Below, piece after piece: positions 1 through 64,000 of a stretch of DNA of 64,000 bases (position 1 is the stretch's first letter; each line of letters opens with the position of its first letter). The position numbers and the translations under genes were made by a program. The stretch comes from Allorhizobium ampelinum S4. GTDB taxonomy: Bacteria > Pseudomonadota > Alphaproteobacteria > Rhizobiales > Rhizobiaceae. A model generated the notes under the pieces. The model was given only the letters and a program-made list of their open reading frames with translations. It did no database searches and was not told the DNA's origin. Where the stretch lies: NCBI RefSeq assembly GCF_000016285.1, contig NC_011989.1, positions 1,367,001-1,431,000 of the forward strand. Reading direction: 5' to 3'.

Positions 1-2
1 AC

Positions 3-1118
3 GTGGTTTTCCCGGATCTGGGCCATCGAATCATGCTGGTCAATGTGCGTCGGGTTCAAAGCGCGCGTGATTCAGCGAGCCTTTTTTTGATGTCAATTGA
101 TGACGTCACCGAAGCGCGTCTTGCCAGCGCGGAGGCTGAGCGGAGCTGGATTCTTGCGCAGAATATTGTCGATACGGTCCGTGATCCACAGCTGGTGCTG
201 GAGCACGACATGAGCGTTGTGTTTGCCAGCCGTTCTTTCCTGAAACTTTTCGGCGTTCAATCCACGGAGGTTGTCGGCCAGCAGTTGAAAACGCTGGGGG
301 ACGGCCAGTGGAATGTGGCGGCGCTCAACGATCTTCTGGAACGCGTTCTGCCACGCGACGAGCATGTCGATGGCTTGCTGCTGGAGGACGACTTTCCCGG
401 TCTGGGCCGGCGTGTGTTCAAGATCAATGCCAGGAAAATATTTCGGCCCGGCAATCATGTCACTCGGATGCTCGTCGTGTTCGAGGACGCAACGGAGGCC
501 GTGCTGCTCGACAGGCACAGGGATATATTGGCAGCGGAACTGGCCCATCGTATCAAGAACAGCCTGCAAATCATCTCCTCTTTTGTGTCCCATGAGATTC
601 GCCGCGCCGCAGAGCCTTGTGCCGAAGGATATAAGGCGATGCAGGCGCGGATCAGGGCCGTCGCCGAACTGTATGACGTCATTGCTCAATCCAGCGCGTT
701 TGGTCCAGTCAATATGGAAACCTATCTGAGAGGCATCAACAACACGATCCGCAAGAGCCTTCTAAGCCCGAATTCAAACATCACGATCAGCACGAAGACC
801 GAGCCGTTAAGCATTCTCCCTGATCATGCCGTATCGATCGGCTTGATCGTCAATGAACTTGCCACCAATGCCGTAAAATATGCCTTTCCATCGGGGCAGG
901 GCGAGGTTGTTCTCGGCTTTCAGCGCCGGGAGGGTGAGGTTGCACTGACCGTCAGCGATAACGGGATCGGCCTCAGTGGCAAATCGGAGGGATCAGGACT
1001 TGGCACCCAGTTCGTCAAAGCTTTCGTCAAGCAACTCGGCGGTTCCCTGGCCAGCGCGACAAGCTCCAGTGGCACGACGTATACCGTCAGGCTTCCACCG
1101 TCGATCTTGGCGGAATGA
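3..1118 (+). CDS. PAS-domain sensor histidine kinase (HWE/HisKA_2 type), 5' end outside the window
   Basis: C-terminal 371 residues of a signal-transduction kinase; the reading frame is already open at the window edge, so the true start lies outside. The first ~45 residues look like the end of one PAS domain and residues ~55-165 form a second, with the GLGRRVFKINARKI type of strand also seen in CheB/CheR-PAS fusions. The phospho-accepting histidine is H182 in AHRIKNSLQ, typical of HisKA_2/HWE kinases. The ATPase domain follows, with an N box (VNELATNAVKYAF, ~285-297) and a DNGIGL G1 box. Such kinases autophosphorylate and pass phosphate to a separate response regulator, not seen here. It could be the tail of a CheB/CheR fusion. 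It lies just outside the tRNA-Pro island and is taken as chromosomal background. Confidence 0.85.
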   Translation: MVFPDLGHRIMLVNVRRVQSARDSASLFLMSIDDVTEARLASAEAERSWILAQNIVDTVRDPQLVLEHDMSVVFASRSFLKLFGVQSTEVVGQQLKTLGDGQWNVAALNDLLERVLPRDEHVDGLLLEDDFPGLGRRVFKINARKIFRPGNHVTRMLVVFEDATEAVLLDRHRDILAAELAHRIKNSLQIISSFVSHEIRRAAEPCAEGYKAMQARIRAVAELYDVIAQSSAFGPVNMETYLRGINNTIRKSLLSPNSNITISTKTEPLSILPDHAVSIGLIVNELATNAVKYAFPSGQGEVVLGFQRREGEVALTVSDNGIGLSGKSEGSGLGTQFVKAFVKQLGGSLASATSSSGTTYTVRLPPSILAE

Positions 1119-1204
1119 GCTTTGAGGTGTGTTTTGCCCGTTTTTGATCTGTTCGGGCAAAATTCCGCTTGCGCCCGAAAGAAAGTCAAAAACTCTAAGT
1201 GAAC

Positions 1205-1261
1205 CTTGCTCTTAGAGCGGGTCGGGGCGTAGCGCAGCCCGGTAGCGCCCTTGACTGGGGG
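1205..1261 (+). repeat. Left att-like half copy of tRNA-Pro(GGG) with its upstream flank
   Basis: Bases 1223-1261 match the first 39 nt of the tRNA-Pro gene at 17264 with one mismatch (1249 C versus 17290 A), and end inside the anticodon loop just after the run of five Gs. The flank from 1205 also matches 17245 onward, with a one-base indel. The copy cannot make a tRNA because the anticodon 3' stem, T arm and acceptor 3' strand are missing. With the integrase beginning 10 bp away, it is read as one attachment junction of the island. Confidence 0.85.
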
Positions 1262-1271
1262 AAATAGCGCC

Positions 1272-1937
1272 TCAGTCAATAATCTGCAAATTTTTCAGAT
1301 CGTTATCATCTGATGTGGCTGTCGCCTTGGGCTTTGCCGTCGCGGAATTGAGGGCGGCTCTGATGTCGTCGTCCATGGCGTGGGCGTACTTTGTGGTCGT
1401 CGCAATGTCCTGATGTCCAAGTAGCTTTTGGGCAACGCGGAGGTTTGACGCGCGCAGCACACGGGTCGCCGCTGTGTAGCGCGTGTCGTGGAAACGGAAG
1501 TTTTCCACGCCCGCATTTGGCACCGCCCGGCGCATGGCGGTTTTTAAACCGGCCTCGGTCATCGGGTATCGTTTGCCGCGCTCCAGGCACAGATCCTTGC
1601 GGGCTTTGAGGGCCTGATAGGTGAACACCTTTGTAGGGTGGTGGTCTTTGAGCGACCACAGCAAATCATAGATCGCGTCGGACATTGGGATGGTGCGGGA
1701 TTTGTCGCCCTTGCCGGTCACGACAAAGCGGCGGGAAAAGAAATCGACATGCGGCCACTCCAGCCCCAAGATCTCCATGCGGCGGCATCCTGTCATGAAC
1801 GCAAATTTTACAGCAGCGTCATAGCCGCGTTGCAGCTCCGATAGTATGGCCGATTCTTCTGCTGCCGATGCCTCGCACACGCGCTCTTGCGGTTCCTTCA
1901 GCATGTGTTTGCCAAAGTCGATCTCGCCAACGGCCAC
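1272..1937 (-). pseudogene. Tyrosine site-specific integrase, N-terminus removed by an IS21-family element
   Basis: C-terminal catalytic half of a phage/island integrase, about 221 residues. The tyrosine recombinase residues are visible in order: Arg in TGCRRMEILGL, Lys in GKGDKSR, H-x-x-R in FHDTRYTAATR, His in LLGHQD and the Tyr nucleophile in TTKYAH. The family normally adds an N-terminal SAM-like DNA-binding domain of 100-200 residues. That part is absent: the frame abuts the IS terminus at 1938, and nothing resembling the missing part lies beyond the IS at 4424. The GTG at 1937 has no ribosome-binding site and is an accident of the junction. The 3' end lies 10 bp from the tRNA-Pro fragment, as expected for the integrase of this island. 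The island is probably no longer self-mobile. Confidence 0.9.
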
Positions 1938-1967
1938 TGTTGGTTTCCACGCGGAACTGAGCCGGTT
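1938..1967 (+). repeat. Left terminal inverted repeat of the IS21 element
   Basis: Begins TGTTGGTTTCCACGCGGAAC and matches the complement of 4394-4423 with one difference (G/A at the sixteenth base). Confidence 0.9.
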
Positions 1968-2009
1968 TTTCCACCGAGAAGTGAGCCACCTCTGAGTATG
2001 GTTTTCTGC

Positions 2010-2804
2010 TCAGGCTTTAGTCAAGGTGCTGGTCTTTTCTCCTCTCTTCTGTGCTGCTGCGGCCGAACTGGCCTTGAAGCGGAAGCTGTCGTTTCCTGTT
2101 TCCAGGATATGGCAACGGTGGGTCAGGCGGTCGAGCAACGCGGTCGTCATTTTGGCGTCGCCGAAGACGGTCGCCCATTCGCTGAAGCTGAGGTTGGTGG
2201 TGATGATGACGCTGGTGCGCTCATAAAGCTTGCTCAACAGGTGGAACAGCAGCGCTCCACCTGAGGCGCTGAACGGAAGGTATCCGAGTTCATCGAGGAT
2301 CAGCAGATCGAGGCGAACCAAGGTCTCGGCGATCTGACCTGCCTTGCCCTTTGCTTTCTCCTGCTCAAGCGCATTGACCAGTTCGATGGTCGAGAAGAAG
2401 CGGACCTTTCGGCGGTGATGTTCGATGGCCTGGACACCAAGCGCGGTCGCGACGTGTGTTTTGCCTGTGCCCGGCCCGCCAACGAGGACAATGTTCTGTG
2501 CTCCGTCCATGAAGTCGCATCGGTGCAGTTGGCGCACCGTCGCCTCAACGATTTCGCTGGTGGCGAAGTCGAAGCCGGAGAGGTCCTTGTAGGCAGGAAA
2601 GCGGGCGACCTTCATATGATAGGCGATGGAGCGGATCTCACGCTCGGCCACCTCGGCTTTCAGTAACTGGGACAGGATCGGCACGGCAGCGTCGAAAGCC
2701 GGAGCACCTTGCTCGATCAGGTCCGTGACGGCCTGGGCCATGCCATACATCTTCAGACTACGCAGCATGATGACGACGGCAGCACTGGCAGGATCATGAC
2801 GCAT
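2010..2804 (-). CDS. istB: IS21 helper ATPase IstB
   Basis: AAA+ ATPase that assists the IstA transposase in target capture, like DnaC and MuB. Walker A is GGPGTGKTH, Walker B is [12 protein letters not shown], and the IstB-typical TTNLSFSEW segment follows. The chosen ATG at 2804 has a GGGAGGT ribosome-binding site 5 nt upstream and overlaps the end of istA by 11 bp, the translational coupling usual in IS21. This gives 264 residues, slightly longer than many IstB proteins because of an Ala/Lys-rich tail. No disruption is visible. Confidence 0.93.
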
Positions 2805-4311
2805 GGCGACCTCCCACGATGCGGACACGTAAACCGTCATAGCGTTCGACATTGGCCTTGGGTTCACGCAACAAGGTTAGCGCCTGTGGCGTGTCGATAT
2901 CGGGACCATCGGTGGTCTTGCCGTCAATCAACCGATGCAGCAGGTTCATTACATGCGTCTTGGTCGCCACGCCCGCATCCAGAGCCAACTCCACAGCACG
3001 GAGTACGGCCTGTTCGTCGTGATGAAGGACAAGGGCAAGGATATCGGCCATCTCACGATCACCGCCAGGACGACGAAGCATCTGCTCCTGTAGTTGTCGA
3101 AAGGCAGACGGTAATTCTAAAAACGGTGCGCCATTGCGTAGGGCTCCGGGCTTGCGTTGGATGACGGCAAGGTAATGCCGCCAGTCGTAGATCGTTCGCG
3201 GTAGCTTGTGGCTGCGCTCAATAATCCGCGCGTGTTCACACAGAATGTTTCCCTCGGCCGCAACAACCAGTCGGTCTGGGTATATCCGCAGGCTGACGGG
3301 CCGGTTCGCAAATGATGCTGGCACGCTGTAACGATTACGCTCGAAGGTGATCAGGCATGTTGGTGAGACGCGCTTGCTCTGCTCGACGAAGCCGTCAAAC
3401 ATGGCAGGGAGCGCCATCAATGCTGCCCGCTCATCGGCCCAAACATCCGCGATCGTGCCTGACAAGGTGCCATGCAGCGTCTCCCGCCACAGCTCCTGGC
3501 AATGTTGCTCCAGCCAGTCATTCAACGCCATCAGATTTGGAAAGTCTGGCATCTGTTGCCACAAGCGTGGTCGGGCATCCTGGACGTTCTTCTCGACCTG
3601 ACCCTTTTCCCAACCGGCCGCTGGATTGCAGAATTCGGGCGCAAAGACGTAGTGGTTCGTCATCGCCAGGAAACGGATATTGACCTGCCGCTCCTTGCCA
3701 CGGCCGACCCGATCAACGGCTGTGCGCATATTGTCATAAATCCCTCGCGCAGGCACACCGCCGAAGACCCGGAAGCCGTGCCAGTGAGCATCGAAGAGCA
3801 TCTCGTGCGTTTGCAGCAGGTAAGCCCTGACCAGAAAGGCCCGACTGTGCGATAGCTTGATATGTGCGACCTGAAGCTTCACACGCTCGCCAGCGATCAC
3901 GGCATAATCTTCACTCCAATCGAATTGGAATGCTTCACCTGGGCGGAATGATAACGGTACGAATATGCCGCGGCCCGCCGTCTGCTGCTCAGCCTGCCAC
4001 TCACGGGCGAACGCGGCGACCCGGCCATAAGAGCCGGTAAAGCCGAGAGCCACAAGATCGGCATGAAGCTGCTTCAGCGTTCGGCGCTGCTTGCGCGACC
4101 GCCCTGCCTCGGTCTTCAGCCAGCCAGAAAGTTTGTCGGCGAAAGGATCAAGCTTGCTCGGTCGCTCCGGTACCGTAAACGTCGGCTCGATCGTGCCAGC
4201 GTTCAAATACTTTGCGATCGTGTTACGTGACAGCCCAGTACGCCGGCTGATCTCGCGGATCGACTGCTTCTCACGCAGCGCCATCCGACGGATGATGTTT
4301 AAAAGTCCCAT
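2794..4311 (-). CDS. istA: IS21 family transposase IstA
   Basis: DDE transposase of about 505 residues, full length for IS21. An N-terminal helix-turn-helix ([18 protein letters not shown], ~19-36) binds the ends. The catalytic core shows D131 in FQFDWSE, D193 in IYDNMRTAV and E240 in WEKGQVE. The ATG at 4311 is preferred over the upstream ATG at 4377 because GGAG lies 8 nt before it and the protein then begins [10 protein letters not shown], as in homologues. The upstream ATG would start inside the terminal repeat region. It is followed by the overlapping istB. Confidence 0.93.
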
Positions 4312-4366
4312 GTGGATCACTCCGTTGCCCCCGTCGCTCACCGCGTTGGGGGAAGGTTCACATGGC

Positions 4367-6079
4367 TCAATTCTCAATGGAAATTATCCGCCTAACCGGC
4401 TCAGTTCTGCGTGGAAACCAACACGCAGCCGCTTTATAGGCTGCAATGGGAGCAGCAAAGGAAGTTCCGTGACGATAAACCATCAGGCTTTGTAAATAAT
4501 TCGGGTTGAGCGTGAGAATGCCACAGCTGTCGCGATCAGCCGACAAGGTGGATGAAAATCCCTGCCATACGGCAGTGCCACCATATTCGACCAAATCTGG
4601 CTTGATGCTCTTGGCAAAGCCGGGACCGCCTCGGCTGAAGGGTGATGGATGATGTGTGGCGGTCAAAGCCACAATGTCTGCATCAAACTCTTCTCCCGGC
4701 ATGAGGCCATTGGAGTGAGCTAAGGATCCAATGACAAGCGAGTTCATTGAGCTGGCCGGCTCATAGAGTCTGTGCTCTTCTTCAAGCAAATACTCAGGAT
4801 AAATGCCAACACCTTCCTCCGCGATGCGATGGCTTATGCTCAGGATATTGCCTGCTGAAACGGTAATGACGATGCCAAGCTCGCGTACCAGATTATCGAG
4901 TGTCATCGCCCAGTTCGATGGGCGGCTTCCAACGATGTGTTCGATATCGGCGAGTGATATGTTGATCACCCGGCAACTATATTCTGCATTAAGCCGCCGG
5001 ATTGCTTCCTCAACAAGATCGGCGACTGTGCGTTCTTCGTCAAAACGGCCATTCGCATTGACAACCTTGGCGCTGGCAATACGGAATCGAGGTGCCAAAA
5101 TGTTCTGGGAAATCTGTCCGGCAATTGATCCGTAGCTCGCAAGAGCTGCTACAGATGTGCCATGGCGTATTTCGTCATCACTCCCGAGCCGATTAGGTAC
5201 ACCGAATGCGCCAGCGATGACGCCGTCGAGCATTGGATGAGCCGCTGTAATTCCGGAATCGATAATCCCAATACAAACAGCATTCGGTGATGGCGGGCTT
5301 ATTGGTGGAAGTTCGGTCGTCGTCAGATTCGCTCCCGGGTCGGGGGCAAAGTCAGGCACTGGAGGCAGGTCGATCCAGGCAACTTCAGTCATTGCCAGCA
5401 GTTCTTTCAACCCGGCTCCCGGAACTCGCACCCGCGCGATAAAGAGCCCTGCACCGCGATAACGGCTGAGGAGCTCGCCGCCGAACTCATCGGCCTTTCG
5501 GGCGACACGATCAACATAAAGGTCACGTAGCAAATCTTCGTTGACGTCCCAGAGCTCGACATCGATCAGAAAGACATCGCCTTCCGGAATCATCTCTACC
5601 GTTGCAAAACCATGCCTAGCCAAGGCACTGCCAATTTTGTCGTTAGCAGACAGCTCGGCAAAGCTGTCTATGGCTCCGAAGAGGCCAGCATGTCTAGCTC
5701 CGACCTGGGTTACGGGAATGGGCCCTGCATATTGCTGTGATCTTTCCCGCAGAACAGTTAGGTTTGGATCTTTTGATAGGGCCACGGTAACGTCATCCGA
5801 GCGCTGTTCGAGGATTTGCAGCCCGACACCGGTCAGGGCATCTTCGCTGATATATCCATCCGTATTGATTTTCAGAATGACCGTGGGATCGGCAACATGT
5901 TCATCGACGCGTTGAGCATCGCGCTCTGCGTTCCGCTCAACGATCCGTGCGAGCTGAAGACGCAGTTCGCCACCATGCAAGACATGATTTCTTGGTGGCG
6001 CGTTACCGAAGCCAGGTTTCTTGCGTCGTTCGAGTTGGCCTTCAAGGCGGCGAAGTGTCAGGTGAGGTCGGCGTGCCAC
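4367..6079 (-). pseudogene. ietS: Subtilisin-like serine protease of an IetAS pair, C-terminus cut by IS21
   Basis: S8-family protease whose triad is all present: D274 in GIIDSG, H306 in RHGTSVA and S540 in HGTSFAAP. The first 552 residues are native. The last 18 (from CWFPRRTEP) are read from the IS21 terminal repeat before a stop, so any domain beyond the Ser motif is lost. It starts 12 bp after the AAA ATPase gene. The pair AAA ATPase plus subtilase matches IetA/IetS, first described on plasmid pTiC58 as a toxin-antitoxin stability system and later reported to protect against phage; IetS is the toxic partner. Subtilases need helices after the catalytic Ser for folding, so loss of activity is likely but not certain. 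Confidence 0.8.
4394..4423 (-). repeat. Right terminal inverted repeat of the IS21 element
   Basis: Complement of the left end. It is read through by the truncated protease gene, giving its foreign 18-residue tail. Confidence 0.9.
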
Positions 6080-6091
6080 GAAAATCCCCTG

Positions 6092-7018
6092 TCAAATAGA
6101 GGAGCTCACCTTACTCTGAATATCTTTGCGACGTCGATCTGAATTTATCGCGTAATCGAAGTCTAGTCGAGATATCTTCTTGCGACTCTGCATGATGGCG
6201 TGTCGCATTGCGGTATAACAGATGCGTTCAACGTCAGCGTGACTTCTTCCGACAAATTGCTTTGCATCGACAGCAATATCGAATTCAAGGCCAAAATTTC
6301 GTGTCTTGAACTTGATCAGCCGACGGATGTCTGACGCGTTCGGACGCCCGAATAGAACGACTTCATCAAATCGTCGTATAATCGCAGGGTCAACCGTAGA
6401 CTCAAGGTTGGTTGCCGCAACGATAAAACCACGACCTTTAAATCGTTCTATCATCAGCAAGAGATTATTCACGACCCTGCGCATTTCATTATGCTCGGTT
6501 GGATCGGATCTGGTCCTGGCCAAGGCGTCAAATTCGTCGATGAACAGAATGGAAGTCTGACGTTCAGCGGCATCAAACAGGCGGCGTAGATTCGATGCTG
6601 TCTCCCCAAGCATGGAGCCAATCAATGCATCGAGCTTGGCTACCATGAATGGGAGCCCGAGCTCCTTGGCGAGCACCTCGGCGGTGAGCGATTTACCGCA
6701 GCCGGGCGGGCCGCAAAACAGTAGCCGCGACCGCAGCGGCAGGCCATGGCTTCGAATGGCCTCGCTGTGACGATATTCATCTGCAATATCGTACAGCGTC
6801 CGCGAAACCTCGGTCGAGAGCACCAGTTCCCTAACGTCGCGTTGCGGCTCAACGAATTCCATGAACTCAGCGGCACGTCCAGAAAGATTTCCTGTCGGAG
6901 AAAACGCCTGTCTAGGGAGAGTATCGCCGCCGGCGATACGAGATTTGGAGCCCAAAAGCGGCTTTAAGGTAGAAGCCTTTTCCGACCCCGCAGATGGTTT
7001 TGATCCTGATCGCGACAT
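6092..7018 (-). CDS. ietA: AAA-family ATPase, IetA-like partner of the subtilase
   Basis: 308-residue AAA ATPase with Walker A at 103-110 (GPPGCGKS), Walker B ending D161-E162 (ILFIDEFDAL), sensor-1 N204 in AATNLE, and RRFD at ~215-218 as the arginine finger. The first ~50 residues are Ser/Gly/Lys-rich and probably disordered. The start at 7018 has AAGGGG a few bases upstream. In IetAS the ATPase is the antidote or controller of the protease, and this one looks intact although its partner is broken. The genes are adjacent (12 bp) and surely co-transcribed. The alternative is a generic FtsH/Bcs1-like ATPase, but the neighbour makes IetA the better call. Confidence 0.82.
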   Translation of the reverse strand: MSRSGSKPSAGSEKASTLKPLLGSKSRIAGGDTLPRQAFSPTGNLSGRAAEFMEFVEPQRDVRELVLSTEVSRTLYDIADEYRHSEAIRSHGLPLRSRLLFCGPPGCGKSLTAEVLAKELGLPFMVAKLDALIGSMLGETASNLRRLFDAAERQTSILFIDEFDALARTRSDPTEHNEMRRVVNNLLLMIERFKGRGFIVAATNLESTVDPAIIRRFDEVVLFGRPNASDIRRLIKFKTRNFGLEFDIAVDAKQFVGRSHADVERICYTAMRHAIMQSRKKISRLDFDYAINSDRRRKDIQSKVSSSI

Positions 7019-7592
7019 GATTGCCCCTTATGCCAATATCCTACAATGGGCAAGTCGGTTTCTCAACTCCCTTAACCACATCGGCTTTACAATCATCCCA
7101 TCATAACGGGAAATAATGGCATTCGTGGACATTTCGTGTGAATAAGCCAATGTTAATACCACTGCCACGCTGGGCCATGTTGTCGTCCGACAGTCCCGCT
7201 CGACAACTAGGTGCTAAGCCCCGGCAATGATGGTAGCCTTACCTTCGCCGCGCTCTTGCCTAGATGCCGTCACAGCGGCCCCGCTTTACGACCGGTATGC
7301 GACCGCTATGCCGCCGATGACTCCTAGAACCTGCCATTCCGCTTCCGGCCCCATAACAGCCGGAGGGTAACGCGCCTTCCAGTCACTCATGCGCGTTGCG
7401 TTAAGCGTTTCACACTAACGGATATCTCAAGCGGGTATCCAAGCGCCAAACGACAACTCCAATCTAGGCGCTCGAATCGTTCGCTCTGCGGCGTCTTATT
7501 CGGGGAGGGGCCAAAGAAATTCCGATGCGTGTTTGTCTCGGGCGCCATGGCGAAGGAAAAGTTTGTCCTAGCTACTTTTAGTTTGCCTTGGA
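7019..7592. other. Intergenic region, no gene seen
   Basis: About 570 bp upstream of ietA (divergent side) and downstream of the DJ-1/PfpI gene. No coding frame here has a ribosome-binding site or recognisable product. It should hold the ietA promoter. Confidence 0.5.
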
Positions 7593-8255
7593 TCAAGGCG
7601 AAATCAGCGCCTCTCGCTCTTGCCTGGACCGAACCATGCGTTGGCGGGCCGCCGCAAGAATTTCCGGGCGCGCCCGCGCCGGCAATCCGGCATCAAAGGG
7701 CGGAGCAGGGGCGTATTCCAGCGAGAGCTGGATCGTCTCCGCCTCGTCCTGTCCCATTAACTCCGCGATGACCGACAGGCCGAAATCGATCCCGGATGTG
7801 ACGCCACCGGCGGTGATCAGATTGCCGTCGCGAACCACGCGCGCCTCGACTGCGGTCGCCCCGAACCGTGGGAGAAAATCCATTGCGTTCCAATGCGTCG
7901 CCGCGCGCTTTCCAGCGAGCAAGCCGGCTTGGCCCAGGACCAACGCTCCGGTGCAGACAGAGGTGACGAAGCGCGCCGTCTTCGCTTGCGCCCGCACGAA
8001 GTCGAGCGTTTCTTCGTCTGTCAGAAGCGCGTTCACGCCGCCGCCGCCCGGCACGCAGATGACATCGAACGCAGGCGCCTCTTCAAAGGCCAGGTCGGGC
8101 CTGAGCCACAAGCCCGTCGAAGCCCGAACAGGCGCCGTGTTTTTCCAGACCAGATCGACCCGCGCATCGCGTGCAGAGCCGAAAACCTCGTAGGGGCCAG
8201 TCAGATCGAGTTGCTGAACATTGGGAAAGCAAAGAATACCGAAGCGGATGGACAC
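7593..8255 (-). CDS. DJ-1/PfpI family protein, isonitrile-hydratase-like
   Basis: Class-I glutamine amidotransferase-like fold with the nucleophile-elbow cysteine C101 in TSVCTGALVLGQAGLL and the following THW typical of the isonitrile hydratase/InhA branch. That branch hydrates isonitriles to N-substituted formamides; the substrate here is unproven. The GTG at 8255 is chosen because AGGAGA lies about 8 nt upstream and the protein then begins VSIRFGILCFP at the first beta strand, giving 220 residues, normal for the family. The frame stays open another 140 codons upstream, but that stretch lies over the divergent regulator gene and has no family similarity. It shares a short promoter region with the divergent GlxA-type regulator. 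Confidence 0.85.
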   Translation of the reverse strand: MSIRFGILCFPNVQQLDLTGPYEVFGSARDARVDLVWKNTAPVRASTGLWLRPDLAFEEAPAFDVICVPGGGGVNALLTDEETLDFVRAQAKTARFVTSVCTGALVLGQAGLLAGKRAATHWNAMDFLPRFGATAVEARVVRDGNLITAGGVTSGIDFGLSVIAELMGQDEAETIQLSLEYAPAPPFDAGLPARARPEILAAARQRMVRSRQEREALISP

Positions 8256-8330
8256 TATTTTTTCTCCTGTCTTGACCCCGGGACTATGACAGGAAATGAT
8301 TTGGCGTGATTGCCAATTACCCCTCGTTTC

Positions 8331-9326
8331 ATGCCAAACGCCATGCTGATGCCAACCACTATTTTGCGTCGGATTGAAATCCTTGTCTTTCCGGATGCCC
8401 AGGTGCTCGACGTGACAGGTCCCGCACAGGTCTTCGCGTCGGCCAATGAGATGGCGCGCAGAAGCGCCCACTCCGAAAAGGGACCCCTCTACGATATCGC
8501 CTTGGTCGCGGAAATGGCGGAGGTGACCTGCAATTCCGGGATTGCGCTGCGGTGTGCTCTCCTTTCGGAAGACCGACCGGCACCTGATACCGCCATCGCT
8601 GTCGGCGGCAGCGGGGTTAATGTCGCATGCAGCCGTCCGGTCTTGATCGACTGGGTTCGTGACCGCGCGATCCATGCCCGGCGTATGGCGTCGGTTTGCA
8701 GCGGTGCGTTTCTACTGGCGGAGGCCGGCTTGCTGGATGGTCGCCGCGCCGTAACACATTGGCATCGCTATGACGAATTCGCTGGGCGGTTTCCGCAGGT
8801 TCGCCTCGAACGCGACCCGATCTTTTTGCGAGATGGTAAGATCTGGACCTCGGCGGGCGTGACGGCCGGGATAGACCTCGCTTTGGCGATGGTTGAAGAG
8901 GATCACGGCCGCGCACTTGCGCTCGCCGTCGCCCGCGAATTGGTGGTTTTTCTCAAGCGGCCTGGTGGCCAGTCGCAATTCAGCGCGCCGCTGAGACTCC
9001 AGACCTCGGACGACAGGTTCGCCGATCTTCACGCTTGGATCTCGGCCAATCTGACCCATTCGCTGACGCTACATACGCTGGCGGATCGGGCGGGAATGAG
9101 CCTTCGATCTTTCGCCCGCCATTACCGGCAACGGACGGGCCGTACACCCGCCGACGCGGTTGAGATCATCCGGCTGGAACGGGCGCAAGGGCTACTGGAG
9201 ACCGGATTTTCCGTTGAAGCCGCCGCTCGCAAATGCGGTTTCGGCTCCCCGGAGACCATGCGGCGGGTGTTTCTGCGCAGGTTAGGCGTCGGGCCCAAGG
9301 ACTGGCAGGAGCGGTTTCAAGAGTGA
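8331..9326 (+). CDS. GlxA-family transcriptional regulator (DJ-1 domain plus AraC HTH)
   Basis: About 331 residues. The N-terminal DJ-1/PfpI-like sensor domain runs to ~residue 190 and includes SVCSGAFLLAEAGLL. It is followed by two AraC-type helix-turn-helix motifs (LADRAGMSLRSFARHYRQ and AARKCGFGSPETMRRVF). This is the FtrA/GlxA class of activators. It is divergent from the DJ-1/PfpI enzyme gene, with about 75 bp between starts, so it probably controls it. The start is uncertain: the frame opens at a TTG at 8310, with ATGs at 8331, 8343 and 8349, none with a strong ribosome-binding site. Confidence 0.82.
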   Translation: MPNAMLMPTTILRRIEILVFPDAQVLDVTGPAQVFASANEMARRSAHSEKGPLYDIALVAEMAEVTCNSGIALRCALLSEDRPAPDTAIAVGGSGVNVACSRPVLIDWVRDRAIHARRMASVCSGAFLLAEAGLLDGRRAVTHWHRYDEFAGRFPQVRLERDPIFLRDGKIWTSAGVTAGIDLALAMVEEDHGRALALAVARELVVFLKRPGGQSQFSAPLRLQTSDDRFADLHAWISANLTHSLTLHTLADRAGMSLRSFARHYRQRTGRTPADAVEIIRLERAQGLLETGFSVEAAARKCGFGSPETMRRVFLRRLGVGPKDWQERFQE

Positions 9327-9695
9327 TAATACCCACGGCGATATCGCTGCATCTGTCACTCACTTCCGCGCCCTCGGGTTCCTGCCGTTCCACGTCGTGT
9401 CTCCTCTTGAATGTCGGCTTCAAACACGTTGTGCGCAAAACTTGACCGTCAGCTCTCGGCCTCAAAACAGCCTGACGGCGACGCCGTCGATTCGGTCGCG
9501 CGGCCTATGTGCGTTAGCGGTGCAAACGCATCATTTCTAACGCCTCTGGCGCGCCGGTCTTCGAAAACACAACCACTACCTTGACCTTTTGGAATACCCG
9601 TCTAATTTCGTCATTGCGATGGCGTGATTGAGACAGGCTTAATTCGCCCTCGAATTGTTTTGTTGATTTTCGATGACGCGATGTGGGGGCAATCC
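9327..9695. other. Intergenic region before vgrG
   Basis: About 370 bp with no convincing gene. It is presumably the promoter region of the vgrG operon. A GGGGGC ribosome-binding site precedes the ATG at 9696. Confidence 0.45.
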
Positions 9696-12098
9696 ATGGA
9701 CGACGTTCTGTCGCCGACCGATTTCATCCAGGCTAGCCGTGTGCTGAAACTATCGTCGCCGTTGGGCGAGGATCAGTTGCTTCCAGAGCGGATGATGGTG
9801 GACGAGGGCGTCAATCGCCTGTTCGAGATCACGCTTTCAGTGCGCGCCAAGCGCGAGGCGGTCAAGCCCGAAGAGCTGATCGGCAAGCTGGTCGATGTGT
9901 CCCTGGAAATCCGCCAGGGCGAACTGGATGGGGATGGTGTGCGCCGGCCGTTTAATGGACTGGTGACCAATCTGTCCGAGGGACCGCCGGTGACGCGCGG
10001 ATTGCGGTCCTATACCCTGACCATCCGCCCCCAACTGTGGCTGTTGTCACGCCGCTCCGATTGCCGGATCTGGCAGAACATGACGGCAATCCAGGTGATG
10101 GAAACGCTGTTTTCCGAGCATGGTATTCCGGCACCCGCATATGCCCCTCTGCACAAGACACCGCCGTCGCGGGAATATTCAACACAATGGAACGAGACCG
10201 ATCTTGACTATCTGCTGCGCCGTTTCGAGCAAGAAGGATTGTTCTTCTGGTTCGAACATGAGACCGGCGTTCATCGCCTGAAGGTCAGCGACAGCAAGGT
10301 GGCCTGGGGCTCACCATCTGCATCGGCAGAAGGCGAGCAGAATGTGCGTCTTGCGCAAGGCTCCTCGGATCGCAACCACATCAACGAATGGATGCGGCAG
10401 TTTTCCTACATCCCCGGCCAGCGCGCCGGTGCGGATTGGAATTTCGAGACGCCCAGCACTGTGCCGCTGAATGTCACGCCGTCGCTGATCCAGATGCCAG
10501 GGGCCAAACAGCGCGAGCTGTACGAATATCCGACCCGCATCTCTGATGTCAAAGAGGCCGAGGTGGCCGAGACGTTCCGTATGCAGGCCGTGGAGGCCGA
10601 TCATGAGCGGGTGACGGGCCAGTCCAATGTGCGCTTCCTGGAAGCCGGACGGCGGTTCACACCATATGAGGAACCGCATCCAGAGCATAAATACGAAGAG
10701 CATGTGATTACCCGGATTACCCATTGGGTCGTTGACCGCTCCTATGAGACAACTGAGAATGAGCCGGAATATCGCAATGCATTCGAGGCAATCCCGTCGC
10801 GAGTTCCGCTGACGCCGCACCGCGAGACCAAGCGCCCGCGCATCGAGGGGACACAGGTGGCGATTGTCGCCGGACCATCGGGCGAGGAGATCCACACGGA
10901 TCAATACGGGCGATTAAAATTATGGTTCCCCTGGGATAGAAAAGCACAGAAGGACGGCAGTGATACCTGCTGGGTGCGCGTCGCCCAGGCCTGGGGTGGT
11001 GGCACCTGGGGCGCTCAGGTCATTCCGCGCATCGGCATGGAAGTGATGGTGTCCTTCGTGGATGGCGATCCGGACCGGCCACTGGTTATTGGCGTGGTGC
11101 CGAACCCGAAAAACCCGGTGCCTTATGAACTGCCCGCCAACAAGACCCGCATGGTGCTTCGGTCAAATACCCACAAGGGCAGCGGCTTCAACGAAATGAC
11201 CTTCGAGGATGAGAGTGGCAAGGAGAATATGTTCTTCCACGCCCAGAAGGATCAGACAACGCGAGTGCTGAACGACCGCACCAAGCGCATCGACCGCCAT
11301 GAGGTGGCCTCCATTGGCGGCAACCGGGCGGTGGAAGTTTCGGGCAATCAGAAGCACGAGATCGGCGGCTCGGTAAACACGGTGGTCGGCGGCACGGGGC
11401 CGATGGCGATGCTGGCCATGGCAGGCGTTCAGGCACTGTCCGGCCAGACGGCGGGGTTGCTGTCGCAAGCGGGTCAGATAGCGGGTGGTGGCGGACCGGG
11501 TCTTGCCAACTTTGCCACCACCCTTGCATCCTCAGCACTCGGATTCCTTGGTGCTGGCGGAATGATGGCTCGCGAAGGCGTTGTCGCTGGTTCCAGCCCA
11601 AGGGCCGACGCAGGCACGGCGCTGGCTGGTTCCGGCACGGGTGTCGGCACGGACGCCTCAGGCCTGTTCCCGATGCCCGGCATTATGAATACCATCGTCA
11701 GCAGCTTCAAATCCGACAGCGTCGGGATTGCTAGAGCCGAGCAGATCGGTGTCAGTAAGGTGACGAATGTCGGGCAGACCTATGTGACAAATGTCGGCAA
11801 GGAGCAGCGCACCACTGTCGGCAAGACGATCAATGTTGAGGTTGGAAAGCTCTACAACGTCGTTTCCGGCGAAAAATATCACGGGGAAGCCAAGGTCTGG
11901 GAGATCTATGCGAACGATACCATCCTGCTTTCCACTAAGGGTGGCTACATCGAGCTGAATAACAGCGGCATCCGTATTCACGGCCTGAAGATCGACATCG
12001 AGGGCAACCAGATCAACTTCAAGAAGGGCGGGCCTGGAGAAGGTGCGTCATGTCTCAGGAACATGTCCCAATCCTCAACGCCTTTCGTGAGGGGGTAA
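9696..12098 (+). CDS. vgrG: Type VI secretion tip protein VgrG
   Basis: 800-residue spike protein of the T6SS puncturing device. The gp27-like base domain covers the first ~380 residues. The gp5-like OB domain follows (YGRLKLWFPWDRKAQ, then WVRVAQAWGG and MEVMVSFVDGDPDRPLV), then the signature KGSGFNEMTFED...FFHAQKD and the trimeric beta-helix with repeated NVG/GGN strands. A Gly/Ala-rich hydrophobic stretch at ~566-650 interrupts the helix, which then resumes and ends near residue 800. The ATG at 9696 with GGGGGC upstream is preferred over the in-frame ATG at 9624. No T6SS structural genes are in the window, so this is an orphan cargo VgrG using machinery encoded elsewhere. Adaptor, candidate effector, ankyrin protein and PAAR follow. 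Confidence 0.95.
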   Translation: MDDVLSPTDFIQASRVLKLSSPLGEDQLLPERMMVDEGVNRLFEITLSVRAKREAVKPEELIGKLVDVSLEIRQGELDGDGVRRPFNGLVTNLSEGPPVTRGLRSYTLTIRPQLWLLSRRSDCRIWQNMTAIQVMETLFSEHGIPAPAYAPLHKTPPSREYSTQWNETDLDYLLRRFEQEGLFFWFEHETGVHRLKVSDSKVAWGSPSASAEGEQNVRLAQGSSDRNHINEWMRQFSYIPGQRAGADWNFETPSTVPLNVTPSLIQMPGAKQRELYEYPTRISDVKEAEVAETFRMQAVEADHERVTGQSNVRFLEAGRRFTPYEEPHPEHKYEEHVITRITHWVVDRSYETTENEPEYRNAFEAIPSRVPLTPHRETKRPRIEGTQVAIVAGPSGEEIHTDQYGRLKLWFPWDRKAQKDGSDTCWVRVAQAWGGGTWGAQVIPRIGMEVMVSFVDGDPDRPLVIGVVPNPKNPVPYELPANKTRMVLRSNTHKGSGFNEMTFEDESGKENMFFHAQKDQTTRVLNDRTKRIDRHEVASIGGNRAVEVSGNQKHEIGGSVNTVVGGTGPMAMLAMAGVQALSGQTAGLLSQAGQIAGGGGPGLANFATTLASSALGFLGAGGMMAREGVVAGSSPRADAGTALAGSGTGVGTDASGLFPMPGIMNTIVSSFKSDSVGIARAEQIGVSKVTNVGQTYVTNVGKEQRTTVGKTINVEVGKLYNVVSGEKYHGEAKVWEIYANDTILLSTKGGYIELNNSGIRIHGLKIDIEGNQINFKKGGPGEGASCLRNMSQSSTPFVRG

Positions 12099-12101
12099 GC
12101 C

Positions 12102-12833
12102 ATGGCCGATAATGCCGGTTTGAAGCAGATTATTCTCCAGGCTGAACGGGCGGTCTTTGCTGTTCTAGACGGGGCACAGTTTGATGATCTTCCCAAGAGT
12201 TTATTCGACGGCGATTTCGCGCATAATCCGCTTTATGTGGATCGGGGAAACGGAACAGCGGATCAATTGAGAACGGCTCCGCAACTCGTTTGGCTGGACC
12301 GGGGCTGGCACGACGCGGACAAGGACAACACCGGCCAGCCGCGCCCCACCAGCGAAACCATGCTGGATCGTTTGCTCGATCTTGTGAGTGAGCGCCACGC
12401 GGCTGTGTTCTGGTTAAGCGACGCCGGTGGCGACGTGCTGTTTCGCCATCTGAGAACCATCAACATGATCCTGCTGCCAACCTCTGTGGCTATGGATCGC
12501 GGCAAGAGCTATGAACGAGATCCGCTTGCCACACCGTCCGGACAGGCGGTGGACGGTGACCACGAAATGGTGCTGTTCCGCCATGCCGATTCCAATGTCA
12601 TGGCGCAGGTGCTTCCAAGTCTGACATACGCTCATTTGGCGCGCGTGCTTGGCCCTGCCCAACAGATTCTCTATTCCGCCGATCCCGATTGGAGCGAGAA
12701 GCCCATGCGGGTGACCCGCGCAGACGACATGCCGACACCGGCAGCCGGGCCACTTAAGCTCACAGTAGACGAGTTGGCAGAGATCGAGAAAAACGAGAAT
12801 CTCGCTCTAGGCGAAAAATTGCCACCTATCTGA
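12102..12833 (+). CDS. DUF4123 domain T6SS adaptor (Tap/TEC-like)
   Basis: 243-residue DUF4123 protein; the family consists of chaperone/adaptors that load a specific effector onto a cognate VgrG. Supporting features are the position directly after vgrG (3-bp gap, GAGGGGGTAAG ribosome-binding site) and the C-terminal block LPSLTYAHLARVLGPAQ...LYSADPDW. The reading frame ends early at KLPPI. A -1 slip on the five-A run at 12814-12818 would continue in frame through ATYLRKVAPEQTTG into the ORF at 12863, giving a longer adaptor with the C-terminal helix region usual for the family. The present gene may therefore be frameshifted or use recoding. Confidence 0.82.
   Translation: MADNAGLKQIILQAERAVFAVLDGAQFDDLPKSLFDGDFAHNPLYVDRGNGTADQLRTAPQLVWLDRGWHDADKDNTGQPRPTSETMLDRLLDLVSERHAAVFWLSDAGGDVLFRHLRTINMILLPTSVAMDRGKSYERDPLATPSGQAVDGDHEMVLFRHADSNVMAQVLPSLTYAHLARVLGPAQQILYSADPDWSEKPMRVTRADDMPTPAAGPLKLTVDELAEIEKNENLALGEKLPPI
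12813..12821 (+). other. Possible -1 frameshift site in the adaptor gene
   Basis: The zero frame reads GGC GAA AAA TTG CCA CCT ATC TGA. Slipping back one base on AAA gives ATT GCC ACC TAT CTG AGA AAA GTT and runs without a stop to 13105. The site could be a programmed slippery A-run, or a one-base deletion in a homopolymer. Confidence 0.5.
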
Positions 12834-12862
12834 GAAAAGTTGCACCTGAACAAACGACCGGC

Positions 12863-13105
12863 ATGAGTGAGGATGAACTCAACAAATTTGTTTACGAAGA
12901 AGAGCAAAAAGTTAAAGCGTTTGGGGTCCGCCGTGAAGACATGATAGGTCGCTGGGCTTTTATGCAAATTACCAGCAAAACCGATTTGAGCCATGACAAA
13001 AATGTGCGGACGGCGATGACCAATCCATCGCTTCCTGAAACACCGGATGAACGCATCAAAATCCTGTTTGATCTGCGCCTCCGCATGTTGCGGGAGAGCG
13101 CGTGA
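12863..13105 (+). CDS. Small ORF, likely the C-terminal part of the DUF4123 adaptor
   Basis: 80 codons beginning MSEDELNKFVYEEEQKVKAF. The stretch PEQTTGMSEDEL just before and at the start resembles the PEQTxGMS(D/E)EEL element found toward the C-terminus of many DUF4123 proteins or their partner helical segments. The ATG at 12863 has no ribosome-binding site, and codons upstream of it (from 12818) look coding in the same frame. Both points favour translation by frameshift from the upstream gene rather than independent initiation. If translated alone it would be a small helical accessory protein. It overlaps the next gene by one base. Confidence 0.6.
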   Translation: MSEDELNKFVYEEEQKVKAFGVRREDMIGRWAFMQITSKTDLSHDKNVRTAMTNPSLPETPDERIKILFDLRLRMLRESA

Positions 13106-13653
13106 TGCCGCTACTTTTGGGCATACCATTAGTTGAATGGCTTCTTGGTGGCACGGCGCTGGGTGCAGCAGGGTGGCTATATTACCGACCGGGCGGCACA
13201 AAAGACCAGCTAGTCGATGCACTTAGTAAACCTTCAGCAGTGCAAATGAGCGAACAGGCTGATGAGGCTGCCAGCACAGATCTTGATCAAACTTCTGCTA
13301 CAGATGCATGCTCTACATGCGTCCCGCCCGAATGCCGAAATCTGATCGAAAAGATGCGGAACAAAAGGGACGCATTTATTAAAGAAATGCGGAAATACGA
13401 TCCCGACGCTGATGCAATTGGTGGCCACACTTTTATGGCAGGGGGTGTATTAAAAACGACGAAACCCGGCGGCCATTATATAGAAATCCGTGATCTTCAA
13501 AGAGGACTGAAGAACGATCTCGAAGCGTACAATCGGAACAAGTGCTACGATAGAAATCCTACCGATGGAGATAAATCCATTCGGAAACAGGCCGAGCAGA
13601 TAAGGTCTGAGGACGTTAAGCCGCCGCCGGGCATGGACGTCATACCTCTTTGA
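13105..13653 (+). CDS. Candidate T6SS cargo effector, unknown toxin family
   Basis: 182 residues with no family I can name firmly. Residues 3-27 are a hydrophobic, Gly-rich segment that could cross or insert into a membrane. A low-complexity linker (40-66) leads to a cysteine cluster C69-x2-C72-x4-C77, then a helical domain with H108, H124 and C147 in the order GGH...GHY...LQRGL...LEAYNRNKC. A Cys cluster followed by His, Q-x2-L and a terminal Cys recalls several VgrG-linked polymorphic toxin C-terminal domains, so a metal-binding toxin is possible; that is inference. Its place between the adaptor and an ankyrin protein fits an effector. The ATG at 13105 overlaps the previous stop (TGATG), so translation is coupled. 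Confidence 0.65.
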   Translation: MPLLLGIPLVEWLLGGTALGAAGWLYYRPGGTKDQLVDALSKPSAVQMSEQADEAASTDLDQTSATDACSTCVPPECRNLIEKMRNKRDAFIKEMRKYDPDADAIGGHTFMAGGVLKTTKPGGHYIEIRDLQRGLKNDLEAYNRNKCYDRNPTDGDKSIRKQAEQIRSEDVKPPPGMDVIPL

Positions 13654-13666
13654 AAAGGCAAAAGAC

Positions 13667-14299
13667 ATGAGCGTAAACTTAGACCGTTTGGAGAGATGGG
13701 AAGAAAAATTTCTGAGGGGCGATCATTCCGATGATTCGTGGGTTATATCCCAGTTGAAATCCGAGCCGTCTGTGAATGGCATTCCGTTGCTGTTTCGAGC
13801 AGCATACTCAACCGAAGGATTACGATTTCTGGCGGAAAACGGCGTGAATATTCTCCAAAGGAGTGAGGATGGCTCGACACTTTTAATGGAGGCCCGAAGT
13901 GGATTTGACATCGAAACATATCGGTGGCTGGCAGGAGAGTTTGCAAAAAGGGATGCCATTGACCTTCATGACGAAGAAGGGTTCACGGCGCTTTCCGTGA
14001 AAATCAAATTTGGAGAGTTAGAAGAAGCGCGCATTCTTCTGGAAAATGGCGCTTCAATTCGTACCTTTGCGACAGTGGCCCGATATGGGAACAGACGACT
14101 GACTATTCCGCGACAGGCTGTTATTTGCACGAGCAGGAGTGAGCTGGACCCACAGCAGGTGTCGATTGAAGCACTTAAGCTGTTGCAGGAATTCGGTTAT
14201 GATCCCTCAAAGGAGGAGGTTGCGGAGCTCCTGTCCGGCGTCAGCGAGGATAAGCCAGAGCTTCGGAAATGGGTTTCCGAGAATTTGGCTTCGGGGTAG
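13667..14299 (+). CDS. Ankyrin-repeat-like protein, candidate immunity protein
   Basis: 210-residue soluble protein with ankyrin-type helices: PLLFRAAYSTEGLRFLAENGVNI, then STLLMEARSG...YRWLAGEF and FTALSVKIKFGELEEARILLENGASI, each a loop followed by paired helices. No signal peptide or membrane segment is seen, so it should be cytoplasmic. It starts 13 bp after the candidate effector with an AAGGC-type site. Ankyrin proteins directly after VgrG-linked effectors are often the cognate immunity proteins, which is the inferred role. Its AT-richer, sparse-homology look is common for immunity genes. Confidence 0.65.
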   Translation: MSVNLDRLERWEEKFLRGDHSDDSWVISQLKSEPSVNGIPLLFRAAYSTEGLRFLAENGVNILQRSEDGSTLLMEARSGFDIETYRWLAGEFAKRDAIDLHDEEGFTALSVKIKFGELEEARILLENGASIRTFATVARYGNRRLTIPRQAVICTSRSELDPQQVSIEALKLLQEFGYDPSKEEVAELLSGVSEDKPELRKWVSENLASG

Positions 14300-14568
14300 G
14301 CATATAATTCTTTCTATACTCGGCAAATTTGGCCGCACCGGAGATCGAGATGGACGACCCCATGTGGCGGAGAGGTGGTCTTTCCAGGTAGTTTGGTTTT
14401 TCTTCCAATTTCTTCGCGAAAGCAGTTCACAGGGCGGCTCCGAAGCTCCTGTTGACGGAGATATTGCGGAGCGGAGTGTGACATTGCGAGCCACGCCCAG
14501 CCATGGCGGCACGGATTTGTCGCTTTATAAGCTACTAACCCTCTGAATTGCAAAAGGCAGGTGAACCC

Positions 14569-14865
14569 ATGTCCGGGAGAATGGTAACCTTGAAAGGCCA
14601 CATGCACAGCTGCCCGATGGCCGATCCGAAAGCTCATATCGGCGGACCAGTCGTGTCGACGCAGCAAACTTTCGTAACGGTCGATGGTGTTCCGATCGCC
14701 ACTGTCGGCGATACCTGCATTTGCACAGGCGTACCGACCTCAGACGGCGTTGCTGGCGGTTCCTCTGTCGCCAATATCAACGGTCGGAAGATCGCTCGAA
14801 TTGGCGATCCTTGCAATCACGGCGGAAAGCTGACGCAAGGTGTGGCATGGATAACGTTTGAATGA
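14569..14865 (+). CDS. PAAR-domain T6SS tip protein
   Basis: 98-residue PAAR protein, the sharp cone that caps a VgrG trimer. It has an early HSCPM segment, the repeated strands VDGVPIATVGDTCIC and INGRKIARIGDPCNHGG, and His/Cys residues suited to zinc binding near the tip. The ATG at 14569 follows CAGGTGA at 5 nt; the frame also allows a TTG at 14548. It closes the VgrG-adaptor-effector-ankyrin module, 270 bp after the ankyrin gene, and lacks any fused toxin domain, so cargo is probably delivered through the adaptor and VgrG. Confidence 0.9.
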   Translation: MSGRMVTLKGHMHSCPMADPKAHIGGPVVSTQQTFVTVDGVPIATVGDTCICTGVPTSDGVAGGSSVANINGRKIARIGDPCNHGGKLTQGVAWITFE

Positions 14866-15143
14866 TCCGCGCCAAGCAAGGCGGCGTGATTTTAACGGAT
14901 GTGAACACAAAGCGCTCAGGCGTTTGTTTCACACCGGGGATAAGCAACGATAGCGATTTTTCCCTCACCCCGCGTTAGCTGGATATTTCTTGGCGAAGTC
15001 TTGAGCTCCCGTTGAATTTTCGCATGCACTGATCAGTGCGACCGGCATATCCTGCTCGGGCTTTGATTGCAGGTGGCGTAAAGAGTCACGATTTTCACGT
15101 CAGCACGGCTGCAATGCAGGCTCGCGGGAGATTGGCATGTAGA

Positions 15144-15860
15144 TCATTCGTAGAACGCTGGGGAGTGACGTAAGGATGCCCATTGCTCGGCATCATGTCC
15201 GTACACGACACATGCCGCGCATTCGCGTTCCGCGATGTCGGAGATCTTCTGCGTGCTTCGTCGAATGGCCGTTTCATCATCCATATCGGTGATAAACATT
15301 TGCCGCGTTGCAGCGTCAGCCATTGAGTGGTGCATAACGGCGTCAGCGGCAAGCAGCACGGTTCCTGTCTGCGGAAGACGAACCATCACAGACTGATGGC
15401 CGGGAACATGTCCGCTGGTTTCCAGCAATTCCACATCCGGCACCAGTTCGATGTCCCCTTCGATGAGACGATAGAGAAGCGACGTATGATTCCATGCAGC
15501 CCGGTTGGCCGCAAACCGGGGATGCCCGCCTTTCGCCAGCTCGTAGTGTTGTCTCTGGATTACGCATTCGGCGCTGGTGAACAGATCGTGGTTGCCGGAA
15601 TGGTCATCATCGAGATGGGTGCATATGAGATAGTCAATGTCGGAAGGCTGAAAACCTATGGCCGCAAGGCGAGCAACGACCGTATCCTCCGGCCTCATTT
15701 CGACTGAGAGTCCTGGCGGGTTTCGCGGATCTTCGACGAAGGATCGCGGCCAGCCTGTATCAATCAGGATGTTGATGCCATCTGGTGTCTGGATGAGGTA
15801 ACCCGGAACGGGCATATCGCCGGGCTGCATGAGGCCCAGGTGGAGCAGATAAAGGCGCAT
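15144..15860 (-). CDS. Metallo-beta-lactamase-fold hydrolase, AHL-lactonase-like
   Basis: 238 residues in the family containing AiiA/AttM-type N-acyl-homoserine lactonases. The metal motif is H82-L-D84-D-D86-H87; the second His of the usual HxHxDH is Asp here. Later ligands are the His in TSGHVPGHQS, the Asp in LLAADAVM and the His in VYGHDAEQW. Lactonases open the lactone ring of quorum-sensing signals, but the Asp substitution and general family breadth leave the substrate open. It lies 81 bp downstream of the AraC regulator on the same strand and probably shares its transcript. The start at 15860 begins directly at the family's first strand (RLYLLHLG). Confidence 0.8.
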   Translation of the reverse strand: MRLYLLHLGLMQPGDMPVPGYLIQTPDGINILIDTGWPRSFVEDPRNPPGLSVEMRPEDTVVARLAAIGFQPSDIDYLICTHLDDDHSGNHDLFTSAECVIQRQHYELAKGGHPRFAANRAAWNHTSLLYRLIEGDIELVPDVELLETSGHVPGHQSVMVRLPQTGTVLLAADAVMHHSMADAATRQMFITDMDDETAIRRSTQKISDIAERECAACVVYGHDAEQWASLRHSPAFYE

Positions 15861-15941
15861 GGTTTGTTTTGATCTCCCTTCGACACAATCCGACTATTCA
15901 CAGAGAGCGGCTGGTGTCTTGAAAGAATGGGACAGGCGGCG

Positions 15942-16757
15942 TCACAAATAATAGGCGATCCCGGGCACGGCGCCCTGCGCATCGAACTGATCGGCCAATG
16001 GTGCGCGCGCCGCACGGGCATAAGCACCTGGTGTTACGCCCAATCGCCGCTGCCAGCTTCTGATCTGATGGGCCTGGTCGCTGAACCCCTGCATTGGCTC
16101 GCCTCGACCGGACTGAACGCCCTTCAGGCTGAAATGCAATCGCTCCAGATCTGCGAGTTCCTTTGGCCCCACGCCGAGATGTCGGTGAAAAAGACGGTGC
16201 AGTTGACGGCGATTAATCTGGGCAGCCTCCGCGGCCGTGTCGACGGTCCCGCCACGGCGCAGGATTGAATGGGCCATAGCGATCTGCCGACCTTCCGAAA
16301 CAGGCCGCGTGCGCATCATTCTGGAAAGCAGCCACTGATCCAGGAAAGCCGCGATCCGTCGAGGCTCCTGTTCCAGGCCAACACCATTTTTTAGAGATTG
16401 GGCGGAAGCATCACCGATAAGCTCAGCAAGATCAAGAAGCATGTTGGCACTGCATGATCCTGTATGGGGAAACAGCCGGACAAGTCCCGGAATCGTTAGC
16501 ATCACCATGACGAAATAGGTGTTTAAACATGAATGCCATGCCCGGCTTCGAGACTGTAAGCCGAGAAAGGACACGCTCGGCACCAGTTCGCCATCCTCCG
16601 TCGCATTGGGACGGCCCATATTGACGGATAGTACCGCCAGAGGGATGGGGCTAGTTCGGATTAGACGTCCTGCATGTTCTCCTGACAGATCTTCAACGAA
16701 CCAATAGGCTTTAATAAGCGCAGCGAGATCGGGAGCAGGAGGAATAATTAGGAACAT
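15942..16757 (-). CDS. AraC-family transcriptional regulator
   Basis: 271 residues. The N-terminal ligand domain starts FLIIPPAPDLAALIKAYWFVED, the DUF6597-type entry seen in many AraC regulators. The C-terminal AraC DNA-binding domain includes AAQINRRQLHRLFHRHLGVGPKELADLERLHFSL and a second helix pair around GFSDQAHQIRSWQRRLGVTPGAY. The ATG at 16757 is selected because AAGGAGG lies 5 nt upstream; a longer frame to 16796 lacks such a site. It is likely to regulate the downstream lactonase-like gene and itself; no operator was identified. It is the last clear gene before the right end of the island. Confidence 0.88.
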   Translation of the reverse strand: MFLIIPPAPDLAALIKAYWFVEDLSGEHAGRLIRTSPIPLAVLSVNMGRPNATEDGELVPSVSFLGLQSRSRAWHSCLNTYFVMVMLTIPGLVRLFPHTGSCSANMLLDLAELIGDASAQSLKNGVGLEQEPRRIAAFLDQWLLSRMMRTRPVSEGRQIAMAHSILRRGGTVDTAAEAAQINRRQLHRLFHRHLGVGPKELADLERLHFSLKGVQSGRGEPMQGFSDQAHQIRSWQRRLGVTPGAYARAARAPLADQFDAQGAVPGIAYYL

Positions 16758-17244
16758 GAAGCCTCCTTCCTTCTGGCTGCTTATCTCAGTCATCAAATGC
16801 GCTGATCCGGCTTTCGCAAAAGTCCCACTGCCTGTGCAGCGATTTTGCCGAAATCTATCCGAGTGTCGAGATCGAATCGGCCATAGGGACTAAAATGAAC
16901 GTTGATCAGCGGTATGAGGTCTTAGCACTGAATAAGGTGAGCTATCGGGTCGGCTTTCGCGGCCTCGTGTCGAGCGTATGTGCTCTCGCATTCCTGGTTC
17001 ATGGTGTATTTTTTCCATTATCAGGCGGGTAAGGGCGTAAATGTTGGTGTCGATGTTCTCATTACGTTCCGTTTTATTTTGAAGTCAAGAAAGGGCTGGA
17101 TTGTCTTGTCGAAGCGTGCACAAAAGCAGAACATCCGTGGGACTTTTTGTCCCGCTGTTTGCATTTGATGTCTTTTTGTTCTGATTTTTATTATTTCAGC
17201 CGCATTTTTCGCTTGCGCGCCAAAGGCAGAAAACCTATAGGCAT
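16758..17244. other. Island right end, no gene supported
   Basis: Nearly 490 bp between the AraC gene and the tRNA-Pro repeat. Short frames exist (for example one opening at an ATG near 16895), but none has a good ribosome-binding site or recognisable sequence. It may be decayed cargo. Confidence 0.4.
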
Positions 17245-17340
<96 letters not shown>

Positions 17341-17842
17341 TTTATTTCAATCACTCCCCCAATTTTGGGTGATTGCCTCTCTTCAAACCATATGCCTATT
17401 TTCAGCGTTACAGCGCCTTGCACTCAGGTTTGCTGAAGCCCTTTTATTTTGGGGAGAGGCTGCGGCTTTGTGCTCGCGTATTCCATTCAGGGCGTAAGCT
17501 AATCTCAAGAGTTTTATGTTTATAATGTATAATGCTTTTTTTGCGGTGCACATAATAGGCAGATTTTTCTGTAACCATCTATATTCTAAGGGCTATTCTC
17601 AGATTTTCTGGGCTTTGAAGAGATTGAACAGGCTGCAAAAGCGCCAAATGGTGCTGCACTGGTATCGATAAAGTCCGGTCTCTGCCTTATATTGGGTGCA
17701 GTGCAGCAATATGCCTTGTCGTTGGTCCTCATAACCTTCGAGATTAGCATGAGACGATATTCACCATGAGTTTCTGAGGGCCAGAAGTATTGGCGGCTTG
17801 TGAAGCAGACGAGAGAATGCAGCCGTCAGGAAGGCAGATGCG
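17341..17842. other. Intergenic region with an inverted repeat before the esterase
   Basis: About 500 bp, A/T-rich around 17510-17590. A 9-bp inverted repeat, GCTGCACTG at 17653-17661 and CAGTGCAGC at 17699-17707, is the only clear structure. TGCAGTGCAGCA resembles PhaR-type sites that control polyhydroxyalkanoate genes, which would suit the downstream esterase. This is a suggestion only. Confidence 0.35.
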
Positions 17843-18871
17843 ATGCGATTGAATGTTCCAAAATCGGTGGCCGCCATGGTTCGCCGCCAAAAAAAATTAC
17901 AAAAGGCATTTGTGGATCTGGTTGAGAGTGCCACGCCGCGCGAAAAGGTCGCGCCGAAACCAAGAAAGCCCGCCCAGCCGCGCCTTGTTGAAAACACCAG
18001 CTTCGGTAGTAATCCCGGACATTTGCGGATGATGACCTATGTGCCTCCCGGCTTGCCGCCGCGCGCGCCGCTGGTGGTCGTGCTGCACGGCTGTGGGCAG
18101 ACGGCCAAGGATTTCGATGACGGCAGCGGCTGGAGCCGTCTGGCGCGTCAGCATGGTTTCGCGCTGCTTTACCCCGAACAGCGCAACTCCAACAATCCGA
18201 ATGGGTGTTTTAACTGGTTTCGCCCGAGTGCTGTTGCCCGTGATCGCGGCGAGACTGGCTCGATCCGCCAGATGATTGACACCATGGTCGAGGCTCATGG
18301 CCTCAGCACCGACAATGTTTTCATCATGGGCCTGTCGGCCGGTGGGGCGCTGGCTGCCGCGGCTCTTGCCGCCTATCCCGATATCTTCAAGGCGGGTGCG
18401 GTGGTTGCCGGGTTGCCGGTTGGTGGTGCGCGCGATGCAATGAATGCCTTGAACATCATGCATAACGGTGTGGCCAAAGCCCCGGATGAATGGGCGCAAC
18501 TGGTCTATCAGGCCGCGCCCGAAGGTCGGGACTGGCCAAGGATTTCGATCTGGCAGGGTAGGGATGACAATGTCGTCCATCAGAAGAATGCCGATGCGCT
18601 GGTCATCCAATGGCTTGCCGTGCATGGCTTGCTGGACGGCAAGGCAAAGCCCGTGGCCTATGGCCGGAACGACGGCTATGTCTGGCATGACGAAGACGGT
18701 GCGATCAAGGTGGAATATGCCGTAATGGATGGCCTGGGACATGGTCTGCCGATCAAGGCGGGTGAGGGGCAGGCAATGCCCTATATGCTACCTGGCGACC
18801 TGCATTTGCCATCCCTACTGGTGGAAAGCTGGGGTCTTGACGGGACAGAAGGCAAACGCAAGGTCGCGTGA
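17843..18871 (+). CDS. PHB-depolymerase-family esterase
   Basis: 342-residue alpha/beta hydrolase of the Esterase_phb/LpqC type. The oxyanion-loop motif is VVVLHGCGQTA (~78-88) and the nucleophile is S165 in GLSAGGALA. Candidate acid and base are the Asp in IWQGRDDNVV and the His in GLGHGLPI. Members cleave polyhydroxybutyrate oligomers or other short esters such as feruloyl esters. No secretion signal is seen; the basic start (VPKSVAAMVRRQKKLQK) resembles that of intracellular granule-associated forms, so a cytoplasmic role is favoured. The ATG has AGGAAGGCAG upstream. It ends at a perfect palindrome acting as terminator. Confidence 0.88.
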   Translation: MRLNVPKSVAAMVRRQKKLQKAFVDLVESATPREKVAPKPRKPAQPRLVENTSFGSNPGHLRMMTYVPPGLPPRAPLVVVLHGCGQTAKDFDDGSGWSRLARQHGFALLYPEQRNSNNPNGCFNWFRPSAVARDRGETGSIRQMIDTMVEAHGLSTDNVFIMGLSAGGALAAAALAAYPDIFKAGAVVAGLPVGGARDAMNALNIMHNGVAKAPDEWAQLVYQAAPEGRDWPRISIWQGRDDNVVHQKNADALVIQWLAVHGLLDGKAKPVAYGRNDGYVWHDEDGAIKVEYAVMDGLGHGLPIKAGEGQAMPYMLPGDLHLPSLLVESWGLDGTEGKRKVA

Positions 18872-18907
18872 TTTGCCTGCACTTGAAAATTACGCATGAA
18901 TTATAAA

Positions 18908-18951
18908 GCCTTACAGAGCTGTGCGTTTTAAAACGCACAGCTCTGTAAGGC
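18908..18951. terminator. 44-bp perfect palindrome between convergent genes
   Basis: The arm GCCTTACAGAGCTGTGCGTTTT (18908-18929) is followed at once by its exact complement, with no loop. It lies between the esterase (+) and a small membrane gene (-), so it probably works as a bidirectional terminator. Confidence 0.75.
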
Positions 18952-18969
18952 AAACGCGCGGGCTGGAGA

Positions 18970-19119
18970 TTATTTCTGTTCGACGGCGACGCCGTCTTTG
19001 CCAATGCTGAGTTCAACGCCCTTGGGCTTGGTTTCCTCGTGATAGGCATAGGCCCCGAGGCCAACCACGATGACGACCAGTGCGCCGATGATCAAGTAAA
19101 GACCGTTTGTGCGGTTCAT
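18970..19119 (-). CDS. Small single-span membrane protein, unknown function
   Basis: 49 residues: MNRTNG, a 19-residue hydrophobic helix (LYLIIGALVVIVVGLGAYA), then a charged tail ending ELSIGKDGVAVEQK. The ATG at 19119 has AGAGGG 5 nt upstream; longer frames to 19197 lack a site. It would be an inner-membrane protein with a short exposed tail. No family function is known to me. It sits between the palindrome and the end of the polysaccharide cluster. Confidence 0.7.
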   Translation of the reverse strand: MNRTNGLYLIIGALVVIVVGLGAYAYHEETKPKGVELSIGKDGVAVEQK

Positions 19120-19230
19120 GCTGTCCCTCTTCTGTCCGTCCGCCAACTGTTTCGGCTGAACGCGCTGCTTAATGCGACAGAAGAGAAATTGTTCCATGCG
19201 TGTGAAAAAATACCTGCCAGTCTCCCTGGA

Positions 19231-20490
19231 TCATTCGCCAATCTGATTGGCGAGCCGCAAGGTCGTGTGATCCCCGGTCGTTCGAAGTCTGCTGTCAGTT
19301 TCGTGTTTGATCATCGGGCATGGCGTGGTTTGCGGCAGTAGGTCCCGGTAGATCGCCAATGTTTCGGCCACCATTTTTTCAAGCCGATAATTGTTACGGC
19401 GGCTCAAGGCGCCAGCCGTAAGCTGTGCCCGCGTCAGGGGATCGCGAAAAGCGGCCATGGCGTCTGCAAGCGGCTTGATCTCATCGCTATTGGGAACGGC
19501 AAAGCCGTTGACACCATTTTCCAGCACGACGCTCGTTCCGCCCACGGATGTCAAAACGAGGGGAAGGCCACCGGCTGCGGCTTCCAGCATCGCATAGGAC
19601 ATGGCCTCGTATCGGCTCGGAGCAACCAGGATGTCAAAGGCCTGGATGGCGTCATGTCCACTTATATCGCTACGGATCTGGGCCTTGCCGTCAAGGCCAA
19701 GGGTCTGGATCATGGCGCGCAGTTCCGCTTCCCGCTCGCCGCTGCCGATCATCACCAGCCGGGCCTGGGGCATCAGGTCTGCAATGCTGGCAAAGGCGCG
19801 GATTAACCGCTCCGGGGCTTTCTGGGCCACAAGCCTGCCGATGAAACCGAAAACCAGTTGCTCATGGGCAATACCGAAGCGTGTGCGTGTTTCCGAGCGC
19901 CCGTCGCCGGGCGGATATTTGACGCCATTGGCGACAATGCGGAGGGTTCGGGCTGGAATACCCAGCGCCACGGCATGATGATATTCGTCCGGCGAAACGC
20001 AAATCACCCGGTCGCTGAAAAATCGTCCAAGCAGCCGTTCTACGCCGCCATAGACCAGGCGGCCTTTGGAGCCGAGCGTCGGGTCCATGGTGCGGAAGGC
20101 GTGGGGCGTGTAAAGCACCGGTGGATTGCGCCCGGGCAGGGTTGCCAGCCGGGTCAGCGCGCCTGCTTTGGAACTGTGGCCATGCACGATGTCGAATGGG
20201 CCTTTGTCGCGGATCAGCCGCCGCAGCGCCCGATAGGAGGCGAGATCCCAGGGGCCGACCGCACGATGCATGTCTAGCGCGATGATCTCGTGTAGCGGCA
20301 GCGCCAGCAATTCGGCAACGAACCGGCTCTCGGCTCTCAACGGAGAATAGACGGCGGTCACCGTCTGGCCGCAGGCAGCGAGGCCTGCACAAAGATCGAT
20401 GAAATGACGGCCGGAGCCACCGCCGCTCGGTTCCAGCACCTGCAAGATTCGCAGACGCTGCCCACCGGCAATTTCCTGGCCATCCGTCAC
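19231..20490 (-). CDS. Group 1 (GT4) glycosyltransferase of the exopolysaccharide cluster
   Basis: About 420 residues with a two-domain GT-B fold. The N-terminal domain has LRILQVLEPSGGGSGRH (nucleotide-sugar-enzyme loop) and DIVHGHSSKAGALTR. The C-terminal domain has VFGFIGRLVAQKAPERLIRA and the donor-binding E-x7-E type motif in APSRYEAMSYAMLEAAAGGLPLV. The GTG at 20490 is chosen because GGAGGAAAAC lies just upstream; the longer frame from 20619 would overlap the polymerase gene by almost 100 bp. It is the last gene of a minus-strand operon with the polymerase and initiating transferase and adds a sugar to the lipid-linked repeat unit in the cytoplasm. Sugar specificity cannot be read. Confidence 0.85.
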   Translation of the reverse strand: MTDGQEIAGGQRLRILQVLEPSGGGSGRHFIDLCAGLAACGQTVTAVYSPLRAESRFVAELLALPLHEIIALDMHRAVGPWDLASYRALRRLIRDKGPFDIVHGHSSKAGALTRLATLPGRNPPVLYTPHAFRTMDPTLGSKGRLVYGGVERLLGRFFSDRVICVSPDEYHHAVALGIPARTLRIVANGVKYPPGDGRSETRTRFGIAHEQLVFGFIGRLVAQKAPERLIRAFASIADLMPQARLVMIGSGEREAELRAMIQTLGLDGKAQIRSDISGHDAIQAFDILVAPSRYEAMSYAMLEAAAGGLPLVLTSVGGTSVVLENGVNGFAVPNSDEIKPLADAMAAFRDPLTRAQLTAGALSRRNNYRLEKMVAETLAIYRDLLPQTTPCPMIKHETDSRLRTTGDHTTLRLANQIGE

Positions 20491-20521
20491 GTTTTCCTCC
20501 ACCAAACGCTTCCCCCGATGT

Positions 20522-21748
20522 TCATCTGTGTCTTTGCCAATTGATTTCCAGTGCTCTGCATCCCCAAAGGATTCCGAACAGCAGGTACACATGTCGCCAG
20601 TGATCGATATCGATGACATTGCCGATCAGGGCGTGGCCGATCAGCACGATCCACGCAATCATCAGATAGGGTTGCCAAGGGCGGTCATAGAGCAGACATT
20701 TGAAGCCGAAGCAAATGCTCCAGATCAGCATGGTGATAAAACAGACAAAGCCGAGCCACCCATAGGATGTCAGGGTTTTCAGCCAGATATTGTGCTCATC
20801 CTCTGGAAAGATCTTGCTGAACACCATGGGGCCGATCCCGAGTGGCTTTTCCATCGACATCAGAAAGCCGATTTTGTGACGCTCGAAGCGACCGAGATGG
20901 CCGCCATCATAGTCCTGCACAAGCTGGGTGCGGCTGGAAAACAGGTCGCGCACCTGCTGGAATTGCAGAGCGACGGTCAGCGCCACAACGAGAGCGATGG
21001 CAGCCGTCAGCGCCAGCAGCACAATCTTCAGGCGGAAGGCACTGCTGCGCTCCTTGATCAGCAGGATCAGCACCATGGCAATGGCGCTAAACAGGAAAAG
21101 CGCCCAGGCCGCCCGTGAAAACGACAGGAACACCCCAAGTGCGAGGATCAGCAGGCAAAGGATCTTCCACGGTGCGTCCAACAGCCGGCCAGTCAAAAGC
21201 CCATGGATGAGATAGAGCGATGGAGCGATCAGAAACGGCCCAAACACATTGGGGTCCTGAAAAGCCCCCATGGCCCGGTCATAACGCGTAAACATTTCAG
21301 CGCCCGGAAAGGCGTGAAAATAGCCCAGAATACCCAGAAGGGACGTGGCGACTGCGGCAAGAACCCAGGCATTGAAAATCAACCGCAGCCGTTGATGCCG
21401 CTCCTCGACGATGGCCGCATAAAACACTGAGGTCACGGCCAGGAAGGTCGAGACGGCAACATAGAGGGGGCCTTGATCGAGGTCCGTCATTGTCGTCAGC
21501 GAGATCATGCCGCCGACATTGAAGGTGAGCATCAGCGCCAGAAGCGGTGCGACGCTGCGGGAAATCTTCAGACCCAGCAGGAACCACAGGGGAATCTGCG
21601 CCGCCATGAACAATTCGTAAGGGGCTGGCTCCATGAACACGAAGCCGAGCAGAAAGACGCCAAAACCGACCAGCGCCGATCCCGTCAGCGTTATGGCCGC
21701 AAAGCCTGGCCGGAAAGGCGGGCTGCGATGGTGGCTGACCGCGCTCAA
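20522..21748 (-). CDS. O-antigen ligase/polymerase family (Wzy-like) membrane protein
   Basis: 408 residues with about ten hydrophobic helices and the Wzy/WaaL-type large periplasmic loop between ~residues 270 and 330 (FSSRTQLV...HLGRFERHKIGF...EDEHNIWLKTLTSYGWLGF). The segment GAFQDPNVFGPFLIAPSLYLI is characteristic of O-antigen polymerase family proteins. It polymerises lipid-linked repeat units on the periplasmic face. The start is a TTG whose TTGA overlaps the stop of the upstream transferase gene, implying translational coupling. It belongs to the same operon as the two flanking genes. Confidence 0.82.
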   Translation of the reverse strand: MSAVSHHRSPPFRPGFAAITLTGSALVGFGVFLLGFVFMEPAPYELFMAAQIPLWFLLGLKISRSVAPLLALMLTFNVGGMISLTTMTDLDQGPLYVAVSTFLAVTSVFYAAIVEERHQRLRLIFNAWVLAAVATSLLGILGYFHAFPGAEMFTRYDRAMGAFQDPNVFGPFLIAPSLYLIHGLLTGRLLDAPWKILCLLILALGVFLSFSRAAWALFLFSAIAMVLILLIKERSSAFRLKIVLLALTAAIALVVALTVALQFQQVRDLFSSRTQLVQDYDGGHLGRFERHKIGFLMSMEKPLGIGPMVFSKIFPEDEHNIWLKTLTSYGWLGFVCFITMLIWSICFGFKCLLYDRPWQPYLMIAWIVLIGHALIGNVIDIDHWRHVYLLFGILWGCRALEINWQRHR

Positions 21749-23295
21749 TAAGCGTTTTCCGTGTTGAACAGGCTGATCGGCGTCATCAACAGGATTTTCA
21801 GGTCAAACAGCAGCGACCAGTTTTCGATATAATAGAGGTCATGGGCGGTTCTGCCCTTGATCTTGTCGTCGGTATCGATCTCGCCACGCCAGCCCTTGAT
21901 CTGCGCCCAACCGGTGACACCGGGCTTGACCCGGTGGCGGGCGAAATAGCTTTCGACGATTTCGCTGTAATGGCGGTTGCGGGTTTGCGCCATGACCGCA
22001 TGCGGGCGCGGCCCGACCAGCGAAAGATCGCCACGCAATACATTGAACAGTTGCGGCAATTCATCCATCGAGGATTTGCGCAGCCAGCGGCCGACGGGCG
22101 TGACGCGCGGGTCGTTCTTGGTGACGGCCAGTTTGGCGGTCGGGTCGCTCATTTCCGTATACATCGAGCGGAATTTCAGGACTTTGATGACCTCATTGTT
22201 GAAGCCATGGCGCTTCTGCACGAAGAGCACCGGCCCTTTCGACGTGGATTTGATGGCGATGGCAGCCAGAACCATGACCGGCCAGAAGACGGCGAGTGCC
22301 GCCAGACTGAAAATGATGTCAAAGGCACGTTTGGCAACCTGGTCCCAGTCACGGATCGGCTTGTCGACCAGATCCAGCATCGGCAGGTCGCCGACATGGG
22401 AATAGGCGCGGGGTCTGAATCTGAGGCTGTTGGAATGGGCTGCCAGCCGGATATCCACCGGCAGGACCCAAAGTAGTTTCAGCAATTCCAGAATACGCGC
22501 TTCTGCGCTGATCGGCAGGGCGATGATCAGCATGTCGATCCGTGTTTCGCGCGCAAAAGCCACCAGTTCGGCAACGGTGCCGAGCTTGGGATAGCCCGCG
22601 ACGATGTTAGGGGACCGGTCGCCTTGACGATCATCAAAAATACCGCAGATACGGATATCGTTATCCTGCTGGCTTTCCAGCGTGCGGATCAATTGTTTGG
22701 CAGGCTCCCCTCCGCCGACCACCACGGCGCGTCGCTCGATGATGCCGTTGCGGGTCCAGCTGCGAATGGCCAATGCCATGCCATAGCGTTCCAGCAGGAG
22801 AAACAGGGCAGAGGTTGCCGCCCAGGTCGCCAGCCAGCTGGCGCTAAACAGCTGGGCATTCCAGGCGAAGTGGATGCCGACCATCAAGGCGACAACCAAA
22901 CACCAGCTGGTCAGGGCCCGCTTCACCGAGCGGAACGGACGGCGGAGTGTGTATATCTGGTAGCCATCGGCAAATTGCGTGAACAGGATAAAAACCACCG
23001 CACCAAGGGCGCCAAAGGCACCAATGTGCAGGAGAGTGTCAATCGGTCCGTCCATCGTCAGCCAGCCGGAAATCAGGCTGGTGGCGATCAGCCAGGAAAA
23101 TTCCAGCAGACCGAACTGCCCGAGCATGATGCTTGGCGAGCGATTGGCACGGCGTAATTGCTCCGCCACCCGGCTGGCGAGTGGCGACAATTCGACCGTT
23201 GGAGACGATGAAGAGCCGCTTGCGCGGGTCTGTTCAGCCTCTTCCTTCAGTTTTTGACGGAGCTTTGCTACATCCAAAGTCTCTAGCGTCCTCAT
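21745..23295 (-). CDS. Undecaprenyl-phosphate sugar phosphotransferase (WcaJ/ExoY family)
   Basis: 516-residue polyprenyl glycosylphosphotransferase that starts repeat-unit synthesis by moving a hexose-1-phosphate to undecaprenyl phosphate. It has an N-terminal cytosolic stretch, about four membrane helices (~65-195), a Rossmann-like domain (VVVGGGEPAKQLI...), a fifth hydrophobic helix (LAALAVFWPVMVLAAIAI) and the catalytic domain with KFRSMYTE, KSSMDELPQLFNVLRGDLSLVGPRP and WAQIKGWRGE. The layout matches A. tumefaciens UppE, the proposed initiating enzyme of unipolar polysaccharide; the cluster gene content and its position between the COX15 and nuo regions agree. The gene-by-gene equivalence is inference. 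Confidence 0.92.
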   Translation of the reverse strand: MRTLETLDVAKLRQKLKEEAEQTRASGSSSSPTVELSPLASRVAEQLRRANRSPSIMLGQFGLLEFSWLIATSLISGWLTMDGPIDTLLHIGAFGALGAVVFILFTQFADGYQIYTLRRPFRSVKRALTSWCLVVALMVGIHFAWNAQLFSASWLATWAATSALFLLLERYGMALAIRSWTRNGIIERRAVVVGGGEPAKQLIRTLESQQDNDIRICGIFDDRQGDRSPNIVAGYPKLGTVAELVAFARETRIDMLIIALPISAEARILELLKLLWVLPVDIRLAAHSNSLRFRPRAYSHVGDLPMLDLVDKPIRDWDQVAKRAFDIIFSLAALAVFWPVMVLAAIAIKSTSKGPVLFVQKRHGFNNEVIKVLKFRSMYTEMSDPTAKLAVTKNDPRVTPVGRWLRKSSMDELPQLFNVLRGDLSLVGPRPHAVMAQTRNRHYSEIVESYFARHRVKPGVTGWAQIKGWRGEIDTDDKIKGRTAHDLYYIENWSLLFDLKILLMTPISLFNTENAY

Positions 23296-23395
23296 CGCGG
23301 CAATTCATTTTGCAACGTTGGATTACCGCAAATGTGCTAAAAAACCTTTAGCTTTGGCAGGACCCGTCCCACGATGATGCAGGTCGTGGCGGCTG

Positions 23396-24532
23396 TCAAA
23401 CCGAATGATCGCGGTAGAGCGCCAGCATTTGCGCGGCCATGGCAGAGGCTGAAAATCGCGCATGGAAGAGCGTTGGGTCCGGCATGACAACCTGTTTCCA
23501 GTCCGGCTGGGTCAGGGCCTGCACCATGGTCGCGGCCAGTTCCTCGACATTGTCGGGCGCAACAAGTGCGGCGCTGGTTTTGCCGAGCGCCTCCGGAATG
23601 CCGCCAACGGCGCTGGCAATCACCGATTTTCCGGCGGCGATCGCCTCCAGCACGATATAGGGCATGGATTCGGCCCTGGAGGGGACGACGACAATATTGC
23701 TGAAGGTAAAGGCCTCCGAGACCCGCATGGCAGGCAGCAATTGCATGCGAAGCCCAAGGCCGCGCTGGTGAATCTGCTGCTCGTATCTGTCACGGTCCGG
23801 GCCGTCGCCGATGACTGCGGCGGTCAGCGGGCGACCCAGCAGCCGTTCAGCCTCCAGCACGGCGTTGATGAAGACGTCAGGGCCTTTCAGATCCCGCAAC
23901 ATGCCGATGAAAACGAAATCCACGGCTGCGTCACGGATTGGCACAGGTCGAAACTCGCTTTCGCTGATCCCGTTCAAAATCAATCGGGAGTCGCAACTCG
24001 GCTTTCCCACCTTTTGCCCGTAGGACCATTGCTCGAAGCCGCAGACAAAGGCGATGGCTTCGGTCTGGCGTTCCAGCAGCTTTTCCAGTGCAAAGATCAG
24101 TCTGCCAACTGGCCTGTTGCGGCGATAATGCAGGCTACCGCCATGCGGTGAATAGAGGCGGACAACCTTTGATCCCTGCATGCGAAGGGCCGTGCCAATG
24201 ATGCGGGCGAGCGCGCCGCCTTTGGCGCCGTGACCATGCAGTATATCGGGTTTCAGGCTCTTTATATGCCGGTAGCAGGAGCGCACCGCGCTGATATCGT
24301 CAAATCCAATGGCACGCCGGATCGGCTGGCGAATAAGGCCGAGTTTCAGGCGGGGCTGCAATTCTGCGAACAGGGCGTCCTCATGGGCGCCACCCGTGCT
24401 GCTGTCGCAGATGATGCCGACGGAATGGCCAAGCGCGTCATGATGCTCGACCAGATCGCGCACATGCCGGAAAATGCCGCCAATTGGCGAGCGGAAACAA
24501 TGAATGATCCGCAGCCCATTTTCATCCGGCAT
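23396..24532 (-). CDS. Group 1 (GT4) glycosyltransferase
   Basis: 378-residue GT-B glycosyltransferase. The N-terminal loop is IIHCFRSPIGGIFRHVRDLV, the acceptor-side motif is LKPDILHGHGAKGGALAR, and the C-terminal donor domain has FVFIGMLRDLKGPDVFINAV, AVIGDGPDRDRYEQ and VVPSRAESMPYIVLEAIAAGKSVIAS with the expected second Glu. Its ATG overlaps the stop of the Wza-like exporter gene by one base (TGATG), so the two are coupled. It is about 100 bp upstream of the initiating phosphotransferase gene. It acts in the cytoplasm on the lipid-linked oligosaccharide; donor and acceptor are unknown. Confidence 0.87.
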   Translation of the reverse strand: MPDENGLRIIHCFRSPIGGIFRHVRDLVEHHDALGHSVGIICDSSTGGAHEDALFAELQPRLKLGLIRQPIRRAIGFDDISAVRSCYRHIKSLKPDILHGHGAKGGALARIIGTALRMQGSKVVRLYSPHGGSLHYRRNRPVGRLIFALEKLLERQTEAIAFVCGFEQWSYGQKVGKPSCDSRLILNGISESEFRPVPIRDAAVDFVFIGMLRDLKGPDVFINAVLEAERLLGRPLTAAVIGDGPDRDRYEQQIHQRGLGLRMQLLPAMRVSEAFTFSNIVVVPSRAESMPYIVLEAIAAGKSVIASAVGGIPEALGKTSAALVAPDNVEELAATMVQALTQPDWKQVVMPDPTLFHARFSASAMAAQMLALYRDHSV

Positions 24533-25101
24533 CAGAACAGCCGTTCGCGCACATAAACCGTGTCACCGGCGATGATCGGGTCGGTGATCGGCACTCGGCC
24601 CGTGGCGATGGTGCCGTTCACCTTGCGGGTGACATCCACGTCGCGCTCGTTGGCGCGGCTGGTGAACCCGCCAGCTACCGCGATGGCATTCTGCACCGTC
24701 ATGCCCGGTACATAGGAATATTGCCCCGGTTGGCCGACTTCGCCCATGACGAAGATCGAGCGGTAGCGGTCGATCTCGATGCTGACGTCGGGATCGCGCA
24801 GATAGCCCTTGCGCAGCCGCTGGGCAATGGTGCCTTCCAACTGAGGCATGGTGGTGCCGCGCGCCGCGACCTGACCGATCAGCGGAAAGGCGATATAGCC
24901 GGCCTGGTCTACGGTATAGGTATTGCTCAGATTGGCCTGGTCGAACACGGTGATGCGCAACCGGTCGCCGCTATCCAGCCGGTAGGGCTGGATCGTCGCT
25001 TCCTGGAAGACTTTCGAAGCTGGCTTATAGGTGGCGCAGCTGGAAAGCACCGCCAGCAGGGTGACGGCAACAGCCAGCAAGATCTGTTTGGCGGTGACCA
25101 T
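24532..25101 (-). CDS. Wza/GumB-like polysaccharide export lipoprotein
   Basis: 189 residues with a lipoprotein signal (ILLAVAVTLLAVLSSC, lipidated C22), then a Poly_export domain (YRLDSGDRLRITVFDQANLS) and a SLBB domain (SIFVMGEVGQPGQYSYVPGMTVQNAIAVAGG). It is shorter than full Wza and lacks the C-terminal membrane-spanning helix, as in the GumB/ExoF group. It forms the outer-membrane or periplasmic export part. The start at 25101 is set by the signal peptide and a GGGAG site; in-frame ATGs at 25128 and 25176 exist. In A. tumefaciens the equivalent Wza-type protein is UppC. It is divergent from the Wzc-like gene, sharing a 177-bp promoter region. Confidence 0.88.
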   Translation of the reverse strand: MVTAKQILLAVAVTLLAVLSSCATYKPASKVFQEATIQPYRLDSGDRLRITVFDQANLSNTYTVDQAGYIAFPLIGQVAARGTTMPQLEGTIAQRLRKGYLRDPDVSIEIDRYRSIFVMGEVGQPGQYSYVPGMTVQNAIAVAGGFTSRANERDVDVTRKVNGTIATGRVPITDPIIAGDTVYVRERLF

Positions 25102-25278
25102 GCGCACGCTCCCATAGAAGATAATCATGTTCTTATCGGCCAGTATGGTTAAGGGAGTGTAAAGATCAGAGCGCAAGTCCCGCTAGCTTATCTTGCAATC
25201 ACCGCGATGACCACACTCGGTTAACGCTTGAGTTACTATGTTCGTTTACGCTCCGGACAGATTTGAAGGAGGGATGGA

Positions 25279-27522
25279 ATGTCGGGTCAGCCGGTCGCCG
25301 CCCATCAGGACGTGGATATCGATCTCTTGCAGCTGTTTCGCGCCGTCTGGCAGCGAAAGGGCAGGGTATTGCTTGTCACCTGTCTGGCCGCAGGCGTCGC
25401 CTTCGCCGGGGCCAGCATGATCCGTCCAACCTACCGCGCCGAAACCACGGTGCTGATTGAACCGCGTGCGCCCAATTACGATGCGGAAAACGCCAAATCG
25501 GCGGCCTCGGAACCGGTGCTGGACGAGCTGAATATTGCCAGTCAGGTGCAATTGTTCCGCTCGGTGGATCTGATCCGGCAGGTGGTGAAGGATCTCAAGC
25601 TCTATGAATTAACCGAATTCGATCCCGATCTGCATCCCTCAGCCCTGTCGGATCTGATGGTGATGCTGCATCTGAAAAAGAACCCGCTCGATCTGGCGCC
25701 TGAAGACCGGGTGATCCGTACTTTCCTGGAAAAGCTTCAGGTCTATCAGGTGGAGAAGTCGCGGGTTATCGGCATCGAGTTTTCCTCCAAGGATGCACGG
25801 CTCGCCGCAGCCATTCCCAATGAAATGGTCAAGGTCTATCTGGCAATTCAGAGCGGTGCCAAGCTTGATAGCAATGAGGATGCGGCCCGCTGGCTGGAAC
25901 CTGAAATTTCCAATCTGCGTCAGAAGGTTTCCGACGCCGAAAAGAAAGTCGCGGATTATCGCCGCAGCGCCGATCTGCTGTCGACCGGCGAGGGCGGTAC
26001 ATTCGCCTCCAAGCAGCTCAATGATATATCGACGGAATTGGCGCGGGTGCGCACCGACCGGGCCAGTGCGCAGGCGCGGGCCGAAAACGCCAAGGCGTCG
26101 CTGAAGGCCGGGCGATCGACCGACAATCTCGATATCGTCATGGCCTCTCCTGCCGTGCAACAATTGAAACAGGCGGAAGCCGCGGTACAGGCACAGATTT
26201 CCGACCTCTCCACCAGTCTTCTGGATGGCCATCCGCGCATCAAGGCGCTGCGGGCACAATTGGCAAATCTGCGCCAGCAACTGGCCGAAGAGACCAGAAA
26301 AGTCGTTTCCAGTCTGGAAACCGAGGCCAATGTCGCTCGGATGCGTGAAGCGGAGCTTGACCGACAGCTGACCACCCTTAAGGCACAAAGTGCCAAGGCC
26401 GGGGACAGCCAGGTTGGGCTTGCGGCATTGGAGCGGGAAGCGAGCGCCCAGCGGCAATTGCTGGAAACCTATCTTGCCCGCTACCGCGAAGCCACCAGCC
26501 GGCTAGACAGCAATGCCAGCCCTGCCGATGCCCGGGTGATTTCCCGTGCGTCTGAGCCGAGTGAGCCGAATTTCCCCAAGGTTCTTCCAATAACAGTGGT
26601 GGCCGCCATGGCGGCTCTGGTTTTGAGCGTGATCGTCATCATGCTGGCGGAGCTGTTCAGCGGCCGGGCGCTGAAGCCTGTCGGCCCTGTTGATCCAGAC
26701 CGCAGCGGGCGGTTTGCGGAGGAATATCCTCGCCGCCGGACCGGTGAACCTGCCTTTGACGAACCGGTAGCCGCGCCTGCAAGGCAGAAGCCAAGACTGG
26801 ATACGGCGGCTGCCGCTGTCGCAGCGACGGCAGCCGCCGAACGGATCGAAAAGGAAACCCCGCCCATCGCACCGGCAGATACTGAAAGTGAAAGCGATCA
26901 GCATCGGGCGGCCTTTACCGATGCCGATCATGAGTTTTCAATCGCGTCGGTGGCGCGTTATCTGACGCGGCATGGTATTTCCAAAGCAGTGGTCATCTCG
27001 CCTTCCGGCGATGACGGTTCAGCGGCAACGGTGCTTTTGGCACGCGCTGTGGCCAAAGCCGAACGCACGGTGATCCTGATCGACATGACTGGCTCCGGCT
27101 ATCCGACAGCGCTGATGGCCGAGCGAAACGATCTGCCCGGCGTGACCGATCTGCTCTGCGGCGACGTTACCTTTGGCGAAACCATCCATTCCGACAGATT
27201 GTCAAACGCCCATATCGTGCCGAAGGGCAATAGCGATATCCGTCAGGCGCTGCGCGGCATCGAGCGCCTGTCCATGGTGGTCGAAGCGCTTGCTGATGTC
27301 TATGATCTGGTCCTGATCGAATGCGGCCCGGCCAGCGCCGATAATGTCGTTGGCCTGTGCAAGGCCCAGGACCATGAAGTCATTCTCTCCGCGCCCAATC
27401 CGGACCGCAAGCAATTGGCACAGATCATGTCCTCCTTCGAAGCTGTGGGCTATAGTGATCTGGTGCTGATGAGCGACGACAGCCCGGTGCCACCGGATGA
27501 TGGGGACCGGCGGGTGGCTTAG
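25279..27522 (+). CDS. Wzc/ExoP-like polysaccharide co-polymerase with degenerate kinase domain
   Basis: 747-residue chain-length and export regulator. The Wzz domain has its first membrane helix at ~35-53, a long periplasmic coiled-coil region (~200-400, ending in LLETYLARYREATSRLD of the GNVR type) and the second helix at ~438-458 (VLPITVVAAMAALVLSVIVIML). A low-complexity cytosolic linker with an Ala run leads to a CpsD-like domain. There the Walker A position reads SPSGDDGSAATVLLARA with no lysine, while Walker A' (VILIDMTGSG) and VLIECGP remain. There is no C-terminal tyrosine cluster. It is therefore probably not an active tyrosine kinase. Start at ATG 25279 with AAGGAGG upstream. Confidence 0.88.
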   Translation: MSGQPVAAHQDVDIDLLQLFRAVWQRKGRVLLVTCLAAGVAFAGASMIRPTYRAETTVLIEPRAPNYDAENAKSAASEPVLDELNIASQVQLFRSVDLIRQVVKDLKLYELTEFDPDLHPSALSDLMVMLHLKKNPLDLAPEDRVIRTFLEKLQVYQVEKSRVIGIEFSSKDARLAAAIPNEMVKVYLAIQSGAKLDSNEDAARWLEPEISNLRQKVSDAEKKVADYRRSADLLSTGEGGTFASKQLNDISTELARVRTDRASAQARAENAKASLKAGRSTDNLDIVMASPAVQQLKQAEAAVQAQISDLSTSLLDGHPRIKALRAQLANLRQQLAEETRKVVSSLETEANVARMREAELDRQLTTLKAQSAKAGDSQVGLAALEREASAQRQLLETYLARYREATSRLDSNASPADARVISRASEPSEPNFPKVLPITVVAAMAALVLSVIVIMLAELFSGRALKPVGPVDPDRSGRFAEEYPRRRTGEPAFDEPVAAPARQKPRLDTAAAAVAATAAAERIEKETPPIAPADTESESDQHRAAFTDADHEFSIASVARYLTRHGISKAVVISPSGDDGSAATVLLARAVAKAERTVILIDMTGSGYPTALMAERNDLPGVTDLLCGDVTFGETIHSDRLSNAHIVPKGNSDIRQALRGIERLSMVVEALADVYDLVLIECGPASADNVVGLCKAQDHEVILSAPNPDRKQLAQIMSSFEAVGYSDLVLMSDDSPVPPDDGDRRVA

Positions 27523-27540
27523 ACTTTGCCTTAGGAAAGG

Positions 27541-27569
27541 TGGAACCCGGGTTTCCCTGACAGGTTCCA
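27541..27569. terminator. Hairpin between convergent Wzc-like and acyltransferase genes
   Basis: TGGAACC (27541-27547) pairs with GGTTCCA (27563-27569). The surrounding text, TTTGCCTTAGGAAAGGTGG, recurs near 38404, so the hairpin is part of an interspersed intergenic repeat. No U-tract on the plus strand, so termination is inferred from position. Confidence 0.45.
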
Positions 27570-27573
27570 GGTT

Positions 27574-28794
27574 TCATTCCTTACCCTGATCATGTGCTTG
27601 CGCATCGCTACGAGCGCGGAGTTTTTGCAGCGCGCTATAGAGTTGGGGATGCCCCTTGATGAACGCCTTGGAGCGGGTCAGGCTACGCTCGGCTGTGGCT
27701 GCGAGGTGCCCCAGAGGGGTCACGGGCAGCAAAATATCGTGTTGCACGGTTTCCATAGGGCACCAGCTTCGCTTGTAGATCTGGTCGCCGAGGCCGAAGT
27801 CGAACAGGGCGGCCCCCTCGGCGCAGCATTGTTCAATCATCAGCCAGAACAGCAATTCGCCGGGGCTGGTCTCCGGGGCGATGCTTTCATCTATCGAGCC
27901 GAACTGGCAGATAACGTGATCGCCCTTGCGTGAAAGACCGGCGATGGCGGCAATCTTGCCGTTATGATGGCTGCCCGACAACCGCAGTGCATGCAGTTCC
28001 AGTGGCACGTTCAATCCACCTGCCTCGCTTTGCAGCAGCAACTGGAAGAATGCCTGTGTCTCCGGCTCCTGAAACACGTCCGGCAGACCGAGGGTTTCGA
28101 AGCGGACGGCTTTTTGCCGGAAGAACAGATCCAGCAGCCAGGCTTTCTGCTCCTCACCGCACGCAATAATATGCTCAAAGCCGCCGCTTGCTTCCAGCTT
28201 GCGGACCTGATTGCGGTATTTCTTGCGCCGCCGCTTGGCGTTGATCTGGGAGAGCGTCTGTTCGAAGTCGCCTAGAAGCGGCAGTTGGAAGGCATGGTTC
28301 TGATGTTCGACAGCCGGTAGGCCGACCAGCGGATGAGTAAATCCACGCCAGGAGAGCGGACTATTGCCGAGATGAACGAGATCGGCATGCCCGGTCATTG
28401 CCTGGACAATCTGCCTTCCCAACTGTTTGGCTGTGTCCGACTCGATTTGCTGGAGAAAAGCCGGGTCGAACAGGCCGGTATTGATATTGGTGAAGCGGGT
28501 GGCGATGAAACTGGCCTTGCGGACCATGGCGTGACGGGTGATTTCCAGCGGTAGGATGAACAGGCTGCGTCCGTTGCTGTTGCCATGCAGAATGGCCAGC
28601 GGATTGCCATGGGTTTTCACCCAGGCGCGGCACCAGTCGTAACCTTGATGCAGCGACAGATGGTTGTTGCGCTCCAGACAGCGCCAGTCGGCCTCCAGCG
28701 GCTCCATCACGGGCAGAACGTCCACGACGATATCTGCCACAAAAGTTTGACCGCTGGCCGTTTCAGTCAGCCGTTTCGGATCGATCATCGCCAC
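27574..28794 (-). CDS. BcsL/CelD-like acyltransferase (GNAT fold, Acetyltransf_6)
   Basis: 406-residue protein of the CelD/BcsL group with a C-terminal GNAT-like domain. Supporting segments are NNHLSLHQGYDWCRAW near the start, INAKRRRKKYRNQVRKLE in the middle (a basic helix typical of the family), and GELLFWLMIEQCCAEGAALFDFGLGDQIYKRSW near the end, the conserved core of these enzymes. Members are linked to cellulose or exopolysaccharide loci and are thought to acylate the glycan. It is convergent with the Wzc-like gene and transcribed separately from the main operon; its place beside the cluster supports a decorating role. Confidence 0.8.
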   Translation of the reverse strand: MAMIDPKRLTETASGQTFVADIVVDVLPVMEPLEADWRCLERNNHLSLHQGYDWCRAWVKTHGNPLAILHGNSNGRSLFILPLEITRHAMVRKASFIATRFTNINTGLFDPAFLQQIESDTAKQLGRQIVQAMTGHADLVHLGNSPLSWRGFTHPLVGLPAVEHQNHAFQLPLLGDFEQTLSQINAKRRRKKYRNQVRKLEASGGFEHIIACGEEQKAWLLDLFFRQKAVRFETLGLPDVFQEPETQAFFQLLLQSEAGGLNVPLELHALRLSGSHHNGKIAAIAGLSRKGDHVICQFGSIDESIAPETSPGELLFWLMIEQCCAEGAALFDFGLGDQIYKRSWCPMETVQHDILLPVTPLGHLAATAERSLTRSKAFIKGHPQLYSALQKLRARSDAQAHDQGKE

Positions 28795-28867
28795 GCTGCA
28801 TTCTCCGGTCCTGTCGAAGCAGCACCAGTTTATCCGGTTTGTATTTAAGGATTATGCAATGCGCGGA

Positions 28868-29077
28868 TTATTTGCGAACCGGACCCGCCATCCATTTGAT
28901 GATCGCCATGGCTGGCAGAATCCAGACCACGCCCGACAGCAGGAAATAGGTGAGATGTACCCACCAGGGCGACTGTGCCAATGTCAGTGTGGCAATGGTG
29001 GTGGCCAGCACCGCGTAAAGCATGACAAGCACGACGATCAGAATCGTCCCGATGAATTTGCGCAGTCTGACCGGCAT
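28868..29077 (-). CDS. DUF2842 small membrane protein
   Basis: 69 residues with two hydrophobic helices (TILIVVLVMLYAVLATTIAT and LTYFLLSGVVWILPAMAII) joined by SPWWVH, then a basic end. This is the DUF2842 pattern, restricted to alphaproteobacteria and of unknown function. It is divergent from heme A synthase. The ATG at 29077 is chosen since the protein then begins MPVRLRKFIG as expected. It may assist cytochrome oxidase assembly, judged by neighbourhood only. Confidence 0.82.
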   Translation of the reverse strand: MPVRLRKFIGTILIVVLVMLYAVLATTIATLTLAQSPWWVHLTYFLLSGVVWILPAMAIIKWMAGPVRK

Positions 29078-29232
29078 GCTATGACCCTGATTGCAGGACG
29101 CGACGCGATGTCGCAAACCTTCTGCCCTTGTTTTGCACCGGGTGCTGATGCAAATCAACTGGAATGCACCCGTTCCGCCCGCAAGACAGCGTTCGGACCG
29201 GGATTATGCCGTAGAATGGAGAGATTGGACCG

Positions 29233-30327
29233 ATGACCATCGCCAGCACCGCTTCACCCGTCCCGGCGGCAGCCGGCCTCGACCGTCAGAGCCGCAACCG
29301 CCGCGCCCTTCGCCTCTGGCTTGGGCTGGTGATTCTGGCGCTGTTTGCCCTGGTTCTGGTCGGGGGCGCGACCCGACTAACCAATTCGGGCTTGTCGATT
29401 ACCCAGTGGAAGCCGATCCACGGTGTCATTCCCCCGTTGAACGCGGCGGAATGGGAGGAAGAGTTCAAGCTCTACCAGCAGATTCCGCAATATGAACTGG
29501 TCAACAAGGGCATGACGGTCGAGGCGTTCAAGACGATTTTCTGGTGGGAATGGGCGCATCGCTTCCTGGCCCGCAGCATCGGCGTGATCTTTGCCCTGCC
29601 GCTGGTGTTTTTCTGGGCCACAGGACGGATCGAGAAACGTTTGCGCTGGCCTCTGGTTGGCATCCTGGCGCTCGGTGGCTTTCAGGGTTTTATTGGCTGG
29701 TGGATGGTGTCATCAGGGCTATCGGAACGCACCGAGGTCAGCCAATACCGCTTGGCAACTCATTTGGTTACAGCCTGTCTGATCTTTTCGGCCTGTGTCT
29801 GGGTGATGCGTGGCCTTGCCCGCCATAGCGCCGATCCGGCCCCGACCGCGCATTCGAGGCATTGGGCGATTGCGCTTCTTTGCCTTGTGCTGTTCCAGAT
29901 CTATCTTGGCGCGCTGGTGGCAGGGCTGGATGCTGGCATGTCCTACAATACCTGGCCGCTGATGGATGGGGCGCTGATCCCCGGCGATCTTCTGGTTCAG
30001 CAGCCGGTCTGGCTGAATTTCTTCGAAAACCCGAAGACGGTGCAGTTCGTGCACCGCATCGGTGCCTATACCGTGTTGCTGGTGGCGCTCTATCACATGG
30101 TCTCGTCGCTGCGGGCCGCACCGGGAACGACCCATGCGCGCCGCAGCGTCGTGCTGTTTGCCATCGTCTGCTGTCAGGCAGTGCTGGGAATTTCTGCACT
30201 GCTGTTGCAGGTGCCACTGGATGCAGCGCTCGCCCATCAGGGCGGTGCGCTGATCCTGCTCGGCTTTACGGTCGCGCATCTGCGCGGCTTCTATGGTGCC
30301 TATCCGCTACCCAAACCTGTAGCCTGA
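29233..30327 (+). CDS. ctaA: Heme A synthase (COX15/CtaA)
   Basis: 364-residue inner-membrane enzyme that oxidises the C8 methyl of heme O to the formyl of heme A for aa3 oxidases. Eight hydrophobic helices are evident. Conserved features are [19 protein letters not shown] after helix 1, the haem-ligand region [32 protein letters not shown], the NTWPLMDG block and [10 protein letters not shown], with the His pairs in place. Length and motifs fit the alphaproteobacterial type. Its 3' end overlaps the convergent dioxygenase gene by 21 bp. Confidence 0.96.
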
Positions 30328-31134
30328 ATAGGCCTTGCCCAGCGCCAGACCGTTGAACGTCCGCACGCCCTTGTCGGTGCCCGCAGCCCCCGCGGCCACA
30401 AACAACGGCACAAGATGGTCATGGTCAGGCACATGGCAGGCAAGCGCGTCCGGGTTTTGATCCCAGAGGCTGAGCTTGGCTGCACGGGCATCCGGGTCGG
30501 GCAGTTCGACCGCTGCCGTCAGCCAGTCATCGAACCGTTTGGCAACGGCTTCGTGGTCGGCATCGCGGCGGCGAAACATCTGCATATTATGGTAGCTCAT
30601 GCCGGATGCAATGATCAGTACATTGTCATCGCGCAACGATTGCAAGGCCTTGCCGATCTCCAGATGGCTTTCCGCATCCAGCGTATTCTTCAGCGACAAC
30701 ATCACGACAGGCACATCCGCATCTGGATAGGCGACCATCAACGGAATGAAGACACCGTGATCGAAGCCGCGCGTATCGTCTTCAGCCGAGGCAATGCCTG
30801 CCTGTTGCAGCAGGTCGCGGACATGGGTGGCCAGTGCCGGATCGCCCTTGGCGGGATAGGTTATCTCATAGGTATGGGCGGGAAAGCCGTAGTAATCATA
30901 AAGCATGCCGGGGGCTGCTGCTGTGCTGACGGTGACCTGCGGTTCCTTTTCCCAATGGCCGGAGACGATGAGAATGGCTTTCGGCGTGACGCCGAGATCG
31001 GCAGGCAGGCCTTGCAGAAAGGCCGCGAGATCGTCCCAGGGGCCTTTGCCCTGGTCGTCTTTCGGGAAATCCATGAAGGGCCATGGCCCGCCGCCATGAG
31101 GGATGAAATAAACGGGAAGACGGCTATCGGTCAT
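30307..31134 (-). CDS. LigB/DODA-type extradiol dioxygenase family protein
   Basis: 275-residue member of the class III extradiol ring-cleavage family (YgiD/DODA). Likely metal ligands are the first His of FIPHGGGPW, the His in [10 protein letters not shown], and His residues in FDHGVFIPL and SGMSYHNM, matching the family's zinc or iron site. Bacterial and plant relatives include DOPA 4,5-dioxygenases, but the native substrate is unknown. The ATG at 31134 has AGGAG 7 nt upstream; the frame also extends to 31179 without a site. It follows the APH-type gene on the same strand, 62 bp away. Confidence 0.87.
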
Positions 31135-31196
31135 GGCTTGCTCCTGAACATATGGCCGGAATATACGCCGTGGCGGCAACCAGCACGAGAGGCGGA

Positions 31197-32075
31197 TCAG
31201 TCGACAAACTGTTCAGCAAGTATGGACCGGGCAAGCCGGGCAAAGCCAAGTCGCTCGGCAAGATTGGCATTGCCGGATGCGGTCAGTGGACGGCTCAGTG
31301 TCCAGGCGCAGGAGAGACCCGAATGAGCTGCGGCATAGCTGAGGATTTTGCGCGGCGAACAGCCCAGCGCCACCGAAAACCGCTGGCTGAGGTCCATCGC
31401 GCGCCGGGGATCGAGAACGAGATCTGGGGCGTGCAGCGGATTGCCGAACACATTGGCGACGTCATAGGCCGGATCGCCCAGCAGGCCCTGTGGATCGATG
31501 GCCAGCCAATTGCCACCGTCATCGCCGATGACATTATCGTGATGCAGGTCGCCATGCAGCGGTTTGATATCCTGTTGCTCCGCAAGCAGGCTGCGGGCAA
31601 GTGCTGCCGTCCAATGGATGATCTCGGCGATAGCAGGGTCCGAAATGGTTTTTTCGAGCGCAAACAGCGCGTTGAAATGGGCCTGTAGAGGCGTCAGCGC
31701 ATCGGGAACAGGGGCGTGCGAGGGCGCATGCAGGCGCACCAGCACCTTGACGATGATCTCTGTTGCTGCCGGGTCTCCGACCTTGCCAAGATGATGGCGC
31801 AGCAACAGGTCGCCCGCATCGTCCAGCAGGGCGATGTCGCCAGCCTGAGCAATGAGCTTGATGGCACCACTGCCGTCCCGCCAGCGCAGAAAATCCAGGC
31901 CGGGCCGCTCACCACTGCCTTCTGGCTTCAGCGCTTTGGCAACCACCGGGCGTTCACCTTGCATGGCGCGGAAAACGAGACTGCTATGGGTGTCGGCGAT
32001 TAGCCTGATATGCGAAAGCCCCCATGTCTCCATCAGAGATGGAGGAAAGACGGGGGCTTTCAAAAGGTTGTTCAA
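31197..32075 (-). CDS. Aminoglycoside/hydroxyurea-type kinase (APH_6_hur family)
   Basis: 292-residue small-molecule kinase of the streptomycin 6-kinase/hydroxyurea kinase family. The catalytic loop is LHGDLHHDNVI and the metal-binding segment WLAIDPQGLLGDPAYDVANVFGNP. The ATP-binding N-lobe Lys is in PVVAKALKPEG. Chromosomal members in rhizobia have no proven drug role, so resistance should not be assumed. It starts 4 bp after the argC stop, so it is probably co-transcribed with argC. Confidence 0.88.
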   Translation of the reverse strand: MNNLLKAPVFPPSLMETWGLSHIRLIADTHSSLVFRAMQGERPVVAKALKPEGSGERPGLDFLRWRDGSGAIKLIAQAGDIALLDDAGDLLLRHHLGKVGDPAATEIIVKVLVRLHAPSHAPVPDALTPLQAHFNALFALEKTISDPAIAEIIHWTAALARSLLAEQQDIKPLHGDLHHDNVIGDDGGNWLAIDPQGLLGDPAYDVANVFGNPLHAPDLVLDPRRAMDLSQRFSVALGCSPRKILSYAAAHSGLSCAWTLSRPLTASGNANLAERLGFARLARSILAEQFVD

Positions 32076-32079
32076 ACGA

Positions 32080-33012
32080 TCACGCCGACAGCATCAGGTC
32101 CATGTTTTGAACCGCTGCACCGGACGCACCCTTGCCGAGATTGTCCAGAACGGCGACGAGATTGACATGGCCGGTGCCCGGATTGCCGAACGCGAAGAGC
32201 TTCATCGTGTCCTGGCCCACCAGTTCCTCGGCGTCGACGCGACCGAGCTTGGCGCTGTCTTCCAGGGCGACGACCTTGACGATGTCCTGCCCGGCGTAAT
32301 GGGCGGAAAGCGCCGCATGGATGCTTTCTACGGTCGCGCCATCGGCCAGATCCTCCAGGAACAACGGAACCTGCACGATCATGCCCTGCGGGAAGCGCCC
32401 GACAGATGGCGAAAACAGCGGGGCGCGATCTAGCAGGCCATGGGCCTTCATTTCTGGCACATGCTTGTGCTTGAGGTTCAAGCCATAGACATAGTTGTTG
32501 ACGGTCAGATGCTCGGGATGGCTCTCGTCCTCCATCTGCGCGATCAGCTGCTTGCCGCCGCCGCTATAGCCGGACACGGCATTGACCGAGACCGGATAGC
32601 CGTCCGGCAAGATGCCAGCAGCCCGAAGCGGCCGGATCAGCGCGATAGCGCCCGTCGGGTAGCAACCGGGATTGGCAACGCAGCGGGCCGAGCGGATCTT
32701 GTCGCCCTGGGCTTTGTCCATTTCGGCAAAACCATAGGTCCAGTCCTGGGCAACGCGGAAAGCGGTGGACGTATCGATGATCCGCACATTGTTGTTGCCA
32801 GCCAGCATCGACACGGCCTCTTTCGAGGCATCGTCGGGCAGGCACAGAATGGCGATATCGGCACTGTTGAGCAGATCCTCGCGCAGGGCGGCATTGCGGC
32901 GTTGCTCTTGCGGAATCGACAGCAACTCCACATCGCGGCGGTCGGCCATGCGGCTGCGGATTTGCAGGCCGGTGGTGCCGTGTTCGCCGTCAATGAAGAT
33001 TTTCGCTGTCAT
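32080..33012 (-). CDS. argC: N-acetyl-gamma-glutamyl-phosphate reductase
   Basis: 310-residue ArgC, third step of arginine synthesis: NADPH-dependent reduction of N-acetylglutamyl phosphate to the semialdehyde. It is the short type-2 form common in alphaproteobacteria. The nucleotide-binding start is [15 protein letters not shown], the catalytic cysteine is C117 in ANPGCYPTG, and SGYSGGGK and the late [20 protein letters not shown] are family hallmarks. It sits 69 bp after agmatinase on the same strand. Confidence 0.96.
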
Positions 33013-33081
33013 TTTACCCTCTCTTTTCAGGGAATTGCCCGCTTTTGCGGATTCAAATCCTGAATTGCTTGAATCAGTTTA

Positions 33082-34035
33082 TCAACCAGATCGCGCCAGT
33101 CGTTCAGCGCGCAGACCCAGCATATACATCGCCACCGTTGCCCCCGCAATGGCAGTGATATCAGCATGGTCATAGGCGGGTGCCACCTCGACTATATCGG
33201 CTCCTCTTATGTCGAGCGGATGAAGGTTTTGCAGAACTGAGAGGATTTTTGCGCTGGATGGTCCACCTGCGACCGGCGTGCCGGTGCCGGGGGCAAAAGC
33301 AGGGTCGAGGCAATCGATGTCGAAGGTGAGATAAGCGGGTTGGCCCGCCGTATGTTCGAGGATCAGCGCTGCGATCTCGGCAGCGCGCATCTCCTCCACC
33401 TGATGACCGTAGAGCATGCGGATGCCGCAATCGTCAGGCGCATGGGTGCGGATGCCAATCTGGATCGAACGGGACGGGACGATCAGGCCCTCGCGCACCG
33501 CCCGCCCGACGAAGGAACCATGGTCGATCCGGTTTCCGTCATCGAACCAGGTGTCCTGATGGGCATCGAATTGCACCAGCGCCAGAGGGCCATGTTTGGC
33601 GACATGGGCCTTCAGCAGAGGCCAGGTGATGAAATGGTCGCCGCCAAGCGTCAGCAGGAAATTCGCCTTTGAGAGAATATCGGCCGCTTCCTTTTCAATG
33701 GTCGCTGGTGTTTCCCAATGGTTGCCATAGTCCAGACGGCAATCGCCGTAATCCACGGTGGGCATGGCCGCGAACAGGTCGCGCTCGAACGGATATTGCG
33801 GGTCATTGTCGAAAATGGCTGAGGCACGTCGAATCGCCTGTGGCCCGAATCGGGCGCCTGGCCGGTTGGAGGTGGCGGCATCGAAGGGAATGCCCCAGAC
33901 CGCGGTGTCCACCCCATCCAGCAGTTTGGTATAGCGCCTGCGCATGAAGGAGAGCACCCCGGCATAGGTCGGGTCGGTGGCTGCCGATGTGAGATCGGTT
34001 GCCGTGAAGGCGTGGTCTATGGATTTATCTGCCAA
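33082..34035 (-). CDS. speB: Agmatinase / ureohydrolase
   Basis: 317-residue arginase-family enzyme. The two-manganese ligands are all visible: LGGDHF, QFDAHQDTW and FDIDCLDPAFAPGTGTPVAGG. The early WGIPFDAATSNRPGARFGPQAIR block is typical of agmatinases, which cleave agmatine to putrescine and urea. Relatives with guanidinobutyrase activity cannot be excluded. It precedes argC on the same strand, so arginine-derived polyamine and arginine synthesis genes are adjacent. Confidence 0.9.
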   Translation of the reverse strand: MADKSIDHAFTATDLTSAATDPTYAGVLSFMRRRYTKLLDGVDTAVWGIPFDAATSNRPGARFGPQAIRRASAIFDNDPQYPFERDLFAAMPTVDYGDCRLDYGNHWETPATIEKEAADILSKANFLLTLGGDHFITWPLLKAHVAKHGPLALVQFDAHQDTWFDDGNRIDHGSFVGRAVREGLIVPSRSIQIGIRTHAPDDCGIRMLYGHQVEEMRAAEIAALILEHTAGQPAYLTFDIDCLDPAFAPGTGTPVAGGPSSAKILSVLQNLHPLDIRGADIVEVAPAYDHADITAIAGATVAMYMLGLRAERLARSG

Positions 34036-34093
34036 GGTATTTGATCCGCGTCAGCTGTTCGATGCGGCAATCCTATAGAGGCCTCGGCCTCAG

Positions 34094-34939
34094 TCAAAGC
34101 AGCATTTGCGTGAACGCCGTCTGTGGATAGGGCGTGATGGCGTCGCGGGCGATGATGCGCTGCCGTGCGAGCCTTTCCGGGTCGCGCACCAGCTTTTCCG
34201 TGACATCGATGAGATTGTCATAGGTTGCGGCAACGATGCCCTGCGCAAATCGCTCCTCGATGTGTGTCGCCTGTCCGTTGACCTCACCGACAACAGGCAC
34301 GCCGTTGCTGAGGAGATAAAAGACCCGCACGACCTCGAAAATCTGTGCGTCGAAAAAATGCATGTTCAATACGGTTTTGGAACGGGCGATCCAAATGTCA
34401 CGGTCGCGCCCATAGGCGTTGAACATGCGCTTGACGGCAAGGCCCCTGTCGCGCAAACCATCGATGATGGCGGCACGCCGGTCGTTCATCGAGCCATAGA
34501 ACAGCACGTCGATATCCTGGCGCGGCGCGGGCGTAATGCGATCCAGTTCCTTCTGGAAGCCCAATTGCAGATATTTGGCTGGCCGTCCGCCGATCTGGCT
34601 CAGGATTTCGATATTGGCCCGGCTATAATCCCAGATTTCCAATCCGGTCTCAAGCCAGGTGAGAATGCGCTCACGTACCGGCGCATCAATCGCCGAGAGC
34701 GGTTCGGCATTGACGATGATCGTGTTTGGCTTGAGATCGGCTATATCTTGGGGCGTCAGCAGATGGGCGCCGAAAATGATGTTGATTGCGTCATGCGCGA
34801 AGGCGTTAAAATTCACCATCGACTGATGCCCCAGCGCTCGCAGCGAATAGCCCAGTGCCTCAGCGACTTCCACGAAAGCCATGGAGTGTATGAAGCCGTC
34901 AGGCCTCACGATGCAGATATTGTATTTTTCAGAACTCAT
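34094..34939 (-). CDS. Glycosyltransferase-like protein, copy 1 of a tandem pair
   Basis: 281 residues with a GT-B-like look. It has a Rossmann-type start (YNICIVRPDGFIHSMAFVEVAEAL), a middle hinge DVLFYGSMNDRR and a C-terminal FEVVRVFYLLSNGVPVVGEV segment like the Glyco_trans_1_2 / CgeB-type domain, then a helix with DARDAITP-type ending. The donor-site Glu motif is atypical, so activity is uncertain. It is same-length and clearly paralogous to the gene at 35058. No signal peptide or membrane helix. I do not know its role. Confidence 0.65.
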   Translation of the reverse strand: MSSEKYNICIVRPDGFIHSMAFVEVAEALGYSLRALGHQSMVNFNAFAHDAINIIFGAHLLTPQDIADLKPNTIIVNAEPLSAIDAPVRERILTWLETGLEIWDYSRANIEILSQIGGRPAKYLQLGFQKELDRITPAPRQDIDVLFYGSMNDRRAAIIDGLRDRGLAVKRMFNAYGRDRDIWIARSKTVLNMHFFDAQIFEVVRVFYLLSNGVPVVGEVNGQATHIEERFAQGIVAATYDNLIDVTEKLVRDPERLARQRIIARDAITPYPQTAFTQMLL

Positions 34940-35057
34940 GTCACCGACCAGCTGTTACGAGGCCGTGATGCACGCTCGGTGCATGACGGTAAGGGCTGTG
35001 ACCATGGCGCAGCTGGCTTTCGTAAACCTGTAGGCCGTCCATTTCTACCATCAGACA

Positions 35058-35903
35058 TCAAAGAAGCTGTTGGGTGAAGGTCACTTGCGGATGACGCTTG
35101 ATGGCGTCGCGGGCCAGGATGCGTTGTTTCTCGAGCCTGGCAGCATCACGCACCAGCTGTTCCGTAACGTCGATCAGATCACCATAGGGTGCGGCGACGA
35201 TGCCCTGCGCAAACCGCTCATCAATCAGCGTTTCCGGTCCATTCACTTCGCCGACGACGGCCACGCCATTGATGAGCAGATAGAACACCCGCACGACTTC
35301 GAAAATCTGCGATTCCAGCAGATGCATGTTCAAAACCACTTTGGACCTGGCGATCCAGGCATCGCGCTCGCGTCCATACACATCGAACAGATGCTCGATG
35401 ACAAGCCCTCGGGCTTGCAAGCCGTAGAGAATCTCTGCGCGACGTTCATTCATGGAGCCATAAAAAAGCACGTCGATATCCCGCACCGGTGCAGGCGCTA
35501 TACGGTCCAGTTCTTTCTGAAAGCCCAATTGCAGATATTTGACGGGCCGCCCACCGATTCGGTTGAGGATCTCGATATTTGCGGGACTGTAATCCCAGAT
35601 TTCCAAACCGGCATTGAGGCAGATGAGAACCCGCTCACGTGTCCGTTCTGAAGTTGCAGATAGCGGTTCGGCATTGACGATGATCGTGCTCGGATGAAGG
35701 CTGTGAAGGTCCTGCAAGGGGAGGAGATGCGCCCCAAAGATGATGTTGACGGTGTCGTCGGTCACTCTGTTGACTGAAAGGGCCGTCGGATACCCCAATT
35801 CTTTCAAGGAATAGTCGAGGGCCTCGGCGACTTCCTCGAAGGCTTTCGAGTGTCCGAAGCCTTTCGGCTCCACGATGCAAATATTGTAAGGCCGTTTTAT
35901 CAT
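35058..35903 (-). CDS. Glycosyltransferase-like protein, copy 2 of a tandem pair
   Basis: 281 residues when started at the ATG at 35903, which aligns MIKRPYNICIV with MSSEKYNICIV of copy 1; a GTG 12 codons upstream is also possible. Shared blocks include NIIFGAHLL, TIIVNAEPLSA, GLEIWDYS, NIEIL, KYLQLGFQKELDRI, DIDVLFYGSMN, WIARSK, FEVVRVFYLL and ERFAQGIVAA, so the genes are a recent tandem duplication by eye. Both are in the minus-strand run between the monooxygenase-like gene and agmatinase. Function unknown; a glycosyl transfer role is inferred only from fold resemblance. Confidence 0.65.
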   Translation of the reverse strand: MIKRPYNICIVEPKGFGHSKAFEEVAEALDYSLKELGYPTALSVNRVTDDTVNIIFGAHLLPLQDLHSLHPSTIIVNAEPLSATSERTRERVLICLNAGLEIWDYSPANIEILNRIGGRPVKYLQLGFQKELDRIAPAPVRDIDVLFYGSMNERRAEILYGLQARGLVIEHLFDVYGRERDAWIARSKVVLNMHLLESQIFEVVRVFYLLINGVAVVGEVNGPETLIDERFAQGIVAAPYGDLIDVTEQLVRDAARLEKQRILARDAIKRHPQVTFTQQLL

Positions 35904-35974
35904 CTTCAATTCCAAGGTTCCGCCTGCGTCACCGGTCAAACTGAAGCCAGTGGCAATCGGTAATCCTTGCTGTG

Positions 35975-36307
35975 TCAGGCTTTCGCAAAGCTGTAGGACC
36001 GCTCCACTTTTGCCACGCGCACCTCATAGCGGCTATACCATTCCGCACGGCCCTGGTTTTGCGCTGCCAGATGATCCACGACCTTTTTCCAGGCCCGGAT
36101 CGAGTCTTCATCGCTCCAGTAGGAATTGGTTATGCCGAACCCGGTCGCATCGCGGGCGGATTCCACACCGAGAAAGCCTGGCTGCTGGCTGGCAAGCGTC
36201 ACCATGGCCTCTGCCATGTCATCGTAGCCATTGCTGACTTCGGTTCTGACCGAGGAAAAACAGACGACGTAGTAAGGGGGAGAAGGCAGTTTGGCAAAAC
36301 CGGACAT
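35975..36307 (-). CDS. Antibiotic-biosynthesis-monooxygenase-like (ABM) domain protein
   Basis: About 110 residues with the dimeric alpha-beta barrel pattern. The first strand is YYVVCFSSVRTE, followed by DDMAEAMVTLASQQPGFLGVESARD, the short GITNSYWSDEDSIRAWKKVVDH helix and the final WYSRYEVRVAKVERSYSF strand. Relatives include haem-degrading and quinone-acting proteins, but most are uncharacterised. The start is uncertain between ATG 36307 (used) and ATG 36337. Downstream of rpsI but separated from it by a strong terminator, so it has its own promoter. Confidence 0.75.
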   Translation of the reverse strand: MSGFAKLPSPPYYVVCFSSVRTEVSNGYDDMAEAMVTLASQQPGFLGVESARDATGFGITNSYWSDEDSIRAWKKVVDHLAAQNQGRAEWYSRYEVRVAKVERSYSFAKA

Positions 36308-36397
36308 CACGGGCGACTCTCTGTTGGGTTGAGGCATGGCGTGTTGTCAATTTGCTCCTTCAGCCGAAATAGACAAATTCAAATTGATGATCGATCA

Positions 36398-36427
36398 TAA
36401 AAAAAGCGGAGCCGAAGCCCCGCTTTT
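36398..36427 (-). terminator. Rho-independent terminator of rplM-rpsI
   Basis: On the minus strand AAAAGCGGGGCTTCGGCTCC folds around a TTCG loop and ends in CGCTTTTTTT. It lies 25 bp after the rpsI stop. Confidence 0.88.
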
Positions 36428-36452
36428 CCAATGTAAAATTCCAGAAGCGCGA

Positions 36453-36920
36453 TTAGCGCTTGGAGAACTGGAAGGACCGGCGAGCTTTTGCCTTGCCGTA
36501 CTTCTTACGTTCAACAACGCGGCTATCGCGGGTCAGGAAGCCACCCTTCTTCAGAACCGAGCGCAGGCCCGGTTCGAAGTAGGTGAGTGCCTTGGAAATG
36601 CCGTGACGCACAGCGCCAGCCTGGCCGGACAGACCACCACCGGTCACGGTGGCGATAACGTCGAACTGACCGGTGCGAGCAGCAGCAACGACAGGCTGCT
36701 GCAGAATCATCTGCAGAACCGGACGGGCGAAGTAAACCGGGAAATCGCGGCCATTGACCGTGATCTTGCCAGTGCCGGGCTTGACCCAGACGCGGGCAAT
36801 TGCGTTCTTGCGCTTGCCAGTCGCGTAAGCGCGGCCTTGAGCGTCGACCTTACGGACGTGAACGGGAGCCGAAGCTTCCTGCGCAGTGCCGAGATCCTTC
36901 AGGGAAGAGAGGTCAGCCAT
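36453..36920 (-). CDS. rpsI: 30S ribosomal protein S9
   Basis: 155 residues. The first ~25 residues are the alphaproteobacterial extension; then comes the S9 core [28 protein letters not shown] and the conserved end [17 protein letters not shown], whose C-terminal tail reaches the P-site tRNA. It follows rplM with a 2-bp gap, the usual operon. Confidence 0.98.
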
Positions 36921-36922
36921 AC

Positions 36923-37387
36923 TTAGGCGCTCCTTACGTTCTTGCTGTTCAGCTTGGCCACGTCGAGAGCGACAGGCTGCTGGGCTTCGTGGGGGTGGGC
37001 GGACCCGGCGTAAACGCGCAGGTTCTTCATCTGGCGACGGCCAAGCGGACCGCGGGGAATCATGCGCTCGACAGCCTTTTCAAGAACGCGCTCCGGGAAG
37101 CGGCCTTCGATGATCTGGCGCGCCGTGCGTTCCTTGATGCCACCCGGATAGCCGGTGTGCCAGTAATAGGTCTTGTCGGTGTATTTCTTGCCGGTCAGGA
37201 CAACCTTTTCGGCATTGATGACGATGACATTGTCGCCATCATCGACGTGGGGAGTGTACGTGACCTTGTGCTTGCCACGCAGATAGGTGGCGATCACGGT
37301 GGCGAGGCGACCAACAACGAGCCCTTCGGCGTCGATGATGACCCACTTCTTCTCCACCTCTGCAGGCTTCTGAACGAAGGTAGACAT
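36923..37387 (-). CDS. rplM: 50S ribosomal protein L13
   Basis: 154 residues: [58 protein letters not shown] and [20 protein letters not shown] are the L13 hallmarks. The ATG at 37387 gives the usual [15 protein letters not shown] start; the one at 37396 is 3 codons earlier. First gene of the rplM-rpsI operon. Confidence 0.98.
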
Positions 37388-38105
37388 GAGGTTCAACTTT
37401 CTTTTGGACCCTTTCAGCCGTTAACGGCCGGTCGGGCGTTTCTTGTTGCTTGTCTTGTGCGCTTTCACACGCACAAAAAGAATGCGGTCCATAGGGCCGC
37501 AAGCTGCCGGCTTTATAGTCGCGGTGCCGGGTTCGGTCAAGGATGGTTGCTTGATGGCGGAGTTCGAAAAATCCATAGAAAACAGAGGATTAGATGTGTG
37601 GTATTATTTTACCGCAAAATACTTTGCCGTCTTGTCTGGATTTCGGCCTTTTCCGTGGTGCAATCGGCTGGGCGGTCATGCTGAACTCGCCAACTGCTCT
37701 ATGACGCTATGAGGCGCGCTTGTCTTTTTCCTCTCGGACGAGGGCGGGGAGCTCCGTGTTTGATGCCTGCTTCCTCCTGGAGAAGACATGAGGTGGTTGC
37801 TTCGTTTTGAGACAAGCCACTCTGTTATTTCGCCTTGTTTCTAGATAATTAATTTTCAATCAAGAGTAGTATAAACTTAACTCTGACATACGTAACCCGA
37901 GGCTATTGCGTTAACGCAGGCTTACGCAAGTGGGTTGATCGACAATCAAATCGATTTAAATTCTAGTGCGTCTAGCGGCATTATAAGTAAAATAATTTTT
38001 GCCTAAAACTACTTGTAATCATTAGGGAATTCAATGTTTGAGAGTGCTAAAATGCAAGTGAACAAAAAAAGAATATTAAGTGAACATAAAGGCATTAGAC
38101 TTCAT

Positions 38106-38127
38106 TGATGTGATGGTTATCACATCA
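38106..38127. terminator. Hairpin TGATGTGAT / ATCACATCA in the A/T-rich gap
   Basis: A 9-bp perfect inverted repeat with a GGTT loop. No U-tract follows. It could end a short transcript or be a regulator site. Confidence 0.4.
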
Positions 38128-38403
38128 AGCTTGAAAATTCCCTTAAAAAGAGCATACTAATGATAGCGATAACATGACGACCGCTTCACTGTCTCCTCTG
38201 GAGGTGGAGGGGTATTGGTGCGTCTTTATCTCAAGGGTTGTATTCGGCGTTTCCGATTCTGGGTCGGCAGAGGGATGGTTGTGCAAAGAAAGGTTACTTA
38301 ATCGGGAAATGATGGCGCGAATGGGAGCGCGTAATGTGTCATTGCGGGACTTTACGTCTTTGCAAACAGTTAAGCCAAATTTGCTATCCTGCGACCGGGA
38401 CCT

Positions 38404-38450
38404 AGAGTTTGCCTTAGGAAGAGTGGAGCCCGGTTTTCCTGAAAAGACAA
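38404..38450. repeat. Interspersed rhizobial intergenic repeat
   Basis: AGTTTGCCTTAGGAAGAGTGG then CCCGGTTTTCCTGA resembles 27525-27560 and the complement of 48785-48830. It belongs to the abundant non-coding repeat family with the core CCGAAAACCGG...CCACTTTTCGG found across Rhizobiaceae genomes. Confidence 0.6.
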
Positions 38451-38612
38451 ACGACAGCACGAGAGCAAAGCATATCTTCAGGGTAGCTTTTCATGCTTTG
38501 AATTTTTGTTTTGCTGCATGTCGTCATCGCAAAACCGCTGCCCACTTTTAAGCGACAGGTTTTAGGGACGGATTGTCTGGAGAAACGGCTGTCAAGCCGG
38601 GAAGGATAAGCC

Positions 38613-39077
38613 ATGAACCACGACCATTATTCCGATGACTATCTCTGCAAGATTCTGGCGCGCACCCACACCGTCGCGCTGGTTGGAGCGTCCGCACGCG
38701 ATGACCGGCCCAGCCATTGGGTGCTCGGTTTTTTGCTCGGCAAGGGCTATCAGGTCTTCCCCGTGAATCCGGCGCTTGCTGGCACCACGATTCTTGGTCG
38801 CCCTGTGCATGCACGCCTTGCCGATATAGGGGTGCCGATCGATCTCATCGATGTGTTTCGCCGCTCGGAATCCCTCAGTGAGGTGGTGGATGAAGCCCTG
38901 GCGCTGGAGAGACGACCAAAAGCGATTTGGGGTCAATTGGGTGTCCGCGATGATGACGCGGCGGCAAAAGCCGAGGCGGCAGGCATCGCTGTCGTGATGA
39001 ACCGAGCGCTGGTCGCGGAATATCCGCTGGTCTACCACGCCAGTCATATTGCCCATCGCTCCCCCACCGCCGCCTGA
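38613..39077 (+). CDS. CoA-binding domain protein (YccU family), copy 1
   Basis: 154 residues of the small CoA_binding family (Rossmann fold). The nucleotide loop is TVALVGASARDDRPSHWVLGFLLGKGYQVFPVNP, followed by IDLIDVFRRSE, KAIWGQLGV and the late VVMNRALVAEYP. Function is unknown; homologues bind CoA and are often next to sulfur amino-acid genes, as here (metY 1.3 kb on). An AAGGATAAG site precedes the ATG. A closely related copy is at 39746. Confidence 0.85.
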   Translation: MNHDHYSDDYLCKILARTHTVALVGASARDDRPSHWVLGFLLGKGYQVFPVNPALAGTTILGRPVHARLADIGVPIDLIDVFRRSESLSEVVDEALALERRPKAIWGQLGVRDDDAAAKAEAAGIAVVMNRALVAEYPLVYHASHIAHRSPTAA

Positions 39078-39093
39078 TACCAAGCTGCACCAA

Positions 39094-39123
39094 CGATAAT
39101 CGCGCTGCCTTGCGCGATTATCG
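39094..39123. terminator. 12-bp stem hairpin between convergent genes
   Basis: CGATAATCGCGC pairs exactly with GCGCGATTATCG around a 6-nt loop. It lies between the CoA-binding gene (+) and the exported protein gene (-), so it probably terminates both. Confidence 0.65.
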
Positions 39124-39158
39124 CCGTCTTGCGGGCTTATCCACGGGCTGCTTGTCGC

Positions 39159-39503
39159 TCAGAGGGAGTAATGCGGAACGAAGCGGATAAAGCCGTCCTG
39201 CAGGTTGTCCACCGGTTTGCAGTTCAGCACCGGGCAGGCAGGGTTGTCGCGTGTCGGTACTGTGGCGCGTTCGGCATACTCGCCTGGCGAACAGGAATTG
39301 GTGTTGCGAACGTAGCGATCATAAAGCGCCATGCCCGGCACCCGCTTCGAGGGATAGCGTAGAACGGCAGCCCCCTGGTCTCGCAGGATTTGCCGGACAT
39401 TTTCGCAGGCAAGCGTGGTCGAGTTGTAGCGCTCTATCGCCAGTGCACTGCTACCCCATAAAGAAATAGCAACGCAAAAACCTAGTCGTATCATTGGGTT
39501 CAT
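39159..39503 (-). CDS. Small exported protein, unknown function
   Basis: 114 residues. Signal peptide MNPMIRLGFCVAISLWGSSALA with a likely cut after ALA. The mature part has four cysteines (C in TLACENV, NSCSPGEY, NPACP, LNCKPV) that could form two disulfides in the periplasm. The ATG at 39503 has GGAGA 7 nt upstream. It lies between two paralogous CoA-binding genes but on the opposite strand. No family name is known to me. Confidence 0.75.
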   Translation of the reverse strand: MNPMIRLGFCVAISLWGSSALAIERYNSTTLACENVRQILRDQGAAVLRYPSKRVPGMALYDRYVRNTNSCSPGEYAERATVPTRDNPACPVLNCKPVDNLQDGFIRFVPHYSL

Positions 39504-39583
39504 TGGAATATCTCCATCAAAAAGCATTTGCCAATGCCTATAGCATGTCGCGTGATTCCGGATTCACCCGACATGTTATAGGT

Positions 39584-39645
39584 TTTTGTTTTCGCATGTC
39601 TTTTTCTCAAAACCGCCGCACACTTTCGGGTGACGTGCTGTATAT
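39584..39645. repeat. Interspersed rhizobial intergenic repeat
   Basis: GTTTTCGCATGTCTTTTTCTC then AAAACCGCCGCACACTTTCGGG is the same repeat type as 38510-38555 (GCATGTCGTCATCGCAAAACC, CCCACTTTTAAG). These lie at the same place ahead of both CoA-binding genes, so the repeat was probably duplicated with the gene. Confidence 0.55.
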
Positions 39646-39745
39646 CCTCTTCTTAACTGGGGCGCTTTCGCTTACGATCAAGACAGGGCGCAGTTCCAAA
39701 GGATCACAGGAGCTACTCATGCAGTAGCGTCTTGGGGAGAATGAC

Positions 39746-40198
39746 ATGCAGCATGACGTTTATGAGAGCGATTATCTCAGGACCATTCTGGAAACGGTCA
39801 AGATCATTGCTCTGACCGGGGCTTCGCCCAATCCGGCGCGGCCAAGCCATGGGGTCATGCATTTTCTGCTGAACCATGGCTACCGCGTTATTCCGGTCAA
39901 TCCGGGGCAGGCGGGAAAGGACATTCTGAGGCAGACTGTTTTTGCGTCGCTTGGGGACATTCCCGAGCCCGTCGATATGATCGATGTGTTCCGCGCCTCC
40001 GAATATCTGCCCGCAGTGGTGGATGAAGCCTTGGGACTCAAGCATTTGCCGAAGGTGATCTGGGCTCAGCTTGGCGTGCGCGACGACCAAGCCGCCGCCC
40101 GCGCCGAAGCAGCCGGGATCAAGGTGGTGATGAACCGCTGCCCGGCCATCGAATATCCGAGAATTTTTCAAGGGACACTGGAGCCGGACAGGCATTAG
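39746..40198 (+). CDS. CoA-binding domain protein (YccU family), copy 2
   Basis: 150 residues, co-linear with the gene at 38613: KIIALTGASPNPARPSHGVMHFLLNHGYRVIPVNPGQAG, VDMIDVFRASE, VVDEALGLKHLPKVIWAQLGVRDDQAA and VVMNRCPAIEYPR. This copy has a Cys in the last motif (MNRCPAIE), as in most family members, while copy 1 has Ala there. It is 139 bp ahead of metY on the same strand, so a shared transcript is possible. Confidence 0.86.
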   Translation: MQHDVYESDYLRTILETVKIIALTGASPNPARPSHGVMHFLLNHGYRVIPVNPGQAGKDILRQTVFASLGDIPEPVDMIDVFRASEYLPAVVDEALGLKHLPKVIWAQLGVRDDQAAARAEAAGIKVVMNRCPAIEYPRIFQGTLEPDRH

Positions 40199-40337
40199 GC
40201 TGATCGGATAAGAGATCTATAGGCATCAAACGATTGTGCAATTGTCCAAAAAAGCCAGGACGTTCAAACAGGGCATGAGGTAGCGTTTCATCGGCATCGG
40301 TGTAATGCTCTGCCGCAATATTTCAGGGAGGATAACC

Positions 40338-41621
40338 ATGGCAAACAACAATCCGGGCTTTGCGACGCTGGCCGTACATGCCGGTGCGCAGCCGGACCCG
40401 GCGACCGGCGCACGTACGACGCCGATCTACCAGACGACGGCCTTTGTGTTTGAAAATACCGATCACGCCGCCGCCCTGTTCGGCCTCAAGCAATTCGGCA
40501 ATATCTATACAAGGATCATGAACCCGACCCAGGGCGTGCTGGAAGAGCGGGTGGCTGCTCTGGAAGGTGGCACGGCGGCATTGGCGGTGGCATCGGGACA
40601 TGCCGCGCAGATGCTAGTCTTCCATACTCTGATGCAGCCGGGGGATAATTTTGTTGCCGCCAAAAAGCTCTATGGCGGATCGATCAACCAGTTCGGTCAC
40701 GCCTTCCAGAATTTCGGCTGGCAGGTGCGCTGGGCCGATACCGACAATCCGGCAAGCTTTGAGGCGCAGATCGACGAGCGAACCAAGGCGATCTTCATCG
40801 AAAGCCTTGCCAATCCCGGTGGTACATTCGTCGATATTGCCGCGATTGCCGATGTTGCACGACGCCACGGCCTACCGCTGATCGTCGATAATACCATGGC
40901 CAGCCCTTATCTGGTCCGGCCTCTGGAATACGGTGCCGATATCGTCGTGCATTCCGCCACCAAATTTCTCGGCGGCCATGGCAATTCCATGGGCGGCGTG
41001 ATCGTCGATGGCGGCACGTTCGACTGGTCGCAATCGGACAAGTTTCCGAGCCTGTCGCAGCCGCGCAGCGAATATGGCGATGTGGTTCTGCATGACGCCT
41101 TCGGCAATATGGCATTTGCCATTGCCTGCCGGGTGCTCGGTCTGCGTGACCTGGGACCGGCGATTGCGCCGATGAATGCCTTCCTCATCCTGACAGGCAT
41201 CGAAACCTTGCCGCTGCGCATGCAGCGCCACTGCGACAACGCCCTCAAGGTCGCCCACTGGCTGAAGGCCCATGCCAAAGTCTCCTGGGTGCATTATGCG
41301 GGCCTGCCTGACGATCCGAACCATGCGCTGCAACAGCGCTACGCGCCGAGAGGCGCTGGCGCCGTTTTCACCTTCGGGCTGAAAGGCGGCTATGAGGCGG
41401 GCAAGACGCTGGTGGAAGGATTGCAGCTGTTTTCCCATCTTGCCAATATCGGCGATACCCGCTCGCTGGTCATTCATCCTGCCTCGACCACCCACGCCCA
41501 ATTAACCCCGGAGCAGCAGGTGGCGGCCGGTGCCGGGCCGGAGGTCGTGCGCCTGTCCATCGGCATCGAGGACCCCGACGATATCATCGCCGATCTTCAT
41601 CAGGCCTTGTCAAAACTCTGA
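40338..41621 (+). CDS. metY: O-acetylhomoserine aminocarboxypropyltransferase / sulfhydrylase
   Basis: 427-residue PLP enzyme that makes homocysteine (or methionine) from O-acetylhomoserine and sulfide (or methanethiol). Cys/Met-metabolism family features are TTPIYQTTAFVFENTDHAA, YTRIMNPTQGVLEERVAALEGG, the PLP-stacking region, VDNTMASPYLVRPLEYGADIVVHSATKFLGGHG with the Schiff-base Lys in SATKF, and the C-terminal LVIHPASTTHAQL. The ATG at 40338 follows AGGGAGGATAACC; an upstream ATG at 40305 is ignored. Confidence 0.94.
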   Translation: MANNNPGFATLAVHAGAQPDPATGARTTPIYQTTAFVFENTDHAAALFGLKQFGNIYTRIMNPTQGVLEERVAALEGGTAALAVASGHAAQMLVFHTLMQPGDNFVAAKKLYGGSINQFGHAFQNFGWQVRWADTDNPASFEAQIDERTKAIFIESLANPGGTFVDIAAIADVARRHGLPLIVDNTMASPYLVRPLEYGADIVVHSATKFLGGHGNSMGGVIVDGGTFDWSQSDKFPSLSQPRSEYGDVVLHDAFGNMAFAIACRVLGLRDLGPAIAPMNAFLILTGIETLPLRMQRHCDNALKVAHWLKAHAKVSWVHYAGLPDDPNHALQQRYAPRGAGAVFTFGLKGGYEAGKTLVEGLQLFSHLANIGDTRSLVIHPASTTHAQLTPEQQVAAGAGPEVVRLSIGIEDPDDIIADLHQALSKL

Positions 41622-41648
41622 TGGGGCTTGCTGACGATGGGTGCTTTC

Positions 41649-41688
41649 AGAGCATTTCAGCGTTTCCGTGGAAAAGCTGAAATGCTCT
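41649..41688. terminator. Palindromic repeat between metY and metallophosphoesterase
   Basis: AGAGCATTTCAGC (41649-41661) and GCTGAAATGCTCT (41676-41688) are exact complements around GTTTCCGTGGAAAA. This motif is a well known type of rhizobial intergenic palindrome. It separates convergent genes and overlaps the stop of the downstream one. Confidence 0.75.
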
Positions 41689-42820
41689 AAATCCCGCCAG
41701 GCGCCTTCGCTTTCAGGGTAATCCTCGTCAGTTCTGACGGCACGCCGAGCCGGAGTGCAAAGCCGGGCCAGAGCGCTGTCCCATTGTTCACATAGAGCGT
41801 CATGCCACCGATGCCGTAGCGGCCTGAAACAAAGCCGTTATTGGCACGGGCGACCAGCCGGTCAAGGCCCAGAACCATGCCGCCATGCGTATGACCCGAC
41901 AGTTGAAGAGCTATCCCTGACGCGGCCGCCTTGGCTGCCGACATCGGCTGATGGTCGAGGAGAATGATCGGCGCATCTGCAGGCGTCCCCTGGAGCGCCG
42001 CTGCGAGGTCCGGGGCTGGTGCGCCGTGCGCGGCGGCGGAGCGATCCGTGACGCCTGCCAAGGCGAGTTTTGCATCGCCTTTTGTGATCACAGCATGGGC
42101 GTTCGAGAGCATGTTCATCTTCAAGGTCGCGAGATGGGCCATCCAGCCCTGGAAATTGAAGAAGTATTCGTGGTTGCCAGGAATGGCGTAGACGCCGTCG
42201 CGCGCCCGCAAGTTTGCAAGCGGTGCGACATCATCCTGCCGGCTGGCAACGTCACCGTCGATAAAGTCTCCGGTGATGACGATGAGGTCGGCATCGAGCC
42301 CGTTGGTTTTCGATACGACCTCCTCGGTCCAGCGGGCGGGGAACAGGCGGCTGATGTGGAGATCGGTCAGTTGCACGATGCGGTAGCCGTCAAATGCCGG
42401 TGGTAGTCCTGCAATTGGAATTTCGATGTCCTTTAACGGCGGCACCCGGATTGCCTGGCTGACCGCGTATGCGGAAAGGCACAGCGCTACGCCTCCAAGG
42501 GCATATCGCAGACTGGCCGGAATCGACGGGAAATTGCCCTTGAACAGCATGATCACAAGGGAAATAACGTCCAGCACGATCTGGAACACGGCGAGCAGGA
42601 TGATCGCGCCAAACAGGAGATTGAACGCGATGATCAGCGGGCGCGGGAACTCGGGCGAAAACACCGAACCGGACGAGAGGCGGCTGAAGAAATGATATTG
42701 CGAGGCGATCAACAGGAGAACTGCCAGCGCCACCTTCGCCGACCAGATCCAGGGCAAGGGCTGGATGAAGCGGATGGCGACGACCAGCCAGGGAAGTCCA
42801 AAAATCAGATGAAACATCAA
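41687..42820 (-). CDS. Membrane-anchored metallophosphoesterase
   Basis: 377 residues. The first ~130 contain about four hydrophobic helices. The rest is a calcineurin-like domain with all dimetal motifs: QLTDLHISRLF, VITGDFIDGD, AIPGNHEYFF, LLDHQP and LSGHTHGGMVLG. This is the YkuE/UDP-2,3-diacylglucosamine-hydrolase-like superfamily, substrate unknown (phospholipid or envelope phosphoester likely). The catalytic domain sits next to the membrane, probably on the periplasmic side. The start at 42820 begins MMFHLIFGLPWLVVAI, a membrane helix. Confidence 0.88.
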   Translation of the reverse strand: MMFHLIFGLPWLVVAIRFIQPLPWIWSAKVALAVLLLIASQYHFFSRLSSGSVFSPEFPRPLIIAFNLLFGAIILLAVFQIVLDVISLVIMLFKGNFPSIPASLRYALGGVALCLSAYAVSQAIRVPPLKDIEIPIAGLPPAFDGYRIVQLTDLHISRLFPARWTEEVVSKTNGLDADLIVITGDFIDGDVASRQDDVAPLANLRARDGVYAIPGNHEYFFNFQGWMAHLATLKMNMLSNAHAVITKGDAKLALAGVTDRSAAAHGAPAPDLAAALQGTPADAPIILLDHQPMSAAKAAASGIALQLSGHTHGGMVLGLDRLVARANNGFVSGRYGIGGMTLYVNNGTALWPGFALRLGVPSELTRITLKAKAPGGI

Positions 42821-43203
42821 TTCTATTCTTTCGGGGTGTAGACGGGCAACGCGACCTGTTCCGTGCTGTTGTTTCCGGCTTCTTAACTGTCACGATCGGA
42901 TGTCGCAGCATGTAGCGACTTGATTTGGTCAAGGCCTTGAATGTTGTTCGCACCAGTCCGTTAGACAAGAGCGTATCGACTACAACGGTGAAAACACCAA
43001 TCTGGATCTCTGCTGCTGCATGAGTCTTTAAACGGGTTATGGCTGTAGACGGAAATCATGCAGCTTGCTGCCGTACAGATACGGAAATCGCTGTCTTGGT
43101 GGAGACATTTGGCGCAGCCAAGTCTATTCTGCAATCAAATCAGCATTGCCGACAATTGATGGCATTGATGAACCCCATTTAATGGATGTGCGAGACAGAG
43201 ATC
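42821..43203. other. Intergenic region, nothing recognised
   Basis: About 380 bp between divergent metallophosphoesterase and cupin genes. Presumably carries both promoters; I see no structured element. Confidence 0.4.
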
Positions 43204-43548
43204 ATGATCACATCGCTTCGCTTCGATTTGTCCGCCGTTCAACCGGAAGAGGGCGCTCCCGCCCCGGACAGGCTGGTCGCTGGAGATCCGCGCTTCCTGA
43301 CCTGGAGTATCGATGAGCCCGGTCAAGGGCTCTATGCCGGTGTCTGGCAATCCACACCTGGCACGTGGCGGATCGTCTACGACGAATGGGAATATTTTTC
43401 CGTTTTGGAAGGCTATTCTATCGTCACGGAAGACGGTGGTGAGCCGATGCATCTGCGCAAGGGTGACAGGATGATTCTGCGGCCCGGCTTCACGGGACTT
43501 TGGGAAGTGGTGGAAACCACGACGAAGGATTACGTCGTTCGGTTTTGA
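43204..43548 (+). CDS. Cupin domain protein (DUF861 type)
   Basis: 114-residue single-domain cupin. The YAGVWQSTPGTWRIVYDEWEYFSVLEGYSIVTEDGG stretch and MHLRKGDRMILRPGFTGLWEVVE correspond to the two cupin motifs of the (S)-ureidoglycine aminohydrolase-like / DUF861 group. That group often keeps an E rather than the classical His triad, and here too few His are present for a typical metal site. Function unknown. The start at 43204 is favoured over 43186 by family length. Confidence 0.78.
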   Translation: MITSLRFDLSAVQPEEGAPAPDRLVAGDPRFLTWSIDEPGQGLYAGVWQSTPGTWRIVYDEWEYFSVLEGYSIVTEDGGEPMHLRKGDRMILRPGFTGLWEVVETTTKDYVVRF

Positions 43549-43559
43549 GGCGGCTGCCG

Positions 43560-44804
43560 TTACCAGACGAGATCGAGCTTTTCCAACCCGTGGAAATGAT
43601 AGAGATCCTTGACTTTTGGGGTGCCTGCCAGCGCCAGACCTGGCAGGCGCTGGAACAGCAGCGGCAGCACCAGTGACAGTTCCAGCCGGGCGAGTGGCGC
43701 ACCGATGCAGAAATGAATGCCGGCGCCGAAAGAAAGATTGGCACCGTCATTGCGCTGCGGCTTGAAGGCCAGTGGATCTGGAAATTTGCGTGGGTCGAGA
43801 TTGGCGGCGGCCAAGATCAGGCCGATCTTATCGCCTTGGCTGAAGGAGACGCCATCGATCTCGCAAGGCTCCAGGCAATAGCGCTGAAAAATATGCACCG
43901 GCGCGCAGATCCGCAGACATTCCTCGACCGTCCGCTCGGTGGCGGCTGTATCGCCAAACAACCCTGTTGGGTCCAAGCCGCTTTCGAGAATGATCCGCAC
44001 TGCATTGCCGATCTGGTGGACGGTCGCTTCATGTCCCGCATTGAGCAGGACCACGGTCGTTGAGATCAGCTCGTCATCGGTGAGATACTGGCCCTTATGC
44101 TCGGTATGGATCATGTGGCTGAGCAGGTCGTCACGCGGCTCGCTGCGGCGCTCGGCAATGACACCGCGCAGATAATCGGAAAACTCCCGGGCCGCGCGCT
44201 CGGCGGCATCCTCATGGGCGCGGGTGCGGTTGAACACATACATGCCGACATAATCATGGCTCCAGGCCAGCAATTGCGGCCCCATCTCGTCGGGAATGCC
44301 GATCATCCTGGCAATCATTGTCACCGGAATGATTTCGGCGAAGGAAGACAGCAATTCCGTTTTGCCTTGCGCTTCGAAATCATCGATCAAGCTGTTGGCG
44401 AGCGCGAGAATATCCGGCGTCATTTTCTCGACATGGCGGGACACGAACGCGCGGTTAACCAGCGTGCGCAGCCGCGTATGTTCCGGGGGCTCCAGTTCCA
44501 GCAGTGACCAGGCCTCGGCAGCATCGAAGGCTCTCGTATGGGCGGCAGGCTCCGGCCAGCCCAGCTCTTCACGGCTGGCGATCTGAAGGATCTGCCGACC
44601 GAACCGCTTGTCGCGCAACAAACCATTGACCAGATCGTAACCGGTGAAAAACCATTGCTGCTGTTCACGCCAGAAAAATGTCGGCGCCTGGGCATGCAGC
44701 ATGGCATAGACCGCATTCGGAGCTTCGAAAAAACCGGGATGACCCGTGTCGAGACTGACCGATCTCTGGTGGGGATCGACGGAGAAAAACGAGGAGTGCG
44801 GCAT
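43560..44804 (-). CDS. Cytochrome P450
   Basis: 414-residue soluble bacterial P450. The I-helix oxygen-activation motif is LLNAGHEATVHQIGN (Gly-His-Glu-Ala-Thr in place of the common A-G-x-D/E-T), the K-helix ExxR is EECLRI, and the haem Cys is C366 in LSFGAGIHFCIGAPLARLE. Redox partner and substrate are not indicated by neighbours. The ATG at 44804 is used; an in-frame start at 44852 would overlap the diguanylate cyclase gene by 4 bp and could imply coupling. Family members oxidise terpenoids, fatty acids or plant compounds. Confidence 0.93.
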   Translation of the reverse strand: MPHSSFFSVDPHQRSVSLDTGHPGFFEAPNAVYAMLHAQAPTFFWREQQQWFFTGYDLVNGLLRDKRFGRQILQIASREELGWPEPAAHTRAFDAAEAWSLLELEPPEHTRLRTLVNRAFVSRHVEKMTPDILALANSLIDDFEAQGKTELLSSFAEIIPVTMIARMIGIPDEMGPQLLAWSHDYVGMYVFNRTRAHEDAAERAAREFSDYLRGVIAERRSEPRDDLLSHMIHTEHKGQYLTDDELISTTVVLLNAGHEATVHQIGNAVRIILESGLDPTGLFGDTAATERTVEECLRICAPVHIFQRYCLEPCEIDGVSFSQGDKIGLILAAANLDPRKFPDPLAFKPQRNDGANLSFGAGIHFCIGAPLARLELSLVLPLLFQRLPGLALAGTPKVKDLYHFHGLEKLDLVW

Positions 44805-44848
44805 GATCGGTTCGTGGATGCTTTCTTGACGAGGCTGAAACAGCCTCC

Positions 44849-46111
44849 TCACTCGAGATGTTGCTGTGTCGAACGCTGGCTGAGACGGCGCAGGGCTGCG
44901 ACCTGACGGTCTGCTTCATTGTCGATTGCCGCCGGTGTGCCGCGTTCCTCGTTGGGCGTCAGGCAAAAAACGGTTTCCCCGCGTGCCACGGCAGTTCTGT
45001 TACGGCCATCTGCCTTGGCCGTATAGAGGCCATGATCGGCCTGACGCATGGCTGTATCGAAGTCGAAGGCCTCGACAGTGGCCGCTGAGAGGCCAATGCT
45101 GGTGGTCAGCCTGACAACGCCCTGTTCTGTGGTGATCGGTGTTGAGGCAATCATGTAGCGGATCCGCTCGGCAACACCGGCAGCTTGGCGCAGGTCCGCA
45201 ACAGCCATGACGGCGCAGAATTCCTCGCCGCCGGAGCGGGCGAAAATCGCGTCATTGCCAAGCGCGCCACCTGTCATCTGCGCAAAGCTGGACAAGACAG
45301 TATCGCCCGCCTGATGGCCGAATGTATCATTGATATGTTTGAAATAATCGAGATCGAACACCAGAAGTGCCAGAAGCCGGTCTCTGGCGACCGTGTGTTT
45401 CAGCTCGCCTACGGTTTCGATCAGACCACGCCGGTTCAGCGCGCCGGTGAGGGGATCGGTGCGCGACAATTGCTTCAGTTCCCGTTCGTTCCGGTCCATG
45501 ACGATTCGGGCCAGAAGCACCATGGCCGACACCAGGCAGACAATGACGAACAGGCCGATATAATCGCTGAGGGCAACCTCGTGCTGGCCTTCCGGCATGC
45601 CGATCAGGCTGGCGGAACCGATCACCGCACATGACAGCGCTTGCAGGCTCCACAAGGCCGCGAGCATCCGACGATATTTCCGTGCTGTCATGCGTGACGT
45701 CATGGCCGTGACCGCGAGCATCACGAAACAAAGCATGCTGGCAAATTGATGGGTCGCCAGACGATAGGCGTAGGTGTCCCGTATGATCGGATGGATCAGG
45801 ACGAGGCCCCAGAGCAGCAGCGGTGCCGCGATCCACCAGCCGGGTTTGCGCCCGTCAAACAGCCGCAACGCGCAGATCCAGAAACAGAAGCCGCACAGCA
45901 CAATGGCATTGCCGCCGTAAATTGCCACAGGCGGCGGCAGGTCGTTGCGAAGCGCGATCAGCATTGCGCCAATGCCGTGACAGGCAAACCCGATGGCCAT
46001 GTAACCATAATAGCGATGCCGTGGCGCGCGCAGCCATATGGTGATCAGCAGGACCGCCAGCGTGATTGCCTGGGTCCCCCACATCAAAAAAGCTGTCTTG
46101 ATGTCGAGCAA
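44849..46111 (-). CDS. Diguanylate cyclase with N-terminal membrane sensor
   Basis: 420 residues. Residues ~5-205 hold six or seven hydrophobic helices (MASE-like sensor). The GGDEF domain follows, starting RTDPLTGALNRRGLIE and with active-site GGEEF at 294-298, so it should make cyclic di-GMP from two GTP. The inhibitory I-site Arg (RxxD before the motif) is not seen: the position reads LGND, so product feedback may be weak. Directly upstream of the P450 on the same strand. c-di-GMP promotes attachment and polysaccharide in this group, a possible link to the cluster at 19-28 kb. Confidence 0.9.
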   Translation of the reverse strand: MLDIKTAFLMWGTQAITLAVLLITIWLRAPRHRYYGYMAIGFACHGIGAMLIALRNDLPPPVAIYGGNAIVLCGFCFWICALRLFDGRKPGWWIAAPLLLWGLVLIHPIIRDTYAYRLATHQFASMLCFVMLAVTAMTSRMTARKYRRMLAALWSLQALSCAVIGSASLIGMPEGQHEVALSDYIGLFVIVCLVSAMVLLARIVMDRNERELKQLSRTDPLTGALNRRGLIETVGELKHTVARDRLLALLVFDLDYFKHINDTFGHQAGDTVLSSFAQMTGGALGNDAIFARSGGEEFCAVMAVADLRQAAGVAERIRYMIASTPITTEQGVVRLTTSIGLSAATVEAFDFDTAMRQADHGLYTAKADGRNRTAVARGETVFCLTPNEERGTPAAIDNEADRQVAALRRLSQRSTQQHLE

Positions 46112-46363
46112 GGCGGTCGGCCCTCGTCACATTCTGGTTTTATGCTTCCGAACGAAAGCCGGGATGGTCTCTCGGCGATCATAATCGATTTTTTCTTTTG
46201 GTTGCAAATTCCGATTGGACCTATCACGCCCTATTCACCATGTTGCCGATTTTCTGTGTATGGCTTGGCTGGGCAAGCCGCCGCCCACGGGTCGCTTTCG
46301 GTAAAACAGCGAGAATGCGAGAACCAATCCATGCAAGCGATTAAGGATATCGTGTGCTCGCGT

Positions 46364-46393
46364 CTTGAAGTGTTGGGGGCGAACACTCTATGT
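46364..46393 (+). promoter_or_regulatory. Probable RpoH (heat-shock sigma-32) promoter of clpP
   Basis: CTTGAA at 46364-46369, 18 bases, then CTATGT at 46388-46393. This matches the alphaproteobacterial RpoH consensus CTTGAA-N17/18-CYATNT at every position. It is 88 bp before the clpP start. Confidence 0.72.
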
Positions 46394-46480
46394 AGGGATT
46401 GACAGCATTTGAATTGATTCCCTCAGCCCGGATCGGCATCGGGCCTGACAGGCTTCGGGAATGGGTTGAAAAGGACGGAC

Positions 46481-47113
46481 ATGAGAAATCCAGTTGATAC
46501 CGCCATGGCTCTGGTGCCTATGGTTGTGGAGCAGACCAATCGCGGCGAACGGTCCTACGACATCTACTCGCGTCTGTTGAAGGAGCGTATCATTTTCCTG
46601 ACCGGACCGGTCGAGGATCATATGGCGTCGCTTGTCTGCGCCCAGTTGCTGTTTCTGGAAGCGGAAAATCCGAAGAAGGAAATCGCGATCTACATCAATT
46701 CTCCCGGCGGTGTCGTGACTGCTGGCATGGCGATCTACGATACGATGCAGTTCATCCGTCCGGCCGTCTCGACGCTGTGCGTCGGCCAGGCCGCCTCGAT
46801 GGGGTCGCTGCTTCTGGCGGCCGGCGAAAAGGGCATGCGCTTTGCGACCCCCAACGCCCGCATCATGGTGCATCAGCCGTCCGGCGGTTTCCAGGGTCAG
46901 GCCTCCGACATCGAACGTCATGCCCGCGACATCATCAAGATGAAGCGTCGCTTGAACGAGGTTTATGTCAAGCACACTGGCCGCACGCTGGAAGAAGTCG
47001 AGCACACGCTTGACCGCGACCACTTCATGGAATCCACGGAAGCCAAGGATTGGGGTCTGATCGACAAGATCCTGACGACGCGCTCCGAAATCGAAGGGGT
47101 AACGCCTTCTTGA
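46481..47113 (+). CDS. clpP: ATP-dependent Clp protease proteolytic subunit
   Basis: 210-residue serine peptidase forming the 14-mer chamber fed by ClpX or ClpA. Catalytic S106 lies in [11 protein letters not shown] and H131 in IMVHQPSGG; the Asp lies in the DRDHFM region. The N-terminal [18 protein letters not shown] holds the propeptide. The ATG at 46481 follows AAAGGACGG; the frame opens earlier at 46466. clpX follows after 288 bp. Confidence 0.97.
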
Positions 47114-47401
47114 TGTCTTTTGGCGGTGGGCTTTCGATGGAAACGCAAGGCCGGATCCATCCAGGGGGTTTAAACTGCCGCCGAAAGCGCTAATAGTTAT
47201 TAAGGCTATGTTGAGCTTTTATGACATAGCCTGAATATTCTCAGAGGTTCTCGTTGCCGTCAGCTCATGAATGTGACTTTTGAGAGCTGAATAGTACCTC
47301 TGAACCGAATTTCGCCCGGATGGCCGGGCGTGCGGTATCGGGCGACATGACTAGACCGCGAGCCGGTAAATGGCGGTGCGGCGTGCTGGAAGGAAAAAGT
47401 T

Positions 47402-48679
47402 ATGAGCAAGGTCAGCGGAAGCAACGGCGGTGACTCGAAGAATACCCTGTATTGTTCGTTCTGCGGCAAGAGCCAGCACGAGGTCCGGAAACTGATTGCC
47501 GGCCCGACGGTTTTCATCTGCGATGAATGCGTCGAACTCTGCATGGATATCATCCGCGAGGAAAACAAGAGTTCGATGGTCAAGTCGCGCGATGGCGTGC
47601 CGACACCGCAGGACATCATCAAGATCCTCGACGAATATGTGATCGGCCAGAGACAGGCCAAGAAGATCCTGTCCGTTGCTGTCCACAATCATTACAAGCG
47701 CCTCTCGCATGCCTCCAAGGGTGGCGATGTGGAGTTGGCGAAGTCAAACATCCTGCTGGTCGGGCCAACCGGTTGCGGCAAGACCTATCTTGCCCAGACT
47801 CTGGCGCGCATCATCGATGTGCCCTTCACCATGGCGGATGCGACAACGCTGACAGAAGCCGGCTATGTCGGTGAAGACGTTGAAAACATCATCCTGAAGC
47901 TGCTGCAATCGGCCGATTACAATGTCGAGCGCGCCCAGCGCGGCATCGTCTATATCGACGAAGTCGACAAGATCAGCCGCAAGTCCGACAACCCGTCGAT
48001 TACCCGCGACGTGTCTGGCGAAGGCGTACAGCAGGCGCTGCTGAAGATCATGGAAGGCACTGTGGCTTCGGTTCCTCCCCAGGGCGGTCGCAAGCATCCG
48101 CAGCAGGAATTCCTGCAGGTGGATACGACCAATATCCTGTTCATCTGCGGTGGTGCTTTTGCCGGTCTGGACAAGATCATCTCGGCTCGTGGCGAAAAGA
48201 CCTCGATCGGCTTCGGTGCGACGGTTGTGTCGCCGGAAGATCGTCGCGTCGGCGAAGTGCTGCGCGAACTGGAACCGGAAGATCTGGTCAAGTTCGGCCT
48301 GATCCCGGAATTCATCGGTCGTCTGCCGGTTCTGGCGACGCTGGAAGACCTGGACGAGGACGCGCTGATCCAGATCCTGTCCGAGCCAAAGAATGCCCTG
48401 GTCAAGCAGTATCAGCGCCTGTTCGAAATGGAGGACGTTGAATTGTCCTTCCACGAGGACGCGCTACGCGAAATCGCCCGCAAGGCGATTACCCGCAAGA
48501 CCGGCGCTCGCGGCCTGCGCTCGATCATGGAAAAGATCCTGCTCGACACGATGTTCGAACTGCCTGAGCTTGAAGGCGTGCGCGAAGTGGTGATTTCCGA
48601 TGAAGTGGTGCGCGGTGCCGCCCGTCCGCTCTACATCTATGCGGATCGCCAGGAAGAAAAGGCCAACGCTTCGGCGTGA
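47402..48679 (+). CDS. clpX: ATP-dependent Clp protease ATPase subunit
   Basis: 425-residue AAA+ unfoldase of ClpXP. N-terminal zinc domain CSFCGKS...FICDEC, Walker [13 protein letters not shown], Walker [11 protein letters not shown], the IGF loop for ClpP docking (SIGFGA) and sensor-2 [11 protein letters not shown]. ClpXP degrades CtrA and many substrates in alphaproteobacteria and is essential in several. No separate heat-shock promoter is seen in the 288-bp gap from clpP. Confidence 0.98.
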
Positions 48680-48704
48680 ACCTCCGCAATCTCTGAACAG
48701 CTTT

Positions 48705-48727
48705 GAAGCCCGCCGCGTGCGGGCTTC
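48705..48727 (+). terminator. Terminator after clpX
   Basis: GAAGCCCGC, loop CGCGT, GCGGGCTTC, followed by GGCGTTTCTTC. 26 bp after the clpX stop; the U-tract is broken. Confidence 0.7.
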
Positions 48728-48784
48728 GGCGTTTCTTCGGGGTGGGGGGCGTTTAGGTGCTTTGATCTACGTTTCTCATCGGTT

Positions 48785-48836
48785 GTCTTTTCGGGAAAAC
48801 CGGGTCCCACTTTTCCATGCCAAACTCTAAGTCGTT
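48785..48836. repeat. Interspersed rhizobial intergenic repeat
   Basis: TCTTTTCGGGAAAACCGGGTCCCACTTTTCC-type segment; its complement resembles the repeat at 38404-38450. Confidence 0.6.
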
Positions 48837-49154
48837 TGCAGGGCGTTTTTGAATAGTTTATGACTATTACAAGGTGCTTCGCGCGATGTGACAGATTCGG
48901 TCGAAGGCAGGTTTGCCCCAGGCGAGTGTTTGATCTCTTCGGATGCTGGAATGCCTGGCGTGCGCATCAGGGTAGGGCGGCTTCGGTCGCCGTGGTCGGG
49001 CAGCGCCGGTGCGTTTTGTTGTTGCTTGCTGTCGCGTCAATCAACCGTTTGTATTGTGTTTCAGCATGATGGGCTCGACCCTGATGGGTCTGAGCCGGAA
49101 TCATGCAACAGGCCTCAAGCTGTTGCGCCACGGTGGTGGCACAGGGCACAAAGG

Positions 49155-49183
49155 CTTGAATTTTAGCTCTTGGGTCTCCACTT
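49155..49183 (+). promoter_or_regulatory. Probable RpoH promoter of lon
   Basis: CTTGAA at 49155-49160, 17 bases, then CCACTT at 49178-49183; consensus is CTTGAA-N17/18-CYATNT, so one mismatch in the -10. It ends 83 bp before the lon ATG. Confidence 0.6.
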
Positions 49184-49266
49184 TAACCGGTGAGACAGGA
49201 CCATGTCCCCCGCGGCTTTTGAGCGCGGATTTGGGTCCCGGCAACGGGACGATGAAAGGAACTGGA

Positions 49267-51687
49267 ATGACTAAAGTGACCTCTGTCACCGGCGAAACCA
49301 ATACCTATCCGGTATTGCCGCTGCGTGACATCGTGGTGTTCCCGCACATGATCGTGCCGCTCTTCGTAGGGCGCGAGAAGTCTATTCGTGCCCTCGAAGA
49401 AGTCATGGGCTCTGACAAGCAGATCATGCTGGCCACCCAGATCAATGCAAGCGATGACGATCCATCGGCAGATGCCATCTATGAGGTTGGCACTGTCGCC
49501 AATGTATTGCAGCTTTTGAAATTGCCTGACGGCACCGTCAAGGTGCTGATCGAGGGCAAGGCGCGCGCCCGGATCTCTGGCTATACCGGACGTGAGGACT
49601 TCTACGAGGCCCATGCCGATCTGTTGCCCGAACCCGCCGAAGATCCGGTGGAAGTCGAGGCTCTGAGCCGGTCGGTGGTGTCGGAGTTTGAAAATTACGT
49701 CAAGCTCAACAAGAAGATCTCGCCGGAAGTGGTGGGGGCTGCCAGTCAGATCGAAGACTATTCGAAGCTGGCCGATACGGTTGCCTCACATCTGTCGATC
49801 AAGATCACCGAAAAGCAGGAAATGCTGGAAACGGTGAGCATCAAGACCCGGCTTGAAAAAGCGCTCGGCTTCATGGAGGGCGAAATTTCCGTTCTCCAGG
49901 TGGAGAAGCGTATTCGCTCGCGCGTCAAGCGCCAGATGGAAAAGACCCAGCGCGAATATTACCTGAACGAGCAGATGAAGGCGATTCAGAAGGAACTCGG
50001 CGACGGCGAGGAAGGCCGCGACGAGATGGCCGAACTGGAAGAGCGCATTGCCAAGACCAAGCTGTCCAAGGAAGCCAAGGACAAGGCTGATGCGGAGCTG
50101 AAAAAGCTCAAGCATATGAGCCCGATGTCGGCGGAAGCCACAGTCGTGCGTAACTACCTCGACTGGCTGCTCGGCCTGCCCTGGAACAAGAAGTCCAAGG
50201 TGCGGATCGACCTCAACGCGGCTGAAAAAATCCTCGACGAGGATCATTTCGGTCTCGATAAGGTCAAGGAACGGATCGTCGAATATCTGGCTGTGCAGGC
50301 CCGTGCCACCAAGCTCAAGGGGCCAATCCTGTGCCTCGTCGGTCCTCCGGGCGTCGGCAAGACCTCGCTCGCCCGCTCGATTGCCAAGGCCACAGGACGT
50401 GAATATGTCCGCATGGCGCTGGGCGGCGTGCGTGATGAGGCCGAGATCCGCGGTCACCGCCGGACCTACATTGGCTCCATGCCCGGCAAGGTCGTGCAGT
50501 CGATGAAGAAGGCCAAACGGTCCAACCCGCTATTCCTGCTCGACGAAATCGACAAGATGGGCCAGGATTTCCGTGGCGATCCGTCATCGGCTCTGCTTGA
50601 GGTGCTGGATCCGGAACAGAACGCGACCTTCATGGACCATTACCTGGAGGTCGAATACGATCTGTCCAACGTGATGTTCATCACGACAGCCAATACGCTG
50701 AATATTCCCGGCCCGCTGATGGACCGCATGGAAATCATCCGTATTGCCGGTTACACCGAGGACGAAAAGCTCCAGATTGCCAAGCGGCATCTTCTGCCAA
50801 AGGCGATCAAGGAACATGCGCTGCGCCCGGAAGAGTTCTCGCTGGCGGATGATGCGATTGTCTCGATCATCCAGCAATATACCCGCGAGGCAGGTGTGCG
50901 CAGTCTCGAGCGTGAATTGATGAAGGTCGCCCGCAAGGCTGTGACCGAGATCATCAAGGGCAAGTCGACCTCTGTGGCCGTCACGGCGGCCAGCATCAAC
51001 GATTATCTCGGTGTGCCGCGCTATCGTCATGGTGAGGCCGAAGGCGAGGATCAGGTTGGGATCGTCACCGGTCTTGCCTGGACGGAAGTGGGCGGCGAAT
51101 TGCTGACCATTGAAGGTGTGATGATGCCGGGTAAGGGCCGCATGACGGTGACCGGCAATCTGAAGGAAGTGATGAAGGAATCGATTTCGGCGGCGGCATC
51201 CTATGTCCGCTCGCGCGCCGTCGATTTCGGAATTGAGCCTCCGCGCTTCGACAAGTCGGACATTCACGTCCACGTGCCGGAAGGTGCGACGCCTAAGGAC
51301 GGTCCGTCGGCTGGCGTGGCAATGGCAACCGCCATTGTTTCGATCATGACGGGCATTCCGGTCAACAAGGACGTAGCGATGACAGGTGAGATCACCCTGC
51401 GCGGTCGCGTCTTGCCGATTGGTGGCTTGAAGGAAAAGCTGCTGGCCGCTCTTCGCGGTGGCATCAAGAAGGTTCTGATCCCGGAAGAAAACGCCAAGGA
51501 TCTGGCGGATATTCCAGACAATGTGAAGAACAATCTTGAGATCGTCCCGGTCGCCCGGATGGGTGAGGTGATTGCTCATGCGCTGGTGCGCATACCTGAG
51601 CCGATCGAGTGGGATGGCACGGTGGAAACGCCTGCCGTCGGCACTGTTGAAGGTGTCGATGATTCAGGCGCAACCGTGGCGCACTGA
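49267..51687 (+). CDS. lon: ATP-dependent protease Lon (La)
   Basis: 806 residues, full bacterial LonA length. The substrate-binding LAN domain ([26 protein letters not shown]) is followed by a coiled coil, the AAA+ domain with Walker A at 359-366 (GPPGVGKT) and Walker [10 protein letters not shown], and the protease domain with the Ser-Lys dyad S681 (KDGPSAG) and K724 (GGLKEK). It degrades misfolded and regulatory proteins, in this class including CcrM and DnaA. The ATG at 49267 has AAAGGAAC upstream. Confidence 0.97.
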
Positions 51688-51730
51688 GCCGTCTTTGCCA
51701 CGATCCTGCCCAATTGGCGGGAAAACTTCG

Positions 51731-51760
51731 AAAAGGCTGGCCTTCGGGCCAGCCTTTTTT
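51731..51760 (+). terminator. Rho-independent terminator of lon
   Basis: AAAAGGCTGGCC, loop TTCG, GGCCAGCCTTTTTT. A strong G/C stem with a T-run, 44 bp after the stop. Confidence 0.93.
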
Positions 51761-52014
51761 GTGCAAACATCACCAGAAGCCTTGTTTTTCAGGCGATTGC
51801 GGTGCTTTTGGCTTGCGACGGGCATGGGCATGAGTATTGTCCGCCCGACTTGGAATTTTTGAGTCATGCCGGAGGCCATCGAAAATGGCGGTCGGTATTG
51901 CTTTGTGATCCTCTCGGGCGCTTGGCGCTTTGCGGTGGTCGCGGTTCCTCGATGCGGGGATGCGTTAGCATCTTCGCCGCTTTGATATTCATGTCATACA
52001 GAAAGGGTGGAAAC

Positions 52015-52290
52015 ATGAACAAGTCCGAACTCGTAAACGCAGTTGCCGATAAGGCCGGTCTCAGCAAGGCCGACGCAGCTTCCGCCGTGGACGCCGTCTT
52101 TGACACCGTCCAGGCGGAATTGAAGAATGGTGGCGACATTCGCCTCGCCGGTTTTGGCGCCTTCACGGTTTCCCATCGCGAAGCCTCGAAGGGCCGCAAT
52201 CCTTCGACTGGCGCGGAAGTTGATATTCCGGCCCGTAACGTTCCGAAGTTCACGGCCGGCAAGGGCCTGAAGGACGCTGTTAACAGCTGA
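52015..52290 (+). CDS. hupB: DNA-binding protein HU
   Basis: 91-residue histone-like protein. MNKSELVNAVADKAGLSKADA at the start, the saddle arm around GFGAFTVSHREASKGRNPSTGAEVDIPARNVPKFTAGKGLKDAV at the end. It bends DNA and organises the nucleoid. AAAGGGTGG precedes the ATG. Order lon-HU is conserved in many bacteria. Confidence 0.97.
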   Translation: MNKSELVNAVADKAGLSKADAASAVDAVFDTVQAELKNGGDIRLAGFGAFTVSHREASKGRNPSTGAEVDIPARNVPKFTAGKGLKDAVNS

Positions 52291-52323
52291 TCCTGCCAAC
52301 GGCAAACATACCAGTTCTACCGA

Positions 52324-52350
52324 AAACCCGGCTCTCAAGCCGGGTTTTTT
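52324..52350 (+). terminator. Rho-independent terminator of HU gene
   Basis: AAACCCGGCT, loop CTCA, AGCCGGGTTTTTT. 33 bp after the stop. Confidence 0.92.
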
Positions 52351-52483
52351 GTCTTTTTGCAGGAAGGAGGCATCTCGTTGCCGTTTCACTGATCCAAGAT
52401 GATCGCTGCTTCGAAATAGCATTGAGTTCAATACAAAATGGCTGCCGCAAACGAGCTGCCAATGGTCCATCAGAGAGGCGCCC

Positions 52484-52669
52484 GTGGTCACGAAGAAAGC
52501 CGATCTCCCGACCAAGCTCTGCGTGGCCTGTCACAGGCCTTTCGCGTGGCGTAAAAAGTGGGCGCGCTGCTGGGAGGAAGTTCGGTTCTGTTCTGAGCGC
52601 TGCCGTAACCGCAGGGCATCGTTCCGAAAATTGGAGATGGCCCGTTCGAGAGTATCGCACACTTCATGA
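52484..52669 (+). CDS. DUF2256 small zinc-ribbon-like protein
   Basis: 61 residues with the DUF2256 pattern: LCVACHRPFAWRKKWARCWEEVRFCSERCR, giving CxxC and CxxxC pairs that would bind a metal. Family function is unknown. Its stop overlaps the start of the MFS transporter gene (ATGA), so the two are translated together. Confidence 0.85.
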   Translation: MVTKKADLPTKLCVACHRPFAWRKKWARCWEEVRFCSERCRNRRASFRKLEMARSRVSHTS

Positions 52670-54003
52670 AGCCGCTGTCGAACCTGACTTTGCTATTTTA
52701 CGCGCTTCCGGCCCTGCCTTTGGCGGCCATTGCTTTGCCGCTCTATATCATCGTTCCGTCCGTTTATGCCGGGCGGTTCGGTATTGCTCTGTCGGCCATT
52801 GGGGCCGCTTTGCTGGCCATTCGCTGTCTGGATGCGATAACCGATCCGCTGATAGGTTGGCTCGCGGACCGGATTCCCGGTCGGTATGGTCGTCGCCGTC
52901 TGTTCTTTCTATTGTCTTTGCCGCTGACGGCGGTCTCCGCTTTCATGCTGTTCAACCCACCGGAAGGGGCAGGGCTTGCGCATCTGGTGGTTTGGGGCTG
53001 TCTTCTGTCGATCGGCAGTACCTGGACAAGCCTGCCTTATACCGCCTGGGGTGCCGAACTCGAGACCTCCTACGATGGCCGGGTCAGGCTTTCGGCTTGG
53101 CGTGAGGGTACGACGCTACTCGGCACGCTGCTCGCCATCTCGCTGCCTTTCCTGGGGCAGGCATCCACGGCAGGCGCCCAGCCGGACCTGAATGCGATTG
53201 CTGTTATGGTGGCGGTGCTCTTGCCAATCTTTGGTGCCATTGCGGTATGGCGCGTGGCGGAACCGGTGGATTTTTCGAAAACCCGGCTTTCTCTGAAGGC
53301 AGGAGCGGGCTTTCTGCTGGCCAATAGCGCCTTTCTGCGGCTGGCGATGGCCTTCTTGATGAATTCTCTGGCCAATGCCATCCCCGCTTCGCTGTTTCTT
53401 TATTTCGTCGCGGCGCGGTTGGAGGCGCGTGAGCTTCAAGGGCCTTTGCTGTTTGCTTATTTCTTATCGGCGGTCGCCGGCGTGCCACTTGCGGTTTTCG
53501 TGGCGCGGCGGCTGGGCAAGCACAGGGCCTGGTGCTGGGCCATGCTGCTCAGCTGCGCGATCTTTGCCTTGGCCGGCCTGCTGGGGCCGGGAGACGCCTG
53601 GCTGTTCCTCGGCATCTGCGTGGTGACGGGCGTCTTGCTCGGCTTTGATCTGGCGCTACCGCCAGCCATTCAGGCCGATGTGATCGATCAGGACACACTG
53701 GCGTCGGGAGAACAGCGATCCGGGCTTTATTTCGCCGCCTGGAGTTTCGTCACCAAGCTGGCATTGGCGCTCTCTTCCGGCATTGTCTTTCCGCTACTGG
53801 CTTTGGCAGGCTTCCAGCCGGAAGGCGGCGCCCAAAGCGGGCAGGCGCTTTCGGTCTTGTCGGCGCTTTATGCTTTCTTGCCGATCCTGTTCAAGCTTTT
53901 CGCCATCGCTCTTATGTGGCGGTTTTCCATCGACAGCACGCACCAGCACGCCACTCGACAGAAAATCGAGCAGCGCCAGAGGGAAATATCAAACCCATCA
54001 TGA
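52666..54003 (+). CDS. MFS transporter of the GPH (MelB-like) type
   Basis: 445 residues with about 12 membrane helices. The MFS_2 signature follows helix 2: RCLDAITDPLIGWLADRIPGRYGRRRLFF. It is a sugar/organic-solute:cation symporter class; the cargo is unknown. The GPH signature and the loop around YTAWGAELETSYDGRVRLSAWRE match that group. Coupled to DUF2256. It ends 1 bp before the stop of the convergent MarR gene and may supply substrates for the adjacent hydroxycinnamate module, though this is only positional. Confidence 0.85.
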   Translation: MKPLSNLTLLFYALPALPLAAIALPLYIIVPSVYAGRFGIALSAIGAALLAIRCLDAITDPLIGWLADRIPGRYGRRRLFFLLSLPLTAVSAFMLFNPPEGAGLAHLVVWGCLLSIGSTWTSLPYTAWGAELETSYDGRVRLSAWREGTTLLGTLLAISLPFLGQASTAGAQPDLNAIAVMVAVLLPIFGAIAVWRVAEPVDFSKTRLSLKAGAGFLLANSAFLRLAMAFLMNSLANAIPASLFLYFVAARLEARELQGPLLFAYFLSAVAGVPLAVFVARRLGKHRAWCWAMLLSCAIFALAGLLGPGDAWLFLGICVVTGVLLGFDLALPPAIQADVIDQDTLASGEQRSGLYFAAWSFVTKLALALSSGIVFPLLALAGFQPEGGAQSGQALSVLSALYAFLPILFKLFAIALMWRFSIDSTHQHATRQKIEQRQREISNPS

Positions 54004-54522
54004 TCAGGTCTGTGGCGTCATGGATGGCTTGGGCAGGGCGCGACCATCCTGATAGATGCGCCGCAGAAAAGACAGCAGCTGGGCAAGCTCGTCTTTCGAA
54101 AATCGCTCGGTAAAACGGGCTTCATGGCCATGGCGAAGCTCTTTCGCCGCTGCCAGAACGCGCTGGCCTTCCTCGGTTACGAAGAGTTCCTGGCGCCGGC
54201 GATCCACCTGGGAGGGCCGGCGCTCGATGGCGCCCCGGCCTTCAAGCTTGTTGATCAGCGCCATCATGGTCGCCTTGTCCATGCGCAGGCTTTGGGCAAA
54301 ATCGATCTGGCTGGCTCCAGCATTGTTGTCGATCAATTCCAGCACGGCAAATTGCTTCGGGGTTAAAGCCAGCCCCGACATGGTCGCCTGAAAATCCTGG
54401 AACACCGCCACATTGGCCAACCGCAAATGAAAGCCAAGAACTTTTTCCAGGTCGCCGAAGGCCACAGTTCCGGAAAATTCCGGGGTTTCGAAATCGTCAG
54501 TCGGCTGTTCCGGTCCGTCCAT
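54004..54522 (-). CDS. MarR-family regulator, probably of hydroxycinnamate genes
   Basis: 172-residue winged-helix repressor. The DNA-recognition part is LTPKQFAVLELIDNNAGASQIDFAQSLRMDKATMMALINKLEGRGAIERRPSQVDRRRQELFVTEEG, with the wing D-x-R motif. It is divergent from the acyl-CoA ligase gene. MarR regulators in this setting (FerR/CouR/HcaR) release DNA when the hydroxycinnamoyl-CoA thioester binds, which is the role inferred here. Confidence 0.88.
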   Translation of the reverse strand: MDGPEQPTDDFETPEFSGTVAFGDLEKVLGFHLRLANVAVFQDFQATMSGLALTPKQFAVLELIDNNAGASQIDFAQSLRMDKATMMALINKLEGRGAIERRPSQVDRRRQELFVTEEGQRVLAAAKELRHGHEARFTERFSKDELAQLLSFLRRIYQDGRALPKPSMTPQT

Positions 54523-54690
54523 GCGCTCAATCCATGTTCGATAATGCCTTCAGGTTGAGGATGTGTAGCATCTCCAGCCTGATAAGATACGGCTCTATCC
54601 GGTGATAAACCCATAAGCCCAAAAGGCAAAGCGCCATATTTGACCTGTGCATCCCGCAGATTTCACTTGTGCCTCGAGAAAGATAATATA

Positions 54691-54705
54691 ATATGTAATA
54701 CATAC
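54691..54705. promoter_or_regulatory. Candidate MarR operator
   Basis: ATATGTA-A-TACATAC is a 15-bp near-perfect palindrome with an exact ATGTAATACAT core. It lies in an A/T-rich promoter 37 bp before the acyl-CoA ligase start, in the gap shared with the MarR gene. Confidence 0.55.
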
Positions 54706-54741
54706 TAAATGGCCGTCGGGAGAACTGGCCAGGGAGGATAT

Positions 54742-56340
54742 ATGTCGTACTATGGTGGCGCAGGTTTGCGCGAAACTTCGGCGTTTGCTGGCATGGTCGC
54801 GGAGGATCCGGTCCGGTTCCGCGCCAATAGCGGTCCAGATCGGCCAGCCGTCATGGAACTGGCAACCGGGCAATCATTGACATTTTCTGAATTCGATACG
54901 CTGATCGGGCGATGCGCCGCCGCTCTTGACGATGTGATCGCAAGGGCAGGGACGGGGCAGGACAGCCCAGCCCGTATTGCCTATCTCGGGCGCAATTCCA
55001 TTGCCCAATTCGCGGTTTGTTTTGCCTGCCAGCGGATCGGTGCGATCTTCGTGCCATTGAACTGGCGCTTGAGCGCCCGAGAAATTTCGCTGATTCTTGC
55101 CGACTGCGAACCGACGCTATTGCTGTACGATGCGGAATTTGCCGAAGCCGGTAGTAGCTTCGAGGTCGAAAGCCTTGATGTGACCGGTAAGGGAGGCTTT
55201 CTGGATAAGGCCTCGGTTTTGGAGCCAATCGCACCTCGCTATTCATCTGCCGACCGTACATGCGTGATTCTCTACACATCCGGGACGACAGGCGTGCCAA
55301 AGGGCGTGCTGCTTAACGCCCGCAATCTGTTTTTCTCCGCCTTGAATTTTGCTTTCGTCGGTGAGGTGACGCCGGATTCGGTCGTGCTTTGCGACTTGCC
55401 GTTTTTCCATACGATCGGGTTGGTGGCCCTGGCGCGCACCGCAATGGTGATGGGCGCCCGACTGGTCATTTCTGACCGCTTCATTGCTGAACGCACGATT
55501 GCCACCATGGCGGACACCCAAATCGGCGTCAGCCATTATTGTGGTGTGCCGCAAATGGCCAGTACGTTGCGGAACTCGCCGAATTGGAACCCGGCTGCTT
55601 TGCAGGGTTTGAAGGCGATCTTTCTGGGTGGCGCGCCTTTGCCACCGGTGCTGATTGAGCGTTTTCTCGATGACGGCATTGCGCTGGTCAATGGCTATGG
55701 GATGAGCGAAACCGGCACGGCCTATCATATGCCGCTCGACCGCCAACTCATCGCCCGTCATCCGGGTAGTATCGGTTTTGCGGCCCCCTTGCTTGAAACG
55801 CGGGTTGTTGATTTCGATGGTGCCGATGTCACCGATGGCGGGATCGGTGAAATCTGGCTACGAGGACCAAGCGTCACAGAGGGCTATTGGAACCGTCCGG
55901 ACCTTACCGAGGCTGCCTTCACCGATGGTTGGTTTCGCAGCGGCGATATGGCGCGGGTCCAGGACGGTGTCGTCTATCTCGCTGATCGCCTGAAGGACAT
56001 GTATATCAGCGGCGGTGAAAACGTCTATCCGGCTGAGGTTGAAGCGGCTATTGCCGCCCATCCCGGCGTTGCCGATGTCGCAGTCATGGGCCTTGCCCAT
56101 GCCGAATGGGGCGAGGTCGGCCTGGCACTGGTCGTCGCTGGCAACGACGGCCTACGTGATCACGATATCCTACGCCATTGCGCTGATCGGCTTGCCAGCT
56201 TCAAACGGCCCAAACACGTGGTGTTTGTGGATGCCATTCCCCGTTCGGCTTCTGGCAAGGTGCAGAAGCACATTTTGCGCCAATCCTATACTCACCTTTC
56301 ATCCAGTTCGACACCGGCGTCCGGACAGCCCGGCGCATAA
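54742..56340 (+). CDS. Acyl-CoA synthetase, probably hydroxycinnamate:CoA ligase
   Basis: 532-residue ANL-superfamily enzyme. ATP/AMP motif CVILYTSGTTGVPKG, A5 motif VNGYGMSETGTAY, the hinge DRLKDMYISGGENVYPAEVE and the catalytic Lys in SASGKVQKHIL. Directly followed (11 bp) by a hydroxycinnamoyl-CoA hydratase-lyase, so the likely substrate is ferulate, p-coumarate or caffeate: ligation to CoA is the first step of the non-beta-oxidative path. The ATG at 54742 has GGGAGG 5 nt before; an ATG at 54709 is upstream. Confidence 0.85.
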   Translation: MSYYGGAGLRETSAFAGMVAEDPVRFRANSGPDRPAVMELATGQSLTFSEFDTLIGRCAAALDDVIARAGTGQDSPARIAYLGRNSIAQFAVCFACQRIGAIFVPLNWRLSAREISLILADCEPTLLLYDAEFAEAGSSFEVESLDVTGKGGFLDKASVLEPIAPRYSSADRTCVILYTSGTTGVPKGVLLNARNLFFSALNFAFVGEVTPDSVVLCDLPFFHTIGLVALARTAMVMGARLVISDRFIAERTIATMADTQIGVSHYCGVPQMASTLRNSPNWNPAALQGLKAIFLGGAPLPPVLIERFLDDGIALVNGYGMSETGTAYHMPLDRQLIARHPGSIGFAAPLLETRVVDFDGADVTDGGIGEIWLRGPSVTEGYWNRPDLTEAAFTDGWFRSGDMARVQDGVVYLADRLKDMYISGGENVYPAEVEAAIAAHPGVADVAVMGLAHAEWGEVGLALVVAGNDGLRDHDILRHCADRLASFKRPKHVVFVDAIPRSASGKVQKHILRQSYTHLSSSSTPASGQPGA

Positions 56341-56351
56341 GGAGACATACC

Positions 56352-57185
56352 ATGACAGTTGCAGAAAAATCCGACGCAGACACCGTGTTGGTCGACATCG
56401 AAGACCGAATCGCCTTCGTGACCTTCAATCGGCCTGAAAAACGCAATGCGATGAACCCGGCGCTGAATATCCGCATGGCGGAAGTCCTTGAGGAACTGGA
56501 AGCCGACGACCGTTGCGGTGTGCTTGTCCTGCGTGGTGCAGGAACCTCATGGTCTGCCGGCATGGATCTTCAGCAATATTTCCGTGACAATGACGACAAG
56601 CCCCGCCATGCGACATTGAAAAGCCGCCGCCAATCGGGCGGGTGGTGGCAGCGCCTGACCTATTTCGAAAAGCCGACCATCGCTATGGTCAATGGCTGGT
56701 GCTTCGGCGGAGCCTTCAATCCGCTGGTGGCCTGCGATCTGGCGATTGCCGCTAATGAGGCTACTTTTGGACTATCGGAAATCAACTGGGGCATTCTGCC
56801 GGGTGGCAATGTGACCCGGGCTGTTGCCGAGGTGATGAATCACCGTGATTCGCTGTATTACATCATGACTGGTGAGCCCTTTGGTGGCGAAAAGGCCCGG
56901 GATATGGGCCTGGTCAACGAATCGGTGCCGCTGGAAGAGCTGGAAACCCGCGTTCGCAAACTCTGCGCCAGCCTGCTCGAGAAAAATCCTGTGACAATGA
57001 AAGCCGCCAAGGACACGTTCAAGCGCGTCCGCAACATGCCCTGGGAGCTGGCCGACGACTATATCTATGCCAAGCTGGAGCAAATGCTGCTGCTGGACAA
57101 GACCCGGGGCCGTGACGAGGGCCTGAAACAGTTCCTGGATGACAAGACCTATCGCCCCGGCCTTGGCGCTTACAAACGGAAATAA
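56352..57185 (+). CDS. p-Hydroxycinnamoyl-CoA hydratase/lyase
   Basis: 277-residue crotonase-fold enzyme that hydrates feruloyl- or coumaroyl-CoA and splits it to the aromatic aldehyde and acetyl-CoA. Strong family segments are GMDLQQYFRD, MVNGWCFGGAFNPLVACDLAI, ATFGLSEINWGILPGG and the end KQFLDDKTYRPGLGAYKRK. Catalytic Glu143 and both active-site Tyr positions (in QQYFR and DDYIYAK) are kept, but the residue corresponding to Ser123 of the Pseudomonas enzyme is Asn123. No vanillin dehydrogenase is in the window, so the aldehyde must be handled elsewhere. Confidence 0.9.
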   Translation: MTVAEKSDADTVLVDIEDRIAFVTFNRPEKRNAMNPALNIRMAEVLEELEADDRCGVLVLRGAGTSWSAGMDLQQYFRDNDDKPRHATLKSRRQSGGWWQRLTYFEKPTIAMVNGWCFGGAFNPLVACDLAIAANEATFGLSEINWGILPGGNVTRAVAEVMNHRDSLYYIMTGEPFGGEKARDMGLVNESVPLEELETRVRKLCASLLEKNPVTMKAAKDTFKRVRNMPWELADDYIYAKLEQMLLLDKTRGRDEGLKQFLDDKTYRPGLGAYKRK

Positions 57186-57218
57186 GCTTCCGAAAGCATC
57201 GATAATTCATAGGAATGA

Positions 57219-57250
57219 AAGACCCGCGGAATCACCTGCGGGTCTTTTTT
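57219..57250 (+). terminator. Terminator of the hydroxycinnamate operon
   Basis: AAGACCCGC, 10-nt loop, GCGGGTCTTTTTTT. 33 bp after the stop. Confidence 0.9.
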
Positions 57251-57336
57251 TGCCGAGCTCGGCGAAACTCGTCCAAAAAACGAGACACAAAGCTGCGTTG
57301 GCTGGCCACCTAAATCACACAAATATCGAATGTACA

Positions 57337-57367
57337 GGGAAAAATGGTGGGCGATGAGAGACTCGAA
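57337..57367. repeat. Left att copy: 3' end of tRNA-Val
   Basis: 31 bp identical to 59896-59926: GGGAAAAATGG, TGGGCGATGAGAG, ACTCGAA. It contains the complement of the tRNA-Val 3' end (CCA, acceptor strand, part of the T arm) without the rest of the gene. Confidence 0.92.
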
Positions 57368-57597
57368 AACTCGGATATCTCGAAATTTACGCCGTCAAGT
57401 AATTGAATAAAAAAATAAAATTAAATTAGTATAATATAAATTGTGACCATGTGACGATCGAAAATTTGTGACCAGGGTCCGTCGCAGAAGTTCGTGTCAC
57501 TACCAGATTTGTTAAAATTCTTCCTAATTTAAAAACGAAGCGCTGATCCACATCAGTTAATGAGCGGGCATTCTTTGCCAGGAAATAGGAGGTCTTT
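57368..57597. other. A/T-rich left end of the tRNA-Val element
   Basis: 230 bp, strongly A/T-rich around 57400-57440. No gene. An AGGAGGT site at its end serves the small ORF at 57598. Confidence 0.45.
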
Positions 57598-57759
57598 ATG
57601 AAGACGTGGCAAGTGTTTCTCGGTCTACTGGTTTTTGCTCTCGCGATTCTCTGGTATGTTGGTGCTCCGTGGTGGGGATTTGCCGCAATTGGTGCTGTTA
57701 TTGTTGTTCTTTTTGTCGTGATGTTTTGGCAGAAGCGTGCGGCGATGAAACAAATGTGA
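57598..57759 (+). CDS. 53-residue two-helix membrane protein, unknown
   Basis: Starts MKTWQVFLGLLVFALAILWY, then VGAPWWG, a second helix (FAAIGAVIVVLFVVMFW) and a basic tail QKRAAMKQM. The ATG has a near-perfect AGGAGGT 5 nt upstream, which makes real translation likely despite the small size. Inner-membrane hairpin topology is expected. It lies inside the element, convergent with the HEPN-like gene 17 bp away. Small membrane proteins occur in phage-defence cassettes and holin-like modules; no function can be assigned. Confidence 0.7.
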   Translation: MKTWQVFLGLLVFALAILWYVGAPWWGFAAIGAVIVVLFVVMFWQKRAAMKQM

Positions 57760-57776
57760 GGACAATGCCACTTCGA

Positions 57777-58649
57777 TTAGCTCAAAGGGGCGCTCTGGTC
57801 GTAAAGTTGATCTGTTATCTCGGCCTCCCGTTGGGTGCCAAGCAATGCCCTTTCCCAAAATTCGTTTGCTTCGTCCTCAAATTCTTCCTCCAATCGCTGC
57901 AAGTCCGGGCTGTAGCCAGCAATAGCGACGTTGGCAACCTCCACAATCTTGCAGGCATCATCGACCAACCGGAACAGGTGGTTATAGATCACCTTCCACT
58001 CTGCAGGCTTGATGGAGGAATGAGCTATGGCGGTGTCTCTCATCTTCTTGAGTTCGCCGAGACCTGACCGCCCAAACCTTCCACGATACAGATTCCCATA
58101 GCCTTCGACTGCTAGCCCTATCGCTTTCTCACAGTCGGCAGCATACAGCCGTTTGCTACATTCATCGTGCGTCGGATGCCAACTGCGGGCTCTCTCTATC
58201 AGGGCGTCCCGGCATCGTTTCTGCCGCAGCAGTCGGATCATGAGCGGTATCGAGGCTTCATCTCGCGCGTTTGGGTGCCTGCCTACGTATTCAAGCTTCC
58301 CGGACTTTCGATTGCAATAGCGCACAGGGCGGGCATCAAATAGGCGAGCAAGGTGTAGGGCTAGGTCAAAGCCGAGGCTCGCTTTGATAACGTTATAGGC
58401 TCGCGCGCCGGGAAACTCCCGGTCCTGCATCTCGCCGACGATCTTGTTTCCGGCCTCTAACGTGGCCTCTATGCGCAACGCCTGTTCTATGTTCGCCCGG
58501 ATCAACGGCATCATCTTAATCAGTCGATCAAGGGCCTCACTGGTTTTAAGTACAACAGGCTTCTTTCGCCGCATTGGCTTTCTAGGCTTCTGTGTCTGTC
58601 CTTTGGTCAAGGCAGTTACTTCATCTGTTCGAGAAGCACCGTCGCGCAT
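57777..58649 (-). CDS. HEPN-domain protein, AbiU2-like
   Basis: 290-residue all-helical protein. After a basic start (KPRKPMRRKK) come helices with LGFDLALHLARLFDARP and SIPLMIRLLRQ, then the HEPN active-site pattern R204-D-T-A-I-A-H210 (R-x5-H) in KKMRDTAIAHSS. The arrangement resembles the AbiU2-type HEPN family, whose relatives act in abortive infection or as toxin RNases. RNase activity is inferred from R-x4-6-H, not proven. The ATG at 58649 overlaps the upstream exported-protein gene by 34 bp, so the two are likely one operon. A later in-frame ATG at 58574 is an alternative start. Confidence 0.7.
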   Translation of the reverse strand: MRDGASRTDEVTALTKGQTQKPRKPMRRKKPVVLKTSEALDRLIKMMPLIRANIEQALRIEATLEAGNKIVGEMQDREFPGARAYNVIKASLGFDLALHLARLFDARPVRYCNRKSGKLEYVGRHPNARDEASIPLMIRLLRQKRCRDALIERARSWHPTHDECSKRLYAADCEKAIGLAVEGYGNLYRGRFGRSGLGELKKMRDTAIAHSSIKPAEWKVIYNHLFRLVDDACKIVEVANVAIAGYSPDLQRLEEEFEDEANEFWERALLGTQREAEITDQLYDQSAPLS

Positions 58650-59308
58650 TGAGCGAAGCCCTCTACTGCTTCGTCGTTGCGTGTCCTTTTGCCCGTTTCA
58701 TCGGTTTGCGCCACGTCAAGCTCAAGGGGCAACTGAATATCGCTCGGGCCGCCCTTTTTGTTGAAGGCGACCGTGATCTTCTTTGACTCTAGGGCGGCGA
58801 GAACAATCTCAGCGGTTGGAGATGATTGGAACACGCTAAACAGACTGCCTGGAGTGTCGGACTCGTCGGCGCTGACAAGGCTATCTACGTTCGTCTCAAA
58901 CTTCGAACCGATGAGGTAGGCCCGCGATGGCGGGGATGGATTAAAACTAAGGCTGGGCGGGGTGATCTCGTTGACGACTACTTTGAGCACCGCTCCAAGC
59001 TTGTCCCCAATACCCATGATGCCAATGCTGCCGTCCACCTTGATAAACTGCCCTTGGCGATAGGTGTAGTCGCGGATCCTTGCCTCGAACACGAGGTTGC
59101 AGCCTGCTAGCTTGCCGCCCGTCATGTAGGGCTGTGCGAAGACGCGCTGTGTTCCGGCTATCTTCGACATCATGACTTCCAGAAGCTCTTTCTCATTAAC
59201 CTGAGCCGAGGCCGGGACGATGCTAAGTAAGGACAAAATCCACGCGCCAGCCAGCCGGACGAACTGTCGAGCCGTGAAGCGCGCTAGGGCGCGATAATCG
59301 AATTGCAT
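58616..59308 (-). CDS. Exported protein of unknown family
   Basis: 230 residues with a signal peptide: basic MQFDYRALARFTARQFVR, hydrophobic LAGAWILSLLSIVPA, cleavage probably after ASA. The mature part (VNEKELLEVMMSKIAGTQRVFAQPY...) is beta-rich, with two cysteines (in AGCNLVF and FAQCATV) that could pair, and no membrane anchor. The ATG at 59308 has AGGGGAAAC upstream; a longer frame to 59476 has no site. I recognise no family. It is periplasmic and precedes and overlaps the HEPN-like gene. Confidence 0.75.
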   Translation of the reverse strand: MQFDYRALARFTARQFVRLAGAWILSLLSIVPASAQVNEKELLEVMMSKIAGTQRVFAQPYMTGGKLAGCNLVFEARIRDYTYRQGQFIKVDGSIGIMGIGDKLGAVLKVVVNEITPPSLSFNPSPPSRAYLIGSKFETNVDSLVSADESDTPGSLFSVFQSSPTAEIVLAALESKKITVAFNKKGGPSDIQLPLELDVAQTDETGKRTRNDEAVEGFAQCATVLLEQMK

Positions 59309-59564
59309 TGATAGTTTCCCCTGCCTACGCGCGATTGTGCATGCGTCTGTAGGTATAGACAAGAAAAAACCCGCCGAGAGTGTCGGGGCCGCGCCTAGAG
59401 CGCACTCATATTCCACCTTGCAAACTTGGCCCGCACCTGCGGCTTCGTGCGCCCCGCAAACGTTCTGCTTGATCAAGATTAACGCTCAATCGCGCGTAAG
59501 CCGGGTTTTGCCGCATTATTTCAACATCAAAGTCGGTTTGGCTCTGGTAGCCGCGAACAACGAT
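59309..59564. other. Short non-coding gap between exported-protein gene and integrase stump
   Basis: 256 bp with no gene seen; should hold the promoter of the exported-protein/HEPN operon and the scar of the integrase deletion. Confidence 0.4.
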
Positions 59565-59837
59565 TTACTGAATGGTTAGCGGGTAGGGCGCTTCCTGCGG
59601 TTGTTGACCAGTTGCTGCCTCATGCTTCTGGCGAGCGATGCCGATTTGCAGCTGGATGGAAGCGACCGCTGCGGCCTGATTGCGAATGGCTGTCCGCCGA
59701 TCACCGCCAAGCTGAATTTCGAGTTCTGCTCGATTGTCGAGATATGGTCGAAGTTGGGGAGGGATGACGACTCGGGCCGAATACCTGCCGTTACGTTCTT
59801 TCCAGTGCTGAGGCTTGCCAGCCATTAGAAAACCCAT
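59565..59837 (-). pseudogene. Integrase N-terminal fragment
   Basis: 90 codons matching the start of alphaproteobacterial phage integrases (WKERNGRYSARVVIPPQLRPYLDNRAELEIQLGGDRRTA, the DUF6538-like arm domain), then an ending (EAPYPLTIQ) and stop. The core-binding and catalytic domains, normally about 250-300 residues more, are absent. Its 5' end lies 66 bp from the tRNA-Val 3' end, as for a functional island integrase. Confidence 0.85.
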
Positions 59838-59895
59838 TTTGTGACGCGATTTGTGACAAACACCTTAGCGCAATGTCATTCTAATGATTTCAATG

Positions 59896-59926
59896 GGGAA
59901 AAATGGTGGGCGATGAGAGACTCGAA
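59896..59926. repeat. Right att copy, overlapping the tRNA-Val 3' end
   Basis: Identical to 57337-57367. Covers the CCA, acceptor 3' strand and part of the T arm of the intact tRNA-Val. Confidence 0.92.
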
Positions 59927-59979
59927 CTCCCGACATCCTCGGTGTAAACGAGGCGCTCTACCAACTGAGCTAATCGCCC
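59904..59979 (-). tRNA. tRNA-Val (anticodon TAC)
   Basis: 76 nt on the minus strand: acceptor GGGCGAT pairs with ATCGCCC, D arm TAGCTCAGTTGGTAGAGC, anticodon stem CCTCG/CGAGG around TTTACAC giving TAC, T arm GGGAGTTCGAGTCTCTC, discriminator A and encoded CCA. Target of the 2.6-kb element. Confidence 0.97.
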
Positions 59980-60483
59980 TTCGCGTCATCGGGTCGTGCC
60001 CGCCGCGTCGGTGGCTGTGATCTATTCGGTCGCTGAAAAAACCGCAAGAGGGTTTTTTGCTTTTTTTTGTTTTTTTGCGACGGCAAGATGACGGTTGGGT
60101 AAAAAATCCCGCAATTCCGGGCTTAAGGGGTCTTCTGTTGTCAACAGGCTAGGGGCTTCTGCGGTGCCTTAGTGTTTCGCCTCATGTCTGGACTGGCGGC
60201 TGAGAAAGAATGTTAAGCCCAGGACGGTCTGCGCGCCGCAGGGCTAAAGCAGGTGATGGAGAAGGACAGTGCGGTTTGATCTGCGGTTTCTTCCTGTCTG
60301 CTTCGATCAGTGTGCCGCTGCACAATCGCCGGTGTTTTTTATCCATCAACAGCGAAAAATCATTCTGTCACGTTTTTGTTTTCAATGCTGCTTGACACCC
60401 ACCAAGGAACCACTTAGTTAGCCGCTCATCGAACGGCACATGACGATCGGTAAGCGGGGAAGCAAGCTTCCCACCAGGAAATT
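59980..60483. other. Non-coding region between tRNA-Val and tRNA-Asp
   Basis: About 500 bp with promoters of the divergent tRNA genes. Contains a hairpin (AAAAAACC, 7-nt loop, GGTTTTTT at 60036-60058) followed by a T-run, terminator-like in both directions. No gene seen. Confidence 0.5.
60036..60058. terminator. Terminator-like hairpin
   Basis: 8-bp A/T-rich inverted repeat AAAAAACC/GGTTTTTT followed by GCTTTTTTTT. No gene reads into it from the left on the plus strand, so its user is unclear. Confidence 0.45.
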
Positions 60484-60560
60484 GCGGGTGTAGCTCAGTT
60501 GGTTAGAGTGCCGGCCTGTCACGCCGGAGGTCGCGGGTTCGAGCCCCGTCACTCGCGCCA
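60484..60560 (+). tRNA. tRNA-Asp (anticodon GTC), copy 1
   Basis: 77 nt: acceptor GCGGGTG/CACTCGC, anticodon stem CCGGC/GCCGG around CTGTCAC giving GTC, T arm CGCGGGTTCGAGCCCCG, encoded CCA. Confidence 0.97.
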
Positions 60561-60622
60561 TCCTGGTACTAAAAAGTGAATGGCTTTCCATTCAGATGCC
60601 CTTGACACGGCATTGTCAATGC

Positions 60623-60699
60623 GCGGGTGTAGCTCAGTCGGTTAGAGTGCCGGCCTGTCACGCCGGAGGTCGCGGGTTCGAGCCCCGTCACTCGCGCCA
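60623..60699 (+). tRNA. tRNA-Asp (anticodon GTC), copy 2
   Basis: 77 nt, identical to copy 1 except in the D loop (CAGTCGGTT versus CAGTTGGTT). Tandem spacing of 62 bp suggests one transcript. Confidence 0.97.
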
Positions 60700-60924
60700 T
60701 TTCTTTATCTTTCCAAGCTGTTATTTTGTGTGAATTGCGAAGTCCTCTATACCGGCCTTCGCTCTTGGTGTTAAAGTCTTTGTGTGCATGTGCGAAATGC
60801 GGGAAGCGCACTTGCGCACGGGCGCTGGCTGCGCTAACCAACGGCTCGTTGCAACAGTCTTTTTGGCTTGTCGGTATTCTGCCGTGAACGTCGCCCGGCG
60901 TTTTGACAAGCAAGGATGGATACG

Positions 60925-61290
60925 ATGACTGAACTCCTCAGTTCCTACCTTCCGATCGTGGTTTTCGTCGGAATTGCGATGGTTATCGGCATTGCCCTTT
61001 TGGTGACGCCGTTTGCCGTGGCATTCAAGGCGCCCGACTCGGAAAAGCTTTCGGCCTATGAATGCGGCTTCAACGCCTTTGACGATGCCCGCATCAAGTT
61101 CGATATCCGATTCTACCTCGTGTCGATTCTCTTCATCATCTTCGATCTTGAAGTTGCCTTCCTGTTTCCTTGGGCGGTCTCCTTTGGTGCGATCGGCTGG
61201 TTCGGTTTCTGGTCGATGATGGTGTTTCTCGGCGTGCTGACCGTCGGATTTATATATGAATGGAAGAAGGGAGCCCTGGAATGGGAGTGA
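60925..61290 (+). CDS. nuoA: NADH-quinone oxidoreductase subunit A
   Basis: 121-residue membrane subunit of complex I with three helices. The conserved [39 protein letters not shown] covers the loop that moves during catalysis and helix 2. The ATG at 60925 has AAGGATGG upstream; a start at 60916 is 3 codons earlier. First gene of the nuo operon; overlaps nuoB by 10 bp. Confidence 0.98.
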
Positions 61291-61868
61291 GCCAAAGCGA
61301 TCACCAGACCCTGGTTGCACCACAGCCCAAGGGTATTCTGGACCCTGCCACCGGCAAGCCGGTTGGCAATGACAGCACTTTTTTCGGCGAGATCAATGAT
61401 GAACTGGCTGACAAGGGGTTTCTGGTCACCTCAACCCAGGCTCTGATCACCTGGGCGCGTACCGGGTCATTGATGTGGATGCAGTTTGGTTTGGCCTGCT
61501 GCGCCGTCGAAGGCCTGATGCAGGCGTCCGGCCCGCGTTACGACATGGAGCGCTTCGGCGTTGCACCGCGTGCATCTCCGCGCCAGTCGGACGTGATGAT
61601 TGTTGCGGGAACCCTGACCAACAAGATGGCGCCCGCCTTGCGCAAGGTCTATGACCAGATGCCGGAGCCGCGCTATGTGATCTCCATGGGTTCCTGTGCC
61701 AATGGCGGCGGCTACTATCACTATTCCTATTCCGTGGTCCGGGGTTGTGACCGGGTCGTGCCTGTCGACATTTATGTGCCGGGCTGTCCCCCCACGGCAG
61801 AGGCGCTGCTCTATGGCGTCCTGCTGCTTCAGAAGAAAATCCGCCGCACCGGCACGATCGAGCGCTAA
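61281..61868 (+). CDS. nuoB: NADH-quinone oxidoreductase subunit B
   Basis: 195 residues carrying cluster N2, the last Fe-S centre before quinone. Cluster cysteines lie in [23 protein letters not shown] and [14 protein letters not shown]. The ATG at 61281 lies inside the end of nuoA. Confidence 0.98.
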
Positions 61869-61885
61869 GGCGAGGGACCGACAAG

Positions 61886-62488
61886 ATGAGTGAAGCCCTG
61901 CAAGTGCTGGCATCCCACATCACCGAAAACAGCGGTGGTCTTGCTTTGTCGAGCACCGTTGCCTTTGGTGAACTGACGGTCACCACGACCGTCGAAAATA
62001 TCTATGCGCTGGTGACTTTCCTGCGTGACGACGCCCGTTGCGGCTTCATCAATATTATCGACATCTGCGGTGTGGATTATCCCGAGCGTGTCGAGCGTTT
62101 CGAGGTTGTCTATCACTTCCTGGCGCCGAAGCAGAACCAGCGCATCCGCGTCAAGCTGTCCACCAGCGAAGACAAGCCGGTTCCGTCGATCTGTCCGCTG
62201 TTTCCGGGTGCCGACTGGTTTGAGCGCGAGGCCTGGGATCTCTATGGCGTGATGTTTACCGGTCATCCGGATCTGCGTCGTCTGCTGACTGATTACGGTT
62301 TTGAAGGCCATCCGCTGCGCAAGGATTTTCCGCTGACAGGCTTTGTTGAAGTCCGCTATGATGACACGGTCAAGCGGGTGGTTTATGAACCGGTTGAGTT
62401 GAAGCAGGAATTCCGTAGTTTCGACTTTCTCTCGCCTTGGGAAGGCACGGATTACGTGCTGCCCGGCGATGAAAAAGCCGCGAAGTAA
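61886..62488 (+). CDS. nuoC: NADH-quinone oxidoreductase subunit C
   Basis: 200-residue 30-kDa subunit of the hydrophilic arm, with the signature [21 protein letters not shown] and the [42 protein letters not shown] block. Separate from nuoD, unlike in E. coli where the two are fused. 17 bp after nuoB. Confidence 0.98.
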
Positions 62489-62507
62489 GGGAACGGAAGG
62501 CGAGACC

Positions 62508-63698
62508 ATGACTGAACATTCCGTCCGTAACTTCACGATCAATTTCGGCCCCGAACATCCTTCCGCACACGGCGTTTTGCGTCTTGTGCTGGAGCTGGAC
62601 GGTGAAATCGTCGAGCGTGTCGATCCCCATATCGGCCTCTTGCACCGTGGTACCGAAAAGCTGATTGAAGCCAAGACCTACTTGCAGGCATTGCCCTATT
62701 TCGACCGGCTGGACTATGTCGCGCCGATGAACCAGGAACATGCCTATTGCTTGGCGGTGGAAAAGCTCCTCGGCCTGGAAATTCCGATCCGCGGCCAGCT
62801 GATCCGGGTTCTCTATTCCGAAATTGGCCGTATCCTGTCGCATATCATGAACGTCACCACGCAGGCGATGGACGTCGGTGCCATGACGCCACCGGTCTGG
62901 GGCTTCGAAGAGCGCGAAAAACTGATGGTGTTCTATGAGCGGGCTTCTGGCGCGCGCATGCATGCCGCCTATTTCCGTCCCGGTGGCATTCACCAGGATA
63001 TTCCGGCCCAGCTGGTCGAGGATATCGGTGCCTGGTGCGATCCTTTCCTGAAAGTTCTCGATGATATCGAGGGACTGTTGACCGAGAACCGGATTTTCAA
63101 GCAGCGCAATGTCGATATCGGCGTCGTCAGCCTGGAAGATGCCTGGAAATGGGGCTTCTCAGGTGTGATGGTTCGCGGTTCGGGTGCGGCCTGGGATTTG
63201 CGCCGCTCGCAGCCTTACGAATGCTATTCCGATATGGAATTCGATATTCCGGTCGGTAAGAATGGCGACTGCTACGACCGCTATCTGATCCGCATGATGG
63301 AAATGCGCGAATCGGTGAAGATCATGAAGCAATGCGTCAATCGCCTGCTCGGCGATGCGCGCATTGGCCCGGTTTCTTCTGTGGATGGCAAGGTTGTACC
63401 GCCGAAACGGGGTGAGATGAAGCGGTCGATGGAAGCGCTCATCCATCACTTCAAGCTTTACACTGAAGGTTTCCACGTACCGGCTGGCGAAGTTTATGCG
63501 GCCGTCGAGGCGCCGAAGGGTGAATTCGGGGTCTATCTGGTAGCGGACGGCACAAACAAGCCGTATCGCTGCAAGATCCGCGCTCCTGGGTTCGTGCATC
63601 TGCAAGCCATGGACTTCATGTCGCGCGGCCATCAGCTTGCTGACGTAACGGCGGTGCTGGGGTCTCTCGACATCGTGTTTGGTGAGGTGGATCGTTGA
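62508..63698 (+). CDS. nuoD: NADH-quinone oxidoreductase subunit D
   Basis: 396-residue 49-kDa subunit forming the quinone site with Nuo[49 protein letters not shown] and the final DIVFGEVDR are complex I hallmarks. The ATG at 62508 is preferred over the open frame from 62469, which runs over nuoC. Confidence 0.98.
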
Positions 63699-63937
63699 TG
63701 CAGCTTATCCTTTCGGATCGGCAGTGTGGTGCTCGTCTTGCAACGTCGGTTGCAGGTTGGCGCTACGCATTGCAATCCGTTGGGACCGACCGGCACTGTC
63801 CCGCCAGGCCGTCTGCTCTGCAGGCGGCAATCGGGCTTTCTGCCGCATTGCTCGTCAGCGTCCGCGAGAAGGACAATCTGAACGCAGGCCGGGATGCTGT
63901 CATGGCGACGCATCAAGGTCTTCTGTTCAAAAACTGA
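63698..63937 (+). CDS. Small hypothetical gene between nuoD and nuoE
   Basis: 79 residues, [29 protein letters not shown]..., Ala- and Arg-rich, with no membrane helix or motif I know. Its ATG overlaps the nuoD stop (TGATG), so it would be translated by coupling, and it fills the 257-bp gap before nuoE almost completely. That placement argues for a real gene. Role in complex I unproven. Confidence 0.55.
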   Translation: MQLILSDRQCGARLATSVAGWRYALQSVGTDRHCPARPSALQAAIGLSAALLVSVREKDNLNAGRDAVMATHQGLLFKN

Positions 63938-63955
63938 GATAAGGCGTGAGGAAGT

Positions 63956-64000
63956 ATGTCCGTTCGTCGTTTAGCCGAAGATCAATTCCAGCCCGCATCC
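63956..64000 (+). CDS. nuoE: NADH-quinone oxidoreductase subunit E, start only
   Basis: Only the first 15 codons, MSVRRLAEDQFQPAS, are in the window, with GAGGAAG directly upstream. The sequence and position after nuoD match the start of rhizobial nuoE. Confidence 0.88.
   Translation, partial: MSVRRLAEDQFQPAS

What the first reader, a model, noticed from the sequence alone, without database searches (positions are those of the whole stretch)
57337..59926. 2.6-kb remnant element in tRNA-Val carrying a HEPN/AbiU2-like cassette
The 31-bp direct repeats, the intact tRNA and the integrase stump prove past integration. What remains after loss of the integrase is just three genes, one with an R-x5-H HEPN motif. 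Retention of these while mobility was lost suggests they are useful to the host, as expected for a phage-defence cassette. This is my best candidate for an undescribed system.
Basis: partly seen in the sequence, partly recalled or inferred. Interest (0 to 1): 0.75.

Follow-up and report, generated by a model that had tools for sequence, protein, structure and literature searches.

The report
Gutted prophage keeping its cargo genes
This 2.6-kb stretch looks like what is left of a bacterial virus that once integrated next to a tRNA gene and then lost nearly all of its own genes, keeping an RNA-cutting protein of a known phage-defence family and an undescribed exported protein, each of which was also found elsewhere without the other.

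Summary
Perfect 31-bp direct repeats (57337-57367, 59896-59926) flank 2.5 kb beside an intact tRNA-Val. A same-species genome shows the empty site with one repeat copy.

The ancestor can be named. Congeners G056 and G014 carry ~18-kb prophage-type elements in the same tRNA-Val, with the same 22-nt att core at both ends. Both ends of the window element match that family. Integrase homology ends at 59454 and a module known from other phage contigs begins at 59452, so one internal deletion probably removed the structural genes.

The cargo left is HEPN (PF18734 HEPN_AbiU2, 94 bits, RDTAIAH), an exported protein (EXP) and a 53-aa membrane ORF.

EXP and HEPN are not a conserved pair within these searches: 0 of 6 other EXP loci has an AbiU2-type protein, and 0 of 17 other AbiU2-type loci has EXP (most AbiU2 flanks are short). 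The cargo end of G014's element holds a GmrSD_N gene plus another HEPN; G042's corresponding interval holds type I-E cas genes.

Best reading: a gutted prophage whose terminal cargo holds a solo AbiU2-type RNase. Neither defence nor host benefit is shown. No structure could be predicted.

The parts
57337..57367 (+). distal direct repeat (attR core), 31 bp
   Evidence: 100% identical to 59896-59926; single copy in empty sites
57368..57472 (.). phage-side attR sequence, non-coding (57368-57600 is 36% GC)
   Evidence: 57341-57472 is 81% identical over 135 aligned positions to the attR side of the G056 element (L078:13605-13738), 27 of them core, so roughly 76% outside the core; GC
57598..57759 (+). 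TM53, 53-aa hydrophobic small ORF, probably membrane-bound (by eye)
   Evidence: AGGAGGT ribosome site; found only in the own genome among 62 genus genomes; no relative in viral contigs; only weak family matches
57777..58649 (-). HEPN_AbiU2 protein, up to 290 aa, RDTAIAH motif; start codon uncertain
   Evidence: PF18734 94.3 bits, E 8.7e-27; about 35% identity to a Mesorhizobium ciceri plasmid protein with RDDHVAH
58616..59308 (-). EXP, 230-aa protein with a signal-peptide-like N-terminus (by eye) and two invariant cysteines; overlaps the HEPN ORF by 34 nt
   Evidence: no Pfam match above cut-off and no PADLOC, NCBIfam or PHROG match (queried with one extra leading residue); 80% identical relative in a viral contig; invariant C70 and C221
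59250..59452 (-). prophage leader module: 3' end of a phage gene, upstream region, ribosome site and first ~21 codons (MQFDYRA...), now heading EXP
   Evidence: 59277-59452 is 78% identical to L033; 59250-59444 is 83% identical to viral contig L065
59454..59837 (-). integrase remnant: first ~128 of 524 codons, TAA after codon 90
59896..59926 (+). tRNA-side direct repeat (attL core), 31 bp, overlapping the 3' end of tRNA-Val
59904..59979 (-). intact tRNA-Val (anticodon tac), the integration target

Best explanation
The element is a gutted prophage. A prophage of an ~18-kb tailed-phage type integrated by site-specific recombination at the 3' end of tRNA-Val (shown by att repeats, empty sites and sibling elements). 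One internal deletion then joined integrase codon ~128 to the phage's last module and removed portal, capsid, terminase and tail genes (inferred from the exact abutment of two homologies). What remains is the cargo end next to attR, with EXP and HEPN on one strand behind a phage-derived leader (leader homology shown; its promoter activity and co-transcription inferred). HEPN is most likely a solo AbiU2-type, metal-independent RNase that cuts RNA when a phage infects and stops the infected cell from producing phage (inferred from family and motif). EXP is most likely an independent cargo ('moron') protein acting in the periplasm and not part of the HEPN mechanism (contexts shown, location inferred). 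The element can no longer excise itself (inferred from the broken integrase).
For: Repeats and tRNA. Empty site with exactly one 31-nt copy in same-species G485 (98% and 100% identity of the flanks), and in G436, G012, G015 and G033. Sibling elements in G056 and G014 with the identical 22-nt core at both ends, 18.0 and 18.4 kb apart. In G056, portal, terminase and tail genes by Pfam: (G014's structural genes were judged only by ORF similarity). Gene order attL-int-structural-cargo-attR in G056 agrees with the window. Both ends of the remnant match the family. Junction 59454/59452. EXP beside an integrase and portal gene (L063), inside a prophage on the strand opposite the phage genes (L018/L080), and in an integrase/resolvase island (L034). 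HEPN family. Cargo elsewhere: GmrSD_N + HEPN_RiboL-PSP in G014; type I-E cas genes in G042.
Against: HEPN had no relative in phages or viral contigs and only one, at 34%, in plasmids, so its arrival with the prophage, rather than by later insertion, is not shown. PADLOC recognises none of the four ORFs. A consensus scan found no sigma-70-like promoter in the leader and no terminator in the element. Lactococcal AbiU2 did not inhibit E. coli growth in a published screen (passage of PMC3985639). Two of 6 other EXP loci (Phyllobacterium) show no phage genes nearby by annotation or by eye. The cargo of sibling G056 matches no family searched. In G042 no distal att core was found within 4 mismatches in the 17.5 kb read. 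No structure was obtained.
Confidence: 0.68

Rival explanations
1. EXP and HEPN form one defence or toxin-antitoxin-like unit, with EXP sensing phage at the envelope and HEPN as cytoplasmic effector, translationally coupled through the 34-nt overlap.
For: Same strand with overlapping ORFs; EXP homologues recur near defence-type genes: 36 nt after an HsdR-like gene (by eye) in Rhizobium chutanense and in an island with a PDC-S20-type ATPase.
Against: 0 of 6 other EXP loci has an AbiU2-type protein and 0 of 17 other AbiU2-type loci has EXP. EXP carries a phage leader here and lies among phage genes in 2 of the 6 other loci.
Confidence: 0.12
2. The element is a small cargo island that never was a full prophage and is moved in trans by related integrases (a mini-element).
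For: Both att copies are perfect, and related integrases without internal stops exist in congeners G056 and G014.
Against: A degraded integrase fragment abuts a phage module, and phage-side attR sequence is present. The own genome shows no intact relative of this integrase; its only other match is a 30-aa C-terminal tail that recurs in several genomes. HEPN was found nowhere else in the genus genomes searched.
Confidence: 0.08
3. HEPN is not an anti-phage effector but a decaying gene or an RNase with a phage-internal role such as host take-over.
For: No close relatives; two other PF18734 proteins in the genome have no R-x(4-6)-H motif at the expected place; lactococcal AbiU2 did not inhibit E. 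coli growth.
Against: The ORF spans the whole Pfam profile with its motif; AbiU2 and other HEPN families are linked to Abi and R-M systems (passages of PMC3710099).
Confidence: 0.15

Closest known systems
HEPN_AbiU2 family (Pfam PF18734), including lactococcal AbiU2
   Same: Profile match over positions 3-193 of 193 and an R-x5-H motif
   Different: No R-M or Sel1-repeat gene was seen beside it (contexts that PMC3710099 lists for AbiU2; by eye); abiU1 was not compared; it lies in a tRNA-Val prophage remnant of an alphaproteobacterium
Prophage cargo hotspots carrying anti-phage systems (P2-like phages, P4-like satellites; PMC9122126, abstract and section 12 read)
   Same: One end or locus of an integrated element carrying different defence-type genes in different strains
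   Different: Other element family (DUF6538-type integrase, tRNA-Val target), only four members seen, and here the prophage core is gone
GmrSD_N (DUF262) gene with a HEPN_RiboL-PSP neighbour; PADLOC NsnA and PD-T4-2_A
   Same: Sits at the attR end of a sibling element and also includes a HEPN protein. PD-T4-2 itself is a published defence: its deletion raised T4 plaquing (passage of PMC9519451)
   Different: Different HEPN family and a different partner; PADLOC recognises only the GmrSD_N protein of the pair

Membership tests
HEPN_AbiU2 (PF18734) | Profile score above the curated cut-off | tested here: met
   94.3 bits against 26.8
HEPN_AbiU2 (PF18734) | R-x(4-6)-H catalytic motif | tested here: met
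   RDTAIAH; RD and AH kept in the two aligned relatives
HEPN_AbiU2 (PF18734) | HEPN fold | not tested
   No structure job for HEPN was sent; the machine answered busy to all 17 requests made for EXP (first, last)
AbiU two-gene system (abiU1 + abiU2) | abiU1-like partner gene | tested here: inconclusive
   No PADLOC family for any of the four ORFs; I did not compare directly with abiU1
AbiU two-gene system (abiU1 + abiU2) | Abortive infection phenotype | not testable with these tools
   Needs plating assays
tRNA-Val prophage family of this genus | Same att core at both ends in tRNA-Val | tested here: met
   Window, G056 and G014
tRNA-Val prophage family of this genus | Cognate integrase | tested here: met
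   Remnant only: 77% identical over residues 1-128 of 524, with one TAA
tRNA-Val prophage family of this genus | Structural genes present (intact prophage) | tested here: not met
   Besides the stump, the only ORFs between the repeats that I judge to be genes are EXP, HEPN and TM53, none with a phage structural family; hence a remnant, not a prophage
Prophage defence hotspot | Different defence genes in one position across members | tested here: inconclusive
   Four members: AbiU2 (window), GmrSD_N+HEPN (G014), type I-E cas (G042, distal att not found), two ORFs without a family (G056)
Conserved EXP-HEPN two-gene system | Pair conserved as neighbours elsewhere | tested here: not met
   0 of 6 EXP loci and 0 of 17 AbiU2-type loci outside the window

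The most novel reading that the evidence does not exclude
The attR end of this tRNA-Val prophage family is a dedicated exchange slot for defence modules (AbiU2, GmrSD+HEPN, CRISPR-Cas I-E). After the prophage core is lost the slot persists as a minimal defence island, and EXP is a new family of prophage-encoded periplasmic exclusion proteins that blocks superinfection while HEPN acts as the inner layer.
Probability: 0.15. Interest if true: 0.62.

Novelty: new member of a known kind. Interest (0 to 1): 0.4.

Why it matters
It shows, with sibling elements and the empty site, how a prophage can shrink to little more than its cargo, which would make a defence-type gene look chromosomal. It points to a cargo end in a prophage family of this genus where defence modules could be looked for. 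It also identifies an exported protein family without an entry in the four protein-family libraries searched, found so far in prophages, islands and a few other places.

Tried and rejected
EXP-HEPN as a conserved pair: rejected within these searches. Mini-element moved in trans: unlikely. A small mobile insert bounded by the 22-nt inverted repeats 59319-59340/59484-59505: dropped, because the right arm lies inside integrase homology (down to 59454) and the left arm inside the phage leader. An EXP-like hit in viral contig L065 (41% over 39 aa, E 0.007) was not found by the EXP profile. Direct HEPN searches gave nothing in viral contigs, phages or named genomes. EXP gave nothing in phages. DNA of the element had no match in plasmids or phages. 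An exact leader pattern found nothing in viral contigs; a shorter pattern over the gene start found L065. Sequence search of solved structures with EXP found nothing, and with HEPN only a chance-level hit. The promoter scan was no better than shuffles (2 found, 1.8 expected) and no terminator was found (3.0 expected). For dN/dS, NG86 returned no dS and YN00 failed, so I counted codons. Literature: 'HEPN_AbiU2' found no paper; 'AbiU2'+'HEPN' found two; the original AbiU paper is not held. EXP has no name by which to search, so I make no claim about print. Structure prediction of EXP was tried 17 times and always answered busy. My own small AbiU2 profile scored several Pfam-recognised loci weakly (L037, L043, L044, L045, L048), so it is less sensitive than Pfam's; the other EXP loci themselves were not scanned with Pfam for AbiU2. 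Of the 17 AbiU2-type loci, L050 and L051 are below Pfam's cut-off and L016 was placed by similarity to HEPN only.
Full report
OBSERVATION. The window has perfect 31-bp direct repeats at 57337-57367 and 59896-59926. The right copy overlaps the 3' end of an intact tRNA-Val at 59904-59979 minus. A 22-nt core with up to three mismatches occurs only twice in the window, with 0.00 expected. Between the repeats lie an integrase stump (59565-59837 minus), EXP (58616-59308 minus), HEPN (57777-58649 minus) and a 53-aa hydrophobic ORF (57598-57759 plus).

EMPTY SITE. The same-species genome G485 matches the left flank up to 57367 at 98% and the right flank from 59896 at 100%, and the two matches overlap by exactly 31 nt, i.e. 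one repeat copy. G436, G012, G015 and G033 show the same uninterrupted site. Of 12 congeners looked at, 5 are empty, 3 (G042, G014, G056) carry a related element, and 4 (G011, G026, G057, G437) were too diverged or rearranged to decide. One congener (G055) has a contig of the same length as, and the same EXP match as, UCMW01000003.1, titled 'Rhizobiales bacterium isolate R1607_A'.

WHAT THE ANCESTOR WAS. Congeners G042, G056 and G014 have long relatives of the stump beside the same tRNA-Val. In G056 and G014 the identical 22-nt core recurs 18.0 and 18.4 kb away in the same orientation. The G056 element holds portal, terminase and tail genes by Pfam; that of G014 was judged by ORF similarity to G056, and only its integrase and cargo-end proteins were searched. 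The order in G056 is attL, integrase, portal and head-type genes, terminase, tail, cargo, attR. The window's distal side, 57341-57472, is 81% identical over 135 positions to the attR side of G056; 27 of these are core, leaving roughly 76% outside it. The G014 attR matches 48 bp at 94%, most of it core. Both ends of the remnant therefore belong to this family. G042's integrase ORF has its last ~28 residues replaced by a tail that recurs at many places in the genus, as expected of an insertion sequence, and no distal att core was found within 4 mismatches in the 17.5 kb read.

HOW IT SHRANK. Integrase homology runs, with one stop after codon 90, to about residue 128 at 59454. From 59452 on, the sequence matches other phage contigs: 59277-59452 is 78% identical to L033, a stretch of G050 with terminase and tail-measure genes, and 59250-59444 is 83% identical to viral contig L065. 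In both, this stretch holds the end of one gene, the region before the next gene, and that gene's first ~21 codons. In the window those codons head EXP. A single deletion between the integrase and the terminal module is the simplest reading; it is inferred, not observed. A consensus scan saw no sigma-70-like promoter in the leader, so promoter activity is an inference too.

CARGO. HEPN matches PF18734 HEPN_AbiU2 with 94.3 bits over nearly the whole profile and has RDTAIAH. Its closest relative found, on a Mesorhizobium ciceri plasmid, is about 35% identical and has RDDHVAH; there it follows a PIN-domain gene and a small hypothetical gene. Direct searches found no relative other than the window's own gene in 100 relatives, 337 class genomes, phages, viral contigs or named genomes. 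The Pfam family itself occurs in 15 of 289 class genomes including the own one, 13 of them over the cut-off, and in 1 of 63 genus genomes, the own one, with three copies. EXP has no family above cut-off in Pfam and none in PADLOC, NCBIfam or PHROGs. Its relatives lie: in L063, 80% identical, beside an integrase (DUF6538 domain) and a portal gene; in a Pseudochrobactrum plasmid prophage, on the strand opposite the phage genes; in an island of G055 with resolvase, integrase and a PDC-S20-type ATPase; in Rhizobium chutanense, 36 nt after an HsdR-like gene (named by eye); and in two Phyllobacterium loci without phage genes nearby by annotation or by eye. In whole genomes EXP was found in 2 of 150 relatives (own and G055) and in 1 of 337 class genomes (own). 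Over 194 codons shared with L063, 74 are identical, 87 differ silently and 33 change the residue; 52 of 82 fourfold sites differ. dN is 0.095; dS was not returned, probably saturated. EXP thus looks to be under purifying selection as a family. HEPN could not be tested in this way.

THE PAIR. Profiles of both proteins, built in the box, were run over six-frame translations of the EXP and AbiU2 loci. Of 6 independent EXP loci outside the window (L017, L018, L034=L062, L060, L061, L063; 3.8-6 kb flanks) none has an AbiU2-type protein. Of 17 AbiU2-type loci outside the window (L016, L037, L039-L053) none has EXP. L016 has 5 kb on each side, the others about 1.5 kb or less, so a more distant neighbour could be missed; two of them (L050, L051) are below Pfam's cut-off. 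My AbiU2 profile scored some Pfam-recognised loci weakly, so it could miss a remote one near EXP. The pair is not conserved within these limits.

CARGO END. At the attR end of the G014 element lie a GmrSD_N gene (PADLOC NsnA 206 bits, PD-T4-2_A 106 bits) and a HEPN_RiboL-PSP protein, which PADLOC does not recognise. PMC3710099 lists RiboL-PSP-HEPN in operons with ParB, and AbiU2 in R-M operons and with a Sel1-repeat gene (passages). Deleting PD-T4-2 raised T4 plaquing in its native strain (passage of PMC9519451). In G042 the interval between the capsid ORF and the chromosomal flank holds type I-E cas genes. In G056 the cargo end holds two ORFs without a family. This resembles the prophage and satellite hotspots of PMC9122126 (abstract and section 12 read). 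With four cases it is a lead, not a proof.

MECHANISM. Shown: integration, homology of both ends, HEPN family and motif, phage origin of the leader. Inferred: one deletion; co-expression; RNase action on infection. The record of AbiU2 is mixed: the 2014 AbiE paper reports that among the lactococcal two-component Abi proteins it expressed in E. coli, AbiU2 included, only AbiEii inhibited growth (passage of PMC3985639). That fits either a conditional effector or no effect.

VERDICT. The remnant and the HEPN call stand. The 'undescribed two-gene system' and 'useful to the host' are not supported. What is new is the ancestry, the EXP family and the hint of a defence slot.

Noticed in passing
L019:8535-15351 (G042:C2, same tRNA-Val region): Type I-E cas genes (Cas3, Cas8e, Cas11e, Cas7e) lie between phage head genes and the chromosomal flank in a congener; Cas8e and Cas3 each appear as two ORFs.
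   Followed up: partly
L079:1677-3753 (G014): GmrSD_N gene followed by a HEPN_RiboL-PSP gene at the attR end of an 18-kb prophage-type element.
   Followed up: partly
L078:14018-15618 (G056): Two overlapping ORFs (373 and 160 aa) without a Pfam or PADLOC family at the attR end of a sibling prophage.
   Followed up: no
G000:C6:21352-21969 and C6:576932-577330 (L052, L053): Two further HEPN_AbiU2 proteins in the same genome without an R-x(4-6)-H motif at the expected place (they read SHIAH/SHLAH), while the other 62 genus genomes searched have no PF18734 protein.
   Followed up: no
L060:5905-7762 (Rhizobium chutanense): EXP relative 36 nt after a type I restriction-like gene set (by eye), with a nucleotidyltransferase gene and a tRNA-Gln nearby.
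   Followed up: partly
window 59250-59452; L033:6780-6953; L065:10038-10230: A conserved phage leader with a shared MQFxYRA start followed by different proteins, as if exchanged between prophage cargo genes.
   Followed up: partly
L034:3223-4758 (G055): KAP-type ATPase (named by eye) matching PADLOC candidate PDC-S20 near an EXP relative.
   Followed up: no
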